From Leucobacter sp. UT-8R-CII-1-4 (lineage in GTDB: Bacteria > Actinomycetota > Actinomycetes > Actinomycetales > Microbacteriaceae), in NCBI RefSeq assembly GCF_030010235.1, contig NZ_JASCRS010000001.1, positions 248,001 through 312,000 of the forward strand: DNA of 64,000 nt. The letters run 5' to 3'. The position numbers and the translations under genes are program-made. Below, one piece after another: positions 1 to 64,000 of this stretch. Each line of letters starts with the position of its first letter. Within the stretch, counting starts at the first letter, position 1. The notes beneath the pieces are model-generated. The model was not told the DNA's origin and did not search any database. It worked only from the letters and a program-made list of their open reading frames with translations.

Positions 1-39
1 AGCCGGCTGCGCACTTTCATTTGAGTTTGGGAAGCTCAT
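1..39 (-). CDS. Possible start of a gene running off the window edge
   Basis: On the minus strand an ATG at position 39 opens a frame that stays open to the edge (13 codons, beginning MSFPNSNE). It lies 2 nt beyond the stop of the metallopeptidase gene and has a GAGG ribosome-binding sequence about 6 nt upstream, which suggests a second gene in the same transcript. Too little is visible to give a function; this could be a chance frame. Confidence 0.4.
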   Translation of the reverse strand, partial: MSFPNSNESAQPA

Positions 40-41
40 TG

Positions 42-1559
42 TTACCTCGCGTTCCATGAGCGCCAAGCAGTGGGCGTCGCGTCAATCGTTTCGCCCGAGG
101 CGGTGGTTGGATAGTGCAGACCGATCCAGGTATATGGGTCAAACATCATGTACTCAGCTCGATACATCACCTGGGAAATATCGACCCCACTTGCAGCCAT
201 GAAAGCAAAGTAGTTACCTGCAGCGTCATAGGCTAGTGGGCTTGTGGTGCTCTCGCTAAACGCATGGGCACCTACGAGACCTTGCAACCCCTCGTCTGGA
301 GTCGCAACTATGGCTGCCTGAACATTGGGATTCAGAGTGAGTTGTACTCCATCGTGCGGCGAAGCAACTAGGTCTTCGATGTATCGCGCATACCCCTCAG
401 AGCCAAAACTAAATGCCAGGTTCTCGCTGCTGCTCTCATCAAAAATCATGTGCGAGAACGTGGTCATTTCTAGCGCGTGCGCAAATTCATGCGCCGCAAC
501 TCGCAGGGGCGTCTGCTCACTTGTAGCAATCTTTTCACCGTTAAATGCTGCCAACGATCCGCTTTGCCCGCCGAACATTCCAAGTTCAAGCAGCATGCCA
601 CGTTTTTCGGCAAGCTCAGTGGCACCGTTCGTCACGTCAAGCGGGACCGAAACAAGTGTGACTCCCGCTTCTTCCCAGTCGCGCTTGATGTCTTTTCGAT
701 ATTCACCGACACCGTAGACTGCGTCCTGGTACCGCTCACTATTGCCAGAGTAGAACGCAGGAAACCCGGGAATCGTTGAGTACCCCGAAGTTGCTACCTC
801 GGTTTGCAGCACTCCGGCAGCGGCGGTCTGCACGTCACCCGCGATGGCGTCGATAGCGGCAGCTTCGTCGGCGTAGCCAAAAAGCACGGAGTTCTCACTA
901 TGAACGGCGTAGACCCCACCTTTGTCGTCCCATGGCATGGGCGTGCGAGGAGCTATTTCAATGATTCGATACGAGCTGTGAGAGCCGTCGCCCCCGTCAA
1001 CTGTCACGTCGTAGTCGAAGCTTTGTGTGAGAATGCCACAGTTTTGCACTCCTACAACACAATCAGGCTCTGGGCCGTTCTCGCCAACAGCGGCGCGCGT
1101 GTGCGTGAAGCCGAGATCAAATGCGATTCGCAATCCGTTTGCCATTGGCCGACTTGGGTCGTAGCTTTCGGCGTCGTAACTGTAGTCGTCTTCATACACG
1201 GCGTCGATCAGGCCCACTGTCCAACCGACCTCTTTGCTCCCATCCCAGATCTGGGCGAGCTGATCCCGTGCAGGGCCTTCAGCCCACCGCAAAAACCCTT
1301 CGCGGTCGTCTTCAAGCATCGCAAGTGACATCGCTGAATAGATGTCTTCCTTATCGCCATCGACGAGGGCTTGCAGGGATGCGTCCATCTCGCCGAATCG
1401 AGCCTGGATCAGCAGACCGCTGCCAGTGATACCGCCGAGGAGAAAGAGGGCGACCGCGGCGAGGCCGATCACCTGTTTCATTGGCAACCAGGGTCGCTTC
1501 ACGCCTCCGCTTGGGGCTGCATCTTGGGAAACACTCGGGGGCTGCGCTGGAGGGTGCAT
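42..1559 (-). CDS. Membrane-anchored zinc metallopeptidase-like protein (gluzincin type)
   Basis: The 505-residue protein has a short Pro/Ser-rich cytoplasmic head, one transmembrane helix at about residues 28-52, and a long, probably extracytoplasmic, region. The key feature is AAHEFAHALE with HExxH at residues 357-361, followed by SEGYARY with Glu388, the spacing expected of gluzincin zinc peptidases (two His plus a downstream Glu). Two cysteines near residues 167 and 174 could form a disulfide. I do not recognise the first 340 residues as a known domain. ATG start. No partner gene is obvious except a possible downstream gene at the window edge. The peptidase call rests on the zinc motif alone; substrate unknown. 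Confidence 0.6.
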   Translation of the reverse strand: MHPPAQPPSVSQDAAPSGGVKRPWLPMKQVIGLAAVALFLLGGITGSGLLIQARFGEMDASLQALVDGDKEDIYSAMSLAMLEDDREGFLRWAEGPARDQLAQIWDGSKEVGWTVGLIDAVYEDDYSYDAESYDPSRPMANGLRIAFDLGFTHTRAAVGENGPEPDCVVGVQNCGILTQSFDYDVTVDGGDGSHSSYRIIEIAPRTPMPWDDKGGVYAVHSENSVLFGYADEAAAIDAIAGDVQTAAAGVLQTEVATSGYSTIPGFPAFYSGNSERYQDAVYGVGEYRKDIKRDWEEAGVTLVSVPLDVTNGATELAEKRGMLLELGMFGGQSGSLAAFNGEKIATSEQTPLRVAAHEFAHALEMTTFSHMIFDESSSENLAFSFGSEGYARYIEDLVASPHDGVQLTLNPNVQAAIVATPDEGLQGLVGAHAFSESTTSPLAYDAAGNYFAFMAASGVDISQVMYRAEYMMFDPYTWIGLHYPTTASGETIDATPTAWRSWNAR

Positions 1560-1670
1560 GGTTCCATCCTGCCTTATTTAGACATCTGTTCGCACATATA
1601 GATCTGATGAACTCGGGTTAGGGTAATGAGCAAAGACCCGACAGCCGCCATTTAGTCCACGGAAATCAAG

Positions 1671-2513
1671 TTGAACTCTTTCAGTAAAGATGACTGGGAG
1701 CGAAGCGCATTACGCACGAGCTCAATAGCCGATCCCTACCTCATGGGCACGGGCGTCGTGACGGCAGAAGACACCTCCGGCAGGCCGATTTCGCCACCGC
1801 ACAGCCACCCAGACGCCATGCTTGCCTGGTGTTACCGCGGCACCGTGTGGGTGCATCTCCAAGACGCGCGGTGGCGACTCGCGCCGGGTCAGGGCGTGTG
1901 GATCCCCCCGTTCACCCCACACACCGCGCATCATGAACCAGGCTCAACCGGCTGCTACACCTACATTCCAGATTCGCATTTTGCGACTCCGCCAGCTGCG
2001 GTCAGCCAGGCCTATTTACCCAGAGCCGTGCAAGAGATGCTGTTGCATCTTGGCATCAACGACATGCCAACCGATTTACGGGTACGCATTCAATCGGTGC
2101 TTATCGAGATGTTGCAGCTGCCAGCCCCCGCGCTCAATGATGAGTGGACCGAGGTGCCGATGCCCACCGACGAACGGGTGCGACCGCTTATGCAAGCGGT
2201 GCTGGCCGACCCGGGTGACCCGCGCACGGTTCGTGAACTCCTCGCCGCCCACGGATTGCACGAGCGAACCGTGCTCCGAATTTTCCAGCATGACACCGGC
2301 ATGAGTTTTTCTCGCTGGCGCACCGGAGTACGCATGACACTCGCCGCACGATTGATCGTCGACGGTTTGCCGATTGGTTCGGCTGCTGCACGCTGCGGCT
2401 ATGCAACAGCCAGTGCGTTTTCGGCGAGCTTTAAAGAACGATTCGGCCTAACCCCACGGGAGTACCTGCTTCGCACACAGGCCGATACTGCGCAGCATCT
2501 CTATTGGCGATAA
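1671..2513 (+). CDS. AraC-family regulator with N-terminal cupin domain
   Basis: The 280-residue protein has a His-rich cupin sensor region (PPHSHPDAML, about residues 43-110) and a C-terminal pair of helix-turn-helix motifs (about 175-270) ending in the family signature GYATASAFSASFKERFG. The start is TTG with GGA about 8 nt upstream; no ATG lies further upstream in frame. It precedes siderophore locus 1 in the same direction, separated by 161 bp with an iron box, so it may be a siderophore-responsive activator of that locus, as AraC proteins beside siderophore transporters often are. That role is inferred from position only. Confidence 0.85.
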   Translation: MNSFSKDDWERSALRTSSIADPYLMGTGVVTAEDTSGRPISPPHSHPDAMLAWCYRGTVWVHLQDARWRLAPGQGVWIPPFTPHTAHHEPGSTGCYTYIPDSHFATPPAAVSQAYLPRAVQEMLLHLGINDMPTDLRVRIQSVLIEMLQLPAPALNDEWTEVPMPTDERVRPLMQAVLADPGDPRTVRELLAAHGLHERTVLRIFQHDTGMSFSRWRTGVRMTLAARLIVDGLPIGSAAARCGYATASAFSASFKERFGLTPREYLLRTQADTAQHLYWR

Positions 2514-2605
2514 TTCTGCGTCAAAGCTCCATCGAGGCGTCTAGGCGATACAAGAAGTCTGGTTCTCAACACTTTGGGAGCCCACAAAACCCTAACATCG
2601 GACTG

Positions 2606-2624
2606 TTAGGAAAGGCTTACCTAA
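2606..2624 (+). promoter_or_regulatory. DtxR/IdeR-like iron box upstream of siderophore locus 1
   Basis: TTAGGAAAGGCTTACCTAA matches the 19-bp DtxR consensus TTAGGTTAGGCTAACCTAA at 16 of 19 positions and keeps both TTAGG/CCTAA ends. It lies about 50 bp before the ATG of the binding protein, where a bound repressor would block transcription. Iron-dependent repression is inferred. Confidence 0.8.
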
Positions 2625-2674
2625 CCTTCATCTGTGGAGCACCTTCGCGCCACCCCTGTTCTTGAAGGAGAATC

Positions 2675-3721
2675 ATGTCTTCTGCCCCCGCCCGCCGGAA
2701 ACTTCGCCGAGGCCTCGCTCTCGTCGCAGCAGCCGTAGCCCTCACCCTTGCTGGCTGCTCAGCCGACGGTTCCGAGGCGCCACCGACTGCGTCTGGCGAT
2801 GGCGTAGTCATTGAGCACGGCCTGGGCGAAACAGTCATCCCCGAAAAGCCGACCCGGGTAGTGGCGCTTGGCTGGATGACACCAGACATCGTCGCAGCGC
2901 TCGGCACAAATCCAATCGGCATTGAAGAGGTGTGGGGCGCGGGCGAAAGCGGCTACCAGCCCTGGTTCGAAGACTTCGTAACCGAAGAATACGGTGAAAC
3001 CCCCGAGCTCATTCCCTTCGCCGAGAATGGCCCCAACTACGAAGCGATAAAGGCCCTCAACCCCGACCTGATCCTGAGCCTGTACTCCGGCCTCAGCGAC
3101 ATCGAATACAACCGACTCAGCGAAATCGCCCCCACCGTACCCTTCATTGAGGGCCCTTGGAACCCAGGCACCTGGGAAGGCATGACCCGCACCGTCGGCA
3201 AAGCACTCTCGGCCGATGCCAAAGCAGAAGAGCTCATCGCCGAGACCGAAGCGCAGATCACCTCACTCGCAGCAGCCCACCCAGAGTTCGAAGACAAAAG
3301 CTTCGTCTGGGGTCTCACTCTCAATGAGGGTGGCACCGACCTCGGTGTATACCTCGAATACGACCCGCGCGTGCGTATTACCGAGGCACTCGGATTCAAC
3401 TCAACCTCAGCAATGGACAGCTTCCTCGCAAGCGCTGAGGGCGACAACTGGTACACCGGCGTGAGCCTTGAAAAGCTCTACGACGTCGAAGCCGATCTCT
3501 TTGCAGCCTGGGGTGGCAGCGTAGAGGAGGGCAAATACACCGTCGAGAACAAGGTTGTCTCGCGCTGGAATCCGATCGCAAATGGCGCCTACGTGATCTA
3601 CACCGATACCGCCGAGGCTTCAGCGATCAGCGCCCCGACAGTGCTCTCACTCAAGTACATTCTGCCCACGTACGTCGACAATCTCGCAGCGGCGCTGCAG
3701 GGCGATCCAACCATCTCGTAA
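2675..3721 (+). CDS. Iron-siderophore ABC transporter substrate-binding lipoprotein (locus 1)
   Basis: A type II signal peptide ends in LAGC with the lipidated cysteine at residue 28, followed by a FecB/FepB-type periplasmic-binding fold (EKPTRVVALGWMTPDIVAALG near the start, ALNPDLIL in the middle). The 348-residue length is normal for the class. ATG has an ideal AAGGAG 4 nt upstream. It should bind a ferric siderophore outside the membrane and pass it to the two permeases that follow at once. A DtxR-like box upstream suggests iron control. The siderophore cannot be told from sequence. Confidence 0.92.
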   Translation: MSSAPARRKLRRGLALVAAAVALTLAGCSADGSEAPPTASGDGVVIEHGLGETVIPEKPTRVVALGWMTPDIVAALGTNPIGIEEVWGAGESGYQPWFEDFVTEEYGETPELIPFAENGPNYEAIKALNPDLILSLYSGLSDIEYNRLSEIAPTVPFIEGPWNPGTWEGMTRTVGKALSADAKAEELIAETEAQITSLAAAHPEFEDKSFVWGLTLNEGGTDLGVYLEYDPRVRITEALGFNSTSAMDSFLASAEGDNWYTGVSLEKLYDVEADLFAAWGGSVEEGKYTVENKVVSRWNPIANGAYVIYTDTAEASAISAPTVLSLKYILPTYVDNLAAALQGDPTIS

Positions 3722-3735
3722 AGGTAAATCATTAG

Positions 3736-4833
3736 ATGTCCCAGCCGTCCACTCCCTCAGATTTGAGAGAAACTGACGACGGCTCGAACACCTCAGCTCG
3801 CGGCGTGGAGAGTCCCAAAACAGACTCGCCACGCCGCGCTGGGGCGCTCGCGCTCGGCCTAATCGTCTCTGCTGCGGTGTTGCTTCTCGCGGCACTCGCC
3901 TCACTCGCAATCGGCAATCGGGGCATAGCGCCCGACACCGTATTGCAAGCGATTTTCGATTACGACGACGAGAACCCACTGCACCTCATGGTGATGGAAC
4001 TGCGCGTACCACGAACAGTTCTCGGCATTGTCGTGGGCGCTGCCCTTGCCGTGTGCGGCGGTCTCATTCAGGCTTTCACCCGCAATCCCTTGGCCGATCC
4101 TGGCATTCTCGGCGTAAACGCGGGTGCCTCATTCGCAGTCACCTTCGCCGTAGGCGTGCTCGGTCTCACCGCCCCTGGCAGCTACGTTCCCTTCGCACTC
4201 GGGGGCGCCTTCGTACTTACCGTGCTGGTGTATGTGCTCGGCTCATTTGGCGCGTCAGGCGCAACACCCGTGAAACTCACGCTCGCAGGCGTAGCCCTCG
4301 GCGCGACGTTCACCGGCTTCACCACAGCAATCGTGCTCCGCGATCACAGCACGCTGCAGGTCATGCGATTCTGGGGCGTTGGATCAATCGGCGGACGAAC
4401 CACCGACCAACTGGCTTGGGCCATTCCACTGATCGCACTCGGCCTGATCATTGGACTCTTTTGTGCCCGTTCACTGAATGCGCTGGCACTCGGTGACGAC
4501 TTGGCGCACGCACTCGGTGCGAGGGTGCGAGTGACCCGTTTGTTTGTCATCATCTCGGTCACCTTGCTCGCCGGTACTGCTGTGGCGGCAGCCGGACCCA
4601 TCGCATTTGTCGGGCTCATGATTCCGCACGTAGTGCGCTGGTTTACCGGCCCAGATCAGCGATGGGTGCTCAGCTATTCGGCCATTATCGGCCCGGCATT
4701 TTTGCTGATCGCAGATATTCTCGGTCGCGTCGTGCTGCCAAATAGTGAAATGCGGGTAGGCATTGTGACGGCGCTGCTCGGCTCCCCCATTCTGATCATG
4801 CTGGTGCGTCGAAAGCGAGTAAGCGGACTGTGA
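3736..4833 (+). CDS. FecCD-family siderophore permease (locus 1, first subunit)
   Basis: A polytopic protein of 365 residues with the FecCD hallmarks LRVPRTVLGIVVGAALAVCG, then QAFTRNPLADPGILGV, and C-terminal GPIAFVGLMIPHVVRW, the loop that contacts the ATPase. A non-homologous cytoplasmic tail of about 40 residues precedes the first helix. It starts 14 bp after the binding protein and overlaps the next permease by 4 bp, so it is translationally coupled. It should form half of the membrane channel. No ATPase gene follows this pair. Confidence 0.93.
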   Translation: MSQPSTPSDLRETDDGSNTSARGVESPKTDSPRRAGALALGLIVSAAVLLLAALASLAIGNRGIAPDTVLQAIFDYDDENPLHLMVMELRVPRTVLGIVVGAALAVCGGLIQAFTRNPLADPGILGVNAGASFAVTFAVGVLGLTAPGSYVPFALGGAFVLTVLVYVLGSFGASGATPVKLTLAGVALGATFTGFTTAIVLRDHSTLQVMRFWGVGSIGGRTTDQLAWAIPLIALGLIIGLFCARSLNALALGDDLAHALGARVRVTRLFVIISVTLLAGTAVAAAGPIAFVGLMIPHVVRWFTGPDQRWVLSYSAIIGPAFLLIADILGRVVLPNSEMRVGIVTALLGSPILIMLVRRKRVSGL

Positions 4834-5894
4834 ACGCGACCCAGATTCCTCTCATTGACCGTGGCCGTCGTCTGATCCGAATCGATCGCCCATATCTTGG
4901 AGCACTCGTTCCGGTACGCGCGATCCTCGTGAGTGTTGCGCTGCTTTGCATCATTTTTGCTGCCGCTTTCGCATCTATGACCATCGGGGCCTACGAGGTC
5001 AGCCTCAGCGCTGTCGTGCGCTCACTTTTCGACCCGGGCTACAATGCCGATGTTCGACAGGTTGTGGTCGAGTGGCGTCTCCCCCGGGTGCTTTTTGCCG
5101 TGCTTTGCGGTGCAGCGCTTGCCCTTGCGGGCGGTGTCTTTCAGTCCCTCACACGCAATCCGCTTGGCTCACCCGACATTATTGGTTTCGGTGTCGGGGC
5201 CCAATTTGGGGTCACCCTTGTCATGGTCGTACTCGATTTGAACACCTACCTTTTCAAAGCGGCCGGCGCACTCATCGGCGGTCTGCTCACGGCGCTGCTG
5301 GTGTATCTCCTCGCAAACAAACACACCTCGGTGTCGTCATTTCGACTGATCATTGTTGGCATTGGCGTCTCTGCAGGTCTTGGCTCTTTGACCTCGTGGA
5401 TCCTCATCTCGGTCAGCGTTGAGAAAGCGATGATGGCGGCAACATGGGGCGCTGGATCCCTCGCTTCGCTCGGCTTTGATCAGCTCGTTCCCGCAGCGGC
5501 GGTGTTTGTTGTAGTGACCCTGCTCACCTTTCCGCTCGCTCGCACACTGCCGGTCCTTGAGATGGGCGACGACGCGGCTACCGCGCTCGGCATTCAGCCT
5601 GGACGCACGAGACTCTGGGCGATGGTCATTGGAGTCTCACTGGTCGCCCTAGTGACGGCTGCTGCTGGCCCGATTTCGTTCATTGCACTCGCTGCTCCGC
5701 AAATATCGCAGCGACTCACGAGGTCAAACACCCCCATGGGCACGGTGCCGTTAATGCTGACAGGCGCGGCCCTTGTTGTCGTGTCAGACACGGTTGCGCA
5801 AATGGCTGCCGTGCCGGTTGGCGTTGTCACCGTATCGGTAGGTGGCATCTACCTTGCCTGGTTGCTGGCCGCTCAGTACGCTCGTCGAAGCTAA
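4830..5894 (+). CDS. FecCD-family siderophore permease (locus 1, second subunit)
   Basis: The 354-residue permease has the family signatures EWRLPRVLFAVLCGAALALA, FQSLTRNPLGSPDIIGF and GPISFIALAAPQISQRL. The GTG start lies inside the stop of the preceding gene (GTGA overlap), which fixes the start. With the preceding subunit it should form the importer channel. The gene ends 40 bp before the convergent NRDE gene, so there is no room for an ATP-binding subunit; it must borrow one from elsewhere. Confidence 0.93.
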   Translation: MNATQIPLIDRGRRLIRIDRPYLGALVPVRAILVSVALLCIIFAAAFASMTIGAYEVSLSAVVRSLFDPGYNADVRQVVVEWRLPRVLFAVLCGAALALAGGVFQSLTRNPLGSPDIIGFGVGAQFGVTLVMVVLDLNTYLFKAAGALIGGLLTALLVYLLANKHTSVSSFRLIIVGIGVSAGLGSLTSWILISVSVEKAMMAATWGAGSLASLGFDQLVPAAAVFVVVTLLTFPLARTLPVLEMGDDAATALGIQPGRTRLWAMVIGVSLVALVTAAAGPISFIALAAPQISQRLTRSNTPMGTVPLMLTGAALVVVSDTVAQMAAVPVGVVTVSVGGIYLAWLLAAQYARRS

Positions 5895-5896
5895 CG

Positions 5897-5924
5897 AACA
5901 CCGCTGCGAACCAACACCGCTGCG
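5897..5924. repeat. Two direct copies of a 12-bp unit between convergent genes
   Basis: AACACCGCTGCG occurs at 5897-5908 and again at 5913-5924 (period 16 bp), in the 40-bp gap between the permease stop and the stop of the convergent NRDE gene. I see no hairpin and no T-run. Function unknown; probably a local duplication. Confidence 0.6.
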
Positions 5925-5934
5925 CAACGCCCCA

Positions 5935-6687
5935 TCAAGCCTGTCGAAACTCTGGGCTGCCCCACACTGCGGGCTCTTCAAGAGTGGCACTATCAAGCTC
6001 AACCGAAGCGCCCGAGCCATCTGCTGCGTCTGCACTGCGTATCTCTGCGGTGCAGACAAGCAGCGACAGGGTTTCATAGCCGTGGCCACGGTTGTCCCGA
6101 ATGATTGCGCGATCGTCACCCGCTGACAATTGCGCAGTCTGAGCGAGCAGGTCGATCCAACGCTCACGCCAAGTCTGCCCGAGCCCGGCCAGCTTTCTGA
6201 ACTCGGGCAGCCACTTTGCAATTCGAGCGGAGCGAGGATCGTCAACGTCGTGGTGGGCGATCATATGCACGCCCGGCGCAAGTTCGGAACGGGCAAGTAC
6301 CTCACCATCCCAGCTCGACACTGTTACCGAGCCACCGGAAATCGTCACGAGGTTGAACCCGGCGGTTTTTGGCGGCTCTGGGAGCTGATCGCCAGCGACC
6401 GCGTCAAGTACCAGCGCTCCCCGCGAGGCGAGTCCATTGGCGCCAGCGGGCAGCCCCGCCGAGTAGACATCGGCGCGGTTCAGAATCACAGAAAGCCGCC
6501 CCTGCTGAGGAGCTGCCGCAAGCCATGCACCGCCAGCCCGCCGATCTCGCACGCCGAGCACTCCCGGCCGATCTGCCCACCACTCTCCGGGCGGGTCCCA
6601 GGCGCGGGCTGGATCTTCGTCACGCACGGCCAATACCCGCACGGCTTCAGTCTTCGAAATCGGTACTTCCACCAGCACAGTGCACAT
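5935..6687 (-). CDS. NRDE-family protein (TANGO2-like)
   Basis: The protein begins MCTVLVEVP and contains AVRDEDPARAWDPPG and later ILNRADVYSAGLPAGANGLASRG, the arrangement of the NRDE/TANGO2 family, in which Cys2 and the N-R-D-E-like box are conserved (here the box is VRDE rather than NRDE). I chose the ATG at 6687 because family members start MC, and a GAGGGG sequence lies 6 nt upstream; an ATG two codons earlier is possible. Family function is unsettled (links to haem and lipid handling have been reported for TANGO2). It is divergent from coaBC, with a 77-bp shared promoter region. Confidence 0.75.
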   Translation of the reverse strand: MCTVLVEVPISKTEAVRVLAVRDEDPARAWDPPGEWWADRPGVLGVRDRRAGGAWLAAAPQQGRLSVILNRADVYSAGLPAGANGLASRGALVLDAVAGDQLPEPPKTAGFNLVTISGGSVTVSSWDGEVLARSELAPGVHMIAHHDVDDPRSARIAKWLPEFRKLAGLGQTWRERWIDLLAQTAQLSAGDDRAIIRDNRGHGYETLSLLVCTAEIRSADAADGSGASVELDSATLEEPAVWGSPEFRQA

Positions 6688-6764
6688 TGGCATCCCCTCG
6701 TCTCGCAGCGAGTATAGCGAGGGAGTATCACGAGGGCCCAAGCTTCGCGTGCGAGGATGGAGAA

Positions 6765-8015
6765 ATGAACATCGTGCTCGGCGTATCTGGCGGTATCGCG
6801 GCTTATAAAGCAGTCTCACTTGCGCGGCTTTTTGTTGAGAGCGGGCACGAACTCCACGTGGTACCCACCGCCGATGCGCTACGTTTTGTTGGCCTGCCAA
6901 CATGGGAGGCGATTAGCCGAAATCCGGTCACAACCTCAGTGCACGACAATGTGCCAGAGGTGCGGCATGTCGGTCTCGGCCAGCGCGCAGACTTGATCGT
7001 CATAGCCCCGGCAACAGCCAACACGCTCGCAAAAATGACGGCCGGCCTTGCCGACGATTTACTTGGCACCACACTGCTGGCAAGCACCGCTCCCGTGCTC
7101 GTGGCTCCGGCTATGCACACTGAGATGTGGCAGCACGCGGCAACGCAACACAATGTGCAAACACTTCGCAATCGCGGAGTACACTTCGTGGGCCCAGATA
7201 TTGGCAGGCTCACCGGCAATGACAGCGGCCCCGGCCGCATGAGCGAGCCCGAGACAATCTTTGCGGCGGCGAATTCGCTACTTGATTCGCTTCCGAGTCA
7301 GCAGGAGACGCTGGATCACCCGACCGCAGATCTTGCCGGTCTTCGTGTGCTGGTGAGCGCTGGCGGTACCAGAGAGCCGCTTGACCCGGTACGTTTTTTG
7401 GGCAATCGATCCAGCGGAAAACAAGGTGTGGCGATTGCAGCGGCGGCAGCGGCCAGGGGCGCTGAAGTAACCCTGGTTGCTGCCAATATTGACGATTCGA
7501 TACTCGCGACGGCAGGAACTATTCGAGTGCTACCAGTTGGCACGACAGCAGACCTCGACAAGGCAATGCGTGCCGAGTCGGCCCAAGCAGATGTGGTGAT
7601 CATGGCTGCGGCAGTAGCCGACTATCGTGCCGCCGAAATCGCTGATGGCAAGATACGCAAAGAAGAGACAAACGACAGCACGCTCACGCTGACCCTCGTC
7701 GAGAACCCTGATGTGTTGCGCGGCCTCGTCTCTGCACGAAAACCAGGGCAGCTGATCGTTGGATTCGCCGCTGAGACGGTGCAGAACGATGATGAGTTGC
7801 TCGAACGCGGCCGCCGAAAACTCGCGCGAAAAGGCTGCGATCTGCTTGCCTTGAATGCCGTTGGATGGGGTGAAGGCTTCGAATCGGACCACAACGAACT
7901 ACTGATTCTTGGCAGCGACGGCGCAGTGCTTCAGGCAGCTCGCGGCAGCAAGACTCAGACCGCGCACGCGCTCCTGAACGCAATCAGCACGACGAGGGCT
8001 GGCCGCGTGAGCTGA
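6765..8015 (+). CDS. coaBC: Bifunctional phosphopantothenoylcysteine decarboxylase / phosphopantothenate-cysteine ligase
   Basis: The 416-residue protein has the CoaC flavoprotein half (GVSGGIAAYKAV at residue 6, RHVGLGQRADLIVIAPATAN with the catalytic His, PAMHTEMW) and the CoaB ligase half (VLVSAGGTREPLDPVRFL, NRSSGKQG, AAAVADYR). It makes 4'-phosphopantetheine from 4'-phosphopantothenate, cysteine and a nucleotide, in coenzyme A synthesis in the cytoplasm. ATG at 6765 with GAGGATGGAG upstream is the start; the frame is open further upstream but that part overlaps the divergent NRDE gene. The segment GRLTGNDSGPGRMSEP lacks the cysteine found there in the E. coli enzyme, which as far as I recall is usual in actinobacteria. 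Confidence 0.96.
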   Translation: MNIVLGVSGGIAAYKAVSLARLFVESGHELHVVPTADALRFVGLPTWEAISRNPVTTSVHDNVPEVRHVGLGQRADLIVIAPATANTLAKMTAGLADDLLGTTLLASTAPVLVAPAMHTEMWQHAATQHNVQTLRNRGVHFVGPDIGRLTGNDSGPGRMSEPETIFAAANSLLDSLPSQQETLDHPTADLAGLRVLVSAGGTREPLDPVRFLGNRSSGKQGVAIAAAAAARGAEVTLVAANIDDSILATAGTIRVLPVGTTADLDKAMRAESAQADVVIMAAAVADYRAAEIADGKIRKEETNDSTLTLTLVENPDVLRGLVSARKPGQLIVGFAAETVQNDDELLERGRRKLARKGCDLLALNAVGWGEGFESDHNELLILGSDGAVLQAARGSKTQTAHALLNAISTTRAGRVS

Positions 8016-8022
8016 GCAAGCT

Positions 8023-8898
8023 TCAACGCTTTCCCGTAAACGGAATCAGCCGAGGTGTGCGAGCGACATAGCGCTGATAGTCCGGCTCGTCGCCCCATTT
8101 ACGTGCTGCTTTTGTCTCGAGCAGTGGAATGCCGCTCACTTTGGTGAGAAGAAAGATCACGAACAGTGGCGAGAGCACTGCGACCCACTGCCAACCGTGC
8201 AGCGCCGGTATTGCCACCACAAACACTCCAATCCAAAGCGTGATCTCGCCGAGGTAGTTGGGGTGACGCACTACCGACCAGAGACCGCTCTGAATGAATG
8301 TTCCAGTATTTTCCGGCTGCCTTTTGAAGTGAGACTTTTGCCAGTCTGCCACGATCTCAATCGTGAAGCCGATCAACCAGATCCCGCCGCCAACCCAGAT
8401 CGTCCACTCTGACGAGCTCGCGTTCGACGAGGAAATAGCGATCCAGGCAGCAGATGCCGTCAGACTGACCCACAGTCCCTGAATTGTCCATACAGATAAA
8501 AACCGAAGCGGATTGTTTTTGATCTCATCAAAACGATCGTCACCGCCAGAGCGGAGATTGCGAACGAACAAGAACGACCCCAGGCGCAACGCCCAAAGGA
8601 GGACCATAACGCCCAACACAACTTGACGTAGCTCAAGGCTTGGCGCCAGCAAGAGCAACACCAGGGTCACCGTGAAATATGTTGCACTGCCGGTTGCATC
8701 AAAATATCGGTCCGTTCGATAGAGGACCGCAGGGATATAGGCAACCCATTGCACCACGAAAGCAATAGTGACGGCTACCGCGAATGCCGGCCATTGGCCG
8801 AGAAGCCAGTTGGTCTGGCTCCCGGCAAGCGCAAGCAAGGCTCCGAGCACAATCGGCACAACGACGAGAATCAATGAACGAGCAGAGTTTTGTTTCAT
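8023..8898 (-). CDS. DUF1295-family membrane protein (steroid 5-alpha-reductase-like)
   Basis: The 291-residue protein has about seven transmembrane helices and the C-terminal motif GLWSVVRHPNYLGEITLW, which places it in the DUF1295 family, related to steroid reductases and isoprenylcysteine methyltransferases. It probably acts on a lipid-like substrate in the membrane, perhaps with NAD(P)H. It starts 32 bp downstream of the acyl-CoA ligase on the same strand, so they probably share a transcript with the MMPL transporter. Convergent with coaBC, with only 7 bp between the stops. Substrate unknown. Confidence 0.82.
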   Translation of the reverse strand: MKQNSARSLILVVVPIVLGALLALAGSQTNWLLGQWPAFAVAVTIAFVVQWVAYIPAVLYRTDRYFDATGSATYFTVTLVLLLLAPSLELRQVVLGVMVLLWALRLGSFLFVRNLRSGGDDRFDEIKNNPLRFLSVWTIQGLWVSLTASAAWIAISSSNASSSEWTIWVGGGIWLIGFTIEIVADWQKSHFKRQPENTGTFIQSGLWSVVRHPNYLGEITLWIGVFVVAIPALHGWQWVAVLSPLFVIFLLTKVSGIPLLETKAARKWGDEPDYQRYVARTPRLIPFTGKR

Positions 8899-8930
8899 GG
8901 TACGTTCTTTCGGTTCGGTGGTGAGTCCGC

Positions 8931-10838
8931 TCAGCGGTACAGCTCGTCAAGCATCGGCTCAAGAGCGGTGATCAGCGCGCCGCGTTTGAGCTTCATGGTT
9001 GGTGTAACCCACTTCTCAAGCTGGTCAGGCGAGAGCATGATTGTTTGCCAGCGTTTGGCCCGATCAGCTGGCACCAGCAATTCGTTCGCTCGTTCGATGG
9101 CTGCGTCTACCCTGCGAAGCAACATTTGATCGTGGCACAGTTGAATACTGTCTGTTGAAGTATTGGTCTGTGGTTTGGCACTGCGCTCGGTATCGCGATC
9201 GATGTGTGTAGCCAGTTCGTTTTCTATGATTGCGATGCCAACAAGATAGGGACGATCCGTTCCGATGAGCACGGCATGGGCAACGCACTCTTCGGCTTCG
9301 ACAGCCAGTTCCCATGGTTCCGAAGAAATCGTGCGCCCGGTTGAGGTGACAATCACGTTTTTCGCTCGCCCACGCAGCGTCAGTGATCCCGTTTCATCAA
9401 TCGACCCAAGGTCACCTGTGCGAAAGTAACCCTCGAAAAAGGCATCAGCGTCTTGTTCGGACCGGTAGTACCCGGCAAATACACCAACTCCTTTTGCAAG
9501 CACCTCTCCGGTTGAACTTATTGCGACGGTGTTCCCCGGCAACGGAGTTCCCACGGTTCCGGCGCGGAGATTACCTGGTCTGCCGCCCACAAGTGGCGCC
9601 GTAGTCTCGGTGAGTCCGTATCCTTCGATCACCGGTACACCAATGCCACGGAAGAACAGTGACAGTTCGGGGTCAAGCGTGGCCGCACCCGAAAGCAGGT
9701 ATTCAATCTGGTCGCCCATTACCCGACGCAGTCTGCGATAGAACACCTTGTCGAACACCCAACGACGTAGTCGCAGATTCAGATTTGCAGAGCTTTTGTG
9801 ACCCTGATCGTGATCTTCCAAGTGGCGGCCCCACTCGACCGCGGTGTGCTGCGCGGCTTGCCACACCATTTCAATGCGCTTCTCCCGAGCAGCTGCCGCC
9901 GCTGCGCCTCGAATTTTCTCAAGTACCCTTGGCACCACTACCAGGAAGGTGGGCCTGAGCTGCGAGAGGGCTGGGACGACCTCTTTCGGGTTTGCCAGGT
10001 GTGCAACTCTCATTCCTTTTGCCACGCAAATCAGTTGCAGTGCACGACCAAGCACGTGAGTGAGTGGCAAGAACAGAATCGTATTGCCATCTTCTTTCAC
10101 CACTTCTTGATAGGCAGCTGCAGTGTTGAGCACTTGACCAACAAGATTGCCGTGAGTGATGAGCGCTCCTTTTGGATCGCCTGTGGTGCCTGAGGTGTAC
10201 ACCACAGTTGCCACGTCCTCAAGACCCGCTCTCATTCGCCGTGTCTGCAACTCTTGCTCTTCGACTGCCCTACCGCGGTCCGCTAACTCAAGCAGCCCTC
10301 GCACACTTGGGTGTGCCGTTTCGCGAGCACACTCATCAAGCACAAAAAACTGCGGCTGCTGCCGCACACTCACGCAGACGGTTTCCAGTCGTTCAGCGGT
10401 TTCGATATCGCCCACAAATGCCACCTTCGGCTGCATATCTGAAAGAATCACACGCATTTGAGCTGCCGTAGCAGTCTCATACATTGGCACCACAATTGCA
10501 CCGGCAAAGAGTGCGGCAAAATCAACCACGGCCCAGAGGTACTGCGTAGACGCAACAATCATTACGGCGTCACCAGGCTGAACTCCGCTGGCGATGAGAC
10601 CCTTCGCGATCTTTGAAACCTGGTCAACAAAGTCGATGGTCGTCACTTGCCTCCATGCTCCGCTCGCTGATTGATCGGATGGCGGTCGTTCAAACGCAAT
10701 GTGCGATGGTGAGGTACGACTTCGCTCGGCTACCAGGTCGGTGACGTTTCGGACCCATGAAGTATCAACCAGCGTGGGCGCACTGGAAACTTGAACAATA
10801 GTCTCGGGAGCCGAGTCGTCGATTGGAAGTGTTTGCAT
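8931..10838 (-). CDS. Long-chain fatty-acid-CoA ligase (AMP-binding)
   Basis: The 635-residue length and motifs VVYTSGTTGDPKGALITHGN (phosphate-binding loop), GYGLTETTAP (adenylation motif), YFRTGDLG and a C-terminal LKRG lysine region define an ANL-superfamily acyl-CoA synthetase of the long-chain FadD15-like class. It activates fatty acids with ATP and CoA at the membrane. The ATG has AAGGAAGG upstream. It lies 54 bp after the MMPL transporter gene and 32 bp before the DUF1295 gene, all on the minus strand: a probable lipid-handling operon. Confidence 0.93.
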   Translation of the reverse strand: MQTLPIDDSAPETIVQVSSAPTLVDTSWVRNVTDLVAERSRTSPSHIAFERPPSDQSASGAWRQVTTIDFVDQVSKIAKGLIASGVQPGDAVMIVASTQYLWAVVDFAALFAGAIVVPMYETATAAQMRVILSDMQPKVAFVGDIETAERLETVCVSVRQQPQFFVLDECARETAHPSVRGLLELADRGRAVEEQELQTRRMRAGLEDVATVVYTSGTTGDPKGALITHGNLVGQVLNTAAAYQEVVKEDGNTILFLPLTHVLGRALQLICVAKGMRVAHLANPKEVVPALSQLRPTFLVVVPRVLEKIRGAAAAAAREKRIEMVWQAAQHTAVEWGRHLEDHDQGHKSSANLNLRLRRWVFDKVFYRRLRRVMGDQIEYLLSGAATLDPELSLFFRGIGVPVIEGYGLTETTAPLVGGRPGNLRAGTVGTPLPGNTVAISSTGEVLAKGVGVFAGYYRSEQDADAFFEGYFRTGDLGSIDETGSLTLRGRAKNVIVTSTGRTISSEPWELAVEAEECVAHAVLIGTDRPYLVGIAIIENELATHIDRDTERSAKPQTNTSTDSIQLCHDQMLLRRVDAAIERANELLVPADRAKRWQTIMLSPDQLEKWVTPTMKLKRGALITALEPMLDELYR

Positions 10839-10892
10839 GAGGGGTACCTTCCTTGGAGTGTCGAGCAGGCTGAACTTGCCGCAAGTTCGCGG

Positions 10893-13079
10893 CTATTTGC
10901 CTCCTGAAGAGAGTTTTGACGGCCACCAAATCTTGCGTCCGATATCGCTCGCTATGGCCGGCACGAGGAGCGAGCGAACGATAAAGGTGTCAAGCAGCAC
11001 ACCGAAGGCAACGATGAAGGCGATCTGCACGAGGAACAGAATCGGGATCACCGCGAGCGCCGCGAAGGTCGCGGCAAGCACCAGGCCAGCTGAGGTAATC
11101 ACCCCGCCGGTGATAGCAAGGCCTCTCGAAATTCCCTCACGGGTACCGTGCGCGAGTGATTCCTCTCGCACTCTGGTCATCAAGAAAATGTTGTAGTCGA
11201 TGCCAAGTGCGACCAGGAAGACAAATCCATAGAGTGGCACTGCCGGGTCAACTCCCGGGAACTGAAAGACATGATTAAACATCAGTGCGGCGACCCCGAG
11301 CGCTGTGCCGAAGGACAGCACCGTGGTGGCGATCAAGATGAGGGGCGCCACGATGGATCGCAGCAGCAGCATCAAGATAATCAGAATGACGAACAGCACG
11401 ACAGGAATGATCAACGTGCGATCGTGTATCGACGCATCATTTGTATCAATCGCAGTGGCCGTGACACCGCCAACAAGCACACCGGTGCCATCAAGTTGTT
11501 GCCGCAAATCACGCACAGTCTGCGCGGCAGCTTCGGAATCAGCCGCGTCACCAAGTGTCGCCTGAAGCAGCACATCACCGTTGGCGACCAATGCGGTGGG
11601 TGTCGGAGCATTTGGGCCGCCAAAGCCCTGAATGCCGTCGGCGGTGATCTGCGCTGATCCGCTTGGCGCATCTGCCGAAACCACCGAGACGCTATCGATT
11701 CCGTCGTTCTCAAGCAGCATCGAAGCTGTCTGCTGCATAGATGCGGCATCTGTGATCACGTAAACCGGACTACCCGAGCCACCCGGGAAGTGTTCGCCGA
11801 GCGCCCGCTGTCCGTCGCGGGCCTCGCTCGTGCCGAGCACGAGGTCAGACTGGGGCACCCCAGAAGCGTCGAGTTGGGTTGCCCCGAAAACTCCGAGCAG
11901 CAGGGCAAGCGTCGTGATGATCCAGATTGGGCGTGGGCGGGCACGAACTGCACGGGCAAGCTTCGCCCAGATTCCGCCGTGCATTCCGTGCTCAGCTGCC
12001 ACCTCTGCTGGGGCATAAGTTGGCGTTTTCGGCCAGAACGAGGCGCGACCAAAGGCAAAGAGCAGTGCCGGGAGCAGCGTCAAGGCGGCGAGCATCGCAA
12101 ACAGGATGCCAACTGCGGCGACCGGACCAAGCGAACTATTGGATTTCAGGTCTGAAAGCAACAGGCAAAGCAGTCCAGCAATCACGGTGCCGCCCGAGGC
12201 CAAAATCGGTTCGATTGACCCCCGAATTGCCTGCATCGTGGCGGCGCCGCGATCCCGCGTGCTACGTAATTCTTCGCGATATCGAGATACGTAAAGCAGC
12301 GAATAGTCGGTAGCGGCACCGATCACCAGAATGAACAAGATGCCCTGGGTCTGACCGGAGAGCATAAATAGCCCCCATTTTGCCAGCCACCAGTTTGCAA
12401 GCAGGGCAACTGTGAGCGCCATCAAGCTGGTCGTGAGTACCGCAACAGGCAACAGCAATGAGCGGTACACGATGATCAGAATGATGAACACCGCGAGTAG
12501 CGCGACCCCGAGCAGCAGCCCGTCGATCCCCGAAAACCCCTTGACCAGGTCAGCAGTGAACCCGGCTGGACCGGTGACGTAGACCTGAACCCCGGCTGGA
12601 GCTTGTTCGTTCAGATAGCTGCTGATCGCATCGGTGACGTCTCGAATGTTCTCTTTGCTCTCGATTGGCACAAACACCTGGGCGGCTTTGCCGTCGGCAG
12701 ATGGAATGAGCGGTGAGAGGTCGGTGCCAAGACCGGGGACCTGAGCGGGGAGATCTGCTACCGCCTCAGAGAGCTGCGTCAAGTCGGTCTCGTCGATGGC
12801 GCTTTCGGAAACCAGTACCACTACGGCCGGAATCTCTTTTGAATCACGGAATTCGCCGAGCCGTTCTTGCACCTTGGTTGCTTCGGCAGAGCTAGGCAGG
12901 TAGGCGGTCTGATCGTTGGAAGATACCTCGGAGATCTTCCCGAAGTACGGGCCTCCAATTCCACCGGCAGCAACCCACACCAGGATCAGCAGTGCCGGGA
13001 CAAACACCCTCAAGGCACGGCGCCACCCGCTCGCACGGGCTTCACCGGGTGCAAGATCTTCTTCGACGCGCTTGTTCAT
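10893..13079 (-). CDS. MMPL-family RND transporter
   Basis: A protein of about 728 residues with two repeats of six transmembrane helices, each after a large extracytoplasmic loop, and the MMPL proton-relay motifs IGAATDYSLLYVSRYREEL in the first half and LGIDYNIFLMTRVREE in the second. I chose the ATG at 13079 (MNKRVEED) because a GGGGA sequence lies 5 nt upstream; a TTG 24 nt earlier is possible. MMPL proteins export lipids or hydrophobic molecules using proton motive force. The following acyl-CoA ligase and the divergent MarR gene suggest a regulated lipid or drug export system. Confidence 0.93.
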   Translation of the reverse strand: MNKRVEEDLAPGEARASGWRRALRVFVPALLILVWVAAGGIGGPYFGKISEVSSNDQTAYLPSSAEATKVQERLGEFRDSKEIPAVVVLVSESAIDETDLTQLSEAVADLPAQVPGLGTDLSPLIPSADGKAAQVFVPIESKENIRDVTDAISSYLNEQAPAGVQVYVTGPAGFTADLVKGFSGIDGLLLGVALLAVFIILIIVYRSLLLPVAVLTTSLMALTVALLANWWLAKWGLFMLSGQTQGILFILVIGAATDYSLLYVSRYREELRSTRDRGAATMQAIRGSIEPILASGGTVIAGLLCLLLSDLKSNSSLGPVAAVGILFAMLAALTLLPALLFAFGRASFWPKTPTYAPAEVAAEHGMHGGIWAKLARAVRARPRPIWIITTLALLLGVFGATQLDASGVPQSDLVLGTSEARDGQRALGEHFPGGSGSPVYVITDAASMQQTASMLLENDGIDSVSVVSADAPSGSAQITADGIQGFGGPNAPTPTALVANGDVLLQATLGDAADSEAAAQTVRDLRQQLDGTGVLVGGVTATAIDTNDASIHDRTLIIPVVLFVILIILMLLLRSIVAPLILIATTVLSFGTALGVAALMFNHVFQFPGVDPAVPLYGFVFLVALGIDYNIFLMTRVREESLAHGTREGISRGLAITGGVITSAGLVLAATFAALAVIPILFLVQIAFIVAFGVLLDTFIVRSLLVPAIASDIGRKIWWPSKLSSGGK

Positions 13080-13110
13080 CACATTCCCCATTTTGCTAGC
13101 CAAGTTGCGT

Positions 13111-13153
13111 TATCTAACCAAGTTAAAATATTTATTTAGGCTAACATAGCACC
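13111..13153. promoter_or_regulatory. Divergent MMPL/MarR control region with possible operator and iron half-box
   Basis: The 74 bp between the two starts contain TAACCAAGTTA (13115-13125, a palindrome around CAA) and, at 13131-13149, a stretch matching the DtxR consensus at 14 of 19 positions with a perfect TTAGGCTAA core. TAACAT at 13142-13147 resembles a -10 box and ends 6 nt before the MarR ATG, with no Shine-Dalgarno sequence, so the marR-type mRNA may be leaderless. Operator roles are inferred. Confidence 0.5.
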
Positions 13154-13726
13154 ATGTCTGAGAAGAATGGGCCTCTCGCAGACCATTCAGGCCTGTATCA
13201 AGTCGAGCACAACGACCCAACCGGTCGTCTCATTGATCGCTCCAGCCACGACGCCGAATCCGTCGCAGACATCGGAAAACTTATGGCAGCACTCGGCGCG
13301 CTTCGCGAAGCGGAGGATCGCCTCTCCGAGGCCTCACTGAAGTACATGAAGCTTGGCGTGACCGACATGCGAGCACTCCACTACCTCATTGTGATGTCAA
13401 ACCGAGGCGAAATCATCACCCCTGGCGCACTCGCCACACATCTTCGGATCTCGACCGCCTCGATCACCAAAATGCTCGATCGCTTGGAACGCGGCGGCCA
13501 CATCACCCGCGAGATTCACCCGCAAGATCGACGCACCTTCGCGATTCAGATCACCGCGGACACCCGCGAAGCTGCAATGCAGACCGTGGGCAGACAACAG
13601 GCGAAACGCTTCCATGCTGCGGCACGCCTCACGAGCGAAGAGCGCGAAGTCGTGACCCGCTTTTTGCGCGATATGGCCAGCGAACTCGACGTATCAAACG
13701 AGCCCTGGGCAAACGGCCTGGGCTAA
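13154..13726 (+). CDS. MarR-family transcriptional regulator
   Basis: The 190-residue protein has a MarR winged helix: RALHYLIVM, then HLRISTASITKMLDRLERGG (recognition helix) and the wing IHPQDRRTFAIQIT. It also has an N-terminal extension of about 40 residues before the usual fold. It is divergent from the MMPL transporter gene, the usual arrangement for a local repressor of an efflux pump that responds to the pump's substrate. There is no Shine-Dalgarno before the ATG; a -10-like box ends 6 nt upstream, pointing to leaderless translation. Confidence 0.9.
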   Translation: MSEKNGPLADHSGLYQVEHNDPTGRLIDRSSHDAESVADIGKLMAALGALREAEDRLSEASLKYMKLGVTDMRALHYLIVMSNRGEIITPGALATHLRISTASITKMLDRLERGGHITREIHPQDRRTFAIQITADTREAAMQTVGRQQAKRFHAAARLTSEEREVVTRFLRDMASELDVSNEPWANGLG

Positions 13727-13929
13727 CAGCTCCCCCGCGCAGCTAGGAACAGTTGACAAGCCGCGCAAACCGCGAGAATTCAGAGTTCAGAGATTCACGC
13801 AGGACCTCTCCTTACCGAACCATTGAAGCTACCGAGCAAGCTTGCTATCGTTCGAGGAAATAAGGCGAGAGTTGAATCCAATTCGACGCTTTTAAGCGCA
13901 CGTTGAGGTGAGCCGAGAGGCAGGCAGCA

Positions 13930-14469
13930 TTGCACAAGATTCGAGGCATTCTCGCCGTCTACGCGCTACTTGTCACCGCACTCTCTAGTTGCAGCGCTCC
14001 ACCCCCACAAGCAACCGCCTCCAAACAAGATACGGAGGCCGCGCCAGAGCAACGGGAGGCCACCCCAGGAGGCATGGCCGCTACTGGCGAGCTTGTCTCT
14101 ACTAGCGGCGAGAAGATTTCAGGCACCGTGCTGGTCACCGTTAATGAGCCAGCAAAAGGGCCACCTCCAACCACCCTGAATGCCACCATTACGTTCTCCG
14201 ACCTCAGCATTCCCTACGAGAATGTCCAAGTCGGCGGAACACTCTCTGGCAAGGCGATAGACCCTTGTTTCGATACCGGGAGTCGCGCGGGCGGCGGGGA
14301 GATTTCGCCCAATTCTCTGGGTTTCGCAGAAGCGCTCATGCCAATTATGGTGCAGGGCGAGACGGTGCAAGAGGTAGTGCTTTACCTTAGCGATGCCCCG
14401 GTCGACGAAGACAGCAATTGTTTGCAGTTGATCGTGGCAAGAGCCGCCCTCAACTGGCAATCGCAATAA
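13930..14469 (+). CDS. Hypothetical lipoprotein
   Basis: The 179-residue protein has a signal peptide ending in LSSC (Cys21), a Pro/Glu/Ala-rich linker to about residue 50, and a small beta-rich domain with two later cysteines (near residues 114 and 156) that could form a disulfide. I do not recognise the domain. The start is TTG with GAGAGG about 9 nt upstream. It stands alone: 203 bp follow the MarR gene and 175 bp precede siderophore locus 2. Surface location is supported by the lipobox; function unknown. Confidence 0.7.
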   Translation: MHKIRGILAVYALLVTALSSCSAPPPQATASKQDTEAAPEQREATPGGMAATGELVSTSGEKISGTVLVTVNEPAKGPPPTTLNATITFSDLSIPYENVQVGGTLSGKAIDPCFDTGSRAGGGEISPNSLGFAEALMPIMVQGETVQEVVLYLSDAPVDEDSNCLQLIVARAALNWQSQ

Positions 14470-14585
14470 CGCGCTCGCGCGATTGTAGCCACAAAAGATC
14501 GCTTTTGGGCAACGTTTTGGCTGCGCTCAGGCGACCCTCAGCGGAATTCGACACTTCACTCAGAAAAGCGTTAGTGTGATGTTGC

Positions 14586-14604
14586 TTAGGTTTACCTAAC
14601 TAAG
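14586..14604 (+). promoter_or_regulatory. DtxR/IdeR-like iron box upstream of siderophore locus 2
   Basis: TTAGGTTTACCTAACTAAG contains the perfect palindrome TTAGGTTTACCTAA and matches the 19-bp DtxR consensus at 13 positions. It lies about 40 bp before the ATG of the binding protein. The tight spacing of the two half-sites differs from the canonical box but is the same as in the box at 53735-53748. Confidence 0.68.
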
Positions 14605-14644
14605 TGCAGATGAACTCACACCCTTGCTAGGAGAACACGTCACA

Positions 14645-15640
14645 ATGGCATCAATGAAGCGTCGCGGACTCGTCACGCTCGCAGGCATCGCAGTCGCAGC
14701 ACTCGCCCTCACCGGTTGCTCAAACGGCAACTCGGCAACCGAAGAGGCGCCAGAAAAGGGCAGCACCGCAGAATTCCCGGTCACCGTGACCGACATGGCA
14801 GGCAACGAAGTGACCATCGAGAGCGCAGACAGCGTAATCGTCACCGACAACCGCCTGTTCCAGCTCGTCTCAGACTGGGGCATTGAGCTTTCGGCAGCAC
14901 CTCGTGCACTGATGAGCCCAAACAACCCAATGGTTAAGGACGAAGCAATCCTCGACCTCGGCACCCACCGCGAGCCAGACTTCGAGAAGGTTGTCGCAGC
15001 AGACCCCGACCTCATCATCAACGGCTACCGCTACGGCGGGTACGAAGAGGACCTGCAGAAGGCAGCCCCCGAGGCAGCCATCGTTGTCATGGACAACGAA
15101 GAGCTCAGCACCGATGAGTACCTCGTGCAGAGCACCGAACTGCTCGGAGAAATCTTTGGCAAGCAGGACGAGGCAAAGGCCGTCGTAGACAACCTGCACA
15201 AGGCAGTCAAGGAAGCCAAGGACGCTTACGATCCAAAGGTCAGCGTTATGGGCCTCGTCACCAGCGGCAACGAGATTCGTTACTCGTCACCAGTCGACGG
15301 TCGCGGCGCGAGCGTGTTCTTCAGCCTGCTTGAACTCACCCCCGCACTCGATGCAGAGGGATCGGCAAACCACCAGGGCGACGACATCTCGATCGAAGCA
15401 ATCGCAGAGGCGAACGCCGACTTCTTCCTGGTATTGGATCGTGACGCAGCCTTCGCAGACACGCAAGAGGTCACCCCAGCGCTCGAGCTCATCAAGGGCT
15501 CAGCATCACTAGCCACCGTTCCTGCGGTTGTAAATGACGCCATCTATGTCATGCCAGGTGACTTCTACCTGACCGAAGACATCGTCACCTACACCACCGT
15601 GCTGAATGAGCTGACCGCTTCGTTCAAGTCGCTCAAGTAA
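14645..15640 (+). CDS. Iron-siderophore ABC transporter substrate-binding lipoprotein (locus 2)
   Basis: A signal peptide ends in LTGC (Cys25), followed by a siderophore-binding fold (EFPVTVTDMAGNEVTIES, then VVAADPDLIINGYRYGG). I chose the ATG at 14645 because AGGAGA lies about 10 nt upstream; a TTG 21 nt earlier would place that sequence inside the gene. It is acidic and Lys/Glu-rich, like the YclQ/CeuE class that binds catecholate siderophores; that class assignment is tentative. It heads a binding protein-permease-permease-ATPase operon behind an iron box, with a strong hairpin after its stop. Confidence 0.92.
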   Translation: MASMKRRGLVTLAGIAVAALALTGCSNGNSATEEAPEKGSTAEFPVTVTDMAGNEVTIESADSVIVTDNRLFQLVSDWGIELSAAPRALMSPNNPMVKDEAILDLGTHREPDFEKVVAADPDLIINGYRYGGYEEDLQKAAPEAAIVVMDNEELSTDEYLVQSTELLGEIFGKQDEAKAVVDNLHKAVKEAKDAYDPKVSVMGLVTSGNEIRYSSPVDGRGASVFFSLLELTPALDAEGSANHQGDDISIEAIAEANADFFLVLDRDAAFADTQEVTPALELIKGSASLATVPAVVNDAIYVMPGDFYLTEDIVTYTTVLNELTASFKSLK

Positions 15641-15660
15641 CGGGCACGAACGCGAAACCG

Positions 15661-15694
15661 CTTTGCCCCGGCTACTCACCGAGCCGGGGCAAAG
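15661..15694 (+). terminator. Strong intra-operon hairpin after the locus 2 binding protein
   Basis: Perfect 13-bp arms CTTTGCCCCGGCT (15661-15673) and AGCCGGGGCAAAG (15682-15694) with an 8-nt loop, lying between the binding-protein stop and the first permease. No U-run follows, so it is more likely a 3'-end stabiliser or partial attenuator that keeps binding-protein mRNA in excess over the permeases than a full terminator. Confidence 0.75.
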
Positions 15695-15716
15695 CCACGC
15701 AAGAACGAAGGCTTCC

Positions 15717-16757
15717 ATGAGCACCCAGGCTCCCCTACCGGCCAAGCGAGTCACAAATGTAGACGCGCTTGCATCTTCGCGTTCCTACGCGCCGCAAAGC
15801 CGATTGCGCAAGTATGCGTCACTCGGCATTGCCATTCTTCTCACGCTCGGCCTGCTGACCGCATCGGTATGCATCGGTGTCGCCGATATCACCGACACCG
15901 TCGGTCGAGGCCATGAGTTCACCTGGATCACCCGAATTCCGCGCACCGTTGCCCTTGTTTTGGCCGGCGCGAGTATGGCAATGGCCGGGCTGATCATGCA
16001 GTTGATGACTCAAAACCGTTTCGTCGAACCGACAACGGTTGGCACAACAGAGTGGGCAGGGCTCGGCCTCCTGCTCAGCTACATATTGCTGCCAAGCTCT
16101 GGGGTCTTCGCAAAAATGATTATTGCGATCCTGTTTGCTTTCACCGGAACAATGATCTTCTTTGCGTTCTTGCGAAAAGTCACACTCAAGTCTTCACTCA
16201 TTGTGCCCATCGTTGGCATCATGTTCGGCTCGGTCATTAGTGCCGTCACCACATTTCTTGCGCTGAAGTTCAACCTGATGCAGACCCTCGGCAGTTGGCT
16301 CGCCGGTCGTTTCACCGGAGTTGAAAGCGGCCGCTACGAACCGCTCTGGGTCGTCGCCATAGTGGCCGTTGTGGTGGTGCTCATCGCTAACCGCTTCACC
16401 GTGGCAGGACTCGGAAAAGACGTTGCCACAAACGTCGGCTTGAACTATGAGCGTGTGGTGCTGCTCGGCGTTGGCCTTGTCTCAATTGTGACCGGCGTGG
16501 TCACCGTGGTAATCGGCGCCCTCCCCTTCTTGGGCCTGATCGTGCCGAACCTTGTTTCGATGGTGCGCGGCGATAATCTTCGCACAAATATTCCCTGGGT
16601 CTTCATCACGGGCATCTGGATCGTCACCATCTGCGACATTCTCGGCCGAGTGATCATCATGCCGTTCGAGATTCCAGTGTCAATTGTGCTCGGCGTAGTC
16701 GGCTCCATCACGTTTATCTTCTTGCTGCTGCGTACCAGGAGGAACCTTGTCCGCTGA
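15717..16757 (+). CDS. FecCD-family siderophore permease (locus 2, first subunit)
   Basis: A polytopic FecCD permease with ITRIPRTVALVLAGASMAMAG, QLMTQNRFVEPTTVGTTEWA and GALPFLGLIVPNLVSMVRGD. The change from the usual TRNPLADP to TQNRFVEPTT is typical of the YclN/CeuB branch. I chose the ATG at 15717 (MSTQAPLP) for its GAAGG ribosome-binding sequence. It overlaps the next permease by 11 bp. With that subunit and the ATPase it forms a complete importer. Confidence 0.92.
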   Translation: MSTQAPLPAKRVTNVDALASSRSYAPQSRLRKYASLGIAILLTLGLLTASVCIGVADITDTVGRGHEFTWITRIPRTVALVLAGASMAMAGLIMQLMTQNRFVEPTTVGTTEWAGLGLLLSYILLPSSGVFAKMIIAILFAFTGTMIFFAFLRKVTLKSSLIVPIVGIMFGSVISAVTTFLALKFNLMQTLGSWLAGRFTGVESGRYEPLWVVAIVAVVVVLIANRFTVAGLGKDVATNVGLNYERVVLLGVGLVSIVTGVVTVVIGALPFLGLIVPNLVSMVRGDNLRTNIPWVFITGIWIVTICDILGRVIIMPFEIPVSIVLGVVGSITFIFLLLRTRRNLVR

Positions 16758-17847
16758 TCCAACGCCCCTCACCACACCGAACTCAGCGAGGGCAAACACG
16801 CCAATTGCAGCCGCGAGCACCAGTGAGGGCAGGCCCGGTGACGTCTCTCGTCACGTCGGCCCATATGCCAGCCGCACCCACCATCGCCGCTACTACGTGA
16901 TTCTTGGCGGCCTGATTGTTGCAGCTCTTGCCCTCACCGTGCTGCTGCTCACCTGGGGCAACTCTTACCCTCTACTCTCTGAAAAGTGGTGGCGCATTTC
17001 GGGAATGCGAGTTGACTCGCTCGTGGTGATCGCGCTCGTCACCTTCTGCCACTCTTTTGGCACCGTTGCCTTTCAAACCGTCACCAACAACCGCATCATT
17101 ACGCCCTCGATCATGGGCTTCGAGTCGCTCTATGTGTTGATTCAGACCTCGATTGTGTACTTCTTTGGCACGACCGGACTGGTAGAACTGAGCGGACTCA
17201 CGCAGTTCCTCATGCAAACCTCGATGATGGTGCTATTCGCGGTGCTGCTGTATTCGTGGCTGTTCTCAGGCAAACTGGGCAACCTGCACATCATGCTTCT
17301 GGTCGGCATTATTCTCGGCACCGGGCTCGGCGCGCTCAGCGCATTCATGCAGCGCATGCTGAACCCAAATGAATTTGATGTGCTGCTGGCACGGCTCTTC
17401 GGCAACATCGGCAATGCCAACACCAGTTATTTGCCGATCGTGATTCCGATCTGCGCCGCCACCGGCATTGCAATCTGGCTGCTCGCCAGACGACTCAACG
17501 TGCTTTCTCTTGGCGCAGAAATCAGCACAAATCTCGGCATGAACCACCGTCGCCAGGTGATGCTGATGCTGACCCTGGTCACGATTCTGATGGCAATGAG
17601 TACATCGCTTGTGGGCCCCATGACCTTCCTCGGGTTTTTGGTAGCGACTCTCGCCTATTCACTGACCGACACTTACGACCACCGGCTCATCTTCCCGATC
17701 GCCTGGCTGCTCGGCTACGTCATTTTGGGTGGCGCCTACTTCTTGCTCCGCCACGTTCTCCCGATGGTTGATGCTGTCACCATCATCGTCGAACTAATCG
17801 GCGGGCTCGCATTCCTCATCGTTATTTTGAAAAGAGGCCGACTGTGA
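16747..17847 (+). CDS. FecCD-family siderophore permease (locus 2, second subunit)
   Basis: A polytopic permease of 366 residues with a Ser/Thr/Ala-rich cytoplasmic tail of about 50 residues, then VTNNRIITPSIMGFESLYVL and GPMTFLGFLVATLAYSL, the YclO/CeuC-type variants of the FecCD motifs. The TTG start is supported by AGGAGGAACC just upstream and overlaps the end of the preceding gene. It ends in a GTGA overlap with the ATPase gene, so the three are translationally coupled. Confidence 0.92.
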   Translation: MSADPTPLTTPNSARANTPIAAASTSEGRPGDVSRHVGPYASRTHHRRYYVILGGLIVAALALTVLLLTWGNSYPLLSEKWWRISGMRVDSLVVIALVTFCHSFGTVAFQTVTNNRIITPSIMGFESLYVLIQTSIVYFFGTTGLVELSGLTQFLMQTSMMVLFAVLLYSWLFSGKLGNLHIMLLVGIILGTGLGALSAFMQRMLNPNEFDVLLARLFGNIGNANTSYLPIVIPICAATGIAIWLLARRLNVLSLGAEISTNLGMNHRRQVMLMLTLVTILMAMSTSLVGPMTFLGFLVATLAYSLTDTYDHRLIFPIAWLLGYVILGGAYFLLRHVLPMVDAVTIIVELIGGLAFLIVILKRGRL

Positions 17848-18605
17848 TTCACATTCACAACGTCACAAAGCGCTACAGCAACGAAGTTGCGATTGGACCG
17901 ATTTCGCTGGATCTGCCATCGGGCGGCATCATCGCCCTGGTGGGCCCAAATGGCGCCGGCAAGTCGACTCTGCTCACAATGATGGGTCGGCTGCTTAGCC
18001 CAGACGACGGCACGATCGAGGTTGGCGGCCTCGACGTGCACGAATCGCCCTCGAAAGAGGTGTCGACACGGGTGTCGATCCTGCGTCAAGAAAATCACTT
18101 TGTGACCAGACTCACGGTTCGTCAGCTCGTGGGATTTGGCCGTTACCCCTATAGCGGCGGCAGGCTCACTCAAGAAGACGAAGACAAAATCTCTGAGGCA
18201 GTCGACTTTTTGAACCTCACCGATCTTGAGCAACGCTTTCTCGATCAGCTCTCGGGTGGTCAGCGTCAGCGCGCCTATGTCGCGATGGTGCTCGCGCAAG
18301 ACACTGAATATCTGCTGCTTGATGAGCCACTGAACAATCTCGACGCACAGCACTCAGTGCAGATGATGCAGCAATTGCGTCGCGCGGCAGACGAACTCGG
18401 CCGAACCATCGTGATCGTGTTGCACGACATCAACTTCGCTGCCGCCTACAGCGACTACATCGTAGCGATGGATCAGGGCTCGGTCATTATGCATGGCAGC
18501 CCCGACGAGATTATTCGCGATGAGGTACTCACCCAGGTGTTCCGCACTCCGGTCACCGTGGTAGATGGCCCGCACGGAAAGATCGCGGCATACTACAAGT
18601 GCTAA
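17844..18605 (+). CDS. Siderophore ABC transporter ATP-binding protein (locus 2)
   Basis: The 253-residue ATPase has Walker A GPNGAGKST, signature LSGGQRQR, Walker B LLLDEPLNNLD and the switch histidine in VIVLHDINFAAAYSD, the pattern of FepC/YclP-type ATPases. GTG start overlaps the stop of the permease. It powers uptake through locus 2. As the only FecE/FepC-type ATPase in the window, it could also serve the permeases of loci 1 and 3, as shared ATPases are known in Gram-positive siderophore uptake. Confidence 0.95.
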   Translation: MIHIHNVTKRYSNEVAIGPISLDLPSGGIIALVGPNGAGKSTLLTMMGRLLSPDDGTIEVGGLDVHESPSKEVSTRVSILRQENHFVTRLTVRQLVGFGRYPYSGGRLTQEDEDKISEAVDFLNLTDLEQRFLDQLSGGQRQRAYVAMVLAQDTEYLLLDEPLNNLDAQHSVQMMQQLRRAADELGRTIVIVLHDINFAAAYSDYIVAMDQGSVIMHGSPDEIIRDEVLTQVFRTPVTVVDGPHGKIAAYYKC

Positions 18606-18608
18606 CGC

Positions 18609-18650
18609 AATGGGGTCAGCCGGGGTCGTGGCACCGCAGCTGACCCCATT
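18609..18650. terminator. Bidirectional hairpin between convergent ATPase and S9 peptidase genes
   Basis: Perfect 12-bp arms AATGGGGTCAGC (18609-18620) and GCTGACCCCATT (18639-18650) with an 18-nt loop. It fills the 53-bp gap between two convergent stops, so it probably ends both transcripts. The A/T ends give only a short U-rich tail. Confidence 0.75.
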
Positions 18651-18658
18651 TCGAGTGA

Positions 18659-20602
18659 TTACGCAGCTGGCACGTAAGTATCAAGCCAGGCGAGAACTCG
18701 ATCGCGGTAGTCGATCTTTTGGCTCGGCTTACCCTGCACAAAGAACAGGTGTGAGCCACCGGGGTAAATCACCATCTGACTTGGCACACCGGCTTCACGC
18801 AGACCTGCAAACCAGGCTTCAGCCTGCTGCACCGGGCAACGCTGGTCTTCGAGACCGTGCAGGATCAGCGTTGGTGTGCGTACCTCGTGCACATCGGCAA
18901 TCGGCGACACCGCACGCAGCTTCGCGTAGTCAAGGTTGTCACCCTGCCCCATTTCGATGCGCGAGAAATACCCAGCGAGGTCGGCGGTGTGCGCAATCGA
19001 GGCAAGGTCCGAGACCAGACCGCCAGCAATACCGGCAGCAAAAAGTTGCGGGAACTTGCTGGTGAGCGAGCAGACCGAGAACCCGCCATAGCTATAGCCA
19101 GTCACCGCGAGGCGATCCTTGTCAGCCAACCCCTCGGCAACAAGCGTGTGCAGCCCAACGGTGAGGTCGTCCGCGTCAATGTAGCCCCATTTACCGGTGG
19201 TGCCACCAAAAAACTCGTCGCCATAGCCGTCAGAGCCGCGCGGATTCACGATCAACACGCTCCAGCCCCGCGCAACCAGCTGATGGTGGTGCAAAAAGCC
19301 GGGGTTCGCGATAGGCATCCACGCGTTGTGTGGTCCACCGTGCACGTCAAGCAGCACCGGCGTAGCACCAACGGCATCTGCTGGTCGCAGCAACCAGCCC
19401 TGGACCCGAGTACCATCGGCTGTTTCAAACCAGCGTTCCTGCCAGTTTGCGCGCAGCAGCGTCTCAACAGGTACGTCAATCGCGAGTGAGGTGCGGTGGA
19501 TCAGCGAGCCATCGGGAGCGTGAATTTCGACCTCTGCGAACTCAGTATCGGTCGCACGCACAAAGGTCGTTGTTCCGTCGTGTGCCACGTCAAGGCCAAA
19601 AATGCACGAGCGGTCATCTCCAAAGAGCAACTCGGCCGGTGCAGCGGGATCGGTGTAGTCAACCGAATACACCTGTGCGACGCCGCCCTCACGAATCGTA
19701 AACATCACGGCTCGACCGTCGGCGCTGAATCGAAGCGCCGAGCCTGGGTAACCACCGTTGCCACCAACAAGCACATTTCGATCGAGCTCTGGCGCAAGTC
19801 TGCGCAGTTCGCCACTGGCCAGATCGATCAGCAACAACTGGGTATTTCCGGCAACCGGTTCTTGCAGGCCGGTGATAATCAGTGCCGAGCCATCTGGCGT
19901 GAACGCCGAGGCAGCACCGAGTCCAAGAAATCCCTCGAAGACCTGTTTGCCGTCTTTGCTGGCCACTTCAAGCACCTCGAACACGCTCACGTGGTGTTGA
20001 TCCCACGCATCGTCTCGCCAGGTCGAGAACGCGAGAAGGCGCCCATCAGGTGACCATGAAAGCGAAGATGCCGAGTGCATCCCAGAGCGCAGCACGGTAA
20101 CTTCGCCGCTCGCGCGATCAATCAGCAGAATCGAAAAGAGTGTGTCGCCAAAACGCCCCATGCCATCCATCTTGTGAAATGTGGTGCTGGCAACAAGCGG
20201 CTCACCCGGCAGGGTGGTTGATTCAATCACAACCACAGCAACTTTGCTGGCGTCGGGAGCCCAAGCAACCCCGCTCACACCAAAGGGAGCGGTATCGGCG
20301 GTGGTGACGGCGACGGTCTTTCCTGACTCGAGCAGTGCGAGCTGCCCGATACCACTCTCGGCGTCGATGAACGAAAGTGTGCCGTCTGATAGGTATTGCG
20401 GCGCCCGACCCTTCGCTACCTCGGCGATTGGGGCGGCTACGCCATCACGCAAGCGCCAAAGCGCCGAATCAAAACTGTCATCTTTGTGGTTGTCGACACT
20501 CACCACGAACGCCACTTCGCTTGCGTCTGGTGAAATTGCCGCAGCAGCAGGGGTACTAACTACCAGTGTGTCTTTGGTCTCGAGCAGAGGAACGGAGGTC
20601 AT
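18659..20602 (-). CDS. S9-family serine peptidase (prolyl oligopeptidase / acylaminoacyl peptidase type)
   Basis: A protein of about 647 residues with an N-terminal beta-propeller (repeats such as LSWSPDGRLLAFSTWRDD) and a C-terminal alpha/beta-hydrolase domain. Ser504 in GYSYGG, Asp586 in HGLEDQRCP and His618 in GGSHLF form the triad. HGGPHNAW is the oxyanion region. It should cleave short peptides, often after proline or from N-acylated ends, in the cytoplasm, since no signal peptide is seen. ATG at 20602 has AAGGA about 7 nt upstream. It starts 9 bp after the serine hydrolase gene, clearly in one operon. Confidence 0.92.
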   Translation of the reverse strand: MTSVPLLETKDTLVVSTPAAAAISPDASEVAFVVSVDNHKDDSFDSALWRLRDGVAAPIAEVAKGRAPQYLSDGTLSFIDAESGIGQLALLESGKTVAVTTADTAPFGVSGVAWAPDASKVAVVVIESTTLPGEPLVASTTFHKMDGMGRFGDTLFSILLIDRASGEVTVLRSGMHSASSLSWSPDGRLLAFSTWRDDAWDQHHVSVFEVLEVASKDGKQVFEGFLGLGAASAFTPDGSALIITGLQEPVAGNTQLLLIDLASGELRRLAPELDRNVLVGGNGGYPGSALRFSADGRAVMFTIREGGVAQVYSVDYTDPAAPAELLFGDDRSCIFGLDVAHDGTTTFVRATDTEFAEVEIHAPDGSLIHRTSLAIDVPVETLLRANWQERWFETADGTRVQGWLLRPADAVGATPVLLDVHGGPHNAWMPIANPGFLHHHQLVARGWSVLIVNPRGSDGYGDEFFGGTTGKWGYIDADDLTVGLHTLVAEGLADKDRLAVTGYSYGGFSVCSLTSKFPQLFAAGIAGGLVSDLASIAHTADLAGYFSRIEMGQGDNLDYAKLRAVSPIADVHEVRTPTLILHGLEDQRCPVQQAEAWFAGLREAGVPSQMVIYPGGSHLFFVQGKPSQKIDYRDRVLAWLDTYVPAA

Positions 20603-20611
20603 CAATGATCC

Positions 20612-22060
20612 TTAATTTGAAGCGTTTGCGGCCGACCCGACGACACCGGCGGGTTTGAAGGGTTCTGGGCTGCGCTCAAGCAAACGCCCGGTCCAAATGA
20701 ATTCGCGGCCCTGGTGGTTGACCCTTGAAATCTCAGCGGTGCGCCCGGAACGCTCGTACACAAAACGGTTTTGGCCCGCGGCACGAAGCGGGAACGAAGG
20801 CGCGGTCACTCCCGGCTTCGCTGACCAGGCATCACTCATGGCGGCCCGCACCACACCCGATTCGTCTTCGGTGATTTCGAGGCACATCCACGGCGAACTC
20901 CAATTGCCGATCAGATCGCGCAGCGCACCCTGATCTGCGAGTTCCTCGTCGCGCGGTACTGGCCGGGTAAGGCCGATCTCTTTCGCAATGATCTCTTCAA
21001 GCTGTGCAACAAAAGTGCTGCCCACCGCCGAGTTCGTCAGAATACAAATCGCAAAACCGAGCTCGGGGAACACCGTGAGGTTTGCGTTCTGCCCGATAGT
21101 GCCGCCCGAGTGGGTGAGCACCGGGGTGCCCCAGTCAGCAAGCGCCCAACCCAAGCCCCAACCGGTCATCGTGGTCGATACCTGGTCGAAGCTGTGTTGT
21201 TCAGAGCGCATCGCGAGGGCCGATTCGGGAGAAAGCACGTGCTCCCCGGTGAGGGCAACACCGTCGCGCAGATGGCTCGCTGCGAAGCGCAGCATAGTGT
21301 CAGCGGTGCCGGCGAGCAGACCGGCCGGACCGAGCGCGCGAGGGAGCTGCCAAGTTTTGGTTGCCACGGCCGGTGAACCATCTGGTTGCGGGTTGTGCCC
21401 GGCGGCCGTTTGATAGAGACCTGCGTCTGCCGTCTTCGAGAAGAGATCGGTGACGCCAAGAGGAGCTGCAATCTGAGAAATAATCAGGTCATCCCAAAGC
21501 TCGCCCCGAAGCTCAACAGCAATTGCTCCCGCAATCGAAAAGCCTGAGTTGCAGTAACTGTGCGGGCCACCAGCTTCGGTGATACTTTGCGCTTCTGGAA
21601 TGGTGTCAAGGTAGGCGTTCAGCGCGCCCTCATCTTCACCGGTGAATCGGAAGAAGTCACCCTCGATACCCGAGGTGTGGGTCAACAGATGGCGAACCGT
21701 GATCTGCTCGGTGGCTCCGTCGACGTCAGTTCGTAGCTTTGGTAGCACTTCGGCGACGGTGGTGTCGAGGGTAATTTTACCCTCGTCAATTAGCTGCATC
21801 AGCAGCGTCGTGGTCCACACCTTCGAAATTGAGCCGTAGTGAAAATGAGTGCGGTCATTTACCGGTGCGCCGTGGTCGCGGCTGGCAACGCCAGTGTTGA
21901 CCACACGAATTTCAGCGTCTTCAGCATTGTCTGAGTGCAGCATGAGCACCCCGACCTGGGCACCAGGGATATCAAGCGAGACTGCGAGATCATCAATTCG
22001 CTTTTGCCATTCGGCTGTAGCAAGGAGATCTTTGGGCAATGAAACGGACTGCGCTGTCAA
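20612..22060 (-). CDS. Serine hydrolase of the beta-lactamase/D-aminopeptidase fold (class C-like)
   Basis: The 482-residue protein has the penicillin-recognising fold motifs SISK (Ser77, Lys80), YCN (169-171) and HSGG, with a lipocalin-like C-terminal domain of about 120 residues. There is no signal peptide, which argues against a secreted beta-lactamase and for a cytoplasmic esterase or aminopeptidase. The TTG start has GGAGG 7 nt upstream. It is co-transcribed with the S9 peptidase and divergent from an AraC regulator gene, suggesting both enzymes degrade an imported peptide or amino-acid derivative. Confidence 0.88.
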   Translation of the reverse strand: MTAQSVSLPKDLLATAEWQKRIDDLAVSLDIPGAQVGVLMLHSDNAEDAEIRVVNTGVASRDHGAPVNDRTHFHYGSISKVWTTTLLMQLIDEGKITLDTTVAEVLPKLRTDVDGATEQITVRHLLTHTSGIEGDFFRFTGEDEGALNAYLDTIPEAQSITEAGGPHSYCNSGFSIAGAIAVELRGELWDDLIISQIAAPLGVTDLFSKTADAGLYQTAAGHNPQPDGSPAVATKTWQLPRALGPAGLLAGTADTMLRFAASHLRDGVALTGEHVLSPESALAMRSEQHSFDQVSTTMTGWGLGWALADWGTPVLTHSGGTIGQNANLTVFPELGFAICILTNSAVGSTFVAQLEEIIAKEIGLTRPVPRDEELADQGALRDLIGNWSSPWMCLEITEDESGVVRAAMSDAWSAKPGVTAPSFPLRAAGQNRFVYERSGRTAEISRVNHQGREFIWTGRLLERSPEPFKPAGVVGSAANASN

Positions 22061-22293
22061 AATGTTTCCTCCGGATATTCTCGGTTTCGAACATCCTTTC
22101 AGCTTCGGCGCCGAAGCGATTTGGACGGCTCAACCAATCCTGGACTGTTGATTGTCGAACTCGACAGACTCGATGCGTTGGGATGTTCTTCGACCCCAAA
22201 ATTTTAGCCAGTGCCTTGTTTGCCAGCGAGGCGGCGGCAACCGCACACAGGCATGCGATCCAGCGCGCTCGAAAGATATAACATCAAATTGTG
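22061..22293. promoter_or_regulatory. Divergent promoter region with two palindromes
   Basis: The 233-bp gap between the serine hydrolase and the divergent AraC gene holds the perfect 16-bp palindrome GCTTCGGCGCCGAAGC (22102-22117), and TGTCGAACTCGACA (22153-22166; TGTCGA arms around AC). Both are well placed to be operators for one or both genes. Their binding protein is unknown; the AraC protein encoded alongside is the first candidate, though AraC sites are usually direct repeats. Confidence 0.5.
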
Positions 22294-23277
22294 ATGCACG
22301 CACCGTCTGCGCCCCCGCACACAATTCGCAGATTCTCAACGTTTGACAGTCTCGGGAAGGCCGTCTCACGATCGTTTGTGCCTATGCTGCTCTCGGATTC
22401 GGGAGCAACACAGTCAAGCTTTTTCAGCGCGAGCATTCGCTCAACTGCGGTCGAAGACACCTATTTCTCTGACAACAGCGCTTCGGCGTCTCTCGCGTTG
22501 GGCCGAACGAGCAGCACCGTGCAGCAGGGTGGCAGCGGGTTTTACATGCTCAGTCTGCTGCTCTCAGGCTCAGGCGTGCTCTATCAAGACGGGCGTTCGC
22601 TGCAAATTCAGCCCGGGCATCTCGCGTTCTACGAAACTTCACAACCGCTCGCGCTGTTTTTGGGTGACGGACATCGTGAATTTGTTATGCGCTTTCCAAA
22701 AGACCGATTGCACTTGCCGACGGCGTACACCGATCAGCTCACAGCCACCGCAATTGATCGCGCGCATTCGCTTGGCGCGGTGGTACAAAGCTACCTATTG
22801 CATCTGCCAGAGCAATTGGCAACACAGTCTCCTAGCGTGCAGAGCAGACTCACCCGTACCGGGCTTGATCTGCTCGGCACCATGTTCGGTCAGATTCTAG
22901 GGGTAACTGCTGAATCGTATGATCCACGAGCACAGCTTTTGCAGCGCGTTGAGGTGTTTATCGAGGATCATCTGGCCGATGCAGAGCTCTCCCCCGAAAC
23001 AATCGCGAAAGCCCACTACATTTCGAGCCGTTCGCTTCGTGATCTGTTTCAAAGCACGGGCAACACAGTGAGCGGAACGATCCGCGAACGGCGGCTGCAG
23101 CGATGCCGTGCCGATCTGGCAAGCCCGAGGCTTGCGGCCCACAGTTGCGCCGCGATCGCTGCACGCTGGGGTTTTGTCAATCAGAGCCATTTCAGCAGGT
23201 CTTTTAAAGAGCGTTTTGGCCAGTCTCCGAGCGAGTTTAAGGCAGAACAGCTGCGAATACTCACGGCCACCGGCTGA
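22294..23277 (+). CDS. AraC-family transcriptional regulator
   Basis: A protein of about 327 residues with an AraC-binding-like sensor domain (about residues 40-190, including LQIQPGHLAFYETSQPLAL) and a C-terminal HTH_18 domain with the signature AARWGFVNQSHFSRSFKERFG. It lies between a divergent peptidase operon and a downstream amino-acid importer, so it may control one or both. The start is uncertain: GTG ATG in tandem at 22291 and 22294, with no clear ribosome-binding site; a later Met is possible. Confidence 0.85.
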   Translation: MHAPSAPPHTIRRFSTFDSLGKAVSRSFVPMLLSDSGATQSSFFSASIRSTAVEDTYFSDNSASASLALGRTSSTVQQGGSGFYMLSLLLSGSGVLYQDGRSLQIQPGHLAFYETSQPLALFLGDGHREFVMRFPKDRLHLPTAYTDQLTATAIDRAHSLGAVVQSYLLHLPEQLATQSPSVQSRLTRTGLDLLGTMFGQILGVTAESYDPRAQLLQRVEVFIEDHLADAELSPETIAKAHYISSRSLRDLFQSTGNTVSGTIRERRLQRCRADLASPRLAAHSCAAIAARWGFVNQSHFSRSFKERFGQSPSEFKAEQLRILTATG

Positions 23278-23315
23278 GACCAAACCGTTACCAAACTTGC
23301 CTCTCGCGGCAGCAG

Positions 23316-23335
23316 CCATGCCCCCAATGGCATGG
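23316..23335 (+). terminator. Short hairpin after the AraC gene
   Basis: Perfect 7-bp arms CCATGCC and GGCATGG around a CCCAAT loop, 39 bp after the AraC stop. No U-run follows. It may be a weak terminator or a regulatory stem. The rest of the 210-bp gap to the amino-acid binding protein holds a TTTGAC/TAGATT pair at 23395-23421 (15-bp spacer) that could be its promoter. Confidence 0.45.
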
Positions 23336-23487
23336 TGCACTCGCAAGGTCCAAGCGCCGACAAATCTCGATTTAGCATGACTTCAGGCATTGGGTTTGAC
23401 CCTGTTCCTGCAACCTAGATTTTGAGGATGCTGACCATTGCGGGCTTCCCAACGAGGTGAACCCCCAGTCCCAAAGGAGTGCAAAAT

Positions 23488-24393
23488 ATGCGCAACAGCA
23501 TAAAGTTCATTGGTCTTTTGACCACCGTCGGTCTCGGTCTCGGCCTGGCAGCTTGCGCGCCAGCAGCCGTCGACACCTCAGCGTCGAGTGAGAGCGATAC
23601 CGCTGCCGAAGCAATCACGGTAGAAAAGGTCGATGAGATCGCAGCGCTGCTTCCAGCCGATATCGCTGACAAGGGTTACATGCAGGTGGTAACGACCCTC
23701 GGCATGGCACCCATGAACTTCCCCAACACGAAGACGAATGAAGTCGAGGGGTTTAACCCTGACCTTTCACAGGCAGTCGCTGACGTGCTCGGTATCGAAC
23801 GCAAGCTTGATACCGCCACAATCGATCAGATCATTCCAGGTATTGACGCGAAAAAGTACGATGTGGCTTTCGCCAATATGGCGATCACCCCAGAGCGTCT
23901 CGAAGTCCTTGATCTGGTCGAGTACTATCTCTCTTCTTCGCAGGTGGGCGTGAAGCAGGGAAACCCTGAAAATGTTTCGATCGACGATCTCTGCGGCCAC
24001 GCGGTTGGGGTCTCGAACGGTTCGTTCCAACTGAATGTCGTGCTGCCAGAAATCTCTGATGCTTGCGTCGCTGACGGCAAGCAGGCAATTGATATTCAGG
24101 CTTACCCGGATCAGCAGAAGGCGCTGCTCGCAGTGCTCAGTGGCCGCATCTCGGCAGCCACGATGGACGGCCCAATTCTGCAGTACCTGATGACCAAGGA
24201 GCCTGAGATCGAGGCAATTGGCAAGGTTGGCCCAAGCGGCCCAAGCGCTATCGGCACGGGCAAGGAATCAGGCATGTCTCCTGCTATCACCGCCGCGCTG
24301 CAGCATCTGATGGATACCGGTGTCTACGACGAGTTGCTCGCTAAGTGGGGCATCCAGGATCTCGGCGTCGAAGAGGCGAAGGTTCTCCGTTGA
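23488..24393 (+). CDS. Polar amino-acid ABC transporter substrate-binding lipoprotein
   Basis: A signal peptide ends in LAAC (Cys23), followed by a family 3 (SBP_bac_3) fold: GMAPMNFPNTKTNEVEGFNPDL, then DVAFANMAITPERLEVLDLV and AVGVSNGSFQLN. ATG at 23488 has AAAGGAG 8 nt upstream. The hydrophobic ligand pocket cannot be read precisely. It precedes a permease and an ATPase with overlapping genes, then an ornithine-cyclodeaminase-like gene and an amine oxidase gene, so the ligand is probably an amino acid or derivative that these enzymes degrade. Confidence 0.93.
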   Translation: MRNSIKFIGLLTTVGLGLGLAACAPAAVDTSASSESDTAAEAITVEKVDEIAALLPADIADKGYMQVVTTLGMAPMNFPNTKTNEVEGFNPDLSQAVADVLGIERKLDTATIDQIIPGIDAKKYDVAFANMAITPERLEVLDLVEYYLSSSQVGVKQGNPENVSIDDLCGHAVGVSNGSFQLNVVLPEISDACVADGKQAIDIQAYPDQQKALLAVLSGRISAATMDGPILQYLMTKEPEIEAIGKVGPSGPSAIGTGKESGMSPAITAALQHLMDTGVYDELLAKWGIQDLGVEEAKVLR

Positions 24394-25346
24394 TCGCCGG
24401 CACGCAGCCCGCCACGATTGAGCGTGGGCAGACGACAACCAAACGTGTACTTCCGGCACGTCAGGGCGGGTTGCGTGCCTTCGGCATTGCAACACTCGTC
24501 GCACTCATCGCGGCGATTATTGCGCTCGCTTTCAACGAGAATTTCAAGTGGCCTATCGTTGGCGAGTTTCTTTTTGATCCAAACATTCTGATTGGCATCT
24601 CAAACACACTGCTCTTGACACTCTGCTCGATGGTCGCTGGCACCCTACTTGGAGTGTTGCTTGCGCTCATGAAGCTCTCAAGCGCCAAGCAGTTTTCGCT
24701 GATCGCTGATGGCTACATTTGGTTGTTCCGAGGCGTACCACTGCTAGTGCAGCTGCTGATTTGGTTCAACCTTGCCGCTCTCTTTCCAAGCATCGGGATC
24801 GGCATTCCCGGCACCGATTGGTTCATCGGATTCAACGCTAACCAGCTCATTAGCCCGTTTACGGCCGCGCTTCTCGCACTGACTTTGCACGAAGCGGCAT
24901 ATATGGCTGAGATTATTCGCTCAGGGATTCTCTCGATCGATAGCGGCCAGACTGAGGCTGCCGCCGTGCTCGGTATGCGCCCGGGACAAATCATGCGCCG
25001 TGTCATCTTGCCTCAGGCTATGCGGGTCATCATTCCGCCGACGGGCAACCAAGTTATCTCGATGCTCAAGACCACCTCGCTCGTGAGTGTGATTGCGCTG
25101 AACGACCTGCTGTACTCGGCTCAAATCATTTACTCCGCGAACTACAAGGTGATCCCACTGCTTCTGGTCGCGAGTTTCTGGTATCTCGTGATTGTCACCG
25201 CGCTCACGCTTGTGCAGTCGCGTATTGAGCGTCACTTCGGTCGCAGTGAACTTGCCCGTGCCGGCAAAAAGAATCCCAAACTGCCGAATAAATCCGCGGC
25301 AGCAAGTCGGGCGACCGCGACCAATCAGGTAGGAGAAGCACAGTGA
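24390..25346 (+). CDS. Amino-acid ABC transporter permease
   Basis: HisM/GlnP-type permease with five to six transmembrane helices, starting the core domain at [13 protein letters not shown], and carrying the EAA loop [25 protein letters not shown]-type contact to the ATPase (about residue 190-215). I chose the TTG at 24390, which overlaps the stop of the binding protein (TTGA) and is preceded by a GAAGG sequence. It ends with an Ala/Lys-rich tail and a GTGA overlap with the ATPase gene. Confidence 0.93.
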
Positions 25347-26152
25347 GCATTGTGAGCGATACAAACGAACAAGCTGCAGTGGCCACCCCTGCGGTACAGG
25401 TCTCACACGTCTCAAAACGTTTCGGCGACAATGAGGTGCTCAGCGATATCTCGTTCAATGTGAACGAGGGCGAAGTGGTGTGTCTTGTGGGGCCGAGTGG
25501 CTCCGGAAAATCAACCATTCTGCGCTGCATCAATCGTCTCGAGGTCGTAACCACCGGTGATATTCATGTCTTCGGCGAGCGGGTTGGTTACGTTGACGAG
25601 GCACCCGGCGTGGTGCGTCTGGCGAATGCCAAGCAGTTGGCCGAGTCGCGTCGCGGTATCGGAATGGTGTTTCAGCGTTTTAATCTCTTCCCGCACATGA
25701 CGGCTGTCGAAAATGTGATGGAGGCGCAGCGCCAGGTACTGCGGCGAGGCAATGCCGAGGCAAAGCGTGAAGCTCTTCGCCAACTTGAACGAGTGGGCAT
25801 GCTGGATCGCGCAGACTTCTACCCTTCGCAGCTCTCGGGCGGGCAGCAGCAGCGCGTCGCCATTGCCAGGGCTCTCGCGATGAGTCCAAAAATCATGCTG
25901 TTCGATGAGCCCACTTCGGCGCTCGATCCGGAGCTGGTTGGTGAGGTGCTTCAGGTAATGCAGCAGTTGGCAAAAGAGGGCATGACCATGATCGTGGTTA
26001 CCCACCAGATGGGCTTTGCGGTCGATGTGGCAGACCGGGTGCTGTTCATGGATGGTGGCGTGATCATCGAAGATGGCCCCGCCGAGCAGGTTGTGCATCG
26101 GCCAAGCCATGAACGGGCAAAAGCGTTCTTCTCGCAGTTGGAGCTCAGCTAA
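25343..26152 (+). CDS. Amino-acid ABC transporter ATP-binding protein (GlnQ type)
   Basis: The 269-residue ATPase has Walker [10 protein letters not shown], signature LSGGQQQR, Walker [15 protein letters not shown] and the switch histidine in VVTHQMGFA, all typical of polar amino-acid importers. Compared with GlnQ it has an insert of about 20 residues after the Walker A region ([20 protein letters not shown]), as in HisP-like members. GTG start overlaps the permease; its stop overlaps the next ATG by one base, so the enzyme genes downstream belong to the same operon. Confidence 0.95.
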
Positions 26153-27282
26153 TGACAAACACACGAATCGAATTTTTGTACCTTTCAGAACCGGACATGA
26201 TTGAAGCGGGCGTTACAGACATGGCTGCCTGTGTCGACACGATGGCCGAAGTTCTCGGTCTTTTTGCTCGCGGTGACTATCGGATGGCTGGACCCGACAA
26301 TGTCTCGCACGGTGCGCAGTTGTTTTTTCCGAAAGAAGAAACCTTCCCTGGTATGCCCGTCGATGGCCCCGATCGCAGGTTCATGGCAATGCCCGCCTAC
26401 CTCGGCGGTGATTTCCAGGTCGCTGGCTGCAAATGGTACGGCTCGAACACCAGCAACAAGGCGCTCGGCTTACCCCGGTCAATTCTGATGTTCACTCTGA
26501 ACGATAAAGACACCGGCGCACCTCTCGCGTATATGTCGGCCAACTTGCTGAGTGCCTATCGCACCGGTGCCGTGCCGGGAGTGGGCGCACGACTGCTCGC
26601 CCGTGAGGATTCGCGTGTGGTGGGCATCGTGGGCCCGGGGCCAATCAATAAAGCATCTTTTGAGGCGTACATGGCGGTTCGTCCCGGCATCACCACACTC
26701 AAAATTGCCGGTCTCCTGCAGCAAGACATTGATGGTTTTATGCACTGGGCAGAGTCGACCTACCCGCAGCTCACCTCGATCACTCAGGTCGAAGGCATCG
26801 AAGCAGCCGTTCGTGATTCAGATATCGTCAGCATCGCTGTGCCAACGCCCTCTGGCTCAGAGCACTACCCCACCGTCAAGAATGAGTGGGTAAAACCGGG
26901 CGCCTTTATCTGCTCTCCCTCGCACCTTGCGCTTGATGCGAGGCTGACCGCACGCGCCCGGCATGTGGTTGACGCACGCCCAATCTACGAGTCTTGGGCA
27001 GATGAGATTCCGGCACCTGCCTACGAATCAATCGGCCTGTGGGGAATGTCTCTTGTTGATCGGGTGCGCAACGGTGAATTTGCCCGCGAGAGATTCGAAG
27101 ACATCGGCGAAATCATTGATGGTCGGGCCGCTGGCCGAAGCCACGCAGACGAGATATTCATCTACGGCACTGGCGGAATGCCTGTTGAAGATGTCGCGTG
27201 GGCAACCAAGGTGTACCGCAATGCTCTGGAACGTGGGATCGGCACACAGCTCACGCTCTGGGACACTCCCGCCCTCGGATAA
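26152..27282 (+). CDS. Ornithine cyclodeaminase / mu-crystallin family protein
   Basis: The 376-residue protein has the family core: MPAYLGGDFQVAGCKWYGSN (substrate-binding Lys region), SAYRTGAVPGVGARLLA and the dinucleotide-binding VVGIVGPGPINKASFE. Members include ornithine cyclodeaminase, alanine dehydrogenase, ketimine reductases and opine-like synthases. From memory, close homologues are sometimes named tyramine oxidase subunit B; I cannot verify that. It overlaps the ATPase by one base and is followed by a sarcosine-oxidase-like gene, so it probably handles an imine or amino acid formed or consumed by that oxidase. Confidence 0.82.
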   Translation: MTNTRIEFLYLSEPDMIEAGVTDMAACVDTMAEVLGLFARGDYRMAGPDNVSHGAQLFFPKEETFPGMPVDGPDRRFMAMPAYLGGDFQVAGCKWYGSNTSNKALGLPRSILMFTLNDKDTGAPLAYMSANLLSAYRTGAVPGVGARLLAREDSRVVGIVGPGPINKASFEAYMAVRPGITTLKIAGLLQQDIDGFMHWAESTYPQLTSITQVEGIEAAVRDSDIVSIAVPTPSGSEHYPTVKNEWVKPGAFICSPSHLALDARLTARARHVVDARPIYESWADEIPAPAYESIGLWGMSLVDRVRNGEFARERFEDIGEIIDGRAAGRSHADEIFIYGTGGMPVEDVAWATKVYRNALERGIGTQLTLWDTPALG

Positions 27283-27327
27283 CTTGAATCAGCAACGGTT
27301 TTCACTAGACAAAACGAGATGTAGGCA

Positions 27328-28503
27328 ATGACGGATACCAAGAAAACCAACGTTGTAGTTGTCGGTGCTGGCGCGGTTGGCGCAATGGCACTTTGGCAGC
27401 TCTCAAAGCAGCCCGACCTTGAGGTAGTTGGCATCGAGCAGTACGGACGAGTGCATTCGCACGGGTCTTACGCCGGTGAGTCACGAGTCTTTCGAACTGC
27501 CGTGCACGAAGGCGGCTCATACGTGCCGATGATCCAACGCTCACGAGAGTTATGGCGCACGCTTGAAAAAGAATCAGGTCGCGAGATTTACCGAGAAGTT
27601 GGTTGTCTGAGCATCGCTCCTGAGGGCTTCCCGGATCTGCTCGTGGCAATGCGCACGATTGAAGATTTCGAGCTGCCCCACCGCATGCTCTCCAATGAAG
27701 AGCTGCGAAAGGAGTACCCGCAGCACCTGGTCAGCGATGAAGATATCGCGGTGTTTGACGAGCAAGGCGGTGGCCTTCGACCCGAGGTTGCGATCATGAG
27801 CGCTCTCGAACTGGCCGAGGCAAACGGCGCCAAGCTGCATTTCAACACCACCGTTCTAGAAATCGAGAGCCGCAGCAGTGGCGTCATCGTGCGAACCACG
27901 CAGGGCACGGTGCACGCCGACCGAGTGGTCATCGCCTCGGGGTCGTGGTCGACCAGACTGATGCCCGAGTTGCAGGATCTGCTCAGAATTCAAGTCATCG
28001 GGCTCACCTGGTTGCTGCCACGAAACCCAGCCCTCTACGCACCAGAGCGATTCCCGGCGTTTTTGCGCGATGTGGGCGACGTGCACTTTTTTGGCGCACC
28101 AAGTTTTGATGGCTACGCCTTTAAAGCTTGTACGAACCCCAAATGGCCTGTGTACCGCGATGTCGAGGGAGTTCCCACTTCGCACTCCAGAGAAGAACTG
28201 ATTCGCATTGGGCAGCGTGCGGTAGAACTTTTTGACGGGGTCAGTCCCGAGCCTGTTCGCGAGAGTGTGCACCACTGTGCGTACACCCCTGACCGGCTAC
28301 CCGTAGTCGACCGGAGCGCCGACGAGCGTATCATCACCGTCACCGGACTATCCGGGCACGGCTTCAAGTTCGCGCCCGCACTGGGCGAGTACGCTGCGCA
28401 GCTTGCCGCCGGCCTCACCCCTGACATCGACGAGCGATTCTCACTGGCCTCACGTCTGCAGGCGCTCAACACGCTCGGCCCCTACCAGGGCGGTGGGCAC
28501 TGA
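27328..28503 (+). CDS. FAD-dependent amine oxidase of the monomeric sarcosine / N-methyltryptophan oxidase family
   Basis: The 391-residue protein begins with the FAD Rossmann motif VVVGAGAVGAMALWQL, has SHGSYAGESRVFR (the MSOX/MTOX flavin loop), a substrate-domain segment KACTNPKWPVY and HHCAYTPDRLPVVD, whose cysteine fits the residue that holds FAD covalently in this family. It oxidises a secondary or N-methylated amino acid with oxygen. It ends the importer operon, with 45 bp after the cyclodeaminase-like gene. Pipecolate or other cyclic imino acids are alternative substrates. Confidence 0.85.
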   Translation: MTDTKKTNVVVVGAGAVGAMALWQLSKQPDLEVVGIEQYGRVHSHGSYAGESRVFRTAVHEGGSYVPMIQRSRELWRTLEKESGREIYREVGCLSIAPEGFPDLLVAMRTIEDFELPHRMLSNEELRKEYPQHLVSDEDIAVFDEQGGGLRPEVAIMSALELAEANGAKLHFNTTVLEIESRSSGVIVRTTQGTVHADRVVIASGSWSTRLMPELQDLLRIQVIGLTWLLPRNPALYAPERFPAFLRDVGDVHFFGAPSFDGYAFKACTNPKWPVYRDVEGVPTSHSREELIRIGQRAVELFDGVSPEPVRESVHHCAYTPDRLPVVDRSADERIITVTGLSGHGFKFAPALGEYAAQLAAGLTPDIDERFSLASRLQALNTLGPYQGGGH

Positions 28504-28538
28504 AGCATTCGGGTTGTGCAGAGCGATCGCACACCTAG

Positions 28539-28597
28539 GTGACGCTTCCCCAGCAGGCTGGGCATTTGGGGTACATGAGCTGCTGGGGAATCGTCAC
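28539..28597. repeat. 18-bp inverted repeat with 23-bp spacer
   Basis: GTGACGCTTCCCCAGCAG (28539-28556) pairs with CTGCTGGGGAATCGTCAC (28580-28597) with one mismatch in 18. It lies 36 bp after the amine-oxidase stop. It could be a terminator stem, although no U-run follows, or a two-part operator. Confidence 0.75.
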
Positions 28598-28628
28598 TGA
28601 GAAAAACCCGCACTACAGCGAACGCTTT

Positions 28629-28676
28629 CCTCACTAGAAGAGAGTGCGGAACTCCGAGAAGTGACGCAAGAAGTCT
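28629..28676 (+). repeat. 48-bp element, copy 1 of an imperfect pair (upstream of the sigma gene)
   Basis: It runs from CCTCACTAGAAGAGAGTGC to GTGACGCAAGAAGTCT. The copy at 32944-32992 shares the two ends nearly intact (GAGAGTGC and GTGACGCA blocks), with small gaps in the middle. Both read in the plus direction and together they flank the sigma and glycine-rich protein genes. Confidence 0.6.
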
Positions 28677-28748
28677 CGACTGAGGCATTTTTTTCTGAGC
28701 AAAGAACGCTGTGCTATTGAGTCAAGATTGCTTCAAAAGTGACGCAGC

Positions 28749-28784
28749 TTTTGAAAACTTTTTTGAAAACTTTTTTAAAACCTT
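28749..28784 (+). repeat. Three tandem 12-bp repeats
   Basis: TTTTGAAAACTT occurs at 28749-28760 and 28761-28772, then a variant TTTTAAAACCTT at 28773-28784. The block is strongly A/T-rich in a GC-rich genome and ends 93 bp before the sigma start codon. It may be an upstream activating or bending element, or a length-variable promoter tract. Confidence 0.85.
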
Positions 28785-28877
28785 TTGTCGCGAAAACGGG
28801 TGTATGCTCCCTCTAGATCCCAGTGTTTTGGGGAAAACACGCCACGGGAGAAATTCAGAGCTCAAAGGGGACCTGCT

Positions 28878-30719
28878 TTGGATGATTCTTCGATCAACCG
28901 AGCACAAGACACAAGCGATCGCACACTTCTCGGACAACTTCGCGAGGGCGACTCAACCGCCTACACCGAACTTTGGAGAAGGCATGTGGCGGCAGCGCTG
29001 ACGCTTGCACGTCGGATCGCGCCGACTCACGCCGAAGACTTAGTCTCTGACTCTTTTCTTGCTGTCTATCACCAGGTAACTGTTGCTGGCGGAGGGCCAG
29101 ACGCCTCGTTCCGCGCGTATCTTTTTACCGTGATGCGCAACACTGCAATGCGGTGGCAGCGCGAATCCGAACGGCTGCTCCCCGTCGAAGTCGACAATAT
29201 TGATGAGTTCTCCTCACAAAACGATGAAGACGCACTCGACCTCCTCACCCGTGAGACCACCTCAGCAGAGTTGCTTGCAGCGATGAACTCACTGCCCGAG
29301 CGCTGGCAGCGGGTGCTGTGGCTGACCGAGGTAGAAGAAGCCAGCCGCGGCCAGATTGCTCAAGAACTCGGCATCGGCACCAACGCGGTTTCTCAATTGC
29401 ACAGGCGCGCTCGCAGCGGGCTGCGAATGAACTGGCTTGATCAACAAATTCCGGCTTCCCTCCGTGACGATAATGTGCACGTCGCAAGCCTCTTGCCCAG
29501 GTTGATCGTTGATGGCAGAGCAAACGGAATCAGCAAAAAGGTCAACGCACATTTGCGTGCGTGTAAACAGTGTGCAGACGTCAACTTCGAGCTCCGCAAC
29601 TCCTACGCACACCTGCGAAAAGTCACCCTTTCGTTGGCTGGTTTCGCCGCACTCGCGGGCACAGTCCCAGCGATGGCACCCCTTGCTACGGTGGGGACCG
29701 CGGCCGGTATCGCTTCGGTGAGTGTGATCGGCGCAGCAATCGTTGCGAGTGTCGGCCTGGTCTTTGCCAGTGGTGCGGTGCCGCTCGATCTGGGCCCGAA
29801 CTCCCCCGGCAATGGAGCAACACCGTCTGACACGTCTTCCGGTCAACATGGCACGGCGGATCGCGAAAACGGTGCCACTTCAAACGGCTCAGGCGAGAAG
29901 AACTCGGAATCTACTTCTCAAAAACCTACCGACCCCGCAACCGCTTTGGGTCGCAAGAACGGTGATCAGTCAATCACCTCGGTTGCCTTTCTTGAGAACA
30001 ACTATGTACCGCCCCCGCGCACCCCGAGGCACCTCCCTGGGGGTGGCTCGCCAATGCCCAGCGGCAGCGAGGTAGCGCCGAAGATTCAACTCACGTCACA
30101 GCCTATTGCCCGAAACTATGTCGCACCGACCATTTCTGGCACGAGCAGCCCAGGGGCCGAAGTTCTTGTCGAAGTGACCAGGCCTTCTCTCTACGAGGGT
30201 CAAACAAACGCCCCAGAGGTTTTTGCAGCGACCACACAAGCGAGTGGCGCGTGGCAGTTCCGTTTTCAAGATCTTCTCTTTGAGACCCCCGGTGTCTACA
30301 ACTATCGAGTGTGGGCCCATACTGAGCAGGGCGATTCGGCCCCGCAACTTTCGACGTTCACGCTCGCATCTCCTGAAGTGAGCGGCCTTGAGTTTTCGGC
30401 GCCCTACGATCCAATTCCAATTGATGAGGCCAGCTCGAGTGGCGTGGTGTTTCAGGTGAAGGGGCCAGCTTTCGGCACCGTATGCCTCGACTCTGCATAC
30501 ACCGGGCAGGTTGCGCACATTGGTCTCGATCAAAACGGCCAGGCGATCCAGCGTCTTCGCATACCCGGAGCTGGCAGCTATTTTCTCGTTTTCCGGGTCT
30601 GCGAGGGCGACTATCGAAGCCCCGGTTTTGAAGTGTTTGTTGATGTAGAAGACCCCAACGGCCCAATCTTTGGGAACTATGGCCCGGGCTCGGCACTGCT
30701 TGAGGTTTCCAACGCCTAA
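28878..30719 (+). CDS. ECF sigma factor fused to zinc-finger, transmembrane and extracellular domains
   Basis: The 613-residue protein starts with an ECF sigma factor: region 2 (about residues 20-95, HAEDLVSDSFLAVYHQV) and region 4 (about 115-165, LPERWQRVLWLTEVEE, then GQIAQELGIGTNAVSQLHRR). Next comes a putative anti-sigma zinc finger H225-x3-C229-x2-C232, a hydrophobic segment at about 255-310, a Ser/Pro/Gly-rich linker and extracellular Ig-like modules (ISGTSSPGAEVLVEVTRP). I chose TTG at 28878 because AAAGGGG lies upstream and conserved sigma sequence begins soon after; the frame is open further upstream. As built, the sigma factor would be tethered to the membrane until released. Actinobacterial ECF groups with fused zinc-finger and membrane extensions are known; the extracellular part here is unfamiliar to me. 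Confidence 0.85.
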   Translation: MDDSSINRAQDTSDRTLLGQLREGDSTAYTELWRRHVAAALTLARRIAPTHAEDLVSDSFLAVYHQVTVAGGGPDASFRAYLFTVMRNTAMRWQRESERLLPVEVDNIDEFSSQNDEDALDLLTRETTSAELLAAMNSLPERWQRVLWLTEVEEASRGQIAQELGIGTNAVSQLHRRARSGLRMNWLDQQIPASLRDDNVHVASLLPRLIVDGRANGISKKVNAHLRACKQCADVNFELRNSYAHLRKVTLSLAGFAALAGTVPAMAPLATVGTAAGIASVSVIGAAIVASVGLVFASGAVPLDLGPNSPGNGATPSDTSSGQHGTADRENGATSNGSGEKNSESTSQKPTDPATALGRKNGDQSITSVAFLENNYVPPPRTPRHLPGGGSPMPSGSEVAPKIQLTSQPIARNYVAPTISGTSSPGAEVLVEVTRPSLYEGQTNAPEVFAATTQASGAWQFRFQDLLFETPGVYNYRVWAHTEQGDSAPQLSTFTLASPEVSGLEFSAPYDPIPIDEASSSGVVFQVKGPAFGTVCLDSAYTGQVAHIGLDQNGQAIQRLRIPGAGSYFLVFRVCEGDYRSPGFEVFVDVEDPNGPIFGNYGPGSALLEVSNA

Positions 30720-30792
30720 GCCGCTTTAGTGCCGCGGCGTTCGCCGTTTCATCTGTTGAGCGGGTCGGCGCGCTTGTGAAGTGATGCCGAAA

Positions 30793-30830
30793 CAGTTGTG
30801 GCCCCGAAACAAGTTCCGGGGCCACAACTG
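30793..30830. terminator. Bidirectional terminator hairpin between sigma and wall-protein genes
   Basis: Perfect 14-bp arms CAGTTGTGGCCCCG (30793-30806) and CGGGGCCACAACTG (30817-30830) with a 10-nt loop, lying between convergent stops. On the minus strand the stem is followed by TTTC, giving a weak U-tail. Confidence 0.8.
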
Positions 30831-30856
30831 CGAGCAGCTATCTTGCTTGGCTCAGA

Positions 30857-32806
30857 CTACGCGCGAGCTCGATTTCGGCGAATCGTTGCCGCTGCGAGCG
30901 GTGCACCGATCGCGACGAGCAGCGCAGCCGCTGCGGCCAGTCCCATCGGGGTTGCCGAGCCGGTGTTTGAGAGCACGGCAGGCTTCACTGTGGTGATCTC
31001 AACCGCTGACTTTTCGCTGTCCACGTCCATACCGCCGCGGGTCGCCGCAGATGCGGTTGCGGTGTTGGTGAGTGGTGTTCCGGTGAGGTCTCCAGCAACT
31101 GCCGTGTACTCAGCAGTGCAGGTCACCGAGTCACCCGGCTGCACAATCTCATCCGGGCAGACGGCAGCAGAGAGCTTGCCCTTGCCGCTGAAGCTCTGCT
31201 CAGCAATCGAAATGTCTCGCAACTCGATGTTGCCTGTGTTTGTCACCAGGAACGAGTACTTCACGACCTGACCAACATGCGTGACAGTCTTGGTGTCTGC
31301 GGTCTTCAGCAGGCCGAGCGACGGAGCCGCTGGTGCCACAATCGCGTCTGCCTCGTGTGAGCCGTTGCGGTCTGCAGTGCTTACGGTGTTCGTGACTGGG
31401 TCGGTGCCTCGAACAACGGTGTCGTACACAACAGTGACGCTCTGGCCAACCGCGAGACCGCGAGGTCGTTCGATTGGGTTGTCATTCGCATCTGAGATCT
31501 CGACCGTGTCGAACACTTCGATGCCTGCTGCCGCGATGGTTCCACCGATTGCAGGGACCGTGGTGTCCAGGCCATCTACTGAGACCACCTTGCCGCCAAC
31601 GGCGAGGTCGTCAACGAGAGTTACGGTATCGCCAATTGCCATTGCGTCGGCTCCGCTATTGGTGACGGTTACTGCGTAACGCACGGTGTCGCCGTCTTCG
31701 AAGACAGGTGTGCTGCGCACAAGTTCGCCGTCTTCATCGACTGCACCGACCACGCTCTTGGTGATTTCGAGGTTGTAATCGCACATGACCCACTCAAACG
31801 AAATGTACGCGGCGTGGGCTTTGCCGTCTTCGTCACGGTTCTTCGCGATTGAGAAGGTGTCCTGGTCGATCGAGCTTGAAACGAAGCTGGATCCGCCACC
31901 GCCGCCGCCACCAACGAAGTATTGCGCAGCACCACCAACGGCACCATCGGTCGAAGCACCGCCGCCGCCACCGAAGTAGCCTGCGCCGCCACCGCCACCG
32001 GTGTCTGGGCTGTTGTCGTTGCCGCCGTTGCCACCGGCAAAGTCAGTTCCCTTGAAACCGTTCCAGTTCCATAGCGCAACATCTGGGTCGGTGTTGCTGC
32101 GAGGGTTTGTGCCGCCAGCGCCGCCTTCGTCGCTGCCGCCGATGCCGCCACCTGGGAAGGTCGCCGGATCAGTGTTCCAGCCCGTGTCAAAACCGGTGGC
32201 GCCATCGCCACCGGGGAATACGAGGCCGTCGGCCACGCTGATCGCTGGGTAAACGCCCGCTCCGCCGTCACCGCCGGCTCCGCCGTCAGAAGTGTGTCCA
32301 CCACCGGTGCCACCTCCGCCAGCAGCGAGCAGTAGGCGTTCGCCGTTGACGCTGATTGACGAGTAGCCGCCACCGCCGCCACCGTTGTGTCCGCCGGTGC
32401 CACCGTTGCCGCCTGGTCCTGGGTGTCCACCAACGCCGCTATTGGTGCCTGCGAATCCAACGGTTCCGTGAATCAGACTGCCAGCGCCGAGCTGCAGTTT
32501 GGCGCTGAGTGTGCCACCGGCGCCGTTTGCACCGCGAAGCTCACCCGGATCTTCCGGGTCTGGTTCAGCATCACCGTCTGAAATTGCGAGGCCTCCGGGG
32601 GCGCCAGCAACCCAGACGTTGACTGCACAGACACCGTCCGGAACCACTTGGGTAAATGAACCGCCGCTGGTGATCAGGGTGGTGTCTGCGTCTTGAGCTG
32701 GTGCTGCCTGCGCAATCCCCGGCAGTGCAATTGGCAGGAGCAGGGCGAGCGCAGCACCTCCAACGATGAGCGGCCGCCTCGCCGCTTTGAGAGCTGGTGT
32801 AGTCAC
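30857..32806 (-). CDS. Glycine-rich cell-wall-anchored protein with DUF11 repeats and LSNTG sorting signal
   Basis: The 650-residue protein has a signal peptide (cleavage near AQA-AP, about residue 35), an N-terminal glycine-rich domain with many GGxGG runs (about 60-330; FTQVVPDGVCAVNVWVAGAPG and ISVNGERLLLAAGGGG resemble the ALK/LTK-type glycine-rich domain), two DUF11-like beta modules (VRYAVTVTNSGAD and VKYSFLVTNTGN), then LSNTG, a hydrophobic helix and a RRNRARA tail: a class of sortase substrate. I chose GTG at 32806 for its GGAAGGA ribosome-binding sequence; the frame is open upstream to 32938 without a better start. It is convergent with the sigma fusion gene, which may control it. 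Confidence 0.83.
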   Translation of the reverse strand: MTTPALKAARRPLIVGGAALALLLPIALPGIAQAAPAQDADTTLITSGGSFTQVVPDGVCAVNVWVAGAPGGLAISDGDAEPDPEDPGELRGANGAGGTLSAKLQLGAGSLIHGTVGFAGTNSGVGGHPGPGGNGGTGGHNGGGGGGYSSISVNGERLLLAAGGGGTGGGHTSDGGAGGDGGAGVYPAISVADGLVFPGGDGATGFDTGWNTDPATFPGGGIGGSDEGGAGGTNPRSNTDPDVALWNWNGFKGTDFAGGNGGNDNSPDTGGGGGAGYFGGGGGASTDGAVGGAAQYFVGGGGGGGSSFVSSSIDQDTFSIAKNRDEDGKAHAAYISFEWVMCDYNLEITKSVVGAVDEDGELVRSTPVFEDGDTVRYAVTVTNSGADAMAIGDTVTLVDDLAVGGKVVSVDGLDTTVPAIGGTIAAAGIEVFDTVEISDANDNPIERPRGLAVGQSVTVVYDTVVRGTDPVTNTVSTADRNGSHEADAIVAPAAPSLGLLKTADTKTVTHVGQVVKYSFLVTNTGNIELRDISIAEQSFSGKGKLSAAVCPDEIVQPGDSVTCTAEYTAVAGDLTGTPLTNTATASAATRGGMDVDSEKSAVEITTVKPAVLSNTGSATPMGLAAAAALLVAIGAPLAAATIRRNRARA

Positions 32807-32943
32807 TCTGTTTTCCTTCCATCGCGCCCGACCCCAATGCGAGGCAAGACAGTTGTCGATATCTAAGGAAGTAGTGACTGTTTGAGGCTGTGGGCCGCGC
32901 CAAAGCGACGCGTACCCACAGCGACTCAAGCCGCCCACTGCTC

Positions 32944-32992
32944 CCTCATCTAGATGAGAGTGCAGCTTGAGCGAAAGGTGACGCAGAAATCT
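32944..32992 (+). repeat. 48-bp element, copy 2 of an imperfect pair
   Basis: CCTCATCTAGATGAGAGTGC through GTGACGCAGAAATCT, matching the element at 28629-28676 over its whole length with short gaps. It contains the 12-bp palindrome TCATCTAGATGA and lies in the 204-bp gap between the monooxygenase stop and the wall-protein start, about 140 bp before that start on the minus strand. Confidence 0.6.
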
Positions 32993-33010
32993 TCCGCGTC
33001 TTATTCAGAG

Positions 33011-34390
33011 TTAGCGCGAAGCAACCGAGCGTGAGTCTTCGATGTCTTCATCGAGGTATCGCTCAAGGCTGTCGTCAAGCTCCTGCATCCATGAGGTGTG
33101 GTGCTGTACAGCCATAGTGCCGGTCATTACCGACTCGTAGCAGCGATCGCGGTAACCCATGATGTCTTTTTTCTTGTCGTTTTTCCACTGCACAAAGGTC
33201 TGCACAACGCGGTCGACATCGAATTCTGGATAGTCGGTCTGTTGTAGCAGATCAAGCACGTAGTCGCCCTGGAAGCGAATCTCTGCTTCAGCGGTTTCGA
33301 GCGCCAGAAAACGCTCACGCCACTGCTGCATCGATGCCGCACGTGCATCAGCGTTGGGCAGCGCGATCTGTCCGAGAATCATGTCGCGTACGTACCAAGC
33401 TTGCACGTCGAACATGTTGAACGTGAACCACTGATCCTGCGCGCCAACATAGAAGAGTGCCGGGTTCCGCTCCCAGACGACACCGCGGTAGAGGCCCTCC
33501 GGGTAGACGTTGTTTGGACCGTCGAGTGCGAGCTCGTCTGGCAAGAAGGGGTACTTGTGCTGATATCCCGTGCACAGGATCACGGCATCAAACTCTTTTG
33601 AAGTGCCGTCGGCGAATACTGCTGTGTTGCCTGAGAAGTGATCAACGAGCGGTCGCTCTTCAAAGCCTTCTGGCCACTCGTACCCCATTGGCGATGTTCG
33701 GTAGCTTGCCGTGACGGAAGCAGCGCCCATCTTAAATGCCTGGCTGCCGATGTCTTCGGCTGAATAGCTTGAGCCGATCACGAGCAAGTGACGACCGTCG
33801 AGTGCTTCGGCACCCCTAAAGTCGTGCGCGTGCCGTACGCTGCCTGGGAAGGTTTCGATTCCCGAAATTTCTGGGGTGTTCGGGTATGAGAAGTGCCCGC
33901 TAGCGATCACGACGTGATCAAATGTTTCACTGCGCGTCTGCGCTGACGGCAGGTGTTCGCTCATCACTGTGAACAGTGACGTTTTTTCGTCGAAGGTCAC
34001 CATTCGAACTACTGTTTCAAATCGCACGTACTTGCGTACGTCGCTGCGCTCGAGCCGACCGGCAATGTAATCCCACAGCACGGAACGTGGTGGGTATGAC
34101 GAGATTGGCCTTCCGAAGTGCTCATCGAATGAGTAATCGGCGAATTCGAGGCCTTCCTTTGGGCCGTTTGACCAGAGGTTTCGGTACATGCTCGAGTGCA
34201 CCGGTTCACCATATTCATCAAGGCCAGTGCGCCAGGTGTAGTTCCACTGGCCTCCCCAATCGGACTGCTTTTCAAAGCAGACGATTTCAGGAACATCGGC
34301 ACCATTTTGCTCTGCTGCTTCGAAGGCACGAAGCTGGGCCATACCGCTTGGGCCGGCACCGATGATTGCTACTCTCTTTTGACTGTTCAC
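33011..34390 (-). CDS. tmm: Flavin-containing monooxygenase, trimethylamine monooxygenase-like
   Basis: The 459-residue protein has FAD motif IIGAGPSGMAQLRAF, WGGQWNYTWRTGLDEYGEPV, the FMO fingerprint FPGSVRHAHDF, NADPH motif GSSYSAEDIGS and QDQWFTFNMFDVQAWYVRD. The last segments are highly characteristic of bacterial trimethylamine monooxygenase (Tmm), which turns trimethylamine into its N-oxide with NADPH and oxygen. GTG start with AAGGA upstream. It stands alone after a 350-bp leader; no trimethylamine-oxide demethylase gene is in the window, so the oxide may be kept as an osmolyte or handled elsewhere. Confidence 0.88.
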   Translation of the reverse strand: MNSQKRVAIIGAGPSGMAQLRAFEAAEQNGADVPEIVCFEKQSDWGGQWNYTWRTGLDEYGEPVHSSMYRNLWSNGPKEGLEFADYSFDEHFGRPISSYPPRSVLWDYIAGRLERSDVRKYVRFETVVRMVTFDEKTSLFTVMSEHLPSAQTRSETFDHVVIASGHFSYPNTPEISGIETFPGSVRHAHDFRGAEALDGRHLLVIGSSYSAEDIGSQAFKMGAASVTASYRTSPMGYEWPEGFEERPLVDHFSGNTAVFADGTSKEFDAVILCTGYQHKYPFLPDELALDGPNNVYPEGLYRGVVWERNPALFYVGAQDQWFTFNMFDVQAWYVRDMILGQIALPNADARAASMQQWRERFLALETAEAEIRFQGDYVLDLLQQTDYPEFDVDRVVQTFVQWKNDKKKDIMGYRDRCYESVMTGTMAVQHHTSWMQELDDSLERYLDEDIEDSRSVASR

Positions 34391-34740
34391 GTATCATCCT
34401 TCACTCTAGACATCTCTTCGCAAGTCACTCACTTGGGCAGGTTTGACTGCTCCTCGACTGCGCGAGCACAAGACGAACGGTGTGATGAGACTCGCTCGTC
34501 TACGAGGTCGCCGTGAGGGAGCAGCGCTCCAAACCAGAGGCGTGAGTAACCTTCCTACCGTATCAGGCTCGCTTTTTTAGATAGTTCCGACGAGGGATCG
34601 CGTGGCCGCTTCGGGTCTTGCCTGCGCCGGCTTCGCCGCTGATCCTGCGTCGAAAACAAAAGAGCCCCGTTGCCCTACCTGGTCGGTAGTGGCAACGGGG
34701 CTCACGCAGGTCACACCTTTACGCGATGCGACCCGCTTTG
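34391..34740. other. 350-bp non-coding region between the FMO and acyl-CoA ligase genes
   Basis: No gene seen. The part next to the ligase stop holds a strong terminator (34653-34703). The remaining 260 bp is the leader and promoter of the monooxygenase gene on the minus strand. I see only a short AGACGA/TCGTCT inverted repeat at about 34470-34502 and no riboswitch that I recognise. Confidence 0.5.
34653..34703 (-). terminator. Rho-independent terminator of the acyl-CoA ligase gene
   Basis: Arms GAGCCCCGTTGCC (34662-34674) and GGCAACGGGGCTC (34691-34703), extended inward by CTACC/GGTAG, form a long GC-rich stem. On the minus strand it is followed by CTTTTGTTTTCG, a U-rich tail. It lies 38 bp after the ligase stop. 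Confidence 0.92.
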
Positions 34741-36327
34741 TTACAAGGCAGCCGCCGCTGCCTCGCGCGCTCGCAGATCACGTCGCATGATCTTGCCTGA
34801 GCTTGATTTGGGGATGGCGTCAACGAATTCGACTCTGCGCACCTTTTTATAGGGTGCAACGTTTTCGGCAACAAATGTCATCACAGATTCGGCGTCGAGG
34901 CCGCTATCGGGTGCGGCGACCACGAATGCCTTCGGCACTTCTTCGCCAGATTCTTTGTCTTGCACGCCGATGCAGGCAACATCCATCACCTTTGGGTGCG
35001 AAAGCAAAAGTGCTTCGAGCTCTGCCGGGGCGATCTGGTAGCCCTTGTACTTGATGAGTTCTTTCACACGGTCAACGATTGAGAACGAGCCGTTGGCGTG
35101 ATGCACTGCCACATCGCCGGTGTGCAAAAAGCCGTCGGCATCGAGTGTCTCAGCTGTTGCATCCGGCCTGCCGAGATACCCGGTCATAACGTTCGGACCG
35201 CGCACCCAGAGCTCGCCTGGTCGCTCGTCTTCCATGAATTCCTCACCGGTTTCAACGTCAACCAGCTTGGCGTCTTGATTCGGCACGAGCACACCGATCG
35301 AACTCACCGAGATATCGCTGCGATCATCGGGAATCGCGTGGGCGACCGGGCTCAGCTCGGTCATACCGTAGCCCTGCAGCATTCGTGCGTGAATTCTGCG
35401 TGATGCGGCCTCACCTGTTTCGCCATCGAGCGGAGCGGCGCCAGAGAAGAGAGTGTGCACACTCGAAATATCAAAGTCATCAACGACTGGGTGCTTTGCA
35501 AGAGCAACCGCAATCGGTGGTGCCACAAAGAGGAAGGTGCATCGGTGGTCCTGTACCGCGGTCAGGAAGGCCACCAGGTCGAACTTTGGCATGGTGACGA
35601 GTGTCGCCCGGTTGCGCAGGGCGAGGTTCAGCAGCACCGTCATCCCGTAGATGTGGAAAAACGGCAATACCGCGAGCACCCGGTCTTCAGGCTGCACTTT
35701 CACGACGGGAACACTCTGCAGCACATTCGCCACCAGATTTCGGTGGGTCAGCATCACGCCTTTTGGTACCCCTGTGGTGCCTGACGAGTATGGCAGCACA
35801 GCGAGATGGGTCGCTGGATCGAAGGATACTTCTGGCGCTGTCTCCCCTGCGGTCAAGAAGTCACGCAGTGACGGATGCCCGTCGGCCCCGTCGAGCACGA
35901 TCAGTCGCTCATCAGGAATGCCGACCGCGGCAGCCGCCGCCTTCGCCTGCGGCAACAGTGGCGACACGGTGATGAGCCACTCGGCCCCGGCATCGCTCAG
36001 TTGTTTCTCAATTTCGCCTGGCGTGTAGAGCGAATTCAGGGTAGTCACGACGGCGCCAATCCTCAGCACTCCGTGAAACACCGTCGCAAACGCTGGCACA
36101 TTCGGGCAAAGCAATCCGATGACGGTGCCGACTCCGGCTCCGCGTGCGGCAAGGGCGCCAGCGAATGCCTCAATTTGACCGGCAAGTTGCCCATAACTGG
36201 TGGCAGCCCCGCTGACGGAGTCGATCAGCGCAGGGCGGTCCATGTCTTCCGGCGCAATCGAGGAGAACAGGAATTCGGTGACAGAAACATTTGGAATGTC
36301 TACGTCTGGATAGGGGCTTCGGTACAT
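34741..36327 (-). CDS. Acyl-CoA ligase (AMP-binding, 4-coumarate/fatty-acid type)
   Basis: The 528-residue protein has VLPYSSGTTGVPKGVMLTHRN (P-loop; first 20 residues conserved), MLQGYGMTELSPVAH, FLHTGDVAVHH and IPKSSSGKIMRRDLR with the catalytic lysine. Length and motifs fit the 4-coumarate-CoA ligase/medium-chain acyl-CoA synthetase group. It activates a carboxylic acid with ATP and CoA in the cytoplasm. ATG has AAGGAGG 7 nt upstream, a strong translation signal. It is followed by a strong terminator and separated from the APC permease gene by 70 bp, so it may be its own unit or end the amidase-permease transcript. Substrate unknown. Confidence 0.92.
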   Translation of the reverse strand: MYRSPYPDVDIPNVSVTEFLFSSIAPEDMDRPALIDSVSGAATSYGQLAGQIEAFAGALAARGAGVGTVIGLLCPNVPAFATVFHGVLRIGAVVTTLNSLYTPGEIEKQLSDAGAEWLITVSPLLPQAKAAAAAVGIPDERLIVLDGADGHPSLRDFLTAGETAPEVSFDPATHLAVLPYSSGTTGVPKGVMLTHRNLVANVLQSVPVVKVQPEDRVLAVLPFFHIYGMTVLLNLALRNRATLVTMPKFDLVAFLTAVQDHRCTFLFVAPPIAVALAKHPVVDDFDISSVHTLFSGAAPLDGETGEAASRRIHARMLQGYGMTELSPVAHAIPDDRSDISVSSIGVLVPNQDAKLVDVETGEEFMEDERPGELWVRGPNVMTGYLGRPDATAETLDADGFLHTGDVAVHHANGSFSIVDRVKELIKYKGYQIAPAELEALLLSHPKVMDVACIGVQDKESGEEVPKAFVVAAPDSGLDAESVMTFVAENVAPYKKVRRVEFVDAIPKSSSGKIMRRDLRAREAAAAAL

Positions 36328-36397
36328 ACAACTACCTCCTTCGGCAAGACGGTCTTCGTCGACCGCCTGAGTTAACAGACTATGTGAGAGCGTCCGG

Positions 36398-37819
36398 CTA
36401 GTGGGAGCCCGGCACTCGATTCAATTCAGTATTTTCAGATACTGCGGCACTCGCGGCTTCGGCCGCACCGATGTCCAGGCGTGGCACCGGTCGTCTAAAT
36501 CCTCGCGTCAGTATGGCCAGCATGAGTACGCCGAGGGCGATCCACGCAGTGCCGATGCCGATGGCGAGCGGGCTCAGACTTATGAGGAGAAAAATATCTA
36601 CCGCGCAGGCGAGAACTGGCAGCACGATCCAACCGATAATCGCGCCGGGTGTGCGCTGCCGATTCGGGTTTTTCCGCCACAGCACAATCACGCAGACGTT
36701 CGCCGTTGCGAAGGCAAGGAACGCGCCAAAGTTGATGAGTGAAGTGGCGTCTCCCATGGTGAGCAGCTGTCCGGCCACGCCAATAGCGGCGATGATCAGC
36801 AGACTCACTACCGGGGTGCGGAACTTTTGAGAGAGGCGACCAAATATGCGCTTTGGCAGCACTCCGTCTCGACCCATCACGAAAAGCAGGCGGCTACCGC
36901 TGGCCTGAACCGCGAAGCAGGACGCCAGAGTACCGATCAATATGGCTGCGTTCACGATGCCAGCAAACACTGGGCCGCCAATTGCTCCAAGCACTTCAAA
37001 TCCAGCAGTGTCGGCTGATTCGAAGTCCAATCCCGGGTGTGCCCACTGCATCACAAATGCGACCAAGACGAATATTCCGCCACCGATCAACACGACCGAG
37101 ACAATCGCCCGGGGAACGTTTCGTTTGGCGTCTTTCACTTCTTCGGTGAGGGTCGTTACCGCGTCGAATCCGAGGAACGAATAGGCGGCAACCGCAGCAC
37201 CGGCTACGACGGCGGGCAGTGCGAGTTCCGCTGGGAACACTGCGGGGCCAACGGGGTGCCCCTGTTTTGCAGCGAACACGGTGCCAAAGATCACCACTGC
37301 GACTACTGCCGCGCCCACAATCACTAGGAGCACTCTGTTCAGGCGATCGGCAAACTTTACGCCCACAATGTTTACCGCAGTGGTGATTACGATGAAGCCG
37401 ATTCCCCAGGCCCAGGAGGGCAAGAACGGGAATTGTGCTGATACGTACAACCCCATGATGAGCCAGGCCACCATTGGCAGGAACAGGTAGTCGAGCAGAA
37501 TCACCCACCCAGCAAGAAAGCCGGTGTGTGAGCCGAGTGTGCCGCGAGCATAGGTGTAGATCGAACCTGAGCTTGGGTATGCTTTGGCAAGTTTTCCGTA
37601 GCTCATGGCGCTGAGGAGCATCGCAAGGGTTGCGACGAGGTAGGCCAGCACGGTCGCCCCGTTCGCGAGGGTAGCGATGACTCCGAAGGTGGCAATAACA
37701 ATTGCTGGCGCCATATATGAGACACCGAAAATGATGAGCCCCGAAAGCGAAAGCTGTGGAACTAGTCGGGCTGTGCCCGGTGCGACTGAGCGTTGCTCGG
37801 CCGTGGCTTGTGCATTCAT
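36398..37819 (-). CDS. APC-family amino-acid/amine permease
   Basis: A protein of about 473 residues with twelve predicted transmembrane helices. The first, LSLSGLIIFGVSYMAPAIV, and YARGTLGSHTGFLAGW with LGFDAVTTLTEEVKDAKRNV match the amino acid-polyamine-organocation superfamily (YhdG/PuuP-like). I chose ATG at 37819 because it overlaps the amidase stop (ATGA), which indicates translational coupling. It should import the amidase substrate or an amine product. The operator for the TetR protein lies upstream of the amidase gene and so probably controls this permease too. Confidence 0.92.
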   Translation of the reverse strand: MNAQATAEQRSVAPGTARLVPQLSLSGLIIFGVSYMAPAIVIATFGVIATLANGATVLAYLVATLAMLLSAMSYGKLAKAYPSSGSIYTYARGTLGSHTGFLAGWVILLDYLFLPMVAWLIMGLYVSAQFPFLPSWAWGIGFIVITTAVNIVGVKFADRLNRVLLVIVGAAVVAVVIFGTVFAAKQGHPVGPAVFPAELALPAVVAGAAVAAYSFLGFDAVTTLTEEVKDAKRNVPRAIVSVVLIGGGIFVLVAFVMQWAHPGLDFESADTAGFEVLGAIGGPVFAGIVNAAILIGTLASCFAVQASGSRLLFVMGRDGVLPKRIFGRLSQKFRTPVVSLLIIAAIGVAGQLLTMGDATSLINFGAFLAFATANVCVIVLWRKNPNRQRTPGAIIGWIVLPVLACAVDIFLLISLSPLAIGIGTAWIALGVLMLAILTRGFRRPVPRLDIGAAEAASAAVSENTELNRVPGSH

Positions 37820-39210
37820 CGTGCTGGCCACCAATCTTGTGAGGTCCACAGCGACAGTTCGGCTTCCACTGCCGCGCCAATGCGGAAAACTGTTTCGTCA
37901 TCGTACGGGCGCGCAACGATTTGCACGCCCGTTGGCACCCCGTTGGGGGCGCGACCCGAAGGCACTGAGAGCACGGGAACTCGGCCGGCAATGTTGAACG
38001 GGGTCGTCATCATCGCATCGAGCATGTGCTCGGTGTCGGTGCAGGGGTCGTCTGCCGCAAAACCGGTGTTGGCAAGTGTTGGGCAAACGAGTGCGTCATA
38101 TTGCTCAAAGATTTGACCGAGTGGCAAGTAAAACTCGTGCTCGGCGATGAGGCCTTCGAGGTAGCTAAGTTTTGCGCTCGCGGTGCGCTCTGCAAAAGCT
38201 CGCGTGTACGGCATCAGCTGCGAGAGCCGATCAGGATCACCATCAACCAGTAGATCGACCGAAGCGCCCATGATTGCGTTGAAGTGGGCCATCAGAATGT
38301 TTGTGATTTGCTCGGGTGTCCACGGCAAGAGCACTTCGTCGACGATCGCGCCTGCCGCGCGCAGCGCATCGGCAAAGGCGAGAGTGTTCGCCACGATGGC
38401 TGGATCAGGATTGAATGCGCCCAGGTTGAGGCTGAGTGCGATTCGTGTGCCTGCGAGGTTTTCGGCTACCGGCGCAAGCACCGGGTTTTCGCGTAGCGAC
38501 GCTGGATCGCCCGGCCACTGCCCCACTAATACGTTTTGCAGCGCAGCGACATCGGCGACTGTTCGCCCCATTGGGCCGTCTGCGCAGTAGCTATCCGAGT
38601 TGAACGGCGCGATGCCGGGTACTCGTGCATAGGGCGGCTTGTAACCGACTGTTCCGCAAAAAGCCGAGGGCATTCGAATTGAACCGGCGATATCTGATCC
38701 GGTTGCCAGCACTGTGGTTCCTGCCGCGAGTGCTGCTCCGGAGCCGCCGGAGGATCCACCGGGAGAAATCTCAAGGTTGTGCGGGTTTCTGGTGACTCCC
38801 CAGATCTTGCTGTGGGTCACTGCCGCTGCGCAGAATTCTGGTGTTGTGGTTCTCGCGTGGATCACCGCGCCTGCGGCGCGCACCCGTTCGACTACTGGGT
38901 GATCAAATTCGGCAACCTCGCCTTTGCACAGCAGGGAGCCGTCTTGTTGCAACAGTCCGCGCACTGGCTGTTCGTCTTTGAGTGCGAGCGGAATTCCTTC
39001 GAGTGGGCGTTGGGTTCCTTCGCGAAATCGTCGCTCTGATTCGCGGGCTGCACGGTAGGCGTCTTCTCGATGTTCTTCCGTGAAGGCGTTGATCTGTGAC
39101 TCGGCTTCATCTGCGCGCGCAATGACTGCGTCGAGCAGTTCGACAGGTGAGAGTTCGCCACTCTTGAAGCGTGTTGTCGCTTCGGTGGCGCTGATGAATG
39201 GGCTGGTCAT
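37816..39210 (-). CDS. Amidase (amidase-signature family)
   Basis: The 464-residue protein has the catalytic Lys in GIPLALKDEQPVRG, the signature GGSSGGSGAALAAG with the cis-Ser, and TGSDIAGSIRMPS with the nucleophilic Ser. It hydrolyses a carboxamide, releasing ammonia or an amine; the substrate is unknown. ATG at 39210 has GAAGGG 6 nt upstream. It is coupled to the APC permease (ATGA overlap) and divergent from a TetR gene over a shared palindromic operator, so this looks like a two-gene uptake and hydrolysis operon repressed by TetR. Confidence 0.93.
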   Translation of the reverse strand: MTSPFISATEATTRFKSGELSPVELLDAVIARADEAESQINAFTEEHREDAYRAARESERRFREGTQRPLEGIPLALKDEQPVRGLLQQDGSLLCKGEVAEFDHPVVERVRAAGAVIHARTTTPEFCAAAVTHSKIWGVTRNPHNLEISPGGSSGGSGAALAAGTTVLATGSDIAGSIRMPSAFCGTVGYKPPYARVPGIAPFNSDSYCADGPMGRTVADVAALQNVLVGQWPGDPASLRENPVLAPVAENLAGTRIALSLNLGAFNPDPAIVANTLAFADALRAAGAIVDEVLLPWTPEQITNILMAHFNAIMGASVDLLVDGDPDRLSQLMPYTRAFAERTASAKLSYLEGLIAEHEFYLPLGQIFEQYDALVCPTLANTGFAADDPCTDTEHMLDAMMTTPFNIAGRVPVLSVPSGRAPNGVPTGVQIVARPYDDETVFRIGAAVEAELSLWTSQDWWPAR

Positions 39211-39242
39211 GTGCATCCCTTCTGGAAGGCACCATTGCCTTT

Positions 39243-39256
39243 CCGTACACTGTACG
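39243..39256. promoter_or_regulatory. TetR-type operator between amidase and tetR genes
   Basis: CCGTACACTGTACG contains GTACA-C-TGTAC, a palindrome around one base. The identical 14-mer occurs inverted at 40637-40650 before the PaiB-like gene. GTACACTG repeats at 39262-39269, where TACACT could instead be the -10 box of a leaderless tetR transcript (6 nt before its ATG). Confidence 0.78.
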
Positions 39257-39274
39257 AGCAAGTACACTGCAAGA

Positions 39275-39913
39275 ATGACTCCACGTCAAGACCCGAATTT
39301 GCAGACCTCGCGACAGAGCGTTGCCCTGTCGCGAGCAATCATCACCGATGCCGCAATTCGGTACATCGAAGAGCACAGCCTCGAGAAACTCTCCATGCGA
39401 AACCTTGCGACGAGCATCGGCTGTGGCACGATGAGCCTCTATTCGCACGTGAAAAATCGAGAAGACCTCAGCAACTCCATCGTGTCCGAATTGATCGCAC
39501 GCAGCAGACTGCCCGAGGTGACAAGAAAGAGCTTTGATTCCTGGCAGAATCTTGCACGCGAACTTTGTGACGCCTACCGCGACCTCGCGTTCAGCTACCC
39601 GCGCTCACACGAACTCCTCGGCCTGGCTCCCTACGAGGAGGAGCCCGTGGTTACTCACATCAAGAGCCTGCTTGGTGCACTTGAGCGCACCGGCCTCACC
39701 CCCGACCAAGCCACAGAGGTTTTTGCGGCTCTCGACGCTTACCTCACCGGCTATTTCGCAGTGAGCGTGCGCTCGGCCATTGGGAACAGCCAGCCGGCGA
39801 CCGAATTCGAGCGCGCACTGCAGCGGCTGCGAGCTCCCGAGAACTTCGAGCGCGGCCTAGAGGTGTTTATTCGCGGTTTCGAATTCGAACTCGGTGAGAT
39901 TCGGCCAGCCTAG
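39275..39913 (+). CDS. TetR-family transcriptional regulator
   Basis: The 212-residue protein has an N-terminal TetR HTH (IITDAAIRYIEEHSLEKLSM, then IGCGTMSLYSHVKNREDL) and a C-terminal ligand-binding domain of the TetR_C type (about residues 85-205). I chose ATG at 39275: conserved sequence starts soon after and the frame upstream overlaps the divergent amidase gene. There is no Shine-Dalgarno; a TACACT box lies 6 nt upstream, suggesting leaderless translation. It probably represses the amidase-permease operon, itself and the PaiB-like gene through the shared operator. Confidence 0.9.
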   Translation: MTPRQDPNLQTSRQSVALSRAIITDAAIRYIEEHSLEKLSMRNLATSIGCGTMSLYSHVKNREDLSNSIVSELIARSRLPEVTRKSFDSWQNLARELCDAYRDLAFSYPRSHELLGLAPYEEEPVVTHIKSLLGALERTGLTPDQATEVFAALDAYLTGYFAVSVRSAIGNSQPATEFERALQRLRAPENFERGLEVFIRGFEFELGEIRPA

Positions 39914-39923
39914 GCTGCTGCAT

Positions 39924-40607
39924 TTACTCCTCCGTGAGCGGCCCCAACCATTCCCCCGGATCGGTGCTTGGCGCACCGCTTCGACCTACCACTTCGGCCG
40001 TCCGCATATCTTCCGCCACTTCGCGCGCACCGGAGTGCGGGCAAGCGCTAAGGTGAGCCTCGACAGCGTCAACATCGGCCTGTAGCTTGTCCTGGCTCAG
40101 CTTGCGGCCAGCCGAAACATCGATTGTGTCTATCCGAAACGCAATCACTCCACGCGCGAGCGAACGCAGATCGGCAACGCTCATGCTCGACGTCGACCAC
40201 CCGGATCCCATGACTCCCGCTTCGTTGTGCTGCACGGTGCGTTCAAGCACCCCAGCAATATCGCTCTCCGGCAAACGACGATAGCGACCCCTCACATGCA
40301 CAGCCGTGTAGTTCCAGGTGGGCACGTCTGGCTCTGCCTGATACACGCCGGGCGTGATGTACGAGTGCGCTCCGGAGAAAATCACAATAACTTCCGCGCC
40401 GTCCTGCAAGCTCGCGAGCCACTCGTTTCGAATCGCGCCGTGCCCTTCAAGAACCCGCACGCCATTTTCCTGAACAAATTGAAACGGCAGGTGCGCAGCC
40501 CCTAGACCGGTATGGCCCGCGCCAACGATCACTCCGAACGGGTGCGCCGCCACTAGGCCACTCACGAACTTGTCGTCGTGTTCTTGAAATTCCACCGGCT
40601 GATACAT
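39924..40607 (-). CDS. PaiB-family FMN-binding protein (putative negative regulator)
   Basis: The 227-residue protein begins MYQPVEFQEHD and contains HPFGVIVGAG, LPFQF, GHGAIRNEWLAS and GVYQAEPDVPTWNYTAVHVRG, the conserved segments of the PaiB (FMN_bind_2) family with a split-barrel flavin-binding fold. B. subtilis PaiB affects protease and sporulation genes; its biochemistry is unclear, and direct DNA binding is not evident here. ATG at 40607 has AGGGGA upstream; earlier in-frame Met codons lack this and would span the operator at 40637-40650. It is probably controlled by the nearby TetR protein. Confidence 0.87.
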   Translation of the reverse strand: MYQPVEFQEHDDKFVSGLVAAHPFGVIVGAGHTGLGAAHLPFQFVQENGVRVLEGHGAIRNEWLASLQDGAEVIVIFSGAHSYITPGVYQAEPDVPTWNYTAVHVRGRYRRLPESDIAGVLERTVQHNEAGVMGSGWSTSSMSVADLRSLARGVIAFRIDTIDVSAGRKLSQDKLQADVDAVEAHLSACPHSGAREVAEDMRTAEVVGRSGAPSTDPGEWLGPLTEE

Positions 40608-40636
40608 ATTTTCCCCTTTCACCATCGGAAGGCACA

Positions 40637-40650
40637 CGTACAGTGTACGG
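40637..40650. promoter_or_regulatory. Second copy of the TetR-type operator, upstream of the PaiB-like gene
   Basis: CGTACAGTGTACGG is the exact reverse complement of the 14-mer at 39243-39256 and lies 30 bp before the PaiB-like start. Two identical copies 1.4 kb apart, both at gene starts beside a TetR gene, strongly support a local regulon. The rest of the 205-bp gap (40608-40812) holds nothing I recognise. Confidence 0.78.
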
Positions 40651-40812
40651 CAATGATTATCGTGCACTGTCTCGGCCCCGAGAGGGAGTTCTACCTTCGG
40701 CAAGAAATTCTCACCAGGAATATCCCACCGAGGGCAGATCACTCACGATGGGCCGGGTGATCTAACACCAAAGACCCACAAAAAGCCCAAAGCGACTCAC
40801 AAACAAACAGCG

Positions 40813-41724
40813 CTAGCGGTACCTCAGCAAACCGCCAACCCTGCTGTCAATGAGCCGTCGTGTCTCATTTAGTTGACGCGAGGAAGCAGTTGCACGAGTA
40901 CGGTCCTGCGCCCCAACACCAAGCAACACCGCGTCCATGACCAAAAGCGGCACCAGCACCTCCCCGGTCAGCCCGCTCGGTGAAGCCGCAAGATCAAGTA
41001 TCACCGCCATACGATTGCGCACCTCGGGAGGCAAGCCTGAAGTCACCAACAACACGGGCACGCTCAGCCGCTCGGCGCAATCAAGAATGACTTCGATCTC
41101 ACGAAACAATCGCCCTGGGCAAAAAATTACGACGCAATCGCCTTTGCGCAATTGCATCAGATCGTCGGCAATATCAAATCCCATGCCGCCAATCTGCCTC
41201 GTCACGAGGCCCAGCCTCGAAAGCTTTTTAGCGGCATACTCTGCAACCGTGCTTGATACACCGGTGCCAAAAGTAAACACACAATTGGCCTGCTCAAGAT
41301 AGTTCACAAAATGATCAAGCGTTTCGGCCGGCACAGAAGTCAGCGTCGATTCAATCCGCTCAATCGCGTCCATGCTCACCTGAGCCAGCAGGTCACGTTC
41401 AGCTTCTTGCTGGGCTGCCTGCAAGCGCCACTCAAGGCGCGCAGCAGGGTGCGTCTTGGTGGTGACGGTGCGACCAATACTCTGCTTCAAATCACCAAGA
41501 CCTGAGTAACCCAGCGACCTCGCAGTGCGCACAACCGTTGCATCACTGGTGCGAGCCTGCTTCGCAATTCTCTGGGCGCTTTGGTACAGCACATGCTCGG
41601 GGTTGTCCGCAATATATCGAGCGACTCTGGCCTCTGCCGGACTCAATTCTGCCTCGCGCGCGGCGATCCGCTCAGTCAAACTCACATCATCTGTGGCATC
41701 AAAGCCTGCCTGTGCATCAGTCAT
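40813..41724 (-). CDS. RpiR-family regulator (HTH plus SIS domain)
   Basis: The 303-residue protein has an N-terminal HTH_6 domain (LSPAEARVARYIADNPEHVL, then TSDATVVRTARSLGYSGL) and a sugar-isomerase (SIS) domain at about 125-250 (VFTFGTGVSSTVAEYAAKKL, VVIFCPGRLF). ATG at 41724 has AAGGAACTC upstream and overlaps the end of the hydrolase gene by 8 bp. SIS domains usually sense phosphosugars, but in peptide-uptake clusters RpiR proteins may sense other metabolites. It is the last gene of the importer operon and the likely ligand-responsive regulator of it. Confidence 0.9.
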   Translation of the reverse strand: MTDAQAGFDATDDVSLTERIAAREAELSPAEARVARYIADNPEHVLYQSAQRIAKQARTSDATVVRTARSLGYSGLGDLKQSIGRTVTTKTHPAARLEWRLQAAQQEAERDLLAQVSMDAIERIESTLTSVPAETLDHFVNYLEQANCVFTFGTGVSSTVAEYAAKKLSRLGLVTRQIGGMGFDIADDLMQLRKGDCVVIFCPGRLFREIEVILDCAERLSVPVLLVTSGLPPEVRNRMAVILDLAASPSGLTGEVLVPLLVMDAVLLGVGAQDRTRATASSRQLNETRRLIDSRVGGLLRYR

Positions 41725-42580
41725 GAGTTCCTTCCGTGCCCCGGTAACGCGCAAGTGCGCGGCCGAAGAAATCAGTGACCGCCGGGACCATCTCATAAGC
41801 ATTATGACCGACGCCTGGCACAATCGCCTGTTCACTCGCGATGCCATGCTCGGCAAAGTCAGCCATGAGCGCACGCATCTTTTGTTGCCGATTGCTGCTC
41901 TCATCGTTTACACCGGGCAGGTAAAACGGCGAACCCTGAGGTACCGAAATTTCCCAGGTCTCGGTATCAAGGCCACCGATCAGCATTTGCACTGCTACCT
42001 CACGCATGGCGTCGAGTTGGATCGCCCGGCCAAACACCTCTTCAAGGTTGCTGGTGCCTGTCGGCCACTCCCTCTGCTGATCGACAAGGGTGACAACACC
42101 CGGTGCACCAATCGAGATGGCGTGAAGCCGTTCGGGGTGAAGGTAGTAGAAGCGGTGGGTGAAGTGACCGCCACCAGAAAAACCTCCGAGCATGAAGCGA
42201 TCAGTGTTGATTCGATACAGTTCGTTCACTTCTTCGATCATGCTAAGCAGCACCTCGTCGTAGCGCACTCCGTGAAAGTCAATGTATTTGTACCCGTCGA
42301 GTTCGCCCCGTTCACCAATCCCTACCGGAAACAGTGGCGCAAGCACCATGCAGCGGTGCTCATTTGCAAACGCGGTGAATAGGTCGCGATACGCGACTGG
42401 GTTGCGTTCTGTGCCGTGCACGAGCACAAGCAGATCGAGCACTTCGGTGCCGTCTTCCTCGTAGCCTTCAGGCACTGCGAGGCAGTAGGAAAAACGTTGG
42501 TCAAATTGGCTCGCGAAAAACGGGGTCTGCCCGAAGTGGTAGTAGCTGAGGGTGTGGCCGTGGCCGGGGGTGGTACGCAT
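41717..42580 (-). CDS. Alpha/beta hydrolase (esterase/PHB-depolymerase-like)
   Basis: The 287-residue protein has LLVLVHGTERN (oxyanion loop), the nucleophile elbow GGFSGGG and the His motif GVGHNAYE, a complete alpha/beta-hydrolase set; the acidic residue is probably in IGGLDTETWE. No signal peptide is visible. It should hydrolyse an ester or amide in the cytoplasm. ATG has GGAG 8 nt upstream. It follows the C45 hydrolase after 84 bp and overlaps the RpiR gene, so it belongs to the importer operon. Confidence 0.85.
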   Translation of the reverse strand: MRTTPGHGHTLSYYHFGQTPFFASQFDQRFSYCLAVPEGYEEDGTEVLDLLVLVHGTERNPVAYRDLFTAFANEHRCMVLAPLFPVGIGERGELDGYKYIDFHGVRYDEVLLSMIEEVNELYRINTDRFMLGGFSGGGHFTHRFYYLHPERLHAISIGAPGVVTLVDQQREWPTGTSNLEEVFGRAIQLDAMREVAVQMLIGGLDTETWEISVPQGSPFYLPGVNDESSNRQQKMRALMADFAEHGIASEQAIVPGVGHNAYEMVPAVTDFFGRALARYRGTEGTHD

Positions 42581-42664
42581 GTGTTGACTCCTGGGTCTGT
42601 GCTGGCGCTAAGGGAAGAGAGAGAAATGGAGCAGTTTTTGGCGGGTGTCCGCGCAAAGGTGCGA

Positions 42665-43765
42665 CTAGAGCATTCGCATCGGCAATTCGGCGCCCTCGAA
42701 TCCAACGGGGCGATACGGGTTCGAAGATGGTGGACCAGCACTCACCCAGAGCAGTGCTGCTTCTGGCTGCGCGATCACCCCGCACACGGTCATGTACTCG
42801 CCAAATTCATGGCTGTCGCCGGCTTCCACCGAGATTGCATTGAGCGGGTCGTGTCGATCGCGCATGACTTCCACGAGTCGTTCAAGTGACACCGGTGCGG
42901 TGCCAGGGCCAGCGAGTTCGGTCATTCGCTGATACCGAATCTCTGAGTTCATCAGGCGATCACCGTCAGATTTTTCAGCGTCTTGCAATTCGCTCGCAAG
43001 ATAGTGATTCGAATGGAACAAACGCCCTTCAATAGGCTCAAGCCTCGTCATCCGGTCGGGAGTGTTTTCAAGGTCGATGGCCCTGCCGCCGCCCTGTAGC
43101 AACAAATTCCGCGATGATGCCCGCTCTAGATGCTCGACGACATCGATTGCCGCAGCGAGATTCGTTTGCTGCAACGCGAGCCTCGTAAAAAGGTAGCGAG
43201 GATAGCCGGTGCGCCAACCGTCGCAGGTGAGGAAGTTGGCAAAGGCAGACAACCCAAGTTCATTGATACCTATGTACGAGATCTGCCCGGCAGGCACCAC
43301 CATCAAGATGGCAGGCACCCCAATCTGTCGGAACTCTGCAACGATCAACAAATCGCCATACATTGCTGGCAGATCAGCATTCTGTCCGGTGAGGGTGCCG
43401 CCATCGGTGGTGGCCGATGCCTCGAATGCAAAGGTGGTGCACTCATTCGAAGCCTCAAGATCGCCGATGAGGTCGGCATAAATCTCGGCCCGCAATTGCA
43501 ATAGATAGGCTTCGCCGAGACTCAGTCCCGCCCCTCCGGCAAGCCCGATGAGTTCCTCATCGAAGTCTGGCGAGACCGCTCGAACGGCTTCGCGATATTC
43601 AAGCGAGCGTTCTGCTGCGAGCGCAGGTGAAATACCGGCAGCTTCAAATCGTTCCCGCAATCGGCCGATGTGCTCATGAATCAGTTCACGGCACGCGGTG
43701 CCGTACTGCTCACCAATTTCTCTTGGCGAGCCGGCAAAAGTGTGGCGCGGAAGTTGGTCGGTCAT
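42665..43765 (-). CDS. C45 NTN-hydrolase (penicillin acyltransferase-like)
   Basis: The 366-residue protein has ASNECTTFAFEA with the likely autocatalytic Cys109, followed by TDGGTLTGQNADLP, the pattern of the acyl-CoA:isopenicillin N acyltransferase (C45/AAT) family, in which cleavage before the Cys frees an N-terminal nucleophile. Such enzymes hydrolyse amides such as acylated amino acids, N-acyl peptides or bile-salt-like conjugates. ATG at 43765 has AGGAG upstream and overlaps the ATPase stop (ATGA). Coupling to the oligopeptide importer suggests it processes the imported compound. Substrate unknown. Confidence 0.87.
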   Translation of the reverse strand: MTDQLPRHTFAGSPREIGEQYGTACRELIHEHIGRLRERFEAAGISPALAAERSLEYREAVRAVSPDFDEELIGLAGGAGLSLGEAYLLQLRAEIYADLIGDLEASNECTTFAFEASATTDGGTLTGQNADLPAMYGDLLIVAEFRQIGVPAILMVVPAGQISYIGINELGLSAFANFLTCDGWRTGYPRYLFTRLALQQTNLAAAIDVVEHLERASSRNLLLQGGGRAIDLENTPDRMTRLEPIEGRLFHSNHYLASELQDAEKSDGDRLMNSEIRYQRMTELAGPGTAPVSLERLVEVMRDRHDPLNAISVEAGDSHEFGEYMTVCGVIAQPEAALLWVSAGPPSSNPYRPVGFEGAELPMRML

Positions 43766-44766
43766 GAGTTCTCCTGAACGGTTAAAAGGTTGTGACAAGC
43801 TACTGAGACGGTCGCAGTGCCTGTGCTGCTTGGCATCAGCTCCGGTTGTTCGCTACTGCAGCGCTCGGTCGCGAAGGCGCACCGCGTGCGAAAACGACAG
43901 CCACTCGGCGGTGTCACTGGACTTGGGATTTCGCCAGCAAGCATGATTCGGTCGTGCACGGAATCAATATCCGGGTCCGGCACCGGTATCGCAGAGCGAA
44001 GCGCCCTGGTATAGGGGTGTTGTGGGCGCTGAATGACTTCTTCGGCAGGACCAATCTCAACGATCTGACCGAGATACATCACGGCAATTCGATCGCTGAC
44101 GTGTCTCGCAACCGAAAGATCGTGTGTAATGAAGACGTAGCTCAGGCCGAGTTCACGCTGCAGATCTGTGAGCAAATTAATAATCTGCGCCTGTACAGAG
44201 ACGTCAAGCGAGGCAATCGACTCGTCAAGCACCAAAAACTCTGGGTCACAGGCCAGGGCACGGGCGATTCCCACTCGCTGCCGTTGACCGCCAGAGAGTT
44301 CGAACGGGAGCCGATCAGCGAGCGCTGGTTGTAAACGCACCAGTTTCAGCAGTTCAGCTACCCGCCCGGCAATCTCACGATGTGGCAGGCTCCGGTGTAC
44401 TTTCAGCGGCTCGGCAATGGAGGCACCAATGCTTACTCTGGGGTTGAGCGAGGTTTGCGGGTTTTGAAACACCAACTGGGCTCGTCTGCGCTCCGCTGGG
44501 CTCGGTTGGCGCATTGGATCGGCATCGCCGATTTGCACGACACCGCTGCTCGGCTCCTCGAGCCTCACGAGCATGCGGCCAAGTGTTGATTTTCCTGATC
44601 CGCTCTCACCAACTAGACCAAGTGTTTCTCCACGATGCACCTCTAGGCTGACGTCGGAAACCGCATGCACTTTCGCCACGGTTCGCCTCAGCAGCCCGCC
44701 CTTGATCGGGTACTCTTTTGCGGCATTGCTGACGCGCACAAGTACCTCGTTGTGTTGAATACTCAT
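43762..44766 (-). CDS. Oligopeptide/dipeptide ABC transporter ATP-binding protein (DppF/OppF type)
   Basis: The 334-residue ATPase has Walker [10 protein letters not shown], signature [15 protein letters not shown], Walker [13 protein letters not shown] (usual DEP is DES here) and VFITHDLSV, plus a C-terminal Cys-rich oligopeptide motif ([20 protein letters not shown]) that can bind an iron-sulfur cluster in related proteins. ATG at 44766 overlaps the preceding ATPase stop. It pairs with the DppD-type ATPase. Confidence 0.93.
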
Positions 44767-45767
44767 GACGGCTCCTGTGCTACTGACTCGGAGGAAACCA
44801 ACCCGCGAAGCGGATGCACGCAGGCTGTCTGATGGGCGGGGCCTATGCTCACGATTGGTGGCAGGGCTTCTCTGCACCGTCGCGATGCCATTGGGCAGCG
44901 GTCTGCAAACTGGCAGAGCGGCTCTGACACGGTCACGGTCGGCAAACCGCCGGGAATCGGTTCGAGTCGCATGCTTGGTCGATCAATTCTGGGGAGCGAC
45001 GCGATCAGGCCCGCGGTATAGTGGTGAGCCGGGCGCAGTAAGACCTCGCGAACCGGGCCTTCTTCCACCAGACGTCCCGCATACATCACGGCGATCCGGT
45101 CAACGAGCCGGGCGATCACGCTCAGGTCGTGTGTAATCCAGATCACGGCCATGTTGAGTTCTTTGCGGAGCCCCATCACGAGGTCAACAATCTGCGCCTG
45201 TACCGTCACGTCGAGCGCCGTTGTCGGCTCGTCGGCGATCAGCAACTCTGGGTCACCAACCAAGGCAAGCGCAATCATGATTCGCTGCAATTGACCACCC
45301 GAGAACTGGTGCGGGTACGAACTCAGCCGCTCACTCGGATTGGAGATTCCTACCCGTTCGAGCATGTGTACCGTGCGGGCCTCGATGGTTTGTCGATTGC
45401 GCTCACCATGCGCGCGCAATACCAATCGAAACTGGCGGCCGATGGTGAGCGTTGGATTCAACGCTGTCATTGCATCTTGATAGATCATCGCGATTCGGTC
45501 GCCCCGGATGCGTTGACTGCCCGCGTCATTTCCAAGCAATTCGATGCCGTCGAAAGTAGCTGATCCGCCGAGCTGCACCCCGTTTTTGGGGAGCAGGCCC
45601 ATCAAAGCGAGCGACGAAACTGATTTCCCCGATCCGCTCTCGCCAACAATTGCGAGTGCCTCTCCACGAGCGAGGCTGAATGAAACGCTGTCGACAGCGA
45701 TGAGCGGTCGGTCTTCTGCGTGAAACTCGACGCCGAGTTCGCGCACGTTCAGCAAGGGAGTTGCCAT
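44763..45767 (-). CDS. Oligopeptide/dipeptide ABC transporter ATP-binding protein (DppD/OppD type)
   Basis: The 334-residue ATPase has Walker A GESGSGKS, signature FSGGQLQRIMIALAL, Walker B LLIADEPTTALD and the switch His in WITHDLSV, with the C-terminal oligopeptide domain (CQFADRCPMASRRC). ATG has GGAGGAG upstream and overlaps the permease stop (TAATG). With the DppF-type partner it powers the importer. Confidence 0.94.
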   Translation of the reverse strand: MATPLLNVRELGVEFHAEDRPLIAVDSVSFSLARGEALAIVGESGSGKSVSSLALMGLLPKNGVQLGGSATFDGIELLGNDAGSQRIRGDRIAMIYQDAMTALNPTLTIGRQFRLVLRAHGERNRQTIEARTVHMLERVGISNPSERLSSYPHQFSGGQLQRIMIALALVGDPELLIADEPTTALDVTVQAQIVDLVMGLRKELNMAVIWITHDLSVIARLVDRIAVMYAGRLVEEGPVREVLLRPAHHYTAGLIASLPRIDRPSMRLEPIPGGLPTVTVSEPLCQFADRCPMASRRCREALPPIVSIGPAHQTACVHPLRGLVSSESVAQEPS

Positions 45768-46672
45768 TAGCTTCTCCTCCTTCGAGGGTCGAGGGCATCT
45801 GAGAGGCCGTCACCGACGTAGTTCACTGCGAGAGCGACCAAAAAGATCATGAGTCCAGGGAAGAACCCACGCCACCAGTGGCCCTGTGTGAGCACCGATT
45901 TCACTGATTGGTGGAGCAGTGCACCCCAGGTTGATTCGGGCGGCTGGAACCCCATGCCCAGAAACGAGAGCGCCGATTCCGCCAGAATCGCCGCTGCAAT
46001 ACCGAGAGTTGCGGTGACCACAATGGGGGTGATCGCACCGGGCAGCACGTGCACCGTCGCGAGTCTCAAATCGCGTGCGCCAAGGCCGCGTGCTGCCGTA
46101 ACAAACTCTTGCTGTTTTTCAGCCAGGCATGCTGCTCTGACCAAGCGGGCGGTGTTCATCCAGCTAAACAAAGCGATCGAAATCACAATCGGCCAGAAAT
46201 GCGGCCCTACCAGGGTGACCAGCAAGATCACCACGAAGAGGGCGGGAAGCGAATAGAACACGTCCACGATTCTCATCAGAATGTTGTCTACGACTCCACC
46301 GCAGTATCCGGCGATGGCGCCGACGGTGACTCCGAGCAGCAACGAGGAAAGTACTGCTGCGACGGCCACCGAAAGGGTGAGGCGTCCGCCTGTCAGAATC
46401 CGTGAAAGCTGATCACGGCCGAGCTCGTCCGTGCCCATCCAGTGCAGCAGTGACGGGGCCTGGTTTTTCGCCGTAAGATCCACCGTTTCTGGCGGGAACG
46501 GGGTGAGTAGCGGACCGATCACAACCGCAGCCACAATCACTAGCAGCGTGATTGCTCCGGCGACTGCGAGCCGGTGCCGCATGAAGCGCCGCAGGAATCC
46601 TGCGGGTCGAGAAGTGCGCGGCCGGATACGCGCAACGGCTGCGCCGACGGCGCCTGTTGTCGGGCTAGGCAT
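45767..46672 (-). CDS. Oligopeptide-type ABC transporter permease (DppC type)
   Basis: A protein of about 301 residues with six transmembrane helices, the typical DppC opening (hydrophobic helix, then LTPFPPETVDLTAKNQAPSL and HWMGTDELGRDQLSRIL) and the EAA loop FVTAARGLGARDLRLATVHV. I chose ATG at 46672 because it overlaps the preceding permease stop by 8 bp; an earlier in-frame Met lies inside that gene. It forms the channel with the DppB-type subunit. Confidence 0.93.
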   Translation of the reverse strand: MPSPTTGAVGAAVARIRPRTSRPAGFLRRFMRHRLAVAGAITLLVIVAAVVIGPLLTPFPPETVDLTAKNQAPSLLHWMGTDELGRDQLSRILTGGRLTLSVAVAAVLSSLLLGVTVGAIAGYCGGVVDNILMRIVDVFYSLPALFVVILLVTLVGPHFWPIVISIALFSWMNTARLVRAACLAEKQQEFVTAARGLGARDLRLATVHVLPGAITPIVVTATLGIAAAILAESALSFLGMGFQPPESTWGALLHQSVKSVLTQGHWWRGFFPGLMIFLVALAVNYVGDGLSDALDPRRRRS

Positions 46673-47633
46673 AGCTGATCCTCGGGTCAAGTCGCGCATA
46701 CACAAGATCGGCGACGATGTTGGCAATCACGACAAGCAGGGCGGCGATCATGAGGAGGCCGAGTAGCACCGGGTAGTCCCGCTCATTGGCCGATTCGATG
46801 AACAAGCGCCCCATCCCTGGGAGGCCAAAAATGGTTTCGGTGATTACCGCGCCGAGGAAGATTTCTGGAATGCTCAGCAGCACCACTGTGGTCACCGGAA
46901 TCGCCGCGTTTTTCATCGCGTGTCCAATGATCACCGTGCGCTCTCCCAGGCCAGAACCGCGAGCAGTGCGGATGTAGTCTTGCGCGAGCACGTCAAGCAT
47001 CGCCGAGCGCACATAGCGGGTGAGGGTGGCAACAGAAACGAGGCTGAGCACCATCACCGGCAAGATCAGGTGTTCTAGGCGATCAATGAACCCTGCGAAC
47101 CCGGTCGGGTTCGCCCGAAGATCTTGAAGGCCGGAAGCGGGCAACCAGCCGAGCTGAAACGAGAAAACGTAGACCAGCATCAGCGCAAACCAGAAGCTCG
47201 GGGTGGCTAGGCCGATAAACGAGAAACCTGTGGTGGTGTAGTCGAACACTGATTGCCGGTGTACCGCTGCAACCGCACCTATGACAAGTGAGAGCACTGT
47301 CGAGAACAGAAACGCGAGGCCAGATACCGTGAGCGTCACGCTGACCCGCTGACCGATGACGTCGAGCACGGGTTGACCAGTCTTGAACGAAGTGCCCCAG
47401 TCTCCCGTCAGAACTCCCCCAGCCCATCGCAGGTACTGCACAGGCATTGGGTCGTTGAGACCGTATTGTTCACGTATCTTTTCCATTTGCGCAGCGGCCG
47501 CCGGGTTGGAACCACCCTCGCCAAGCGAGAGTGGTCCACCCGGTGTCATCTGCAACAGCGCGAACACAATAATGCTGATCGCGAGTAGCAGCGGCAACGC
47601 TTGCAGAAGTCTGCGAGCGAGATAACTAGCCAT
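46665..47633 (-). CDS. Oligopeptide-type ABC transporter permease (DppB type)
   Basis: The 322-residue protein opens with MASYLARRLLQALPLLLAIS, followed by QMTPGGPLSLGEGGSNP, and carries the EAA loop QDYIRTARGSGLGERTVI, all standard for DppB. I chose ATG at 47633; it overlaps the binding-protein stop by 8 bp. The longer open frame upstream is inside that gene. It partners the DppC-type subunit. Confidence 0.93.
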   Translation of the reverse strand: MASYLARRLLQALPLLLAISIIVFALLQMTPGGPLSLGEGGSNPAAAAQMEKIREQYGLNDPMPVQYLRWAGGVLTGDWGTSFKTGQPVLDVIGQRVSVTLTVSGLAFLFSTVLSLVIGAVAAVHRQSVFDYTTTGFSFIGLATPSFWFALMLVYVFSFQLGWLPASGLQDLRANPTGFAGFIDRLEHLILPVMVLSLVSVATLTRYVRSAMLDVLAQDYIRTARGSGLGERTVIIGHAMKNAAIPVTTVVLLSIPEIFLGAVITETIFGLPGMGRLFIESANERDYPVLLGLLMIAALLVVIANIVADLVYARLDPRISYA

Positions 47634-49350
47634 TATTGGCTCCCGCGACCTCCCAGTGTGCAACGCTCTCGGGAGTCCAAGCGCTGTACCAAGAGTCGGT
47701 TGAAACACCGGTAATTCGCGAGTTCCAGGCCATACCGTTGATCCCCGCGTACAGCGGAAGCGCCACCCTGTCTTCGGTAAAGACGGTATTGATCTGGCCG
47801 AGCAGTTCGTTGCGGGCTGCCGGGTCCATTTCTTGCGCGGCTGCTTGTGCGAGCGCATCGTATTCTGGGTTGCTCCACCACGATGCTGAAATGCCTGCTG
47901 GGTTACTCTCGCTTGGAATTGAGGCAGTGGTGAATTGTGAAATCCAGGTCGCGGGATCGGGCAGGTAGCCGTCGCGAGTCATCGACATGTCGAAGTTTCC
48001 GCTCGCCAGCAGACCACCCTGCTCGCGTGAATCGAAGAGTCGGTTTGATGGCACGTTTTCGATCTTGATTTCAATACCGATGTCGGCCATGTTTTGCTGA
48101 ATGAGCTGCTGGTAAAGCTCACGTACCTGATCCCCCGCGATTGTCTGGAACTTCAGGCTTGCGCGGACGCCATCCTTTTCGCGAATACCGTCTGCACCCG
48201 GTGTCCAACCTGCTGCATCGAGGGCTTTTTCGGCGGCTTTTGGATCGTAGGCTGCGGGTTGTGACTCTACCGAGCCAACGCCTGCGTAGAGGAAACTGCC
48301 GGTGAGCGAACCGAAGCCACCGAGCACATCGTCGATGATTGCTTGCCGATCAATACCGCGGTCGATGGCCTCACGAATTGCGGGGTCGCCGAGCACTGGG
48401 TGTGGTTTCGAAAGATCTCCGTTGTCGCTGTGATTGAGCCAGAGCCATTCGACGTACCAGGGCTTGTCACTGATACTTGTCACGATGGGAGCACCGTCAG
48501 CTTCTTGTTTTGTCAGATTTTCAAAGTCTGCTCCGGTGAAAAAGAACACAGAATCGTATTCTCCACCGGCGAATGCTGTCATCGTGGATTCACGATCGGG
48601 TGTGATTTTGATCGTTACGCCGTCGAGTTTTGGGAGTTCTGGATCGACCCAGTAGTTGTCGTTTCGGCTGAGCGTTATGGCGTCGCCGGCTTTCCAGTCT
48701 TCGAGCACGAATGGTCCGGTGCCAAGCGGCAGGCGCACCTGAGGGTTGCTCTGTTCAATCTGCGCTGAATCAAATTTGTGCTTGGGAAGCACTACTTGGA
48801 ACAGGTTCAAGAATGAGGGAACCGGTTGGCTGAACGTCACCTCAAGTGTTTTGGAGTCAATCACCTTGGTCGAGGAAATTGCAGCGTATTCGGGGTCGGC
48901 AATAATCACCGAAGTTGGGTCTTGAATGGCTTCAACGGTGAAGGCGAGGTCTTCAGCGGTGAATGGTTCGCCGTCAGACCAGGCCGCGTTTTCTTTGATG
49001 GTGAAGGTGACGACTGTACCGCCTTCGGTGATCTGTCCGTTTTCAAGGGTGGGGATGCTGTCGGCGAGCCACGGGGTGTACTCACCGGCATCGGAAATGA
49101 GAAACATCGGTTCTTGCACGAATGCACGAATCAGCTCTGATCCGCTTTGCGCGGAGAAGAGGTGGTTCAGCACGCCCGGTTCCTGTACCAAAGCGATCAG
49201 GGCGCGGTCGCCGCCTGCGGTTGAGTCGCCGTTTGAGTTGCCTGGCGAGCATGCGACGAGGCCGATTCCGAGTGTTGCAGCTGCGATGGCTGCTGCGGCG
49301 CGTAGGCCGCGGCTACGTCGTGGGGTCAGTGAATTGCGTCTGGAGTTCAT
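47626..49350 (-). CDS. Family 5 peptide/opine/nickel-type substrate-binding lipoprotein
   Basis: A long N-terminal basic region and signal peptide end in LVAC (Cys34). The mature part is a 540-residue SBP_bac_5 fold with TIKENAAWSDGEPFTAEDLAFTVE and SGNFDMSMTRDGYLPDPATW near the end. It captures a peptide or other amphipathic solute outside the cell. It is the first gene of an eight-gene operon that includes importer subunits, the C45 hydrolase, alpha/beta hydrolase and RpiR. ATG with AAGGAT upstream. Confidence 0.94.
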   Translation of the reverse strand: MNSRRNSLTPRRSRGLRAAAAIAAATLGIGLVACSPGNSNGDSTAGGDRALIALVQEPGVLNHLFSAQSGSELIRAFVQEPMFLISDAGEYTPWLADSIPTLENGQITEGGTVVTFTIKENAAWSDGEPFTAEDLAFTVEAIQDPTSVIIADPEYAAISSTKVIDSKTLEVTFSQPVPSFLNLFQVVLPKHKFDSAQIEQSNPQVRLPLGTGPFVLEDWKAGDAITLSRNDNYWVDPELPKLDGVTIKITPDRESTMTAFAGGEYDSVFFFTGADFENLTKQEADGAPIVTSISDKPWYVEWLWLNHSDNGDLSKPHPVLGDPAIREAIDRGIDRQAIIDDVLGGFGSLTGSFLYAGVGSVESQPAAYDPKAAEKALDAAGWTPGADGIREKDGVRASLKFQTIAGDQVRELYQQLIQQNMADIGIEIKIENVPSNRLFDSREQGGLLASGNFDMSMTRDGYLPDPATWISQFTTASIPSESNPAGISASWWSNPEYDALAQAAAQEMDPAARNELLGQINTVFTEDRVALPLYAGINGMAWNSRITGVSTDSWYSAWTPESVAHWEVAGANNG

Positions 49351-49377
49351 CGTTGAATCCTTGCTTCAAAGCTTGGC

Positions 49378-49393
49378 CGTACACGTGTACGGT
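49378..49393. promoter_or_regulatory. 16-bp palindrome upstream of the importer operon
   Basis: CCGTACACGTGTACGG is a perfect palindrome 28 bp before the binding-protein start. It resembles the local TetR-type operator (CCGTACACTGTACG) but with two central bases instead of one, so it may be bound by a paralogue or weakly by the same protein. Confidence 0.6.
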
Positions 49394-49409
49394 TGTAGTT
49401 GATACTACA
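49394..49409. promoter_or_regulatory. RpiR-like operator upstream of the importer operon
   Basis: TGTAGTTGATACTACA has perfect 6-bp arms TGTAGT/ACTACA around TGAT. It resembles the site of the RpiR-family protein HexR (TGTAATTAAATTACA). The operon it precedes ends with an RpiR gene. A further half-site ACTACA lies at 49433-49438. Assignment to the RpiR protein is inferred. Confidence 0.62.
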
Positions 49410-49523
49410 TAATCAACATTTGTCGCACAAGCACTACATTTCGATGTTTATCCAAAACGACAAGAGGCGGCAGCTCAATACAACTACCGCCTCACACAAC
49501 AGAGCGCGTTGGATCGCCCGGCG

Positions 49524-50372
49524 CTACTCGACCGAGAGTTCCAACTCGCTACGAACATCCGGATCGCTCAGATCAACCTCGCGCGCCATTGCGTCTTCAA
49601 ACGCTCGCATCAATCCAGCGTCGCGCGCGGTGCTATCTTTGCCCCTTTTCCAGTAGGCGGCAGCGAATAGATGATCCCGGCTGCACCCAGCAGCTACCCA
49701 CTGCCGACGCAGCATCGCAACGGTCGCCGCTTCGGCAGCGAACCACGCCTGCGTCCCGGCCCAAGCTTGGGGGCCCTCTCCGCCAGACAGCGAAGCAACC
49801 TCACGAGTGATCCGTTCCGGCGTCCACGCTTCTTCCCCGGTAAACAGCGAAAGCTCTAAGCCCGGGTGTTCAATGAGGAGCGCGGCGGCGTCCTCCTCGC
49901 TCGGCGCGTGCAGAAACGCGCGAATCCTGTGCTGCTGAGGAATCTCACGCAGCAAGCTTGCGGCCGCTGGCAAGGCACTGGCATCAGCCACGATCAGGTG
50001 CGAGTCGATCCGCTCGCCAATCGAAAAATCACGGCGCACAGCATGCAGTTGAAGCTCATCACCAAGAGACAATGAGGTTAACCAGGGAGCAACGATTCCG
50101 CCCTCGTGCCGCAAGACATCGAAGGAAAGCGAGGCCGGAGTTGGCCGGCCAGTGACGCTCATTGCGCGGCGTTCAAGGGCACCGTCCCGCCCGGCGAGAC
50201 AGATCTTGATGCCGTCGGCAGGCAAGGTGGGCGAATAGCCAAGAAGCTCCTGCGCCGAAACCGTCACTCTCGTGTAGTTTGGCGCGATCCGCTCAATGCC
50301 CGTCACCACCGAAACACACGAAATGGGTGCGGCAGCGCTTAACTCACGAATTAGCGAGCGAATCGTATTCAC
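49524..50372 (-). CDS. Siderophore-interacting protein (SIP family)
   Basis: The 282-residue protein has the SIP flavin-binding half (ERIAPNYTRVTVSAQELLGY, then VLRHEGGIVAPWLTSLSLGD) and the NAD(P)H-like half (HLIVADASALPAAASLLREI). SIP proteins reduce ferric siderophores in the cytoplasm to release iron. The usual flavin motif R-x-Y-T/S reads RAMS here (within ERRAMSVTGR), so flavin binding may be altered. The GTG start overlaps the ABC gene upstream (GTGA), so it is coupled to the exporter-fold importer. In mycobacterial IrtA such a domain is fused to the transporter; here it is separate. Confidence 0.88.
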   Translation of the reverse strand: MNTIRSLIRELSAAAPISCVSVVTGIERIAPNYTRVTVSAQELLGYSPTLPADGIKICLAGRDGALERRAMSVTGRPTPASLSFDVLRHEGGIVAPWLTSLSLGDELQLHAVRRDFSIGERIDSHLIVADASALPAAASLLREIPQQHRIRAFLHAPSEEDAAALLIEHPGLELSLFTGEEAWTPERITREVASLSGGEGPQAWAGTQAWFAAEAATVAMLRRQWVAAGCSRDHLFAAAYWKRGKDSTARDAGLMRAFEDAMAREVDLSDPDVRSELELSVE

Positions 50373-52057
50373 TTCTCGGCCCCCACCAGTTGAATTGTGC
50401 GCTCTGGCTGCCACACAGATGGATCACGATGAGTCACGACGATCACCGTGGCGTCTAGCTGCCCGACGGTCTCTGCGATGCGCTTTTCTGTCGCTTCGTC
50501 GAGAGCCGCAGTCGCCTCATCCAGCAACAACACGGGTGCATTCTTCAGCAACGCTCGAGCAATGGCCACACGCTGCCGCTCACCACCCGATAGCGCCTGG
50601 CCGTGCGTGCCGACATCCTGGTGAATGCCTTTGCCATCTCTAGAGAGCAGCCCGCCCAATTGTGCACTCGTCAGCGCACCAATCACCTCAGCATCACTCG
50701 CCTCTGGTTTGCCAATTCGCACGTTTTCAGCGAGCGTGCCACTAAACACCACTGGGTGCTGTGACACGTAGGCAACGCGAGAGCAAAGCTCGGACTCAGT
50801 GATTTCGCTGAGCTCAACTCCGCCAAGCAACACCCGCCCAGCGTCTGGGTCATCAAACCTCATAAACAAGCCGCAAAGCGTACTTTTGCCCGACCCACTC
50901 GGGCCCGCAATGTGCACGGTTGACCCGGCCGGCACGGTGGCATCAAGGCCGCGAATCACTGGACCGTGAGTCACTGATTGCAAGCTCAGCTCAAGTCCAT
51001 CCGGTGTGCGTGCCCGGTCGGCCACAGGCTGCACAAGCGCGGGCGCACCAACCACTTCTCGATAGGCAAGTGTGTGAGCCCGCAAGGTGTTGAGCGAAAT
51101 GCCGATCAGAGCCAACTCATCAAGCGGCGCGCTCGCCCGCGCGGCGAGCACAATCAACGCCAGAGCCGCAGCGGGCTGCGAAAAGCCATCGCCCCAAACG
51201 AGCATGCAGAGCACCCCAGCAAGCGGCAACACACTCGCGAGCGCCGAAACTGCCGTAGCGGGTGCAGCAGCGTAGTTGCTTCGTTTCATTGCAGACTCTT
51301 GCTTCTGCCAGGCTTCGGAGGCACGGTCAAGTGCTCGTTCCGAACCCGCAGCGGTGCGCAGTAGTTCAAGCTGGTCAACCAACTCAAGTGTCGCCGCGTC
51401 GGCGCCCTGTTCGAGCTCATGCCTCACCTGATCGGCGCGCGCCAGACTGCGTTGCGCGATCACCTGCATGCCAAGCGCGACAATGAGCAGCACAAGGGTG
51501 AGTAGTGCAGCCGCCACCCCGCTCACTATCGCGATGCTCAGCACCAGAAGCAGAGGCACTAACGGGGCAAGGATCAGAGTTTGCAATTGGTGTGCAGGCA
51601 CCCCCATCAGGACCGGCACCGACCTGCCGGCAGCCGTACTCACGAGCGACCGGTGATCCTCCGTAAACCAGGCGAGTTTCGCTCGCGAAAGCGATGCTCC
51701 CATCGATTGATACAGGTCACCAGCAAGCCGGGCGCCAGCAAGGTACCCCGCTCTCGAGACAGCAATGGTTGCGACCACAGCAATCGAGGCCGAAAGCAGC
51801 ACCGAGATAACTCCTGCTCCGTCTCGAATGGCAAGTGCGAGCGATGTGTAGGCGGCGACTTCAAGCACTGCAACAACGACCCAACCGAGGGCGATACCTC
51901 GCAATCTCGCGCGAGCGCTTCCCGGAAACAGCTTCGTAAGACTCGGCCCGCTTCCGGGCTTTGTCCCTGAAGAGGTCGAGTCTGAGCTATTCAAGTCCGA
52001 ATGGTTCGAACTTGAGTGATTCGATCCTGAGGGCTTTTTTACGTCAAGCTTGTTCAC
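50369..52057 (-). CDS. ABC transporter with fused membrane and ATPase domains (IrtB/YbtQ-like)
   Basis: The 562-residue half-transporter has a hydrophilic Ser/Asn-rich head (about 40 residues), six transmembrane helices and an ATPase with Walker [10 protein letters not shown], signature LSGGERQR and Walker B PVLLLDEATAALDE. GTG start overlaps the preceding transporter gene. Exporter-fold pairs beside SIP genes and iron boxes are known importers of ferric siderophores (mycobacterial IrtAB, yersiniabactin YbtPQ); that role is inferred here. CydDC-like export of thiols or siderophore export are the alternatives. Confidence 0.85.
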   Translation of the reverse strand: MNKLDVKKPSGSNHSSSNHSDLNSSDSTSSGTKPGSGPSLTKLFPGSARARLRGIALGWVVVAVLEVAAYTSLALAIRDGAGVISVLLSASIAVVATIAVSRAGYLAGARLAGDLYQSMGASLSRAKLAWFTEDHRSLVSTAAGRSVPVLMGVPAHQLQTLILAPLVPLLLVLSIAIVSGVAAALLTLVLLIVALGMQVIAQRSLARADQVRHELEQGADAATLELVDQLELLRTAAGSERALDRASEAWQKQESAMKRSNYAAAPATAVSALASVLPLAGVLCMLVWGDGFSQPAAALALIVLAARASAPLDELALIGISLNTLRAHTLAYREVVGAPALVQPVADRARTPDGLELSLQSVTHGPVIRGLDATVPAGSTVHIAGPSGSGKSTLCGLFMRFDDPDAGRVLLGGVELSEITESELCSRVAYVSQHPVVFSGTLAENVRIGKPEASDAEVIGALTSAQLGGLLSRDGKGIHQDVGTHGQALSGGERQRVAIARALLKNAPVLLLDEATAALDEATEKRIAETVGQLDATVIVVTHRDPSVWQPERTIQLVGAEK

Positions 52058-53712
52058 CGCAAGCTCCCTTCCTGCGCTGGCTCTACCGAGAGCAGTTGAT
52101 CAGCTTGCTGCGCGAGTTCAGAATCATGAGTAACCACAACAACCGTGCAGCTCTTGTCACGCGCCAGCATCCGAAACTCTGCCCAAATTTGCGCCGAAAG
52201 TTCGGAGTTGAGCGCGCTGCTTGGTTCATCAAGCAACAGCACCCTCGCCGAAGAAAGAAACGCTCGGGCGAGCGATAGGCGCTGCCGCTCGCCTCCCGAA
52301 AAGACGCTCGCATCATCATCAAGCTGCACGTTGAGTCGCGCTCGCCGCAGCGCCTCCGCGCAAGCTTCGTCATCGGCTTCCGGGTCGATGAGCAAAAGGT
52401 TTTCGCGCACGGTGGCACTCAGAACGGCAAGCCCTTGCGGCACATACAAGATGGCGCGTTCACGGGCAGATTCACTCAGGTCAGAGAGTTCTTGCGTTTG
52501 CCCGTTGGGGCTGGCCAGACGGACGCTCCCTCGTGTTGCGCCTTGGTATCCCGCGAGCACTCGCAACACGGTGCTTTTTCCGGCTCCACTGGGACCGGTG
52601 ATCGCGGTGAGTGTGCCAGGCTTGGCCACCAGGTCAAAGGGCTCAAAAATCTCGCGGGTCTCGGTGTTCTCGATACGATGCTGCTCGGCAGACGGTTCCG
52701 CTGTGTTTGCCCGCACGGTAAGCCCCTGCACGCTGAGTCCCAGCGGTCCTGCCTGCAGCTCAGCACTGCCGATGGCCAGTTGGGGTTCGGCCAGCAGCTC
52801 ACCAATTCGAGCCGCTGCTCCTCGTCCGGCCGCGACGAAGTCGAGGCCATGGCCTAGGCGCAGCGCAGGTGTCACGAGCGCGAGGCTCAGGAGCAGCATT
52901 GCCGCGAGTGTTGCGGTGTCTTGCTGCACTCCGACGGTGTAAGCAATGGCATAGCTTGCCACGGCTTGCAGCAGGGCGACGGCAATTGCGGCTGGGGTTG
53001 CCACTCGTTTCACCCAGGCCACCATGTCGGTGGTGAAGTCTGTACTCGCGCGTTGGTATTTTTCAAGGGCTCCGCGTTCGGCACCAAAACTGCGGAACAC
53101 GTGAATTCCTCGGGCGTAGTCGTCAACAGCGGTGGTGATTTCGGTCATCACTCGCGCGCGTTCTGCGCCGTGTGCCGCGGAGAGTTTTGGCAGCACAATC
53201 AAATACGCGATTGCGGCGAGCGTTCCTGGGATGAGGGCCAGCAATGCCATTGGCCCTGCCATGGTGAGCAGCGCGATTGTGGCGCACAGTGGCAGCACGA
53301 TCATGGTTGCAATTTCTGCCGGCAGGTGCGCAATCATATGGTGCAGGGCGGCAATGTCGTCTGACACGAGTCGCCGCAAGCGGTCGGCCGAGTAGTTGCT
53401 GAGGCGATCCGCTGGTAGGCGAAGTAGGTGTTTTGCTACTTCGCGTCTCAGTCGCGCTTCGAATCGTCCTTCGGCAGCATGGGCGAGCCATGACGAGAAT
53501 GCCGACGCGATGGCTGCCACGAGCCAAGTCGCGAGTACTGCCGTGACCAGCCGCGATTCGCCCCCGGCGATCAGCCGTATTGTGCCGATGGTCGCGGCGA
53601 GCCCGGCTATTCCGGCGAGTATTGCTGCCAGCACGGCAGCGCTCAGCGCGAGCACTGAGGGTTTCAGTGACGGGCGAACACCAGGGTGAAGAAAATATTT
53701 CGAACTTGCCAC
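52054..53712 (-). CDS. ABC transporter with fused membrane and ATPase domains (IrtA/YbtP-like)
   Basis: The half-transporter of about 552 residues has six transmembrane helices and an ATPase with Walker A GPSGAGKST, signature FSGGERQR and Walker B RVLLLDEPSSAL. It forms a heterodimer with the next gene product. I chose GTG at 53712 because TATACT (-10) lies 7 nt upstream and TTAGGT (-35) 17 bp before it, giving a leaderless transcript; an ATG six codons earlier overlaps the promoter and has no ribosome-binding site. A DtxR-like box covers the promoter, so iron repression is likely. Divergent from the TetR gene. Confidence 0.85.
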   Translation of the reverse strand: MASSKYFLHPGVRPSLKPSVLALSAAVLAAILAGIAGLAATIGTIRLIAGGESRLVTAVLATWLVAAIASAFSSWLAHAAEGRFEARLRREVAKHLLRLPADRLSNYSADRLRRLVSDDIAALHHMIAHLPAEIATMIVLPLCATIALLTMAGPMALLALIPGTLAAIAYLIVLPKLSAAHGAERARVMTEITTAVDDYARGIHVFRSFGAERGALEKYQRASTDFTTDMVAWVKRVATPAAIAVALLQAVASYAIAYTVGVQQDTATLAAMLLLSLALVTPALRLGHGLDFVAAGRGAAARIGELLAEPQLAIGSAELQAGPLGLSVQGLTVRANTAEPSAEQHRIENTETREIFEPFDLVAKPGTLTAITGPSGAGKSTVLRVLAGYQGATRGSVRLASPNGQTQELSDLSESARERAILYVPQGLAVLSATVRENLLLIDPEADDEACAEALRRARLNVQLDDDASVFSGGERQRLSLARAFLSSARVLLLDEPSSALNSELSAQIWAEFRMLARDKSCTVVVVTHDSELAQQADQLLSVEPAQEGSLR

Positions 53713-53748
53713 ATCCAGAAGTATACGCATATAGTTAGGCGAACCTAA
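53712..53748 (-). promoter_or_regulatory. Iron-boxed leaderless promoter of the IrtAB-like operon
   Basis: On the minus strand: TTAGGT (53748-53743), a 17-bp spacer, TATACT (53725-53720), then 7 nt to GTG. A DtxR-like box at 53730-53748 (14 of 19 positions; palindrome TTAGGCGAACCTAA on the plus strand at 53735-53748) overlaps the -35 and spacer. It may also repress the divergent TetR gene, whose ATG is at 53764. Confidence 0.7.
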
Positions 53749-53763
53749 CCTTCATAGGATGTC

Positions 53764-54360
53764 ATGACAAAAATAGATGCCGATCGAATCCTCAACGAGG
53801 CAATGTCGATCATTGAGCTACAGGGCGAGCAAGGCCTAGCTATGCGCGGCCTCGCAAACCGGCTCGATGTCACGCCGATGGCGCTCTACCGCTACTACGC
53901 CGATCGAGACGCGCTGCTGGTTGCAATCGTCGCCAAAGTGAGCGAACAGATTGAGTTTCCAGAACCAGTCGGCGGGCTGGTCGACCGCTCAGTAAAGCTC
54001 GCGCTCTGCCTGCACGATTTCCTGCTGCAACACCCGTGGATGATCAGGCTGATCGCAAACGGTCGCCTCGCGAGTCCCGCCGGTTTGCAGTTTCCCGAGG
54101 GGTTTTTAAACTGCGCCAGCGAAGCCGGTCTCGATGACGAAGCAGCCTTCGTTTTTTACCGCACCATATTCGCCGCGATTCTTGGCCAGGCAACAATCAG
54201 TCAGGCAAAGGCACTACGCGGCGCTGGATCGATTCCAGCGCATGCGGTCGCCCACGCACCGACAAAAGTGGCAGCTCTCGCTCCTCGGTGGCAAGCCCTC
54301 GACCACGCAGCCGGACCCGAGCAAATCTTCCGTGCAATCGCGCTAACCCTCGTCACTTAA
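53764..54360 (+). CDS. TetR-family transcriptional regulator (siderophore locus 3)
   Basis: The 198-residue protein has a TetR HTH (ILNEAMSIIELQGEQGLAM, then RLDVTPMALYRYYADRDAL) and an alpha-helical ligand domain. ATG has AGGA 3 nt upstream, a tight spacing. It lies between the IrtAB-like operon, which is divergent, and the third siderophore uptake set, separated from it by a 14-bp tandem repeat array. It could respond to a siderophore and control either side. Confidence 0.9.
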   Translation: MTKIDADRILNEAMSIIELQGEQGLAMRGLANRLDVTPMALYRYYADRDALLVAIVAKVSEQIEFPEPVGGLVDRSVKLALCLHDFLLQHPWMIRLIANGRLASPAGLQFPEGFLNCASEAGLDDEAAFVFYRTIFAAILGQATISQAKALRGAGSIPAHAVAHAPTKVAALAPRWQALDHAAGPEQIFRAIALTLVT

Positions 54361-54376
54361 GCCCTCGTTACCCGCC

Positions 54377-54474
54377 GCAGCGACGGTGCCGCAGTGACGG
54401 TGCCGCACCAAAGAAGCCGCGGCCAACGCGCCGCAACCAACGCGAAGCGATCAAAGCGAAGCGATCAAAGAGCC
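54377..54474 (+). repeat. Array of seven 14-bp degenerate tandem repeats
   Basis: Units of exactly 14 bp start at 54377, 54391, 54405, 54419, 54433, 54447 and 54461, each beginning GC. Examples are GCAGCGACGGTGCC, GCAGTGACGGTGCC, GCAACCAACGCGAA and GCGATCAAAGCGAA. Adjacent units are most alike (1-2: 13 of 14; 6-7: 11 of 14), the pattern of successive duplication and drift. It fills the gap between the TetR stop and the locus 3 binding protein, 56 bp before its start. Confidence 0.85.
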
Positions 54475-54529
54475 ACAGCCTAGGCGCAGCCATGCCTTTT
54501 CCCCACAAATCCAATTCGAAAGCACAGTT

Positions 54530-55537
54530 ATGTCCCGTATTTTCTCCCGCGCCGCAACGGCAACTCTCGTCTCAGCAGCGCTCCTGCTGACCGGCTGCAG
54601 TTCGACGCAATCTGACAGCACCTCCGCGACAGCGAAGCAAGAGGCTGGCTTCCCCGTGACCATGCACAACGCATACGGTGACGCCACCATCGAAGCAAAA
54701 CCCGAGCGAGTCGCGGCGCTCGGATACGCAGATGTGGCCCTCGCTTCGGCGATGGGTGCCACCATCGTCGCGGCACCGGAATCTTTCACGAGCATTGCTG
54801 GCGCTGGCGATGAAAAGAATCTTCCCTATATCGACCAACTGCCCGCAGACACCACCTGGGTAAACCCAATGGCAGTAAACGTTGAGCAGCTTGCGGCTTC
54901 AAAACCCGACCTGATTCTTGCCACTGCAGCGTTCACCCTTGATGAAGCGCTCTATGCCCAGCTCAGCGATATCGCACCGGTAGTGAGCTACGAAGAAGCT
55001 TTGTACAGTGCGACCAGCGAAGAGTCAGCATTGCGTATCGGCGAAGCGCTCGGTGAGACCGAAGCCGCCGAGCGCCTGATCGATGAGGCTGAGCAAGCAA
55101 TTGGCGACCTGAAAACAGAGTTGCCAAATCTTGACGGCGGCACCTTCCTCTACGGGCAGGCACGCGATGGCGTAGTTGTGATGCTCGTTGATGAGGCCAA
55201 CGTCACTGCCCAGTTCATGCAAAAGCTTGGTCTCGTTGCGTTGCCAGCGGTGAGCAATCTTGGTGGGCAGGGTTCGGTTCCCGGATCAATCGACGTGAGC
55301 GTCGAACAAGCCCCGCTCTTCAACGAAGCTGGTGTGCTGTTTATGACATTCCAGTCAGATGCGCTCAAGGACAAATTTGAGAACGACCCGATCGTCTCAA
55401 AGCAGCCCATCATGTCGGAACGCTACGTTCCAGTCGGCCTCGAAGCCGCTACCGCCCTGCAGGATCCAAACGTCGCTTCGGTGCCTTGGCTGCTTGAGCA
55501 GTTGCGTCCGGGCCTCGAACTCATTCCAGCGAAGTGA
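54530..55537 (+). CDS. Iron-siderophore ABC transporter substrate-binding lipoprotein (locus 3)
   Basis: A signal peptide ends in LTGC (Cys23), followed by a FecB-type fold (GFPVTMHNAYGDATIEAKPE, then AASKPDLILATAAFTLDEAL). The 335-residue length is normal. ATG at 54530; no clear ribosome-binding site, only GAAAG about 9 nt upstream. It captures a ferric siderophore and hands it to the coupled FecCD pair (GTGA overlap). The unusual 14-bp repeat array lies upstream. Confidence 0.92.
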   Translation: MSRIFSRAATATLVSAALLLTGCSSTQSDSTSATAKQEAGFPVTMHNAYGDATIEAKPERVAALGYADVALASAMGATIVAAPESFTSIAGAGDEKNLPYIDQLPADTTWVNPMAVNVEQLAASKPDLILATAAFTLDEALYAQLSDIAPVVSYEEALYSATSEESALRIGEALGETEAAERLIDEAEQAIGDLKTELPNLDGGTFLYGQARDGVVVMLVDEANVTAQFMQKLGLVALPAVSNLGGQGSVPGSIDVSVEQAPLFNEAGVLFMTFQSDALKDKFENDPIVSKQPIMSERYVPVGLEAATALQDPNVASVPWLLEQLRPGLELIPAK

Positions 55538-56562
55538 CCGACACGCTCCGAGCGGCGCGGCAGATCACCGCGCAGCAACCACGCGCTGCCCGCCTGCTCG
55601 GAGCGCTACTCGCTGGCGCGATCCTCGTCGCCATTCTCTTCGGCATGAGCCTTTTGGTGGGTTCGAGGCCGATCACTCTGAGCGAGCTCAAAGATCTGTT
55701 CGGCGGTGCCGGTAGCGGCGAGGTTCACACGCTGCTTTGGGAGGTGCGACTCCCCCGGACCGTAGCCGCCACTCTTGTGGGCGTAGCGCTCGCTTGGGCT
55801 GGCACGCTTATGCAGTCAATGACCCGCAATCCGCTCGCCGATCCGGGGCTTTTGGGAGTGAGCTCAGGCGCCGCCTTCGCCGTGGTTATCGGCATGAGCT
55901 GGCTCGGTTTGCACTCGGCCACAAGTATTGCGTGGGCCGCGGTTTTTGGCGCAGCCATCGTGACCGCGCTCGTGCTGGTAATCGGGCTACGTGGCTCGAC
56001 CGGCGATGGCACCAAGCTGATTCTCGCTGGTGTCGCGTTCAGCATGACGGTTTCGGGGGTGCAATCAGCGATTATTCTGCTCAATCCTCGAGCCCTCGAT
56101 GCGATGCGTTCCTGGTCTGCGGGTTCGCTTGCCAGCCCCAATTCTGCTGTGCTGCAGCAAAGCATCCCGGTTCTGCTCGTCGGTGCAGTGTGCACCCTCG
56201 CTCTGATCCGCCCGCTCAATACGCTCTCGCTTGGCGACGAGCTAGCTCGGTCGCTGGGTTCGAACCCGCTGCGCACCCGGGTGCTCACGAGCGTCGCTGC
56301 GGCCTGTTTGGTTGGCGCAGCCACCGCGATTGCTGGGCCAATCGGCTTTGTCGGCTTGATGGTGCCGCATATTGTGCGACCGTTCACCGGGCCCGCGATC
56401 GGCCGCGTGCTTGCGGCATCGACACTGGCGGGTGCGGCGCTGGTACTGATCGCCGACATCCTCGCGCGTATCGTAATCTGGCCCGGCGAGTTGCCGGTTG
56501 GCGTGGTCTGCGCGGCCATCGGTGCGCCGGTGATTTTTCTCGCGATCAGAAGGAAAAGATGA
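55534..56562 (+). CDS. FecCD-family siderophore permease (locus 3, first subunit)
   Basis: The 342-residue permease has EVRLPRTVAATLVGVALAWA, QSMTRNPLADPGLLGVSSGA and GPIGFVGLMVPHIVRPF, standard FecCD signatures. GTG start overlaps the binding-protein stop, and its own stop overlaps the next ATG (ATGA). It forms half the channel; the ATPase is not encoded next to it. Confidence 0.94.
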   Translation: MTDTLRAARQITAQQPRAARLLGALLAGAILVAILFGMSLLVGSRPITLSELKDLFGGAGSGEVHTLLWEVRLPRTVAATLVGVALAWAGTLMQSMTRNPLADPGLLGVSSGAAFAVVIGMSWLGLHSATSIAWAAVFGAAIVTALVLVIGLRGSTGDGTKLILAGVAFSMTVSGVQSAIILLNPRALDAMRSWSAGSLASPNSAVLQQSIPVLLVGAVCTLALIRPLNTLSLGDELARSLGSNPLRTRVLTSVAAACLVGAATAIAGPIGFVGLMVPHIVRPFTGPAIGRVLAASTLAGAALVLIADILARIVIWPGELPVGVVCAAIGAPVIFLAIRRKR

Positions 56563-57554
56563 CTCTCACGCTGACCAGGAAACCACGTTTTTCTTCGCGT
56601 TGGATCGCAGCCTCCGCGCTGCTCATCGCAGTGCTGCTGGCGGCGCTCGTCTCTGGCGATCTTTTGCTCAGTCCATTTGAAGTCTGGCAGGCGTTGACCG
56701 GGCAAGCAGCAACATTCACCGAAACCGTTGTGCTGTCTTGGCGTCTTCCTCGCGCTATTGCCGCTCTAGTTTTCGGCGCAGCACTCGGCGCGGCCGGAGC
56801 GATTTTCCAATCGCTCACTCGTAATCCGCTCGGCAGTCCCGACATTATTGGTTTTAACACCGGCGCCTACACCGGTGTGCTTATTGCGATGTTGGTGGTG
56901 CCAAGTCTCAGCTTTGCAGGCACCGCATTCGCTGCGCTCCTTGGCGGGCTTGGCGCGGCAGCCGTGGTGATGCTTGGCAGCGCCCGACATGGCCTTGGCG
57001 GCGGTACCTTTGTGCTCACCGGTATTGCGGTGAGTGCTTTGCTTGGCTCGTTGAACACCTGGCTGATGTATAAGACAGATCTTGGCACCGCAACGACCGC
57101 TTCTGTTTGGGCAGCGGGTTCACTCGACAACACCCGCTGGCCGCACCTTGCTCCGGCACTGATCGCGCTCTTGTTCGCAGCGGTTCTCACCGCACTCGTC
57201 GCACCGAAACTGCAGTTGTTGGCGCTTGGCGACGATATGGCGAAAGCGCTCGGAGTGCGAGTTGGCCTCACGCGCCTCGCCCTGATCGCGTGCGCTGTTA
57301 CGCTCACGGCGGTGACCACGGCAGCGGCCGGGCCGATCCTTTTTGTCGCACTTGCGGCCCCGCATCTCGCACGGGTCACGCTTCCCCGTGCTCAGCCCAC
57401 GCTCGCGGCGGCCGCAAGCGGTGCGCTGCTTCTTGGTGTTGCTGATTGGGTGGCGGCGCACGCCTTCGCTCCCGTGCAGATTCCTGTCGGCGCGGTCACT
57501 GTGAGCCTCGGCGGCGCCTATCTCACCCTCACCATCCTGTTGCGCAAAAGATAG
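56559..57554 (+). CDS. FecCD-family siderophore permease (locus 3, second subunit)
   Basis: The 331-residue permease has SWRLPRAIAALVFGAALGAAG, FQSLTRNPLGSPDIIGFNTG and GPILFVALAAPHLARVTLPR. I chose ATG at 56559, which overlaps the preceding stop; the longer open frame reaching back to about 55737 has no signal-like sequence and lies inside the first permease. The operon ends here, with a hairpin 57 bp downstream and no ATPase gene. Confidence 0.94.
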   Translation: MTLTLTRKPRFSSRWIAASALLIAVLLAALVSGDLLLSPFEVWQALTGQAATFTETVVLSWRLPRAIAALVFGAALGAAGAIFQSLTRNPLGSPDIIGFNTGAYTGVLIAMLVVPSLSFAGTAFAALLGGLGAAAVVMLGSARHGLGGGTFVLTGIAVSALLGSLNTWLMYKTDLGTATTASVWAAGSLDNTRWPHLAPALIALLFAAVLTALVAPKLQLLALGDDMAKALGVRVGLTRLALIACAVTLTAVTTAAAGPILFVALAAPHLARVTLPRAQPTLAAAASGALLLGVADWVAAHAFAPVQIPVGAVTVSLGGAYLTLTILLRKR

Positions 57555-57610
57555 CCTCGCGTTGGAGTTTGCGCGCTGTCGCTGGCGGGCCGCCAGTCTT
57601 GAAACCCAGC

Positions 57611-57668
57611 GAGAGTGCTGCCCGACGGAAGACACCCGCAGTGGGTTCTTGCCGAAGGCAGCACTCTC
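57611..57668. terminator. Hairpin between convergent permease and GMC oxidoreductase genes
   Basis: GAGAGTGCTGCC (57611-57622) pairs perfectly with GGCAGCACTCTC (57657-57668); the 34-nt loop holds a small ACCC/GGGT stem. It sits between two convergent stops and probably ends transcription on one or both sides. Confidence 0.72.
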
Positions 57669-57684
57669 GGTTGTTGACCAGTGA

Positions 57685-59214
57685 CTACTGCTGTTCAGCC
57701 AGGATGAAATCAGATGCGCGATCGCCAACCATAATCGACGGCGCATTGGTGTTTGCACTCGGAACAGACGGCATGACCGAAGCGTCTGCCACCCGAAGAC
57801 CGGCGACACCGCGCACCCGCAACTGTGGATCGACGACTGCCATTTCGTCCTCACCCATCCGGCAAGTTCCTACCTGATGGTGGTAGGTGCCGACGGTATT
57901 GCGGGCGAATTCACGCAGATCATCGCGGCTCTGTGCAGCCGCACCCGGCGCAAACTCGTTTGGAGCAAACGACGCGAAGGCATCTTGTGCACCGACGTTC
58001 CGCACGAGTTCAATGGCATCGACCATGGCCTCAAGGTCTCGCTCATCGGCGAAGATATTCGGGTCGACGAGTGGAGCCACGGCGGGGTCTGCCGAGGCGA
58101 GGCGAATGGTGCCGCGTGAATATGGTCGAACCGTGCCAGCCAGAATGGTGTAGCCGTTTTCTGGCACTGCGCCACCATCAGTTGGGTATGGCATGTGCAC
58201 AAATAGCGGCTGCAAATCGGGTGCTGGCCCCTCCCACGCAGACGAGCGCGCGTAGAGCTGTGCTTCAAGCAGGTTCCAGCGACCTGCTGGAACTGCGTCT
58301 TCAGTTTCATACAGCACGCTCACGAGCAAGTGATCGTGTAGATTTTCGCCAACGCCTGGCAGGTCTGCGATGGTTTCGATTCCAAGCTCCTGCAAGTGCT
58401 CCCTCGGGCCGATCCCCGAGCGCAGCAGAATCGCTGGGCTGCCGATTGCACCGGCGCACACGATAACTTCGCGTTCTGCCGAAGCGGTTCGAGTCTCACC
58501 GTTGACGGAGTATTCGACTCCAATAGCGCGACCGTTTTCAATCACCACTTTGTTGACCACAGCATTGGTTGTCACGGTGAGCAACGGATTGTCGATGATG
58601 GGCGCTACAAAACTTTGCCAGGCGCTCGCTCGCTTGCCGTTTTTGGTGGTCGTGTGGTTGAAGCCAACGCCGTCGAGCCGTTCTCGGTTAAAGTCTCCCG
58701 TCTCTGGGATACCTGCCTGCACTGCCGCATCAACGAAGGCTTGCGCGAGGGGGTTGCGTGATTCCTTTGGAATTCGTTCAACGTGCAGTGGCCCGCCCGC
58801 ACCGTGGAAATCGTCGGCACCGTCTTCGTGATCCTCGGCCCGCTGAAAGATGGGAAACACTTCGTCCCAGCCCCAGCCGGTCGCGCCGGATGCAGCCCAA
58901 TCGTTGTAGTCGCTCTTGTCGCCACGCATGTAGATCATGCCGTTGGTTGAGCTTGATCCACCGAGAACTTTTCCTCGTGGCCAGTAGATCACGCGATCGC
59001 CAAGGTGCTTCTGTGGCACGGTCATTACCGCCCAGTCGTTTTCGGACATCAGCAGTGCGGGCCAGCCCTGTGGTGAGTGAACGTTGGGGTTTGTGTCGAC
59101 GCTGCCGCCCTCGATGACGTGCACGGTGTGTCCGGCGTCAACCAGTCGGCGTGCGAGTGCGCTTCCGCCCGATCCGGCTCCAACAATTACAAAATCGTTC
59201 GATTCTTTAGCCAC
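57685..59214 (-). CDS. GMC-family FAD oxidoreductase (choline dehydrogenase-like)
   Basis: The 509-residue protein has the FAD motif VGAGSGGSALARRL, GMC signature 1 KVLGGSSSTNGMIYMRG, signature 2 GAIGSPAILLRSGIGP, and the C-terminal catalytic region HHQVGTCRMG, then SANTNAP. This arrangement fits choline dehydrogenase and other GMC alcohol dehydrogenases. It oxidises an alcohol, possibly choline to betaine aldehyde, but other substrates are equally possible. GTG start has GGAGG upstream. It stands alone; no betaine aldehyde dehydrogenase gene is in view. Confidence 0.88.
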   Translation of the reverse strand: MAKESNDFVIVGAGSGGSALARRLVDAGHTVHVIEGGSVDTNPNVHSPQGWPALLMSENDWAVMTVPQKHLGDRVIYWPRGKVLGGSSSTNGMIYMRGDKSDYNDWAASGATGWGWDEVFPIFQRAEDHEDGADDFHGAGGPLHVERIPKESRNPLAQAFVDAAVQAGIPETGDFNRERLDGVGFNHTTTKNGKRASAWQSFVAPIIDNPLLTVTTNAVVNKVVIENGRAIGVEYSVNGETRTASAEREVIVCAGAIGSPAILLRSGIGPREHLQELGIETIADLPGVGENLHDHLLVSVLYETEDAVPAGRWNLLEAQLYARSSAWEGPAPDLQPLFVHMPYPTDGGAVPENGYTILAGTVRPYSRGTIRLASADPAVAPLVDPNIFADERDLEAMVDAIELVRNVGAQDAFASFAPNEFAPGAAAQSRDDLREFARNTVGTYHHQVGTCRMGEDEMAVVDPQLRVRGVAGLRVADASVMPSVPSANTNAPSIMVGDRASDFILAEQQ

Positions 59215-59359
59215 AGCAGTTCCTCCCTGAACCTAATGACACCAAGAACCAGCTCTGTTCTTGGCACACTCTGAGTATTTCGAGAGAGCTCGGGTGGCGC
59301 ATTGATCCGGGTGCAGAACACTTGCCTAAAAACGCATGGAGACTGCAAGTGCTGCACGT

Positions 59360-59590
59360 TCAGCGGTGACGTGTGATTCGCTCGGCAAGCAAGATCGCTT
59401 GTTCTGCCATCTCGCTACAATCAGCAGACAATCTCGAGGGCGTTGGTTCACCGTTCCCCGAGCTCTCTCGATCAAGTTCGGTTGCATGCTGCCTCATGTC
59501 GTTTGAAAAGTGTTCGAGAGCTAAGCACATCACTACGTAGTCTTGCTCGCTGCTGAGGTCGATCTGATAGTGAAAACCCAAGTCAGTCAC
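59360..59590 (-). CDS. Small hypothetical protein
   Basis: A 76-residue acidic protein with two predicted helices (DYVVMCLALEHFSNDMRQHA and SADCSEMAEQAILLAERITR) and no known motif. GTG start without a clear ribosome-binding site. It lies in the 470-bp gap between the GMC oxidoreductase and the large adhesin, on the same strand as both. Coding use is plausible but unproven; the gap (59215-59682) holds otherwise only the hairpin at 59638-59674. Confidence 0.5.
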   Translation of the reverse strand: MTDLGFHYQIDLSSEQDYVVMCLALEHFSNDMRQHATELDRESSGNGEPTPSRLSADCSEMAEQAILLAERITRHR

Positions 59591-59637
59591 CTAGCGGGAA
59601 GTCTGTTGAAGACACGGTTCAGTTGATCGGTAGAAAT

Positions 59638-59674
59638 GCGGGTGTTGACGAAGAGCCCCCTCGCCAACACCCGC
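59638..59674 (-). terminator. Terminator of the fibrillar adhesin gene
   Basis: Perfect 10-bp arms GCGGGTGTTG (59638-59647) and CAACACCCGC (59665-59674). On the minus strand the stem is followed by ATTTCT, a short U-rich tail. It lies 9 bp after the adhesin stop. Confidence 0.78.
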
Positions 59675-59682
59675 CTATTCAC

Positions 59683-62600
59683 TTACTTGAGCGAGCTCGC
59701 CCGCTTGCGTTTGCGCACAATCAAGCCCGCACCAAGGCCGAGCAGGAGCAGAGCGGTAATTGCAGCTCCGGTCATCGCCGTTCCACCCGTTAGGGCGAGT
59801 GTCGGAGGTTTAGGTACGGGATGTTCGGTGCATAGCTTGCTGTCTGGAACGCACACTGGCGGTTCGCCAGTGACGGTGACCACGTTGCCAAGGTCATGAT
59901 TTCCTTGTTTCGCGTAGTCCTTGACCTGCACCGTATAGGTCACGGTAACGGTCTTGCCTGACGCGACGGCACCAACGACACGAATTTTCGTGTTCGAAGT
60001 GGTCACGGTAACGTCCGGGTCAGAGGAAACCGCGGTTCCAATGAGGTCAGCATCATCGAGCACATCCGACATATCGTCGGTGTAGTCGATGCCTACTGGT
60101 GCCGCGTCAGGGTTTTTTGATCGGTTTACAAAGGTCAAGCTATAACTCACCTTCTGCCCTGGCTTCACTTCTGAACCGCTGGCAGGATTGCTTGTTTTTT
60201 CGACCTTCACGTCTGAGACGTGATTGACGGTGCACTTCGGATCTTCTTCCGGAGTGATCTCGCATTCTTGAGGCGGTTCTGTTCCGTGATCAACCACAAA
60301 GTTGGCAATTCTGTCGTCACCGCGCTCACCGTCGGCCTTGACTTTCACCTGGTAAGTGACGGTTTCGATCTGGCCCGGCTGGAGGACCCCGCTGATGGTA
60401 AAACGGCTGTCGACAACGTCAGTAACCGATATGTCTGCGCTCGATGCAACCGGTGCAGCCACAAGGTCAGCATCGTCGAGTACATCACTCAGCACATCGT
60501 CTTTCAGAAATTCCAGAGCCGCCTCTCCAACGTTTGCGAATCTTAGGGTGTAGGTGGCAGTTTCGCCTGCGCGAAGGGTTGATCCGTGCGCCGGATCGAC
60601 TGACTTACCGTACTCCAGCTCACCAACGTTGTGCACCGTTTCGCACCCTGCTGGAGTATTACAGAGCACAACATTGCGCAACACGTTATCGCCGCGCTCA
60701 CCGTCGGGTTTCACTTTCACCGTATAGGTCACGGTGGCGGTTTCGCCCGCTTCGAGCAGACCAGTCACGAGAATTTCACCGCTTGTACCAGAGCTGGCTC
60801 GCACGTCGGGTGAACTTGAAACAGCTGTCACGATAAGTTCGGCGTCATCAAGCACACTGCTCAAATTATCGATCGACGGCTTCCCATCAACGAGGATCTC
60901 ACCGCGCGCCTTTCCGGTGTTTGTGTAAGTGAGCGTGTAGGTAATCTCCTGGCCCGCCATAACGTCAGATCCGCTTTCAGGGTTTGAACTCTTTGTCACG
61001 GTGATGTTTGGCAAATCAGTGACCGTGCACATTGGGTCTGCCTCTATACACTCGATCGGAGGCGTCTTCCCTGGATCCACGACAAAGTTTGCGGCACTAT
61101 TGTTTCCACGCTCGCTGTCTGGTTTTACCGTTACCTCGTATCGAATCTGCGCTGAAGCACCGGCGGCCAACGTTCCACCAATTTCAAAGCGGTTGTTCTG
61201 TACAGCTGAAGCTGTAACCGAAGCTGTGTCAGAGTACGGGTCTTTTGTCAGGTCAGCATCATCAAGCACATCTGTCAGGATGTCCTCTTTCGACACCTTT
61301 GCTTCGGCTTTGCCCGTGCTTGTCGCCGTAATTGTGTACCGCAGCACTGTGCCCGCGGCCACTGGGTCTGTAGTTGCTTCAACGGTCTTTTTATATTCGA
61401 TTGCGGCAATCGGTGTAACAGTGCAGTTCGCTGCTTCGTTTTGCTTTGGTTTGCAATCTTCGGGAGGTAGTTCGCCAGATTCAACCACGAAGTTTGCTGC
61501 TTCGTCGTCACCCCGATCACCGTCGGGCTTCACAGTTACCTGATAAGTCACCCAGGCAGTTTCTCCCGGCGCGACAGAACCAGTAACCGAAATCACTTCG
61601 CCGTTGCGCACAGCGATCAGTCCACCAGTCGCCGTAGGTTCTGAAGTCACTTCGGCGTCATCGAGCACGCCGGTCATGATGTCCTCTGCGTCAACGACAG
61701 CATTTGCTTGCCCGTTGTTCTTGAAGAAGAGACTGTAGGTCAATACCGAGCCAGCAACTGTAGGTGTGGCTGAGGAAGACACTGTCTTCCACTTGCTGAG
61801 CAGTGGTCCAGGAATCGTTGTCGTGTCACACCGAAGTTCACCCGTTGCAACGTCAAGCTCGGGCACACAGGCGACATTACGAAGCTTCTGGTCGCCCTTT
61901 GCGTTGTAAACGACTGAGTAGGTAATTGTTGCGCTCTCATTCGCATCAAGCGCACCCTCCCATTTCAGCTTAGGATCGTCAAAAGTGACCGTTCCTGTCG
62001 ATGCCACGGCGTCGTTTGCGTATTCAGCATCGTCAAGCACTTCCGTCATGTCGTCGGTGAACTTGGCAGGGTTTTCCGCCGTGTAGGCACCAGGGCCAAC
62101 ATTCGTCACCGTGACCGTATAAGTCACGGGTGCGCCCGTTTTTGGCAACTCAGTTTGATCAGCCACCTTCGTGATCTTCAACGCAGGAAGTTCAATCAAG
62201 GTACACGAAACTTGATCAGAAGCCGGCTCACACTCGGGAGTTGGAGGTTCTGGTTCAGTCGGAGTACCCACGAACGAGACATTCTTTACCGCTCGATCGC
62301 CGCCAGCCTTGATCTTTACTGTGTACTTCAGTTCAACACTCTTGCCCACAGCAAGTGCGCCTGACCAGTTAAGTCGGGGCTCGCTGTAAGACAGCTCACC
62401 GGGTAGCGATGCGCTGGCATCATTTTGGTAATCAGCGTCGTCGAGCACTCCGCTCAAGTCGTCCCAAATCACTGCTGGGTTCTCCGCCGAATAGCTCACT
62501 TGGCCCGTATTTGTGGCCTTTACTGTGTATGAGACGGTGTCACCAGGTCGAACATCTACTGTGGCATCCGAAGTTTTTTCAATTTTGATCGAAGCAGGTT

Positions 62601-63843
62601 TTGCGGTGTTGGTAATTGTGCACTCAACAAAATCACCGACATTAGTTTCGCCAGAACTCAACTGAAGTCTTGTATCTCCGTCCTCAGGCACGATAATTCC
62701 CGCTGGATCACCATTGTTGGTGCATGACCAGTTAGTCCGGTAGTTTGAAAGATCAGTACCCTCACCGGCTACCTCCTCGAGAGTTACCGAGCTATTTGCC
62801 AGCACTGTCACTTCACCAGTCGAAATCGCGGTTTCTGAGCCTGTGTTCGCAGATTCGATCAGCGAATCACCGCTGCGCACATTGAGGTCGAAAGTGTCCG
62901 AGGCAAACGCACGCGAGTCAACAACCTTATTGAGCTTCACTTTTGACATCATGAATCCGAAAACACCGGCATTTAGAGAACCCGAACGAACTGTCTGCTC
63001 GATGAAGCTAGGCGTTTGCGAATAGTAGAGCACATTCGCGGCCACATTGTTCAAATTTGTGCCGTGCGATCCAGCTCCGGTGCGACCGTTGCAGGTGACC
63101 GAAGTGGTACCTTCGCCTACGATATTGATTTCCCGGAAGCAGCCCATAGTTGATTGTGGCGGGCGCAGCGCCTCAAGAAAGTTCAGCGGTTTGTCGGAGG
63201 TAAATGTAACGAATTCGCCGGCACCTGTTGATTCGGCGTCACCTGAAACAAATCTAAAGTCGTCAATTTTTGAGCCATCTGGACCCGACACAATGATGTT
63301 GTCGAGACGAGCCGTAAAGCCAGAGCCGCTGCCTGATCCGGGACCATTATTCCAAAGCACCGGTTTTCCCTGCGCGCTTGCGTAATAGTTATTGCTGAAC
63401 GCACCCTGCAGGGTGGATCCCGATACCATTTGGGAAGTTTCTCGGGGAACAATCTCGTAGTAATTGCTGCCAGGGACTGCACGCATTTTCAGGTCAAACG
63501 TAGCTACGTATCCACCACCGATTTCCAAGCGGTAGGGTTGGCCTGCTTCAGACTTAGCCTTTACCGGGTCATATCCAGAAAAATCGATCCAGCAAATGGT
63601 GTCTGCGAATTTTCCTTTGCTCCCTGGCGCATAGCTACAACCAGTTGGATCAACCTGAACCGCTTCAGCTGGTGCCGTCGAGACGGTAGAAAGCAAACCA
63701 AGCATTCCAGCAAACAGAGCAGTGGCAAGCAGCATAGCGCCAGCCTGCATTGATCCGCGCTGTCGCCATCGATTCGAAGGTTCATGGTCCGTCCGTTGTC
63801 GCGCTGAGCCAAGTAGCTTTCCCGCGCTGAATCGCCTAAACAT
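59683..63843 (-). CDS. Large fibrillar surface adhesin (CshA/NR2-like) with LALTG sorting signal
   Basis: The 1386-residue protein has a long basic leader and signal peptide (to about residue 60), an N-terminal CshA-type domain (CSYAPGSKGKFADTICWIDF, then FSGYD), a SpaA-like module, then seven beta repeats of about 110-130 residues marked by the motif VLDDA (for example SDVLDDADL) and by TYTVKVKPDGERGDN-type segments. It ends PTLALTGG, a hydrophobic helix and RKRKRASSLK, a sortase-type wall-anchor signal. It should project from the wall as a fibre and bind a surface or other cells. Seven Cys pairs between repeats may form disulfides. No sortase gene is in view. Confidence 0.9.
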   Translation of the reverse strand: MFRRFSAGKLLGSARQRTDHEPSNRWRQRGSMQAGAMLLATALFAGMLGLLSTVSTAPAEAVQVDPTGCSYAPGSKGKFADTICWIDFSGYDPVKAKSEAGQPYRLEIGGGYVATFDLKMRAVPGSNYYEIVPRETSQMVSGSTLQGAFSNNYYASAQGKPVLWNNGPGSGSGSGFTARLDNIIVSGPDGSKIDDFRFVSGDAESTGAGEFVTFTSDKPLNFLEALRPPQSTMGCFREINIVGEGTTSVTCNGRTGAGSHGTNLNNVAANVLYYSQTPSFIEQTVRSGSLNAGVFGFMMSKVKLNKVVDSRAFASDTFDLNVRSGDSLIESANTGSETAISTGEVTVLANSSVTLEEVAGEGTDLSNYRTNWSCTNNGDPAGIIVPEDGDTRLQLSSGETNVGDFVECTITNTAKPASIKIEKTSDATVDVRPGDTVSYTVKATNTGQVSYSAENPAVIWDDLSGVLDDADYQNDASASLPGELSYSEPRLNWSGALAVGKSVELKYTVKIKAGGDRAVKNVSFVGTPTEPEPPTPECEPASDQVSCTLIELPALKITKVADQTELPKTGAPVTYTVTVTNVGPGAYTAENPAKFTDDMTEVLDDAEYANDAVASTGTVTFDDPKLKWEGALDANESATITYSVVYNAKGDQKLRNVACVPELDVATGELRCDTTTIPGPLLSKWKTVSSSATPTVAGSVLTYSLFFKNNGQANAVVDAEDIMTGVLDDAEVTSEPTATGGLIAVRNGEVISVTGSVAPGETAWVTYQVTVKPDGDRGDDEAANFVVESGELPPEDCKPKQNEAANCTVTPIAAIEYKKTVEATTDPVAAGTVLRYTITATSTGKAEAKVSKEDILTDVLDDADLTKDPYSDTASVTASAVQNNRFEIGGTLAAGASAQIRYEVTVKPDSERGNNSAANFVVDPGKTPPIECIEADPMCTVTDLPNITVTKSSNPESGSDVMAGQEITYTLTYTNTGKARGEILVDGKPSIDNLSSVLDDAELIVTAVSSSPDVRASSGTSGEILVTGLLEAGETATVTYTVKVKPDGERGDNVLRNVVLCNTPAGCETVHNVGELEYGKSVDPAHGSTLRAGETATYTLRFANVGEAALEFLKDDVLSDVLDDADLVAAPVASSADISVTDVVDSRFTISGVLQPGQIETVTYQVKVKADGERGDDRIANFVVDHGTEPPQECEITPEEDPKCTVNHVSDVKVEKTSNPASGSEVKPGQKVSYSLTFVNRSKNPDAAPVGIDYTDDMSDVLDDADLIGTAVSSDPDVTVTTSNTKIRVVGAVASGKTVTVTYTVQVKDYAKQGNHDLGNVVTVTGEPPVCVPDSKLCTEHPVPKPPTLALTGGTAMTGAAITALLLLGLGAGLIVRKRKRASSLK

Positions 63844-64000
63844 GAGGTGACCCCAATCTGGTGTTTCATCAGTTGTTGTGCGGAGCTTGCACTTCTGATT
63901 TCACGAAGGCAAACAATCCGAGGTTCAGCTAACTGGCAGAACACTTTTGAGCTCACTCCAAATTTCAGATCTCACCCTGGAACATCACCCGAGGCTTCCG
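63844..64000 (-). promoter_or_regulatory. Leader and promoter region of the adhesin gene
   Basis: The 157 bp upstream of the adhesin start, to the window edge, show no gene. On the minus strand ATTGGGGTC (63857-63849) lies just before the ATG and GGGG may serve as ribosome-binding site; the same 9-mer lies in the leader of the glycine-rich wall protein (32838-32830). No promoter motif is clear. Confidence 0.4.

Follow-up and report, generated by a model that had tools for sequence, protein, structure and literature searches.

Our analysis of a 64,000-nucleotide stretch of Leucobacter DNA (hereafter the window) indicates that a fused ECF sigma factor is encoded there beside a gene for a cell-wall protein, and that the fused protein is probably a one-protein surface sensor which would be freed by proteolytic cleavage and would then activate the surface-protein gene that belongs to it. 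Part of the same probable reading is that the genus has several such paralogous sigma/wall-protein circuits, each dedicated to its own locus, of which this is one. We envisage that the sigma domain would be kept inactive at the membrane by a fused, zinc-type anti-sigma segment, and that two Ig-like domains outside the cell would act as the sensor. When the outside part met its signal, the protein would undergo regulated intramembrane proteolysis, and the freed sigma part would direct RNA polymerase to promoters of the form GCGTCAC-N16-ACTC, chiefly that of the convergent wall gene.

The sigma gene is a single intact reading frame on the plus strand (28878..30719), with a TTG start at 28878 and its stop at 30719, and it encodes 613 aa. 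An in-frame TTG at 28785 is also a possible start; the one at 28878 is favored because a likely ribosome-binding site, AAAGGGGA (28864..28871, plus strand, found by eye), lies 6 nt before it. Sigma2 and sigma4 occupy residues ~14-190 and are followed by a zinc region (~200-259), two hydrophobic spans (249-267 and 278-296), a low-confidence linker, Ig-like domains (~403-591) and a conserved C-terminal tail. A sequence-only reading of this DNA had proposed that an N-terminal ECF sigma factor, a zinc motif, a hydrophobic span and an Ig-like region are joined in one protein, and had named a frameshift between the parts as an outcome that would speak against this; the frame runs uninterrupted through all four. 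The sigma models of Pfam (Sigma70_r2, 31.9 bits against a cut-off of 24; Sigma70_r4_2, 33.5 bits against 25.7) and NCBIfam (sigma70-ECF, 74.9 bits against 42.9) all match the window protein above their cut-offs. The H225-x3-C229-x2-C232 motif is invariant in 6/6 of the closest rows and in 27/27 rows of a wider alignment, composed of the window protein and 26 homologues that we picked from 80 named loci (Leucobacter, Microbacterium, Leifsonia, Herbiconiux and MAGs); the loss of the motif among homologues, which the same reading had considered, did not occur. Pfam gives no zinc-finger match to the window protein at E ≤ 1, and the zinc region is known from its motif only.

The main hydrophobic span, residues 278-296, has a KD mean of 2.37, and the weaker span, 249-267, a KD mean of 1.62. 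An AlphaFold2 model of the window protein, built on the 27-row alignment (mean pLDDT 76.2, pTM 0.48), shows confident helices for the sigma part and the zinc segment up to about residue 259, low confidence over residues 262-351, the main hydrophobic span included, and two beta-sandwich domains at about 403-482 and 490-591. Searched with Foldseek, the model finds FN3/Ig tandems and bacterial adhesins at TM-scores that are low over the whole model, and a family profile matches MpAFP adhesin repeats (whole-chain E 2.9e-13), with none of the individual stretches passing by itself. These two beta domains and their FN3/Ig and adhesin likeness confirm the Ig-like modules that had been read from the sequence in the C-terminal region; Pfam's match of the window protein to Big_13, with an E of 0.1, falls short of significance. 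Two cysteines of the outer part, C536 and C575, are kept in every one of the 6 closest rows but not throughout the 27-row set. The second Ig domain is followed by a conserved aromatic C-terminal tail (window residues ~590-613) that resembles DPDAPIFGPWGP, while several relatives in the pilus-associated clade terminate near YFGDWTGW instead of in such a tail. A search against a defence-system library gave no match.

We infer that the two Ig-like domains of the window protein are located outside the cell. The number of membrane passes matters here, since two passes would leave the Ig domains inside. Positive-inside counting did not decide the topology: among 133 proteins the K/R balance favors N-inside in 60, is equal in 51 and speaks against it in 22.

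The neighboring wall-protein gene (30857..32806, minus strand) is convergent with the sigma gene and lies ~138 bp past the sigma stop. By eye, a GTG start at 32806 is preferred over the first start of the open reading frame, at 32938. The encoded protein has a signal-peptide-like start, a glycine-rich part, DUF7507/DUF11 repeats (DUF7507, 99.1 bits) and a tail that is of the sorting type by pattern, consisting of LSNTG, a hydrophobic span and the basic tail RRNRARA. Although the LSNTG pattern fits, the protein is absent from the matches of the LPXTG_anchor HMM at E ≤ 10, as is the wall protein of a paralogous locus in the same genome (L009); of the other paralogous loci there, two (L011 and L012) have wall genes that pass this model and one (L010) has a wall gene below the cut-off. 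The genome has two sortases. A further wall-type gene lies in the window, where a 1405-aa frame on the minus strand has an LPXTG-anchor match over the cut-off at 59701-59802.

Is the pairing of sigma gene and wall gene more than chance? We defined a wall-type gene by an [LIVM]xxTG end, a hydrophobic span and a basic tail, and surveyed 65 stretches, namely the window, 4 others from its own genome and 60 around matches from a search of 40 genomes, mostly around the stronger matches and a few of them from other families. These stretches contain 69 family ORFs with a length of 230 aa or more, some of them near-copies and a few of them short and unfused, and 36 of the 69 have a wall-type gene within 500 bp; the count rises to 38 at 1 kb, 43 at 2 kb, 47 at 4 kb and 53 at 8 kb. 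As a control, 20 arbitrary 19.5-kb stretches from seven of the same genomes (390 kb) hold 2 wall-type genes, and 1 of 21 control genes in arbitrary stretches has such a gene within 500 bp. At the 80 named loci the fraction within 500 bp is 14/98 ORFs; 14 of these 98 are small ECF genes that lack the zinc motif (E 5e-7 or worse), and five of the loci repeat earlier ones. Of the 14 ORFs with a wall-type gene, 12 are in Leucobacter, Microbacterium or Leifsonia records, the other two being an Actinomycetota MAG (L154) and a Yinghuangia (L221); since the hits at named loci lie nearly all in these three genera, the pairing seems to be characteristic of the bacterial family to which the window belongs. 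A convergent wall gene is present also at L155, where its product is 49% identical to that of the window over 308 residues, and at L154, whose wall protein has no match to it at 1e-8. For 4 of the 5 closest relatives of the window protein (L043 and L045-L047) there is no wall gene in the stretch. The sequence-only reading had coupled the sensor to a wall protein, and this coupling gains from the 36/69 across relatives and from the promoter motif, described below, that the two gene classes share.

The same survey bears on the alternative that the window protein is an ordinary actinobacterial tethered ECF of the ECF52/53 kind, with a dispersed stress or envelope regulon and a wall neighbor that is incidental, which we consider unlikely. 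ECF48/52/53 do have the same architecture (PMC8999054), and the homologues surveyed from Nocardioides, Streptosporangium and Kocuria have no wall-type gene within 2 kb. Wall genes are also common in the window's genome, where the LPXTG model, a permissive one (over the cut-off in 9/14 control genomes), scores above its cut-off 31 times, or roughly once every 97 kb. However, the 36 of 69 family ORFs with a wall-type gene inside 500 bp greatly exceed both this density and that of the arbitrary stretches, and the promoter evidence argues against the alternative in two further ways. One 7-mer, GCGTCAC, tops both gene classes: upstream of sigma genes it ranks 1st of 6753 7-mers (39/102 against 128/1175 for other genes, p 1.3e-11), and upstream of wall genes 1st of 6707 (34/101, p 7.9e-9). 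Moreover, the 3.0-Mb genome holds only 3 exact matches to GCGTCAC-N16-ACTC, of which 2 are at the window locus and the third lies inside a predicted coding sequence. Taken strictly, by exact matches, the predicted regulon would be the window wall gene.

The motif is enriched as well before those wall genes whose upstream DNA is not at the same time upstream of a sigma gene (24/88 against 120/1153, p 2e-5). Among 8-mers CGCGTCAC is 1st for sigma genes and 2nd for wall genes; among 6-mers GCGTCA is 2nd for sigma genes and outside the top 12 for wall genes. The second box is set by its spacing: ACTC follows GCGTCAC after 16 bp in 41 of 665 sites (98 loci), against 0-6 for each of the other gaps from 0 to 44 and against 0/107 background sites. 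With near-copies removed it does so in 37 of 574 sites, at 25 loci, the mean of the other gaps being 1.8. For CGTGTTA-like boxes, gap 16 accounts for 8 sites and the remaining gaps up to 44 together for 3. GCGTCAC, a 16-bp gap and a second box together form a predicted ECF-like promoter. Few exact matches lie at the family loci of same-genus relatives, and most of the gap-16 sites come from the 80 named loci. A narrow -10 pattern (CTCAT, TCATTA or TATTAG) was rejected, being present before 0/65 and 2/42 sigma genes, 2/80 and 2/23 wall genes and 6/1223 other genes. As a genome-wide regulon GCGTCAC-N16-ACTC was rejected too, with 3 sites in the window's genome against 5 for the reversed control, and 50 against 92 over the 40 genomes (our own sum).

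In the window there are 2 exact matches, against a shuffled mean of 0.04. The first (32958..32984, minus strand) is the predicted promoter that reads into the wall gene. The second (28719..28745, minus strand) lies upstream of the sigma gene and points away from it, as does a third, related site with a 15-bp gap (28642..28667, minus strand); no site in the window is directed into its own sigma gene. Behind the two leftward sites there are only small frames, the longest of them having 68, 119 and 125 aa (the 125-aa one is truncated by the end of the stretch examined). At another locus (L176) a wall gene lies in a divergent position that matches these two sites. Two other features of this region are recorded here. 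A perfect 7-bp hairpin with a GGGG loop is located just before the sigma start (28823-28840); GGGG hairpins of at least 6 bp are found near 15/96 family sigma starts against 35/1280 other genes, and some may be unrelated. Just after the upstream gene, at 28539-28597, is an inverted repeat with 18-nt arms, 94% complementary, that contains GTGACGC and is perhaps a terminator.

Could the motif be read by a different protein? A second alternative, which we regard as rather improbable, holds that GCGTCAC-N16-ACTC is recognized by another sigma factor or is the operator of an unrelated regulator of surface genes. In its favor, of the 66 two-box sites in family loci 22 stand before a sigma or wall gene, 7 before another gene and 37 before no gene that our script found. 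On the other side, the fixed 16-bp gap is sigma-like, and paralogous loci of one genome differ in their -10 box, following the clade of the local sigma: the window locus has ACTC and its paralogous locus L010 has CGTGTTA. On a tree of 96 sigma domains, a quick tree with long-branch warnings in which 26/96 loci carry a label, the -10 class requires 2 changes, the minimum, against a shuffled mean of 10.7, and 0 of 200 shuffles is as low; the labelled loci number 14, 8 and 4 by class, and 70 of the 96 are unlabelled. Of the 14 ACTC loci, 13, the window included, fall in one 38-row clade, L073 being the exception in another clade. The agreement between -10 class and sigma tree could be shared descent, because sigma and promoter are inherited together. 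The reading we prefer, in which the freed window sigma would itself bind the motif, is consistent with these patterns.

The fused sigma factors form a family within which the window protein has close company. A search with the window protein finds matches in 38 of 40 genomes, its own counted, and many of the weak ones resemble ordinary ECF factors; the highest number, 19 with weak matches counted, is in a genome of the same genus (G024). The window's own genome has four further loci, of which three encode fused paralogues, L009 (567 aa), L010 (555 aa) and L011 (622 aa), and the fourth, L012 (8962-9723, minus strand), encodes a short one of 253 aa with neither TM span nor full zinc motif. Next to this short paralogue, a 290-aa protein that has a single hydrophobic span and a 924-aa LPNTG protein are encoded.

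In a sister clade, nine genomes encode a sigma factor whose C-terminus is formed by a pilin-like segment with a sortase-type signal (L011:8059-9927, minus strand, and L066, L080, L081, L082, L265, L266, L275 and L276). L011, the only chimera on which the SpaH/EbpB and LPXTG models were run, scores 54.7 bits with sigma70-ECF and 20.2 bits with the LPXTG anchor, above the respective cut-offs of 42.9 and 15.9; its residues 422-614 match the SpaH/EbpB major pilin model in the C-terminal portion of that model at 83.7 bits, short of the whole-protein cut-off of 95. The Pfam SpaA domain matches 2 of 5 chimeras, both below the cut-off, and a model built from five chimeras matches nearby pilins over about model positions 355-594 at 237-266 bits. 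Downstream of L011 are a 1353-aa SpaA-domain protein, then a 516-aa SpaH-type pilin (300.9 bits) and a class C sortase (242.2 bits). L011 is thus like the sortase-assembled SpaA/SpaH pilins in matching the SpaH/EbpB model and passing the LPXTG anchor model, and unlike them in that its pilin-like segment is fused to a sigma factor. Sorting-type tails are present in all nine, that of G719 by eye, and in the G719 match the search reported one in-frame TGA. Each of the seven genus genomes has a further pilin-matching frame ~5 kb away, and the two others have one at ~1.2 kb. Full-length chimera matches occur in 7/54 genus genomes and in 2 from another genus; counted together with the window's own genome, these two give 3/299 family genomes sampled, among the best candidates, at most 4 per genome, that were scored; a class-wide search at E ≤ 1e-60 found the chimera in the window's own genome only among 394, judged on the best 3 candidates per listed genome. 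An origin by frameshift or assembly artefact was dropped, as the open frames recur in several genomes. Since a sorting signal makes sense only outside the cell, these relatives favor, by analogy, an outside position for the C-terminal part; this falls short of proof for the window's own clade, and the window protein itself has no sorting signal.

More generally and more tentatively, we propose something that could well be so but that we hold short of probable: that in Leucobacter and its kin tethered sigmas serve as dedicated readers of the sortase-built surface, each driving a local surface-protein or pilus operon through GCGTCAC-N16, and that the sigma of one clade, a sortase substrate in its own right, is attached to wall or pilus, by which pilus assembly or pull would be read directly into transcription.

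How would the window sigma be set free? The window's genome has one site-2 protease homologue. Switching by conformation without cleavage, with a membrane-bound sigma at work and the zinc segment letting go on binding of an Ig ligand, is quite unlikely, for while the fused ECF41 and CorE are described as switched uncut (PMC8999054), proteolysis is expected for ECF48/52/53 (PMC8999054), IutY, the sole characterised membrane fusion named in the available part of that article, is cut by Prc and RseP, and the long low-confidence linker between membrane and Ig domains in the model would probably transmit conformation poorly. Release by proteolysis is the route that we favor. If our account is right, a single protein, a predicted promoter and one target gene next to it could be enough for a cell to sense the state of its own surface, and such a system can be put to the test. 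If they are real sortase substrates, the sigma-pilin chimeras would be transcription factors covalently tied to cell wall or pilus and, if this is true, a direct route to the way in which Gram-positive bacteria sense contact with a surface and the assembly of pili. The promoter code, with its constant -35, clade-specific -10 and 16-bp gap, would give natural matched sets for the study of ECF specificity.

How new is such a system? The sequence-only reading had named it as its best candidate for an undescribed surface-sensing system. The wall-protein pairing, the GCGTCAC promoter and the sigma-pilin chimera were not found in open-access full text (ECF classification papers lying outside this scope). 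The architecture and the idea of proteolysis, however, are already in print (also PMC10766802, PMC8103513 and PMC7406223, as far as their available parts go): as predicted from its sequence, the architecture of the window protein is one known in Actinobacteria, where ECF48/52/53 are described as membrane-tethered sigma factors with zinc finger, TM and outer domain, proteolytic release being proposed (PMC8999054, PMC5826349). ECF48 and ECF53, which have a C-terminal fusion with zinc finger, one to two TM helices and extensions of up to 400 residues (PMC8999054), resemble its predicted layout. They differ in that their named representatives come from Mycolicibacterium and Streptomyces, and the available part of PMC8999054 mentions neither wall pairing nor GCGTCAC. 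IutY of Pseudomonas putida (ECF243) likewise joins sigma and membrane anti-sigma in one protein that is activated by cleavage; it serves iron-starvation cell-surface signalling, and Ig-like outer domains go unmentioned for it in that same part (PMC8999054).

ECF41 provides a precedent for the promoter. It too has a fused regulatory extension and a bipartite promoter with GTCAC and a 16-bp gap, TGTCACA-n16-CGTC, which stands before the neighboring gene, the only target detected (PMC3426412, in the part available). Its extension, however, is SnoaL-like, as opposed to a zinc segment, span and Ig domains, and its -35 is TGTCACA as opposed to GCGTCAC; the window protein has no SnoaL-like match in Pfam at E ≤ 1, and has Ig-like parts instead. 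ECF52, represented by SCO4117 of Streptomyces coelicolor, shares with the window protein the ECF sigma, the zinc finger and, by prediction, the TM and outer domain, together with the proposal of proteolytic release (PMC5826349, in the part available). In ECF52 a proline-rich part is combined with a carbohydrate-binding module, whereas the window protein has two Ig-like domains; Pfam gives it no match to such a module at E ≤ 1, and the fold is Ig/FN3-like instead. SCO4117, finally, affects many developmental genes through another motif (PMC5826349), whereas the window sigma has a predicted local target, the gene of the wall protein beside it.
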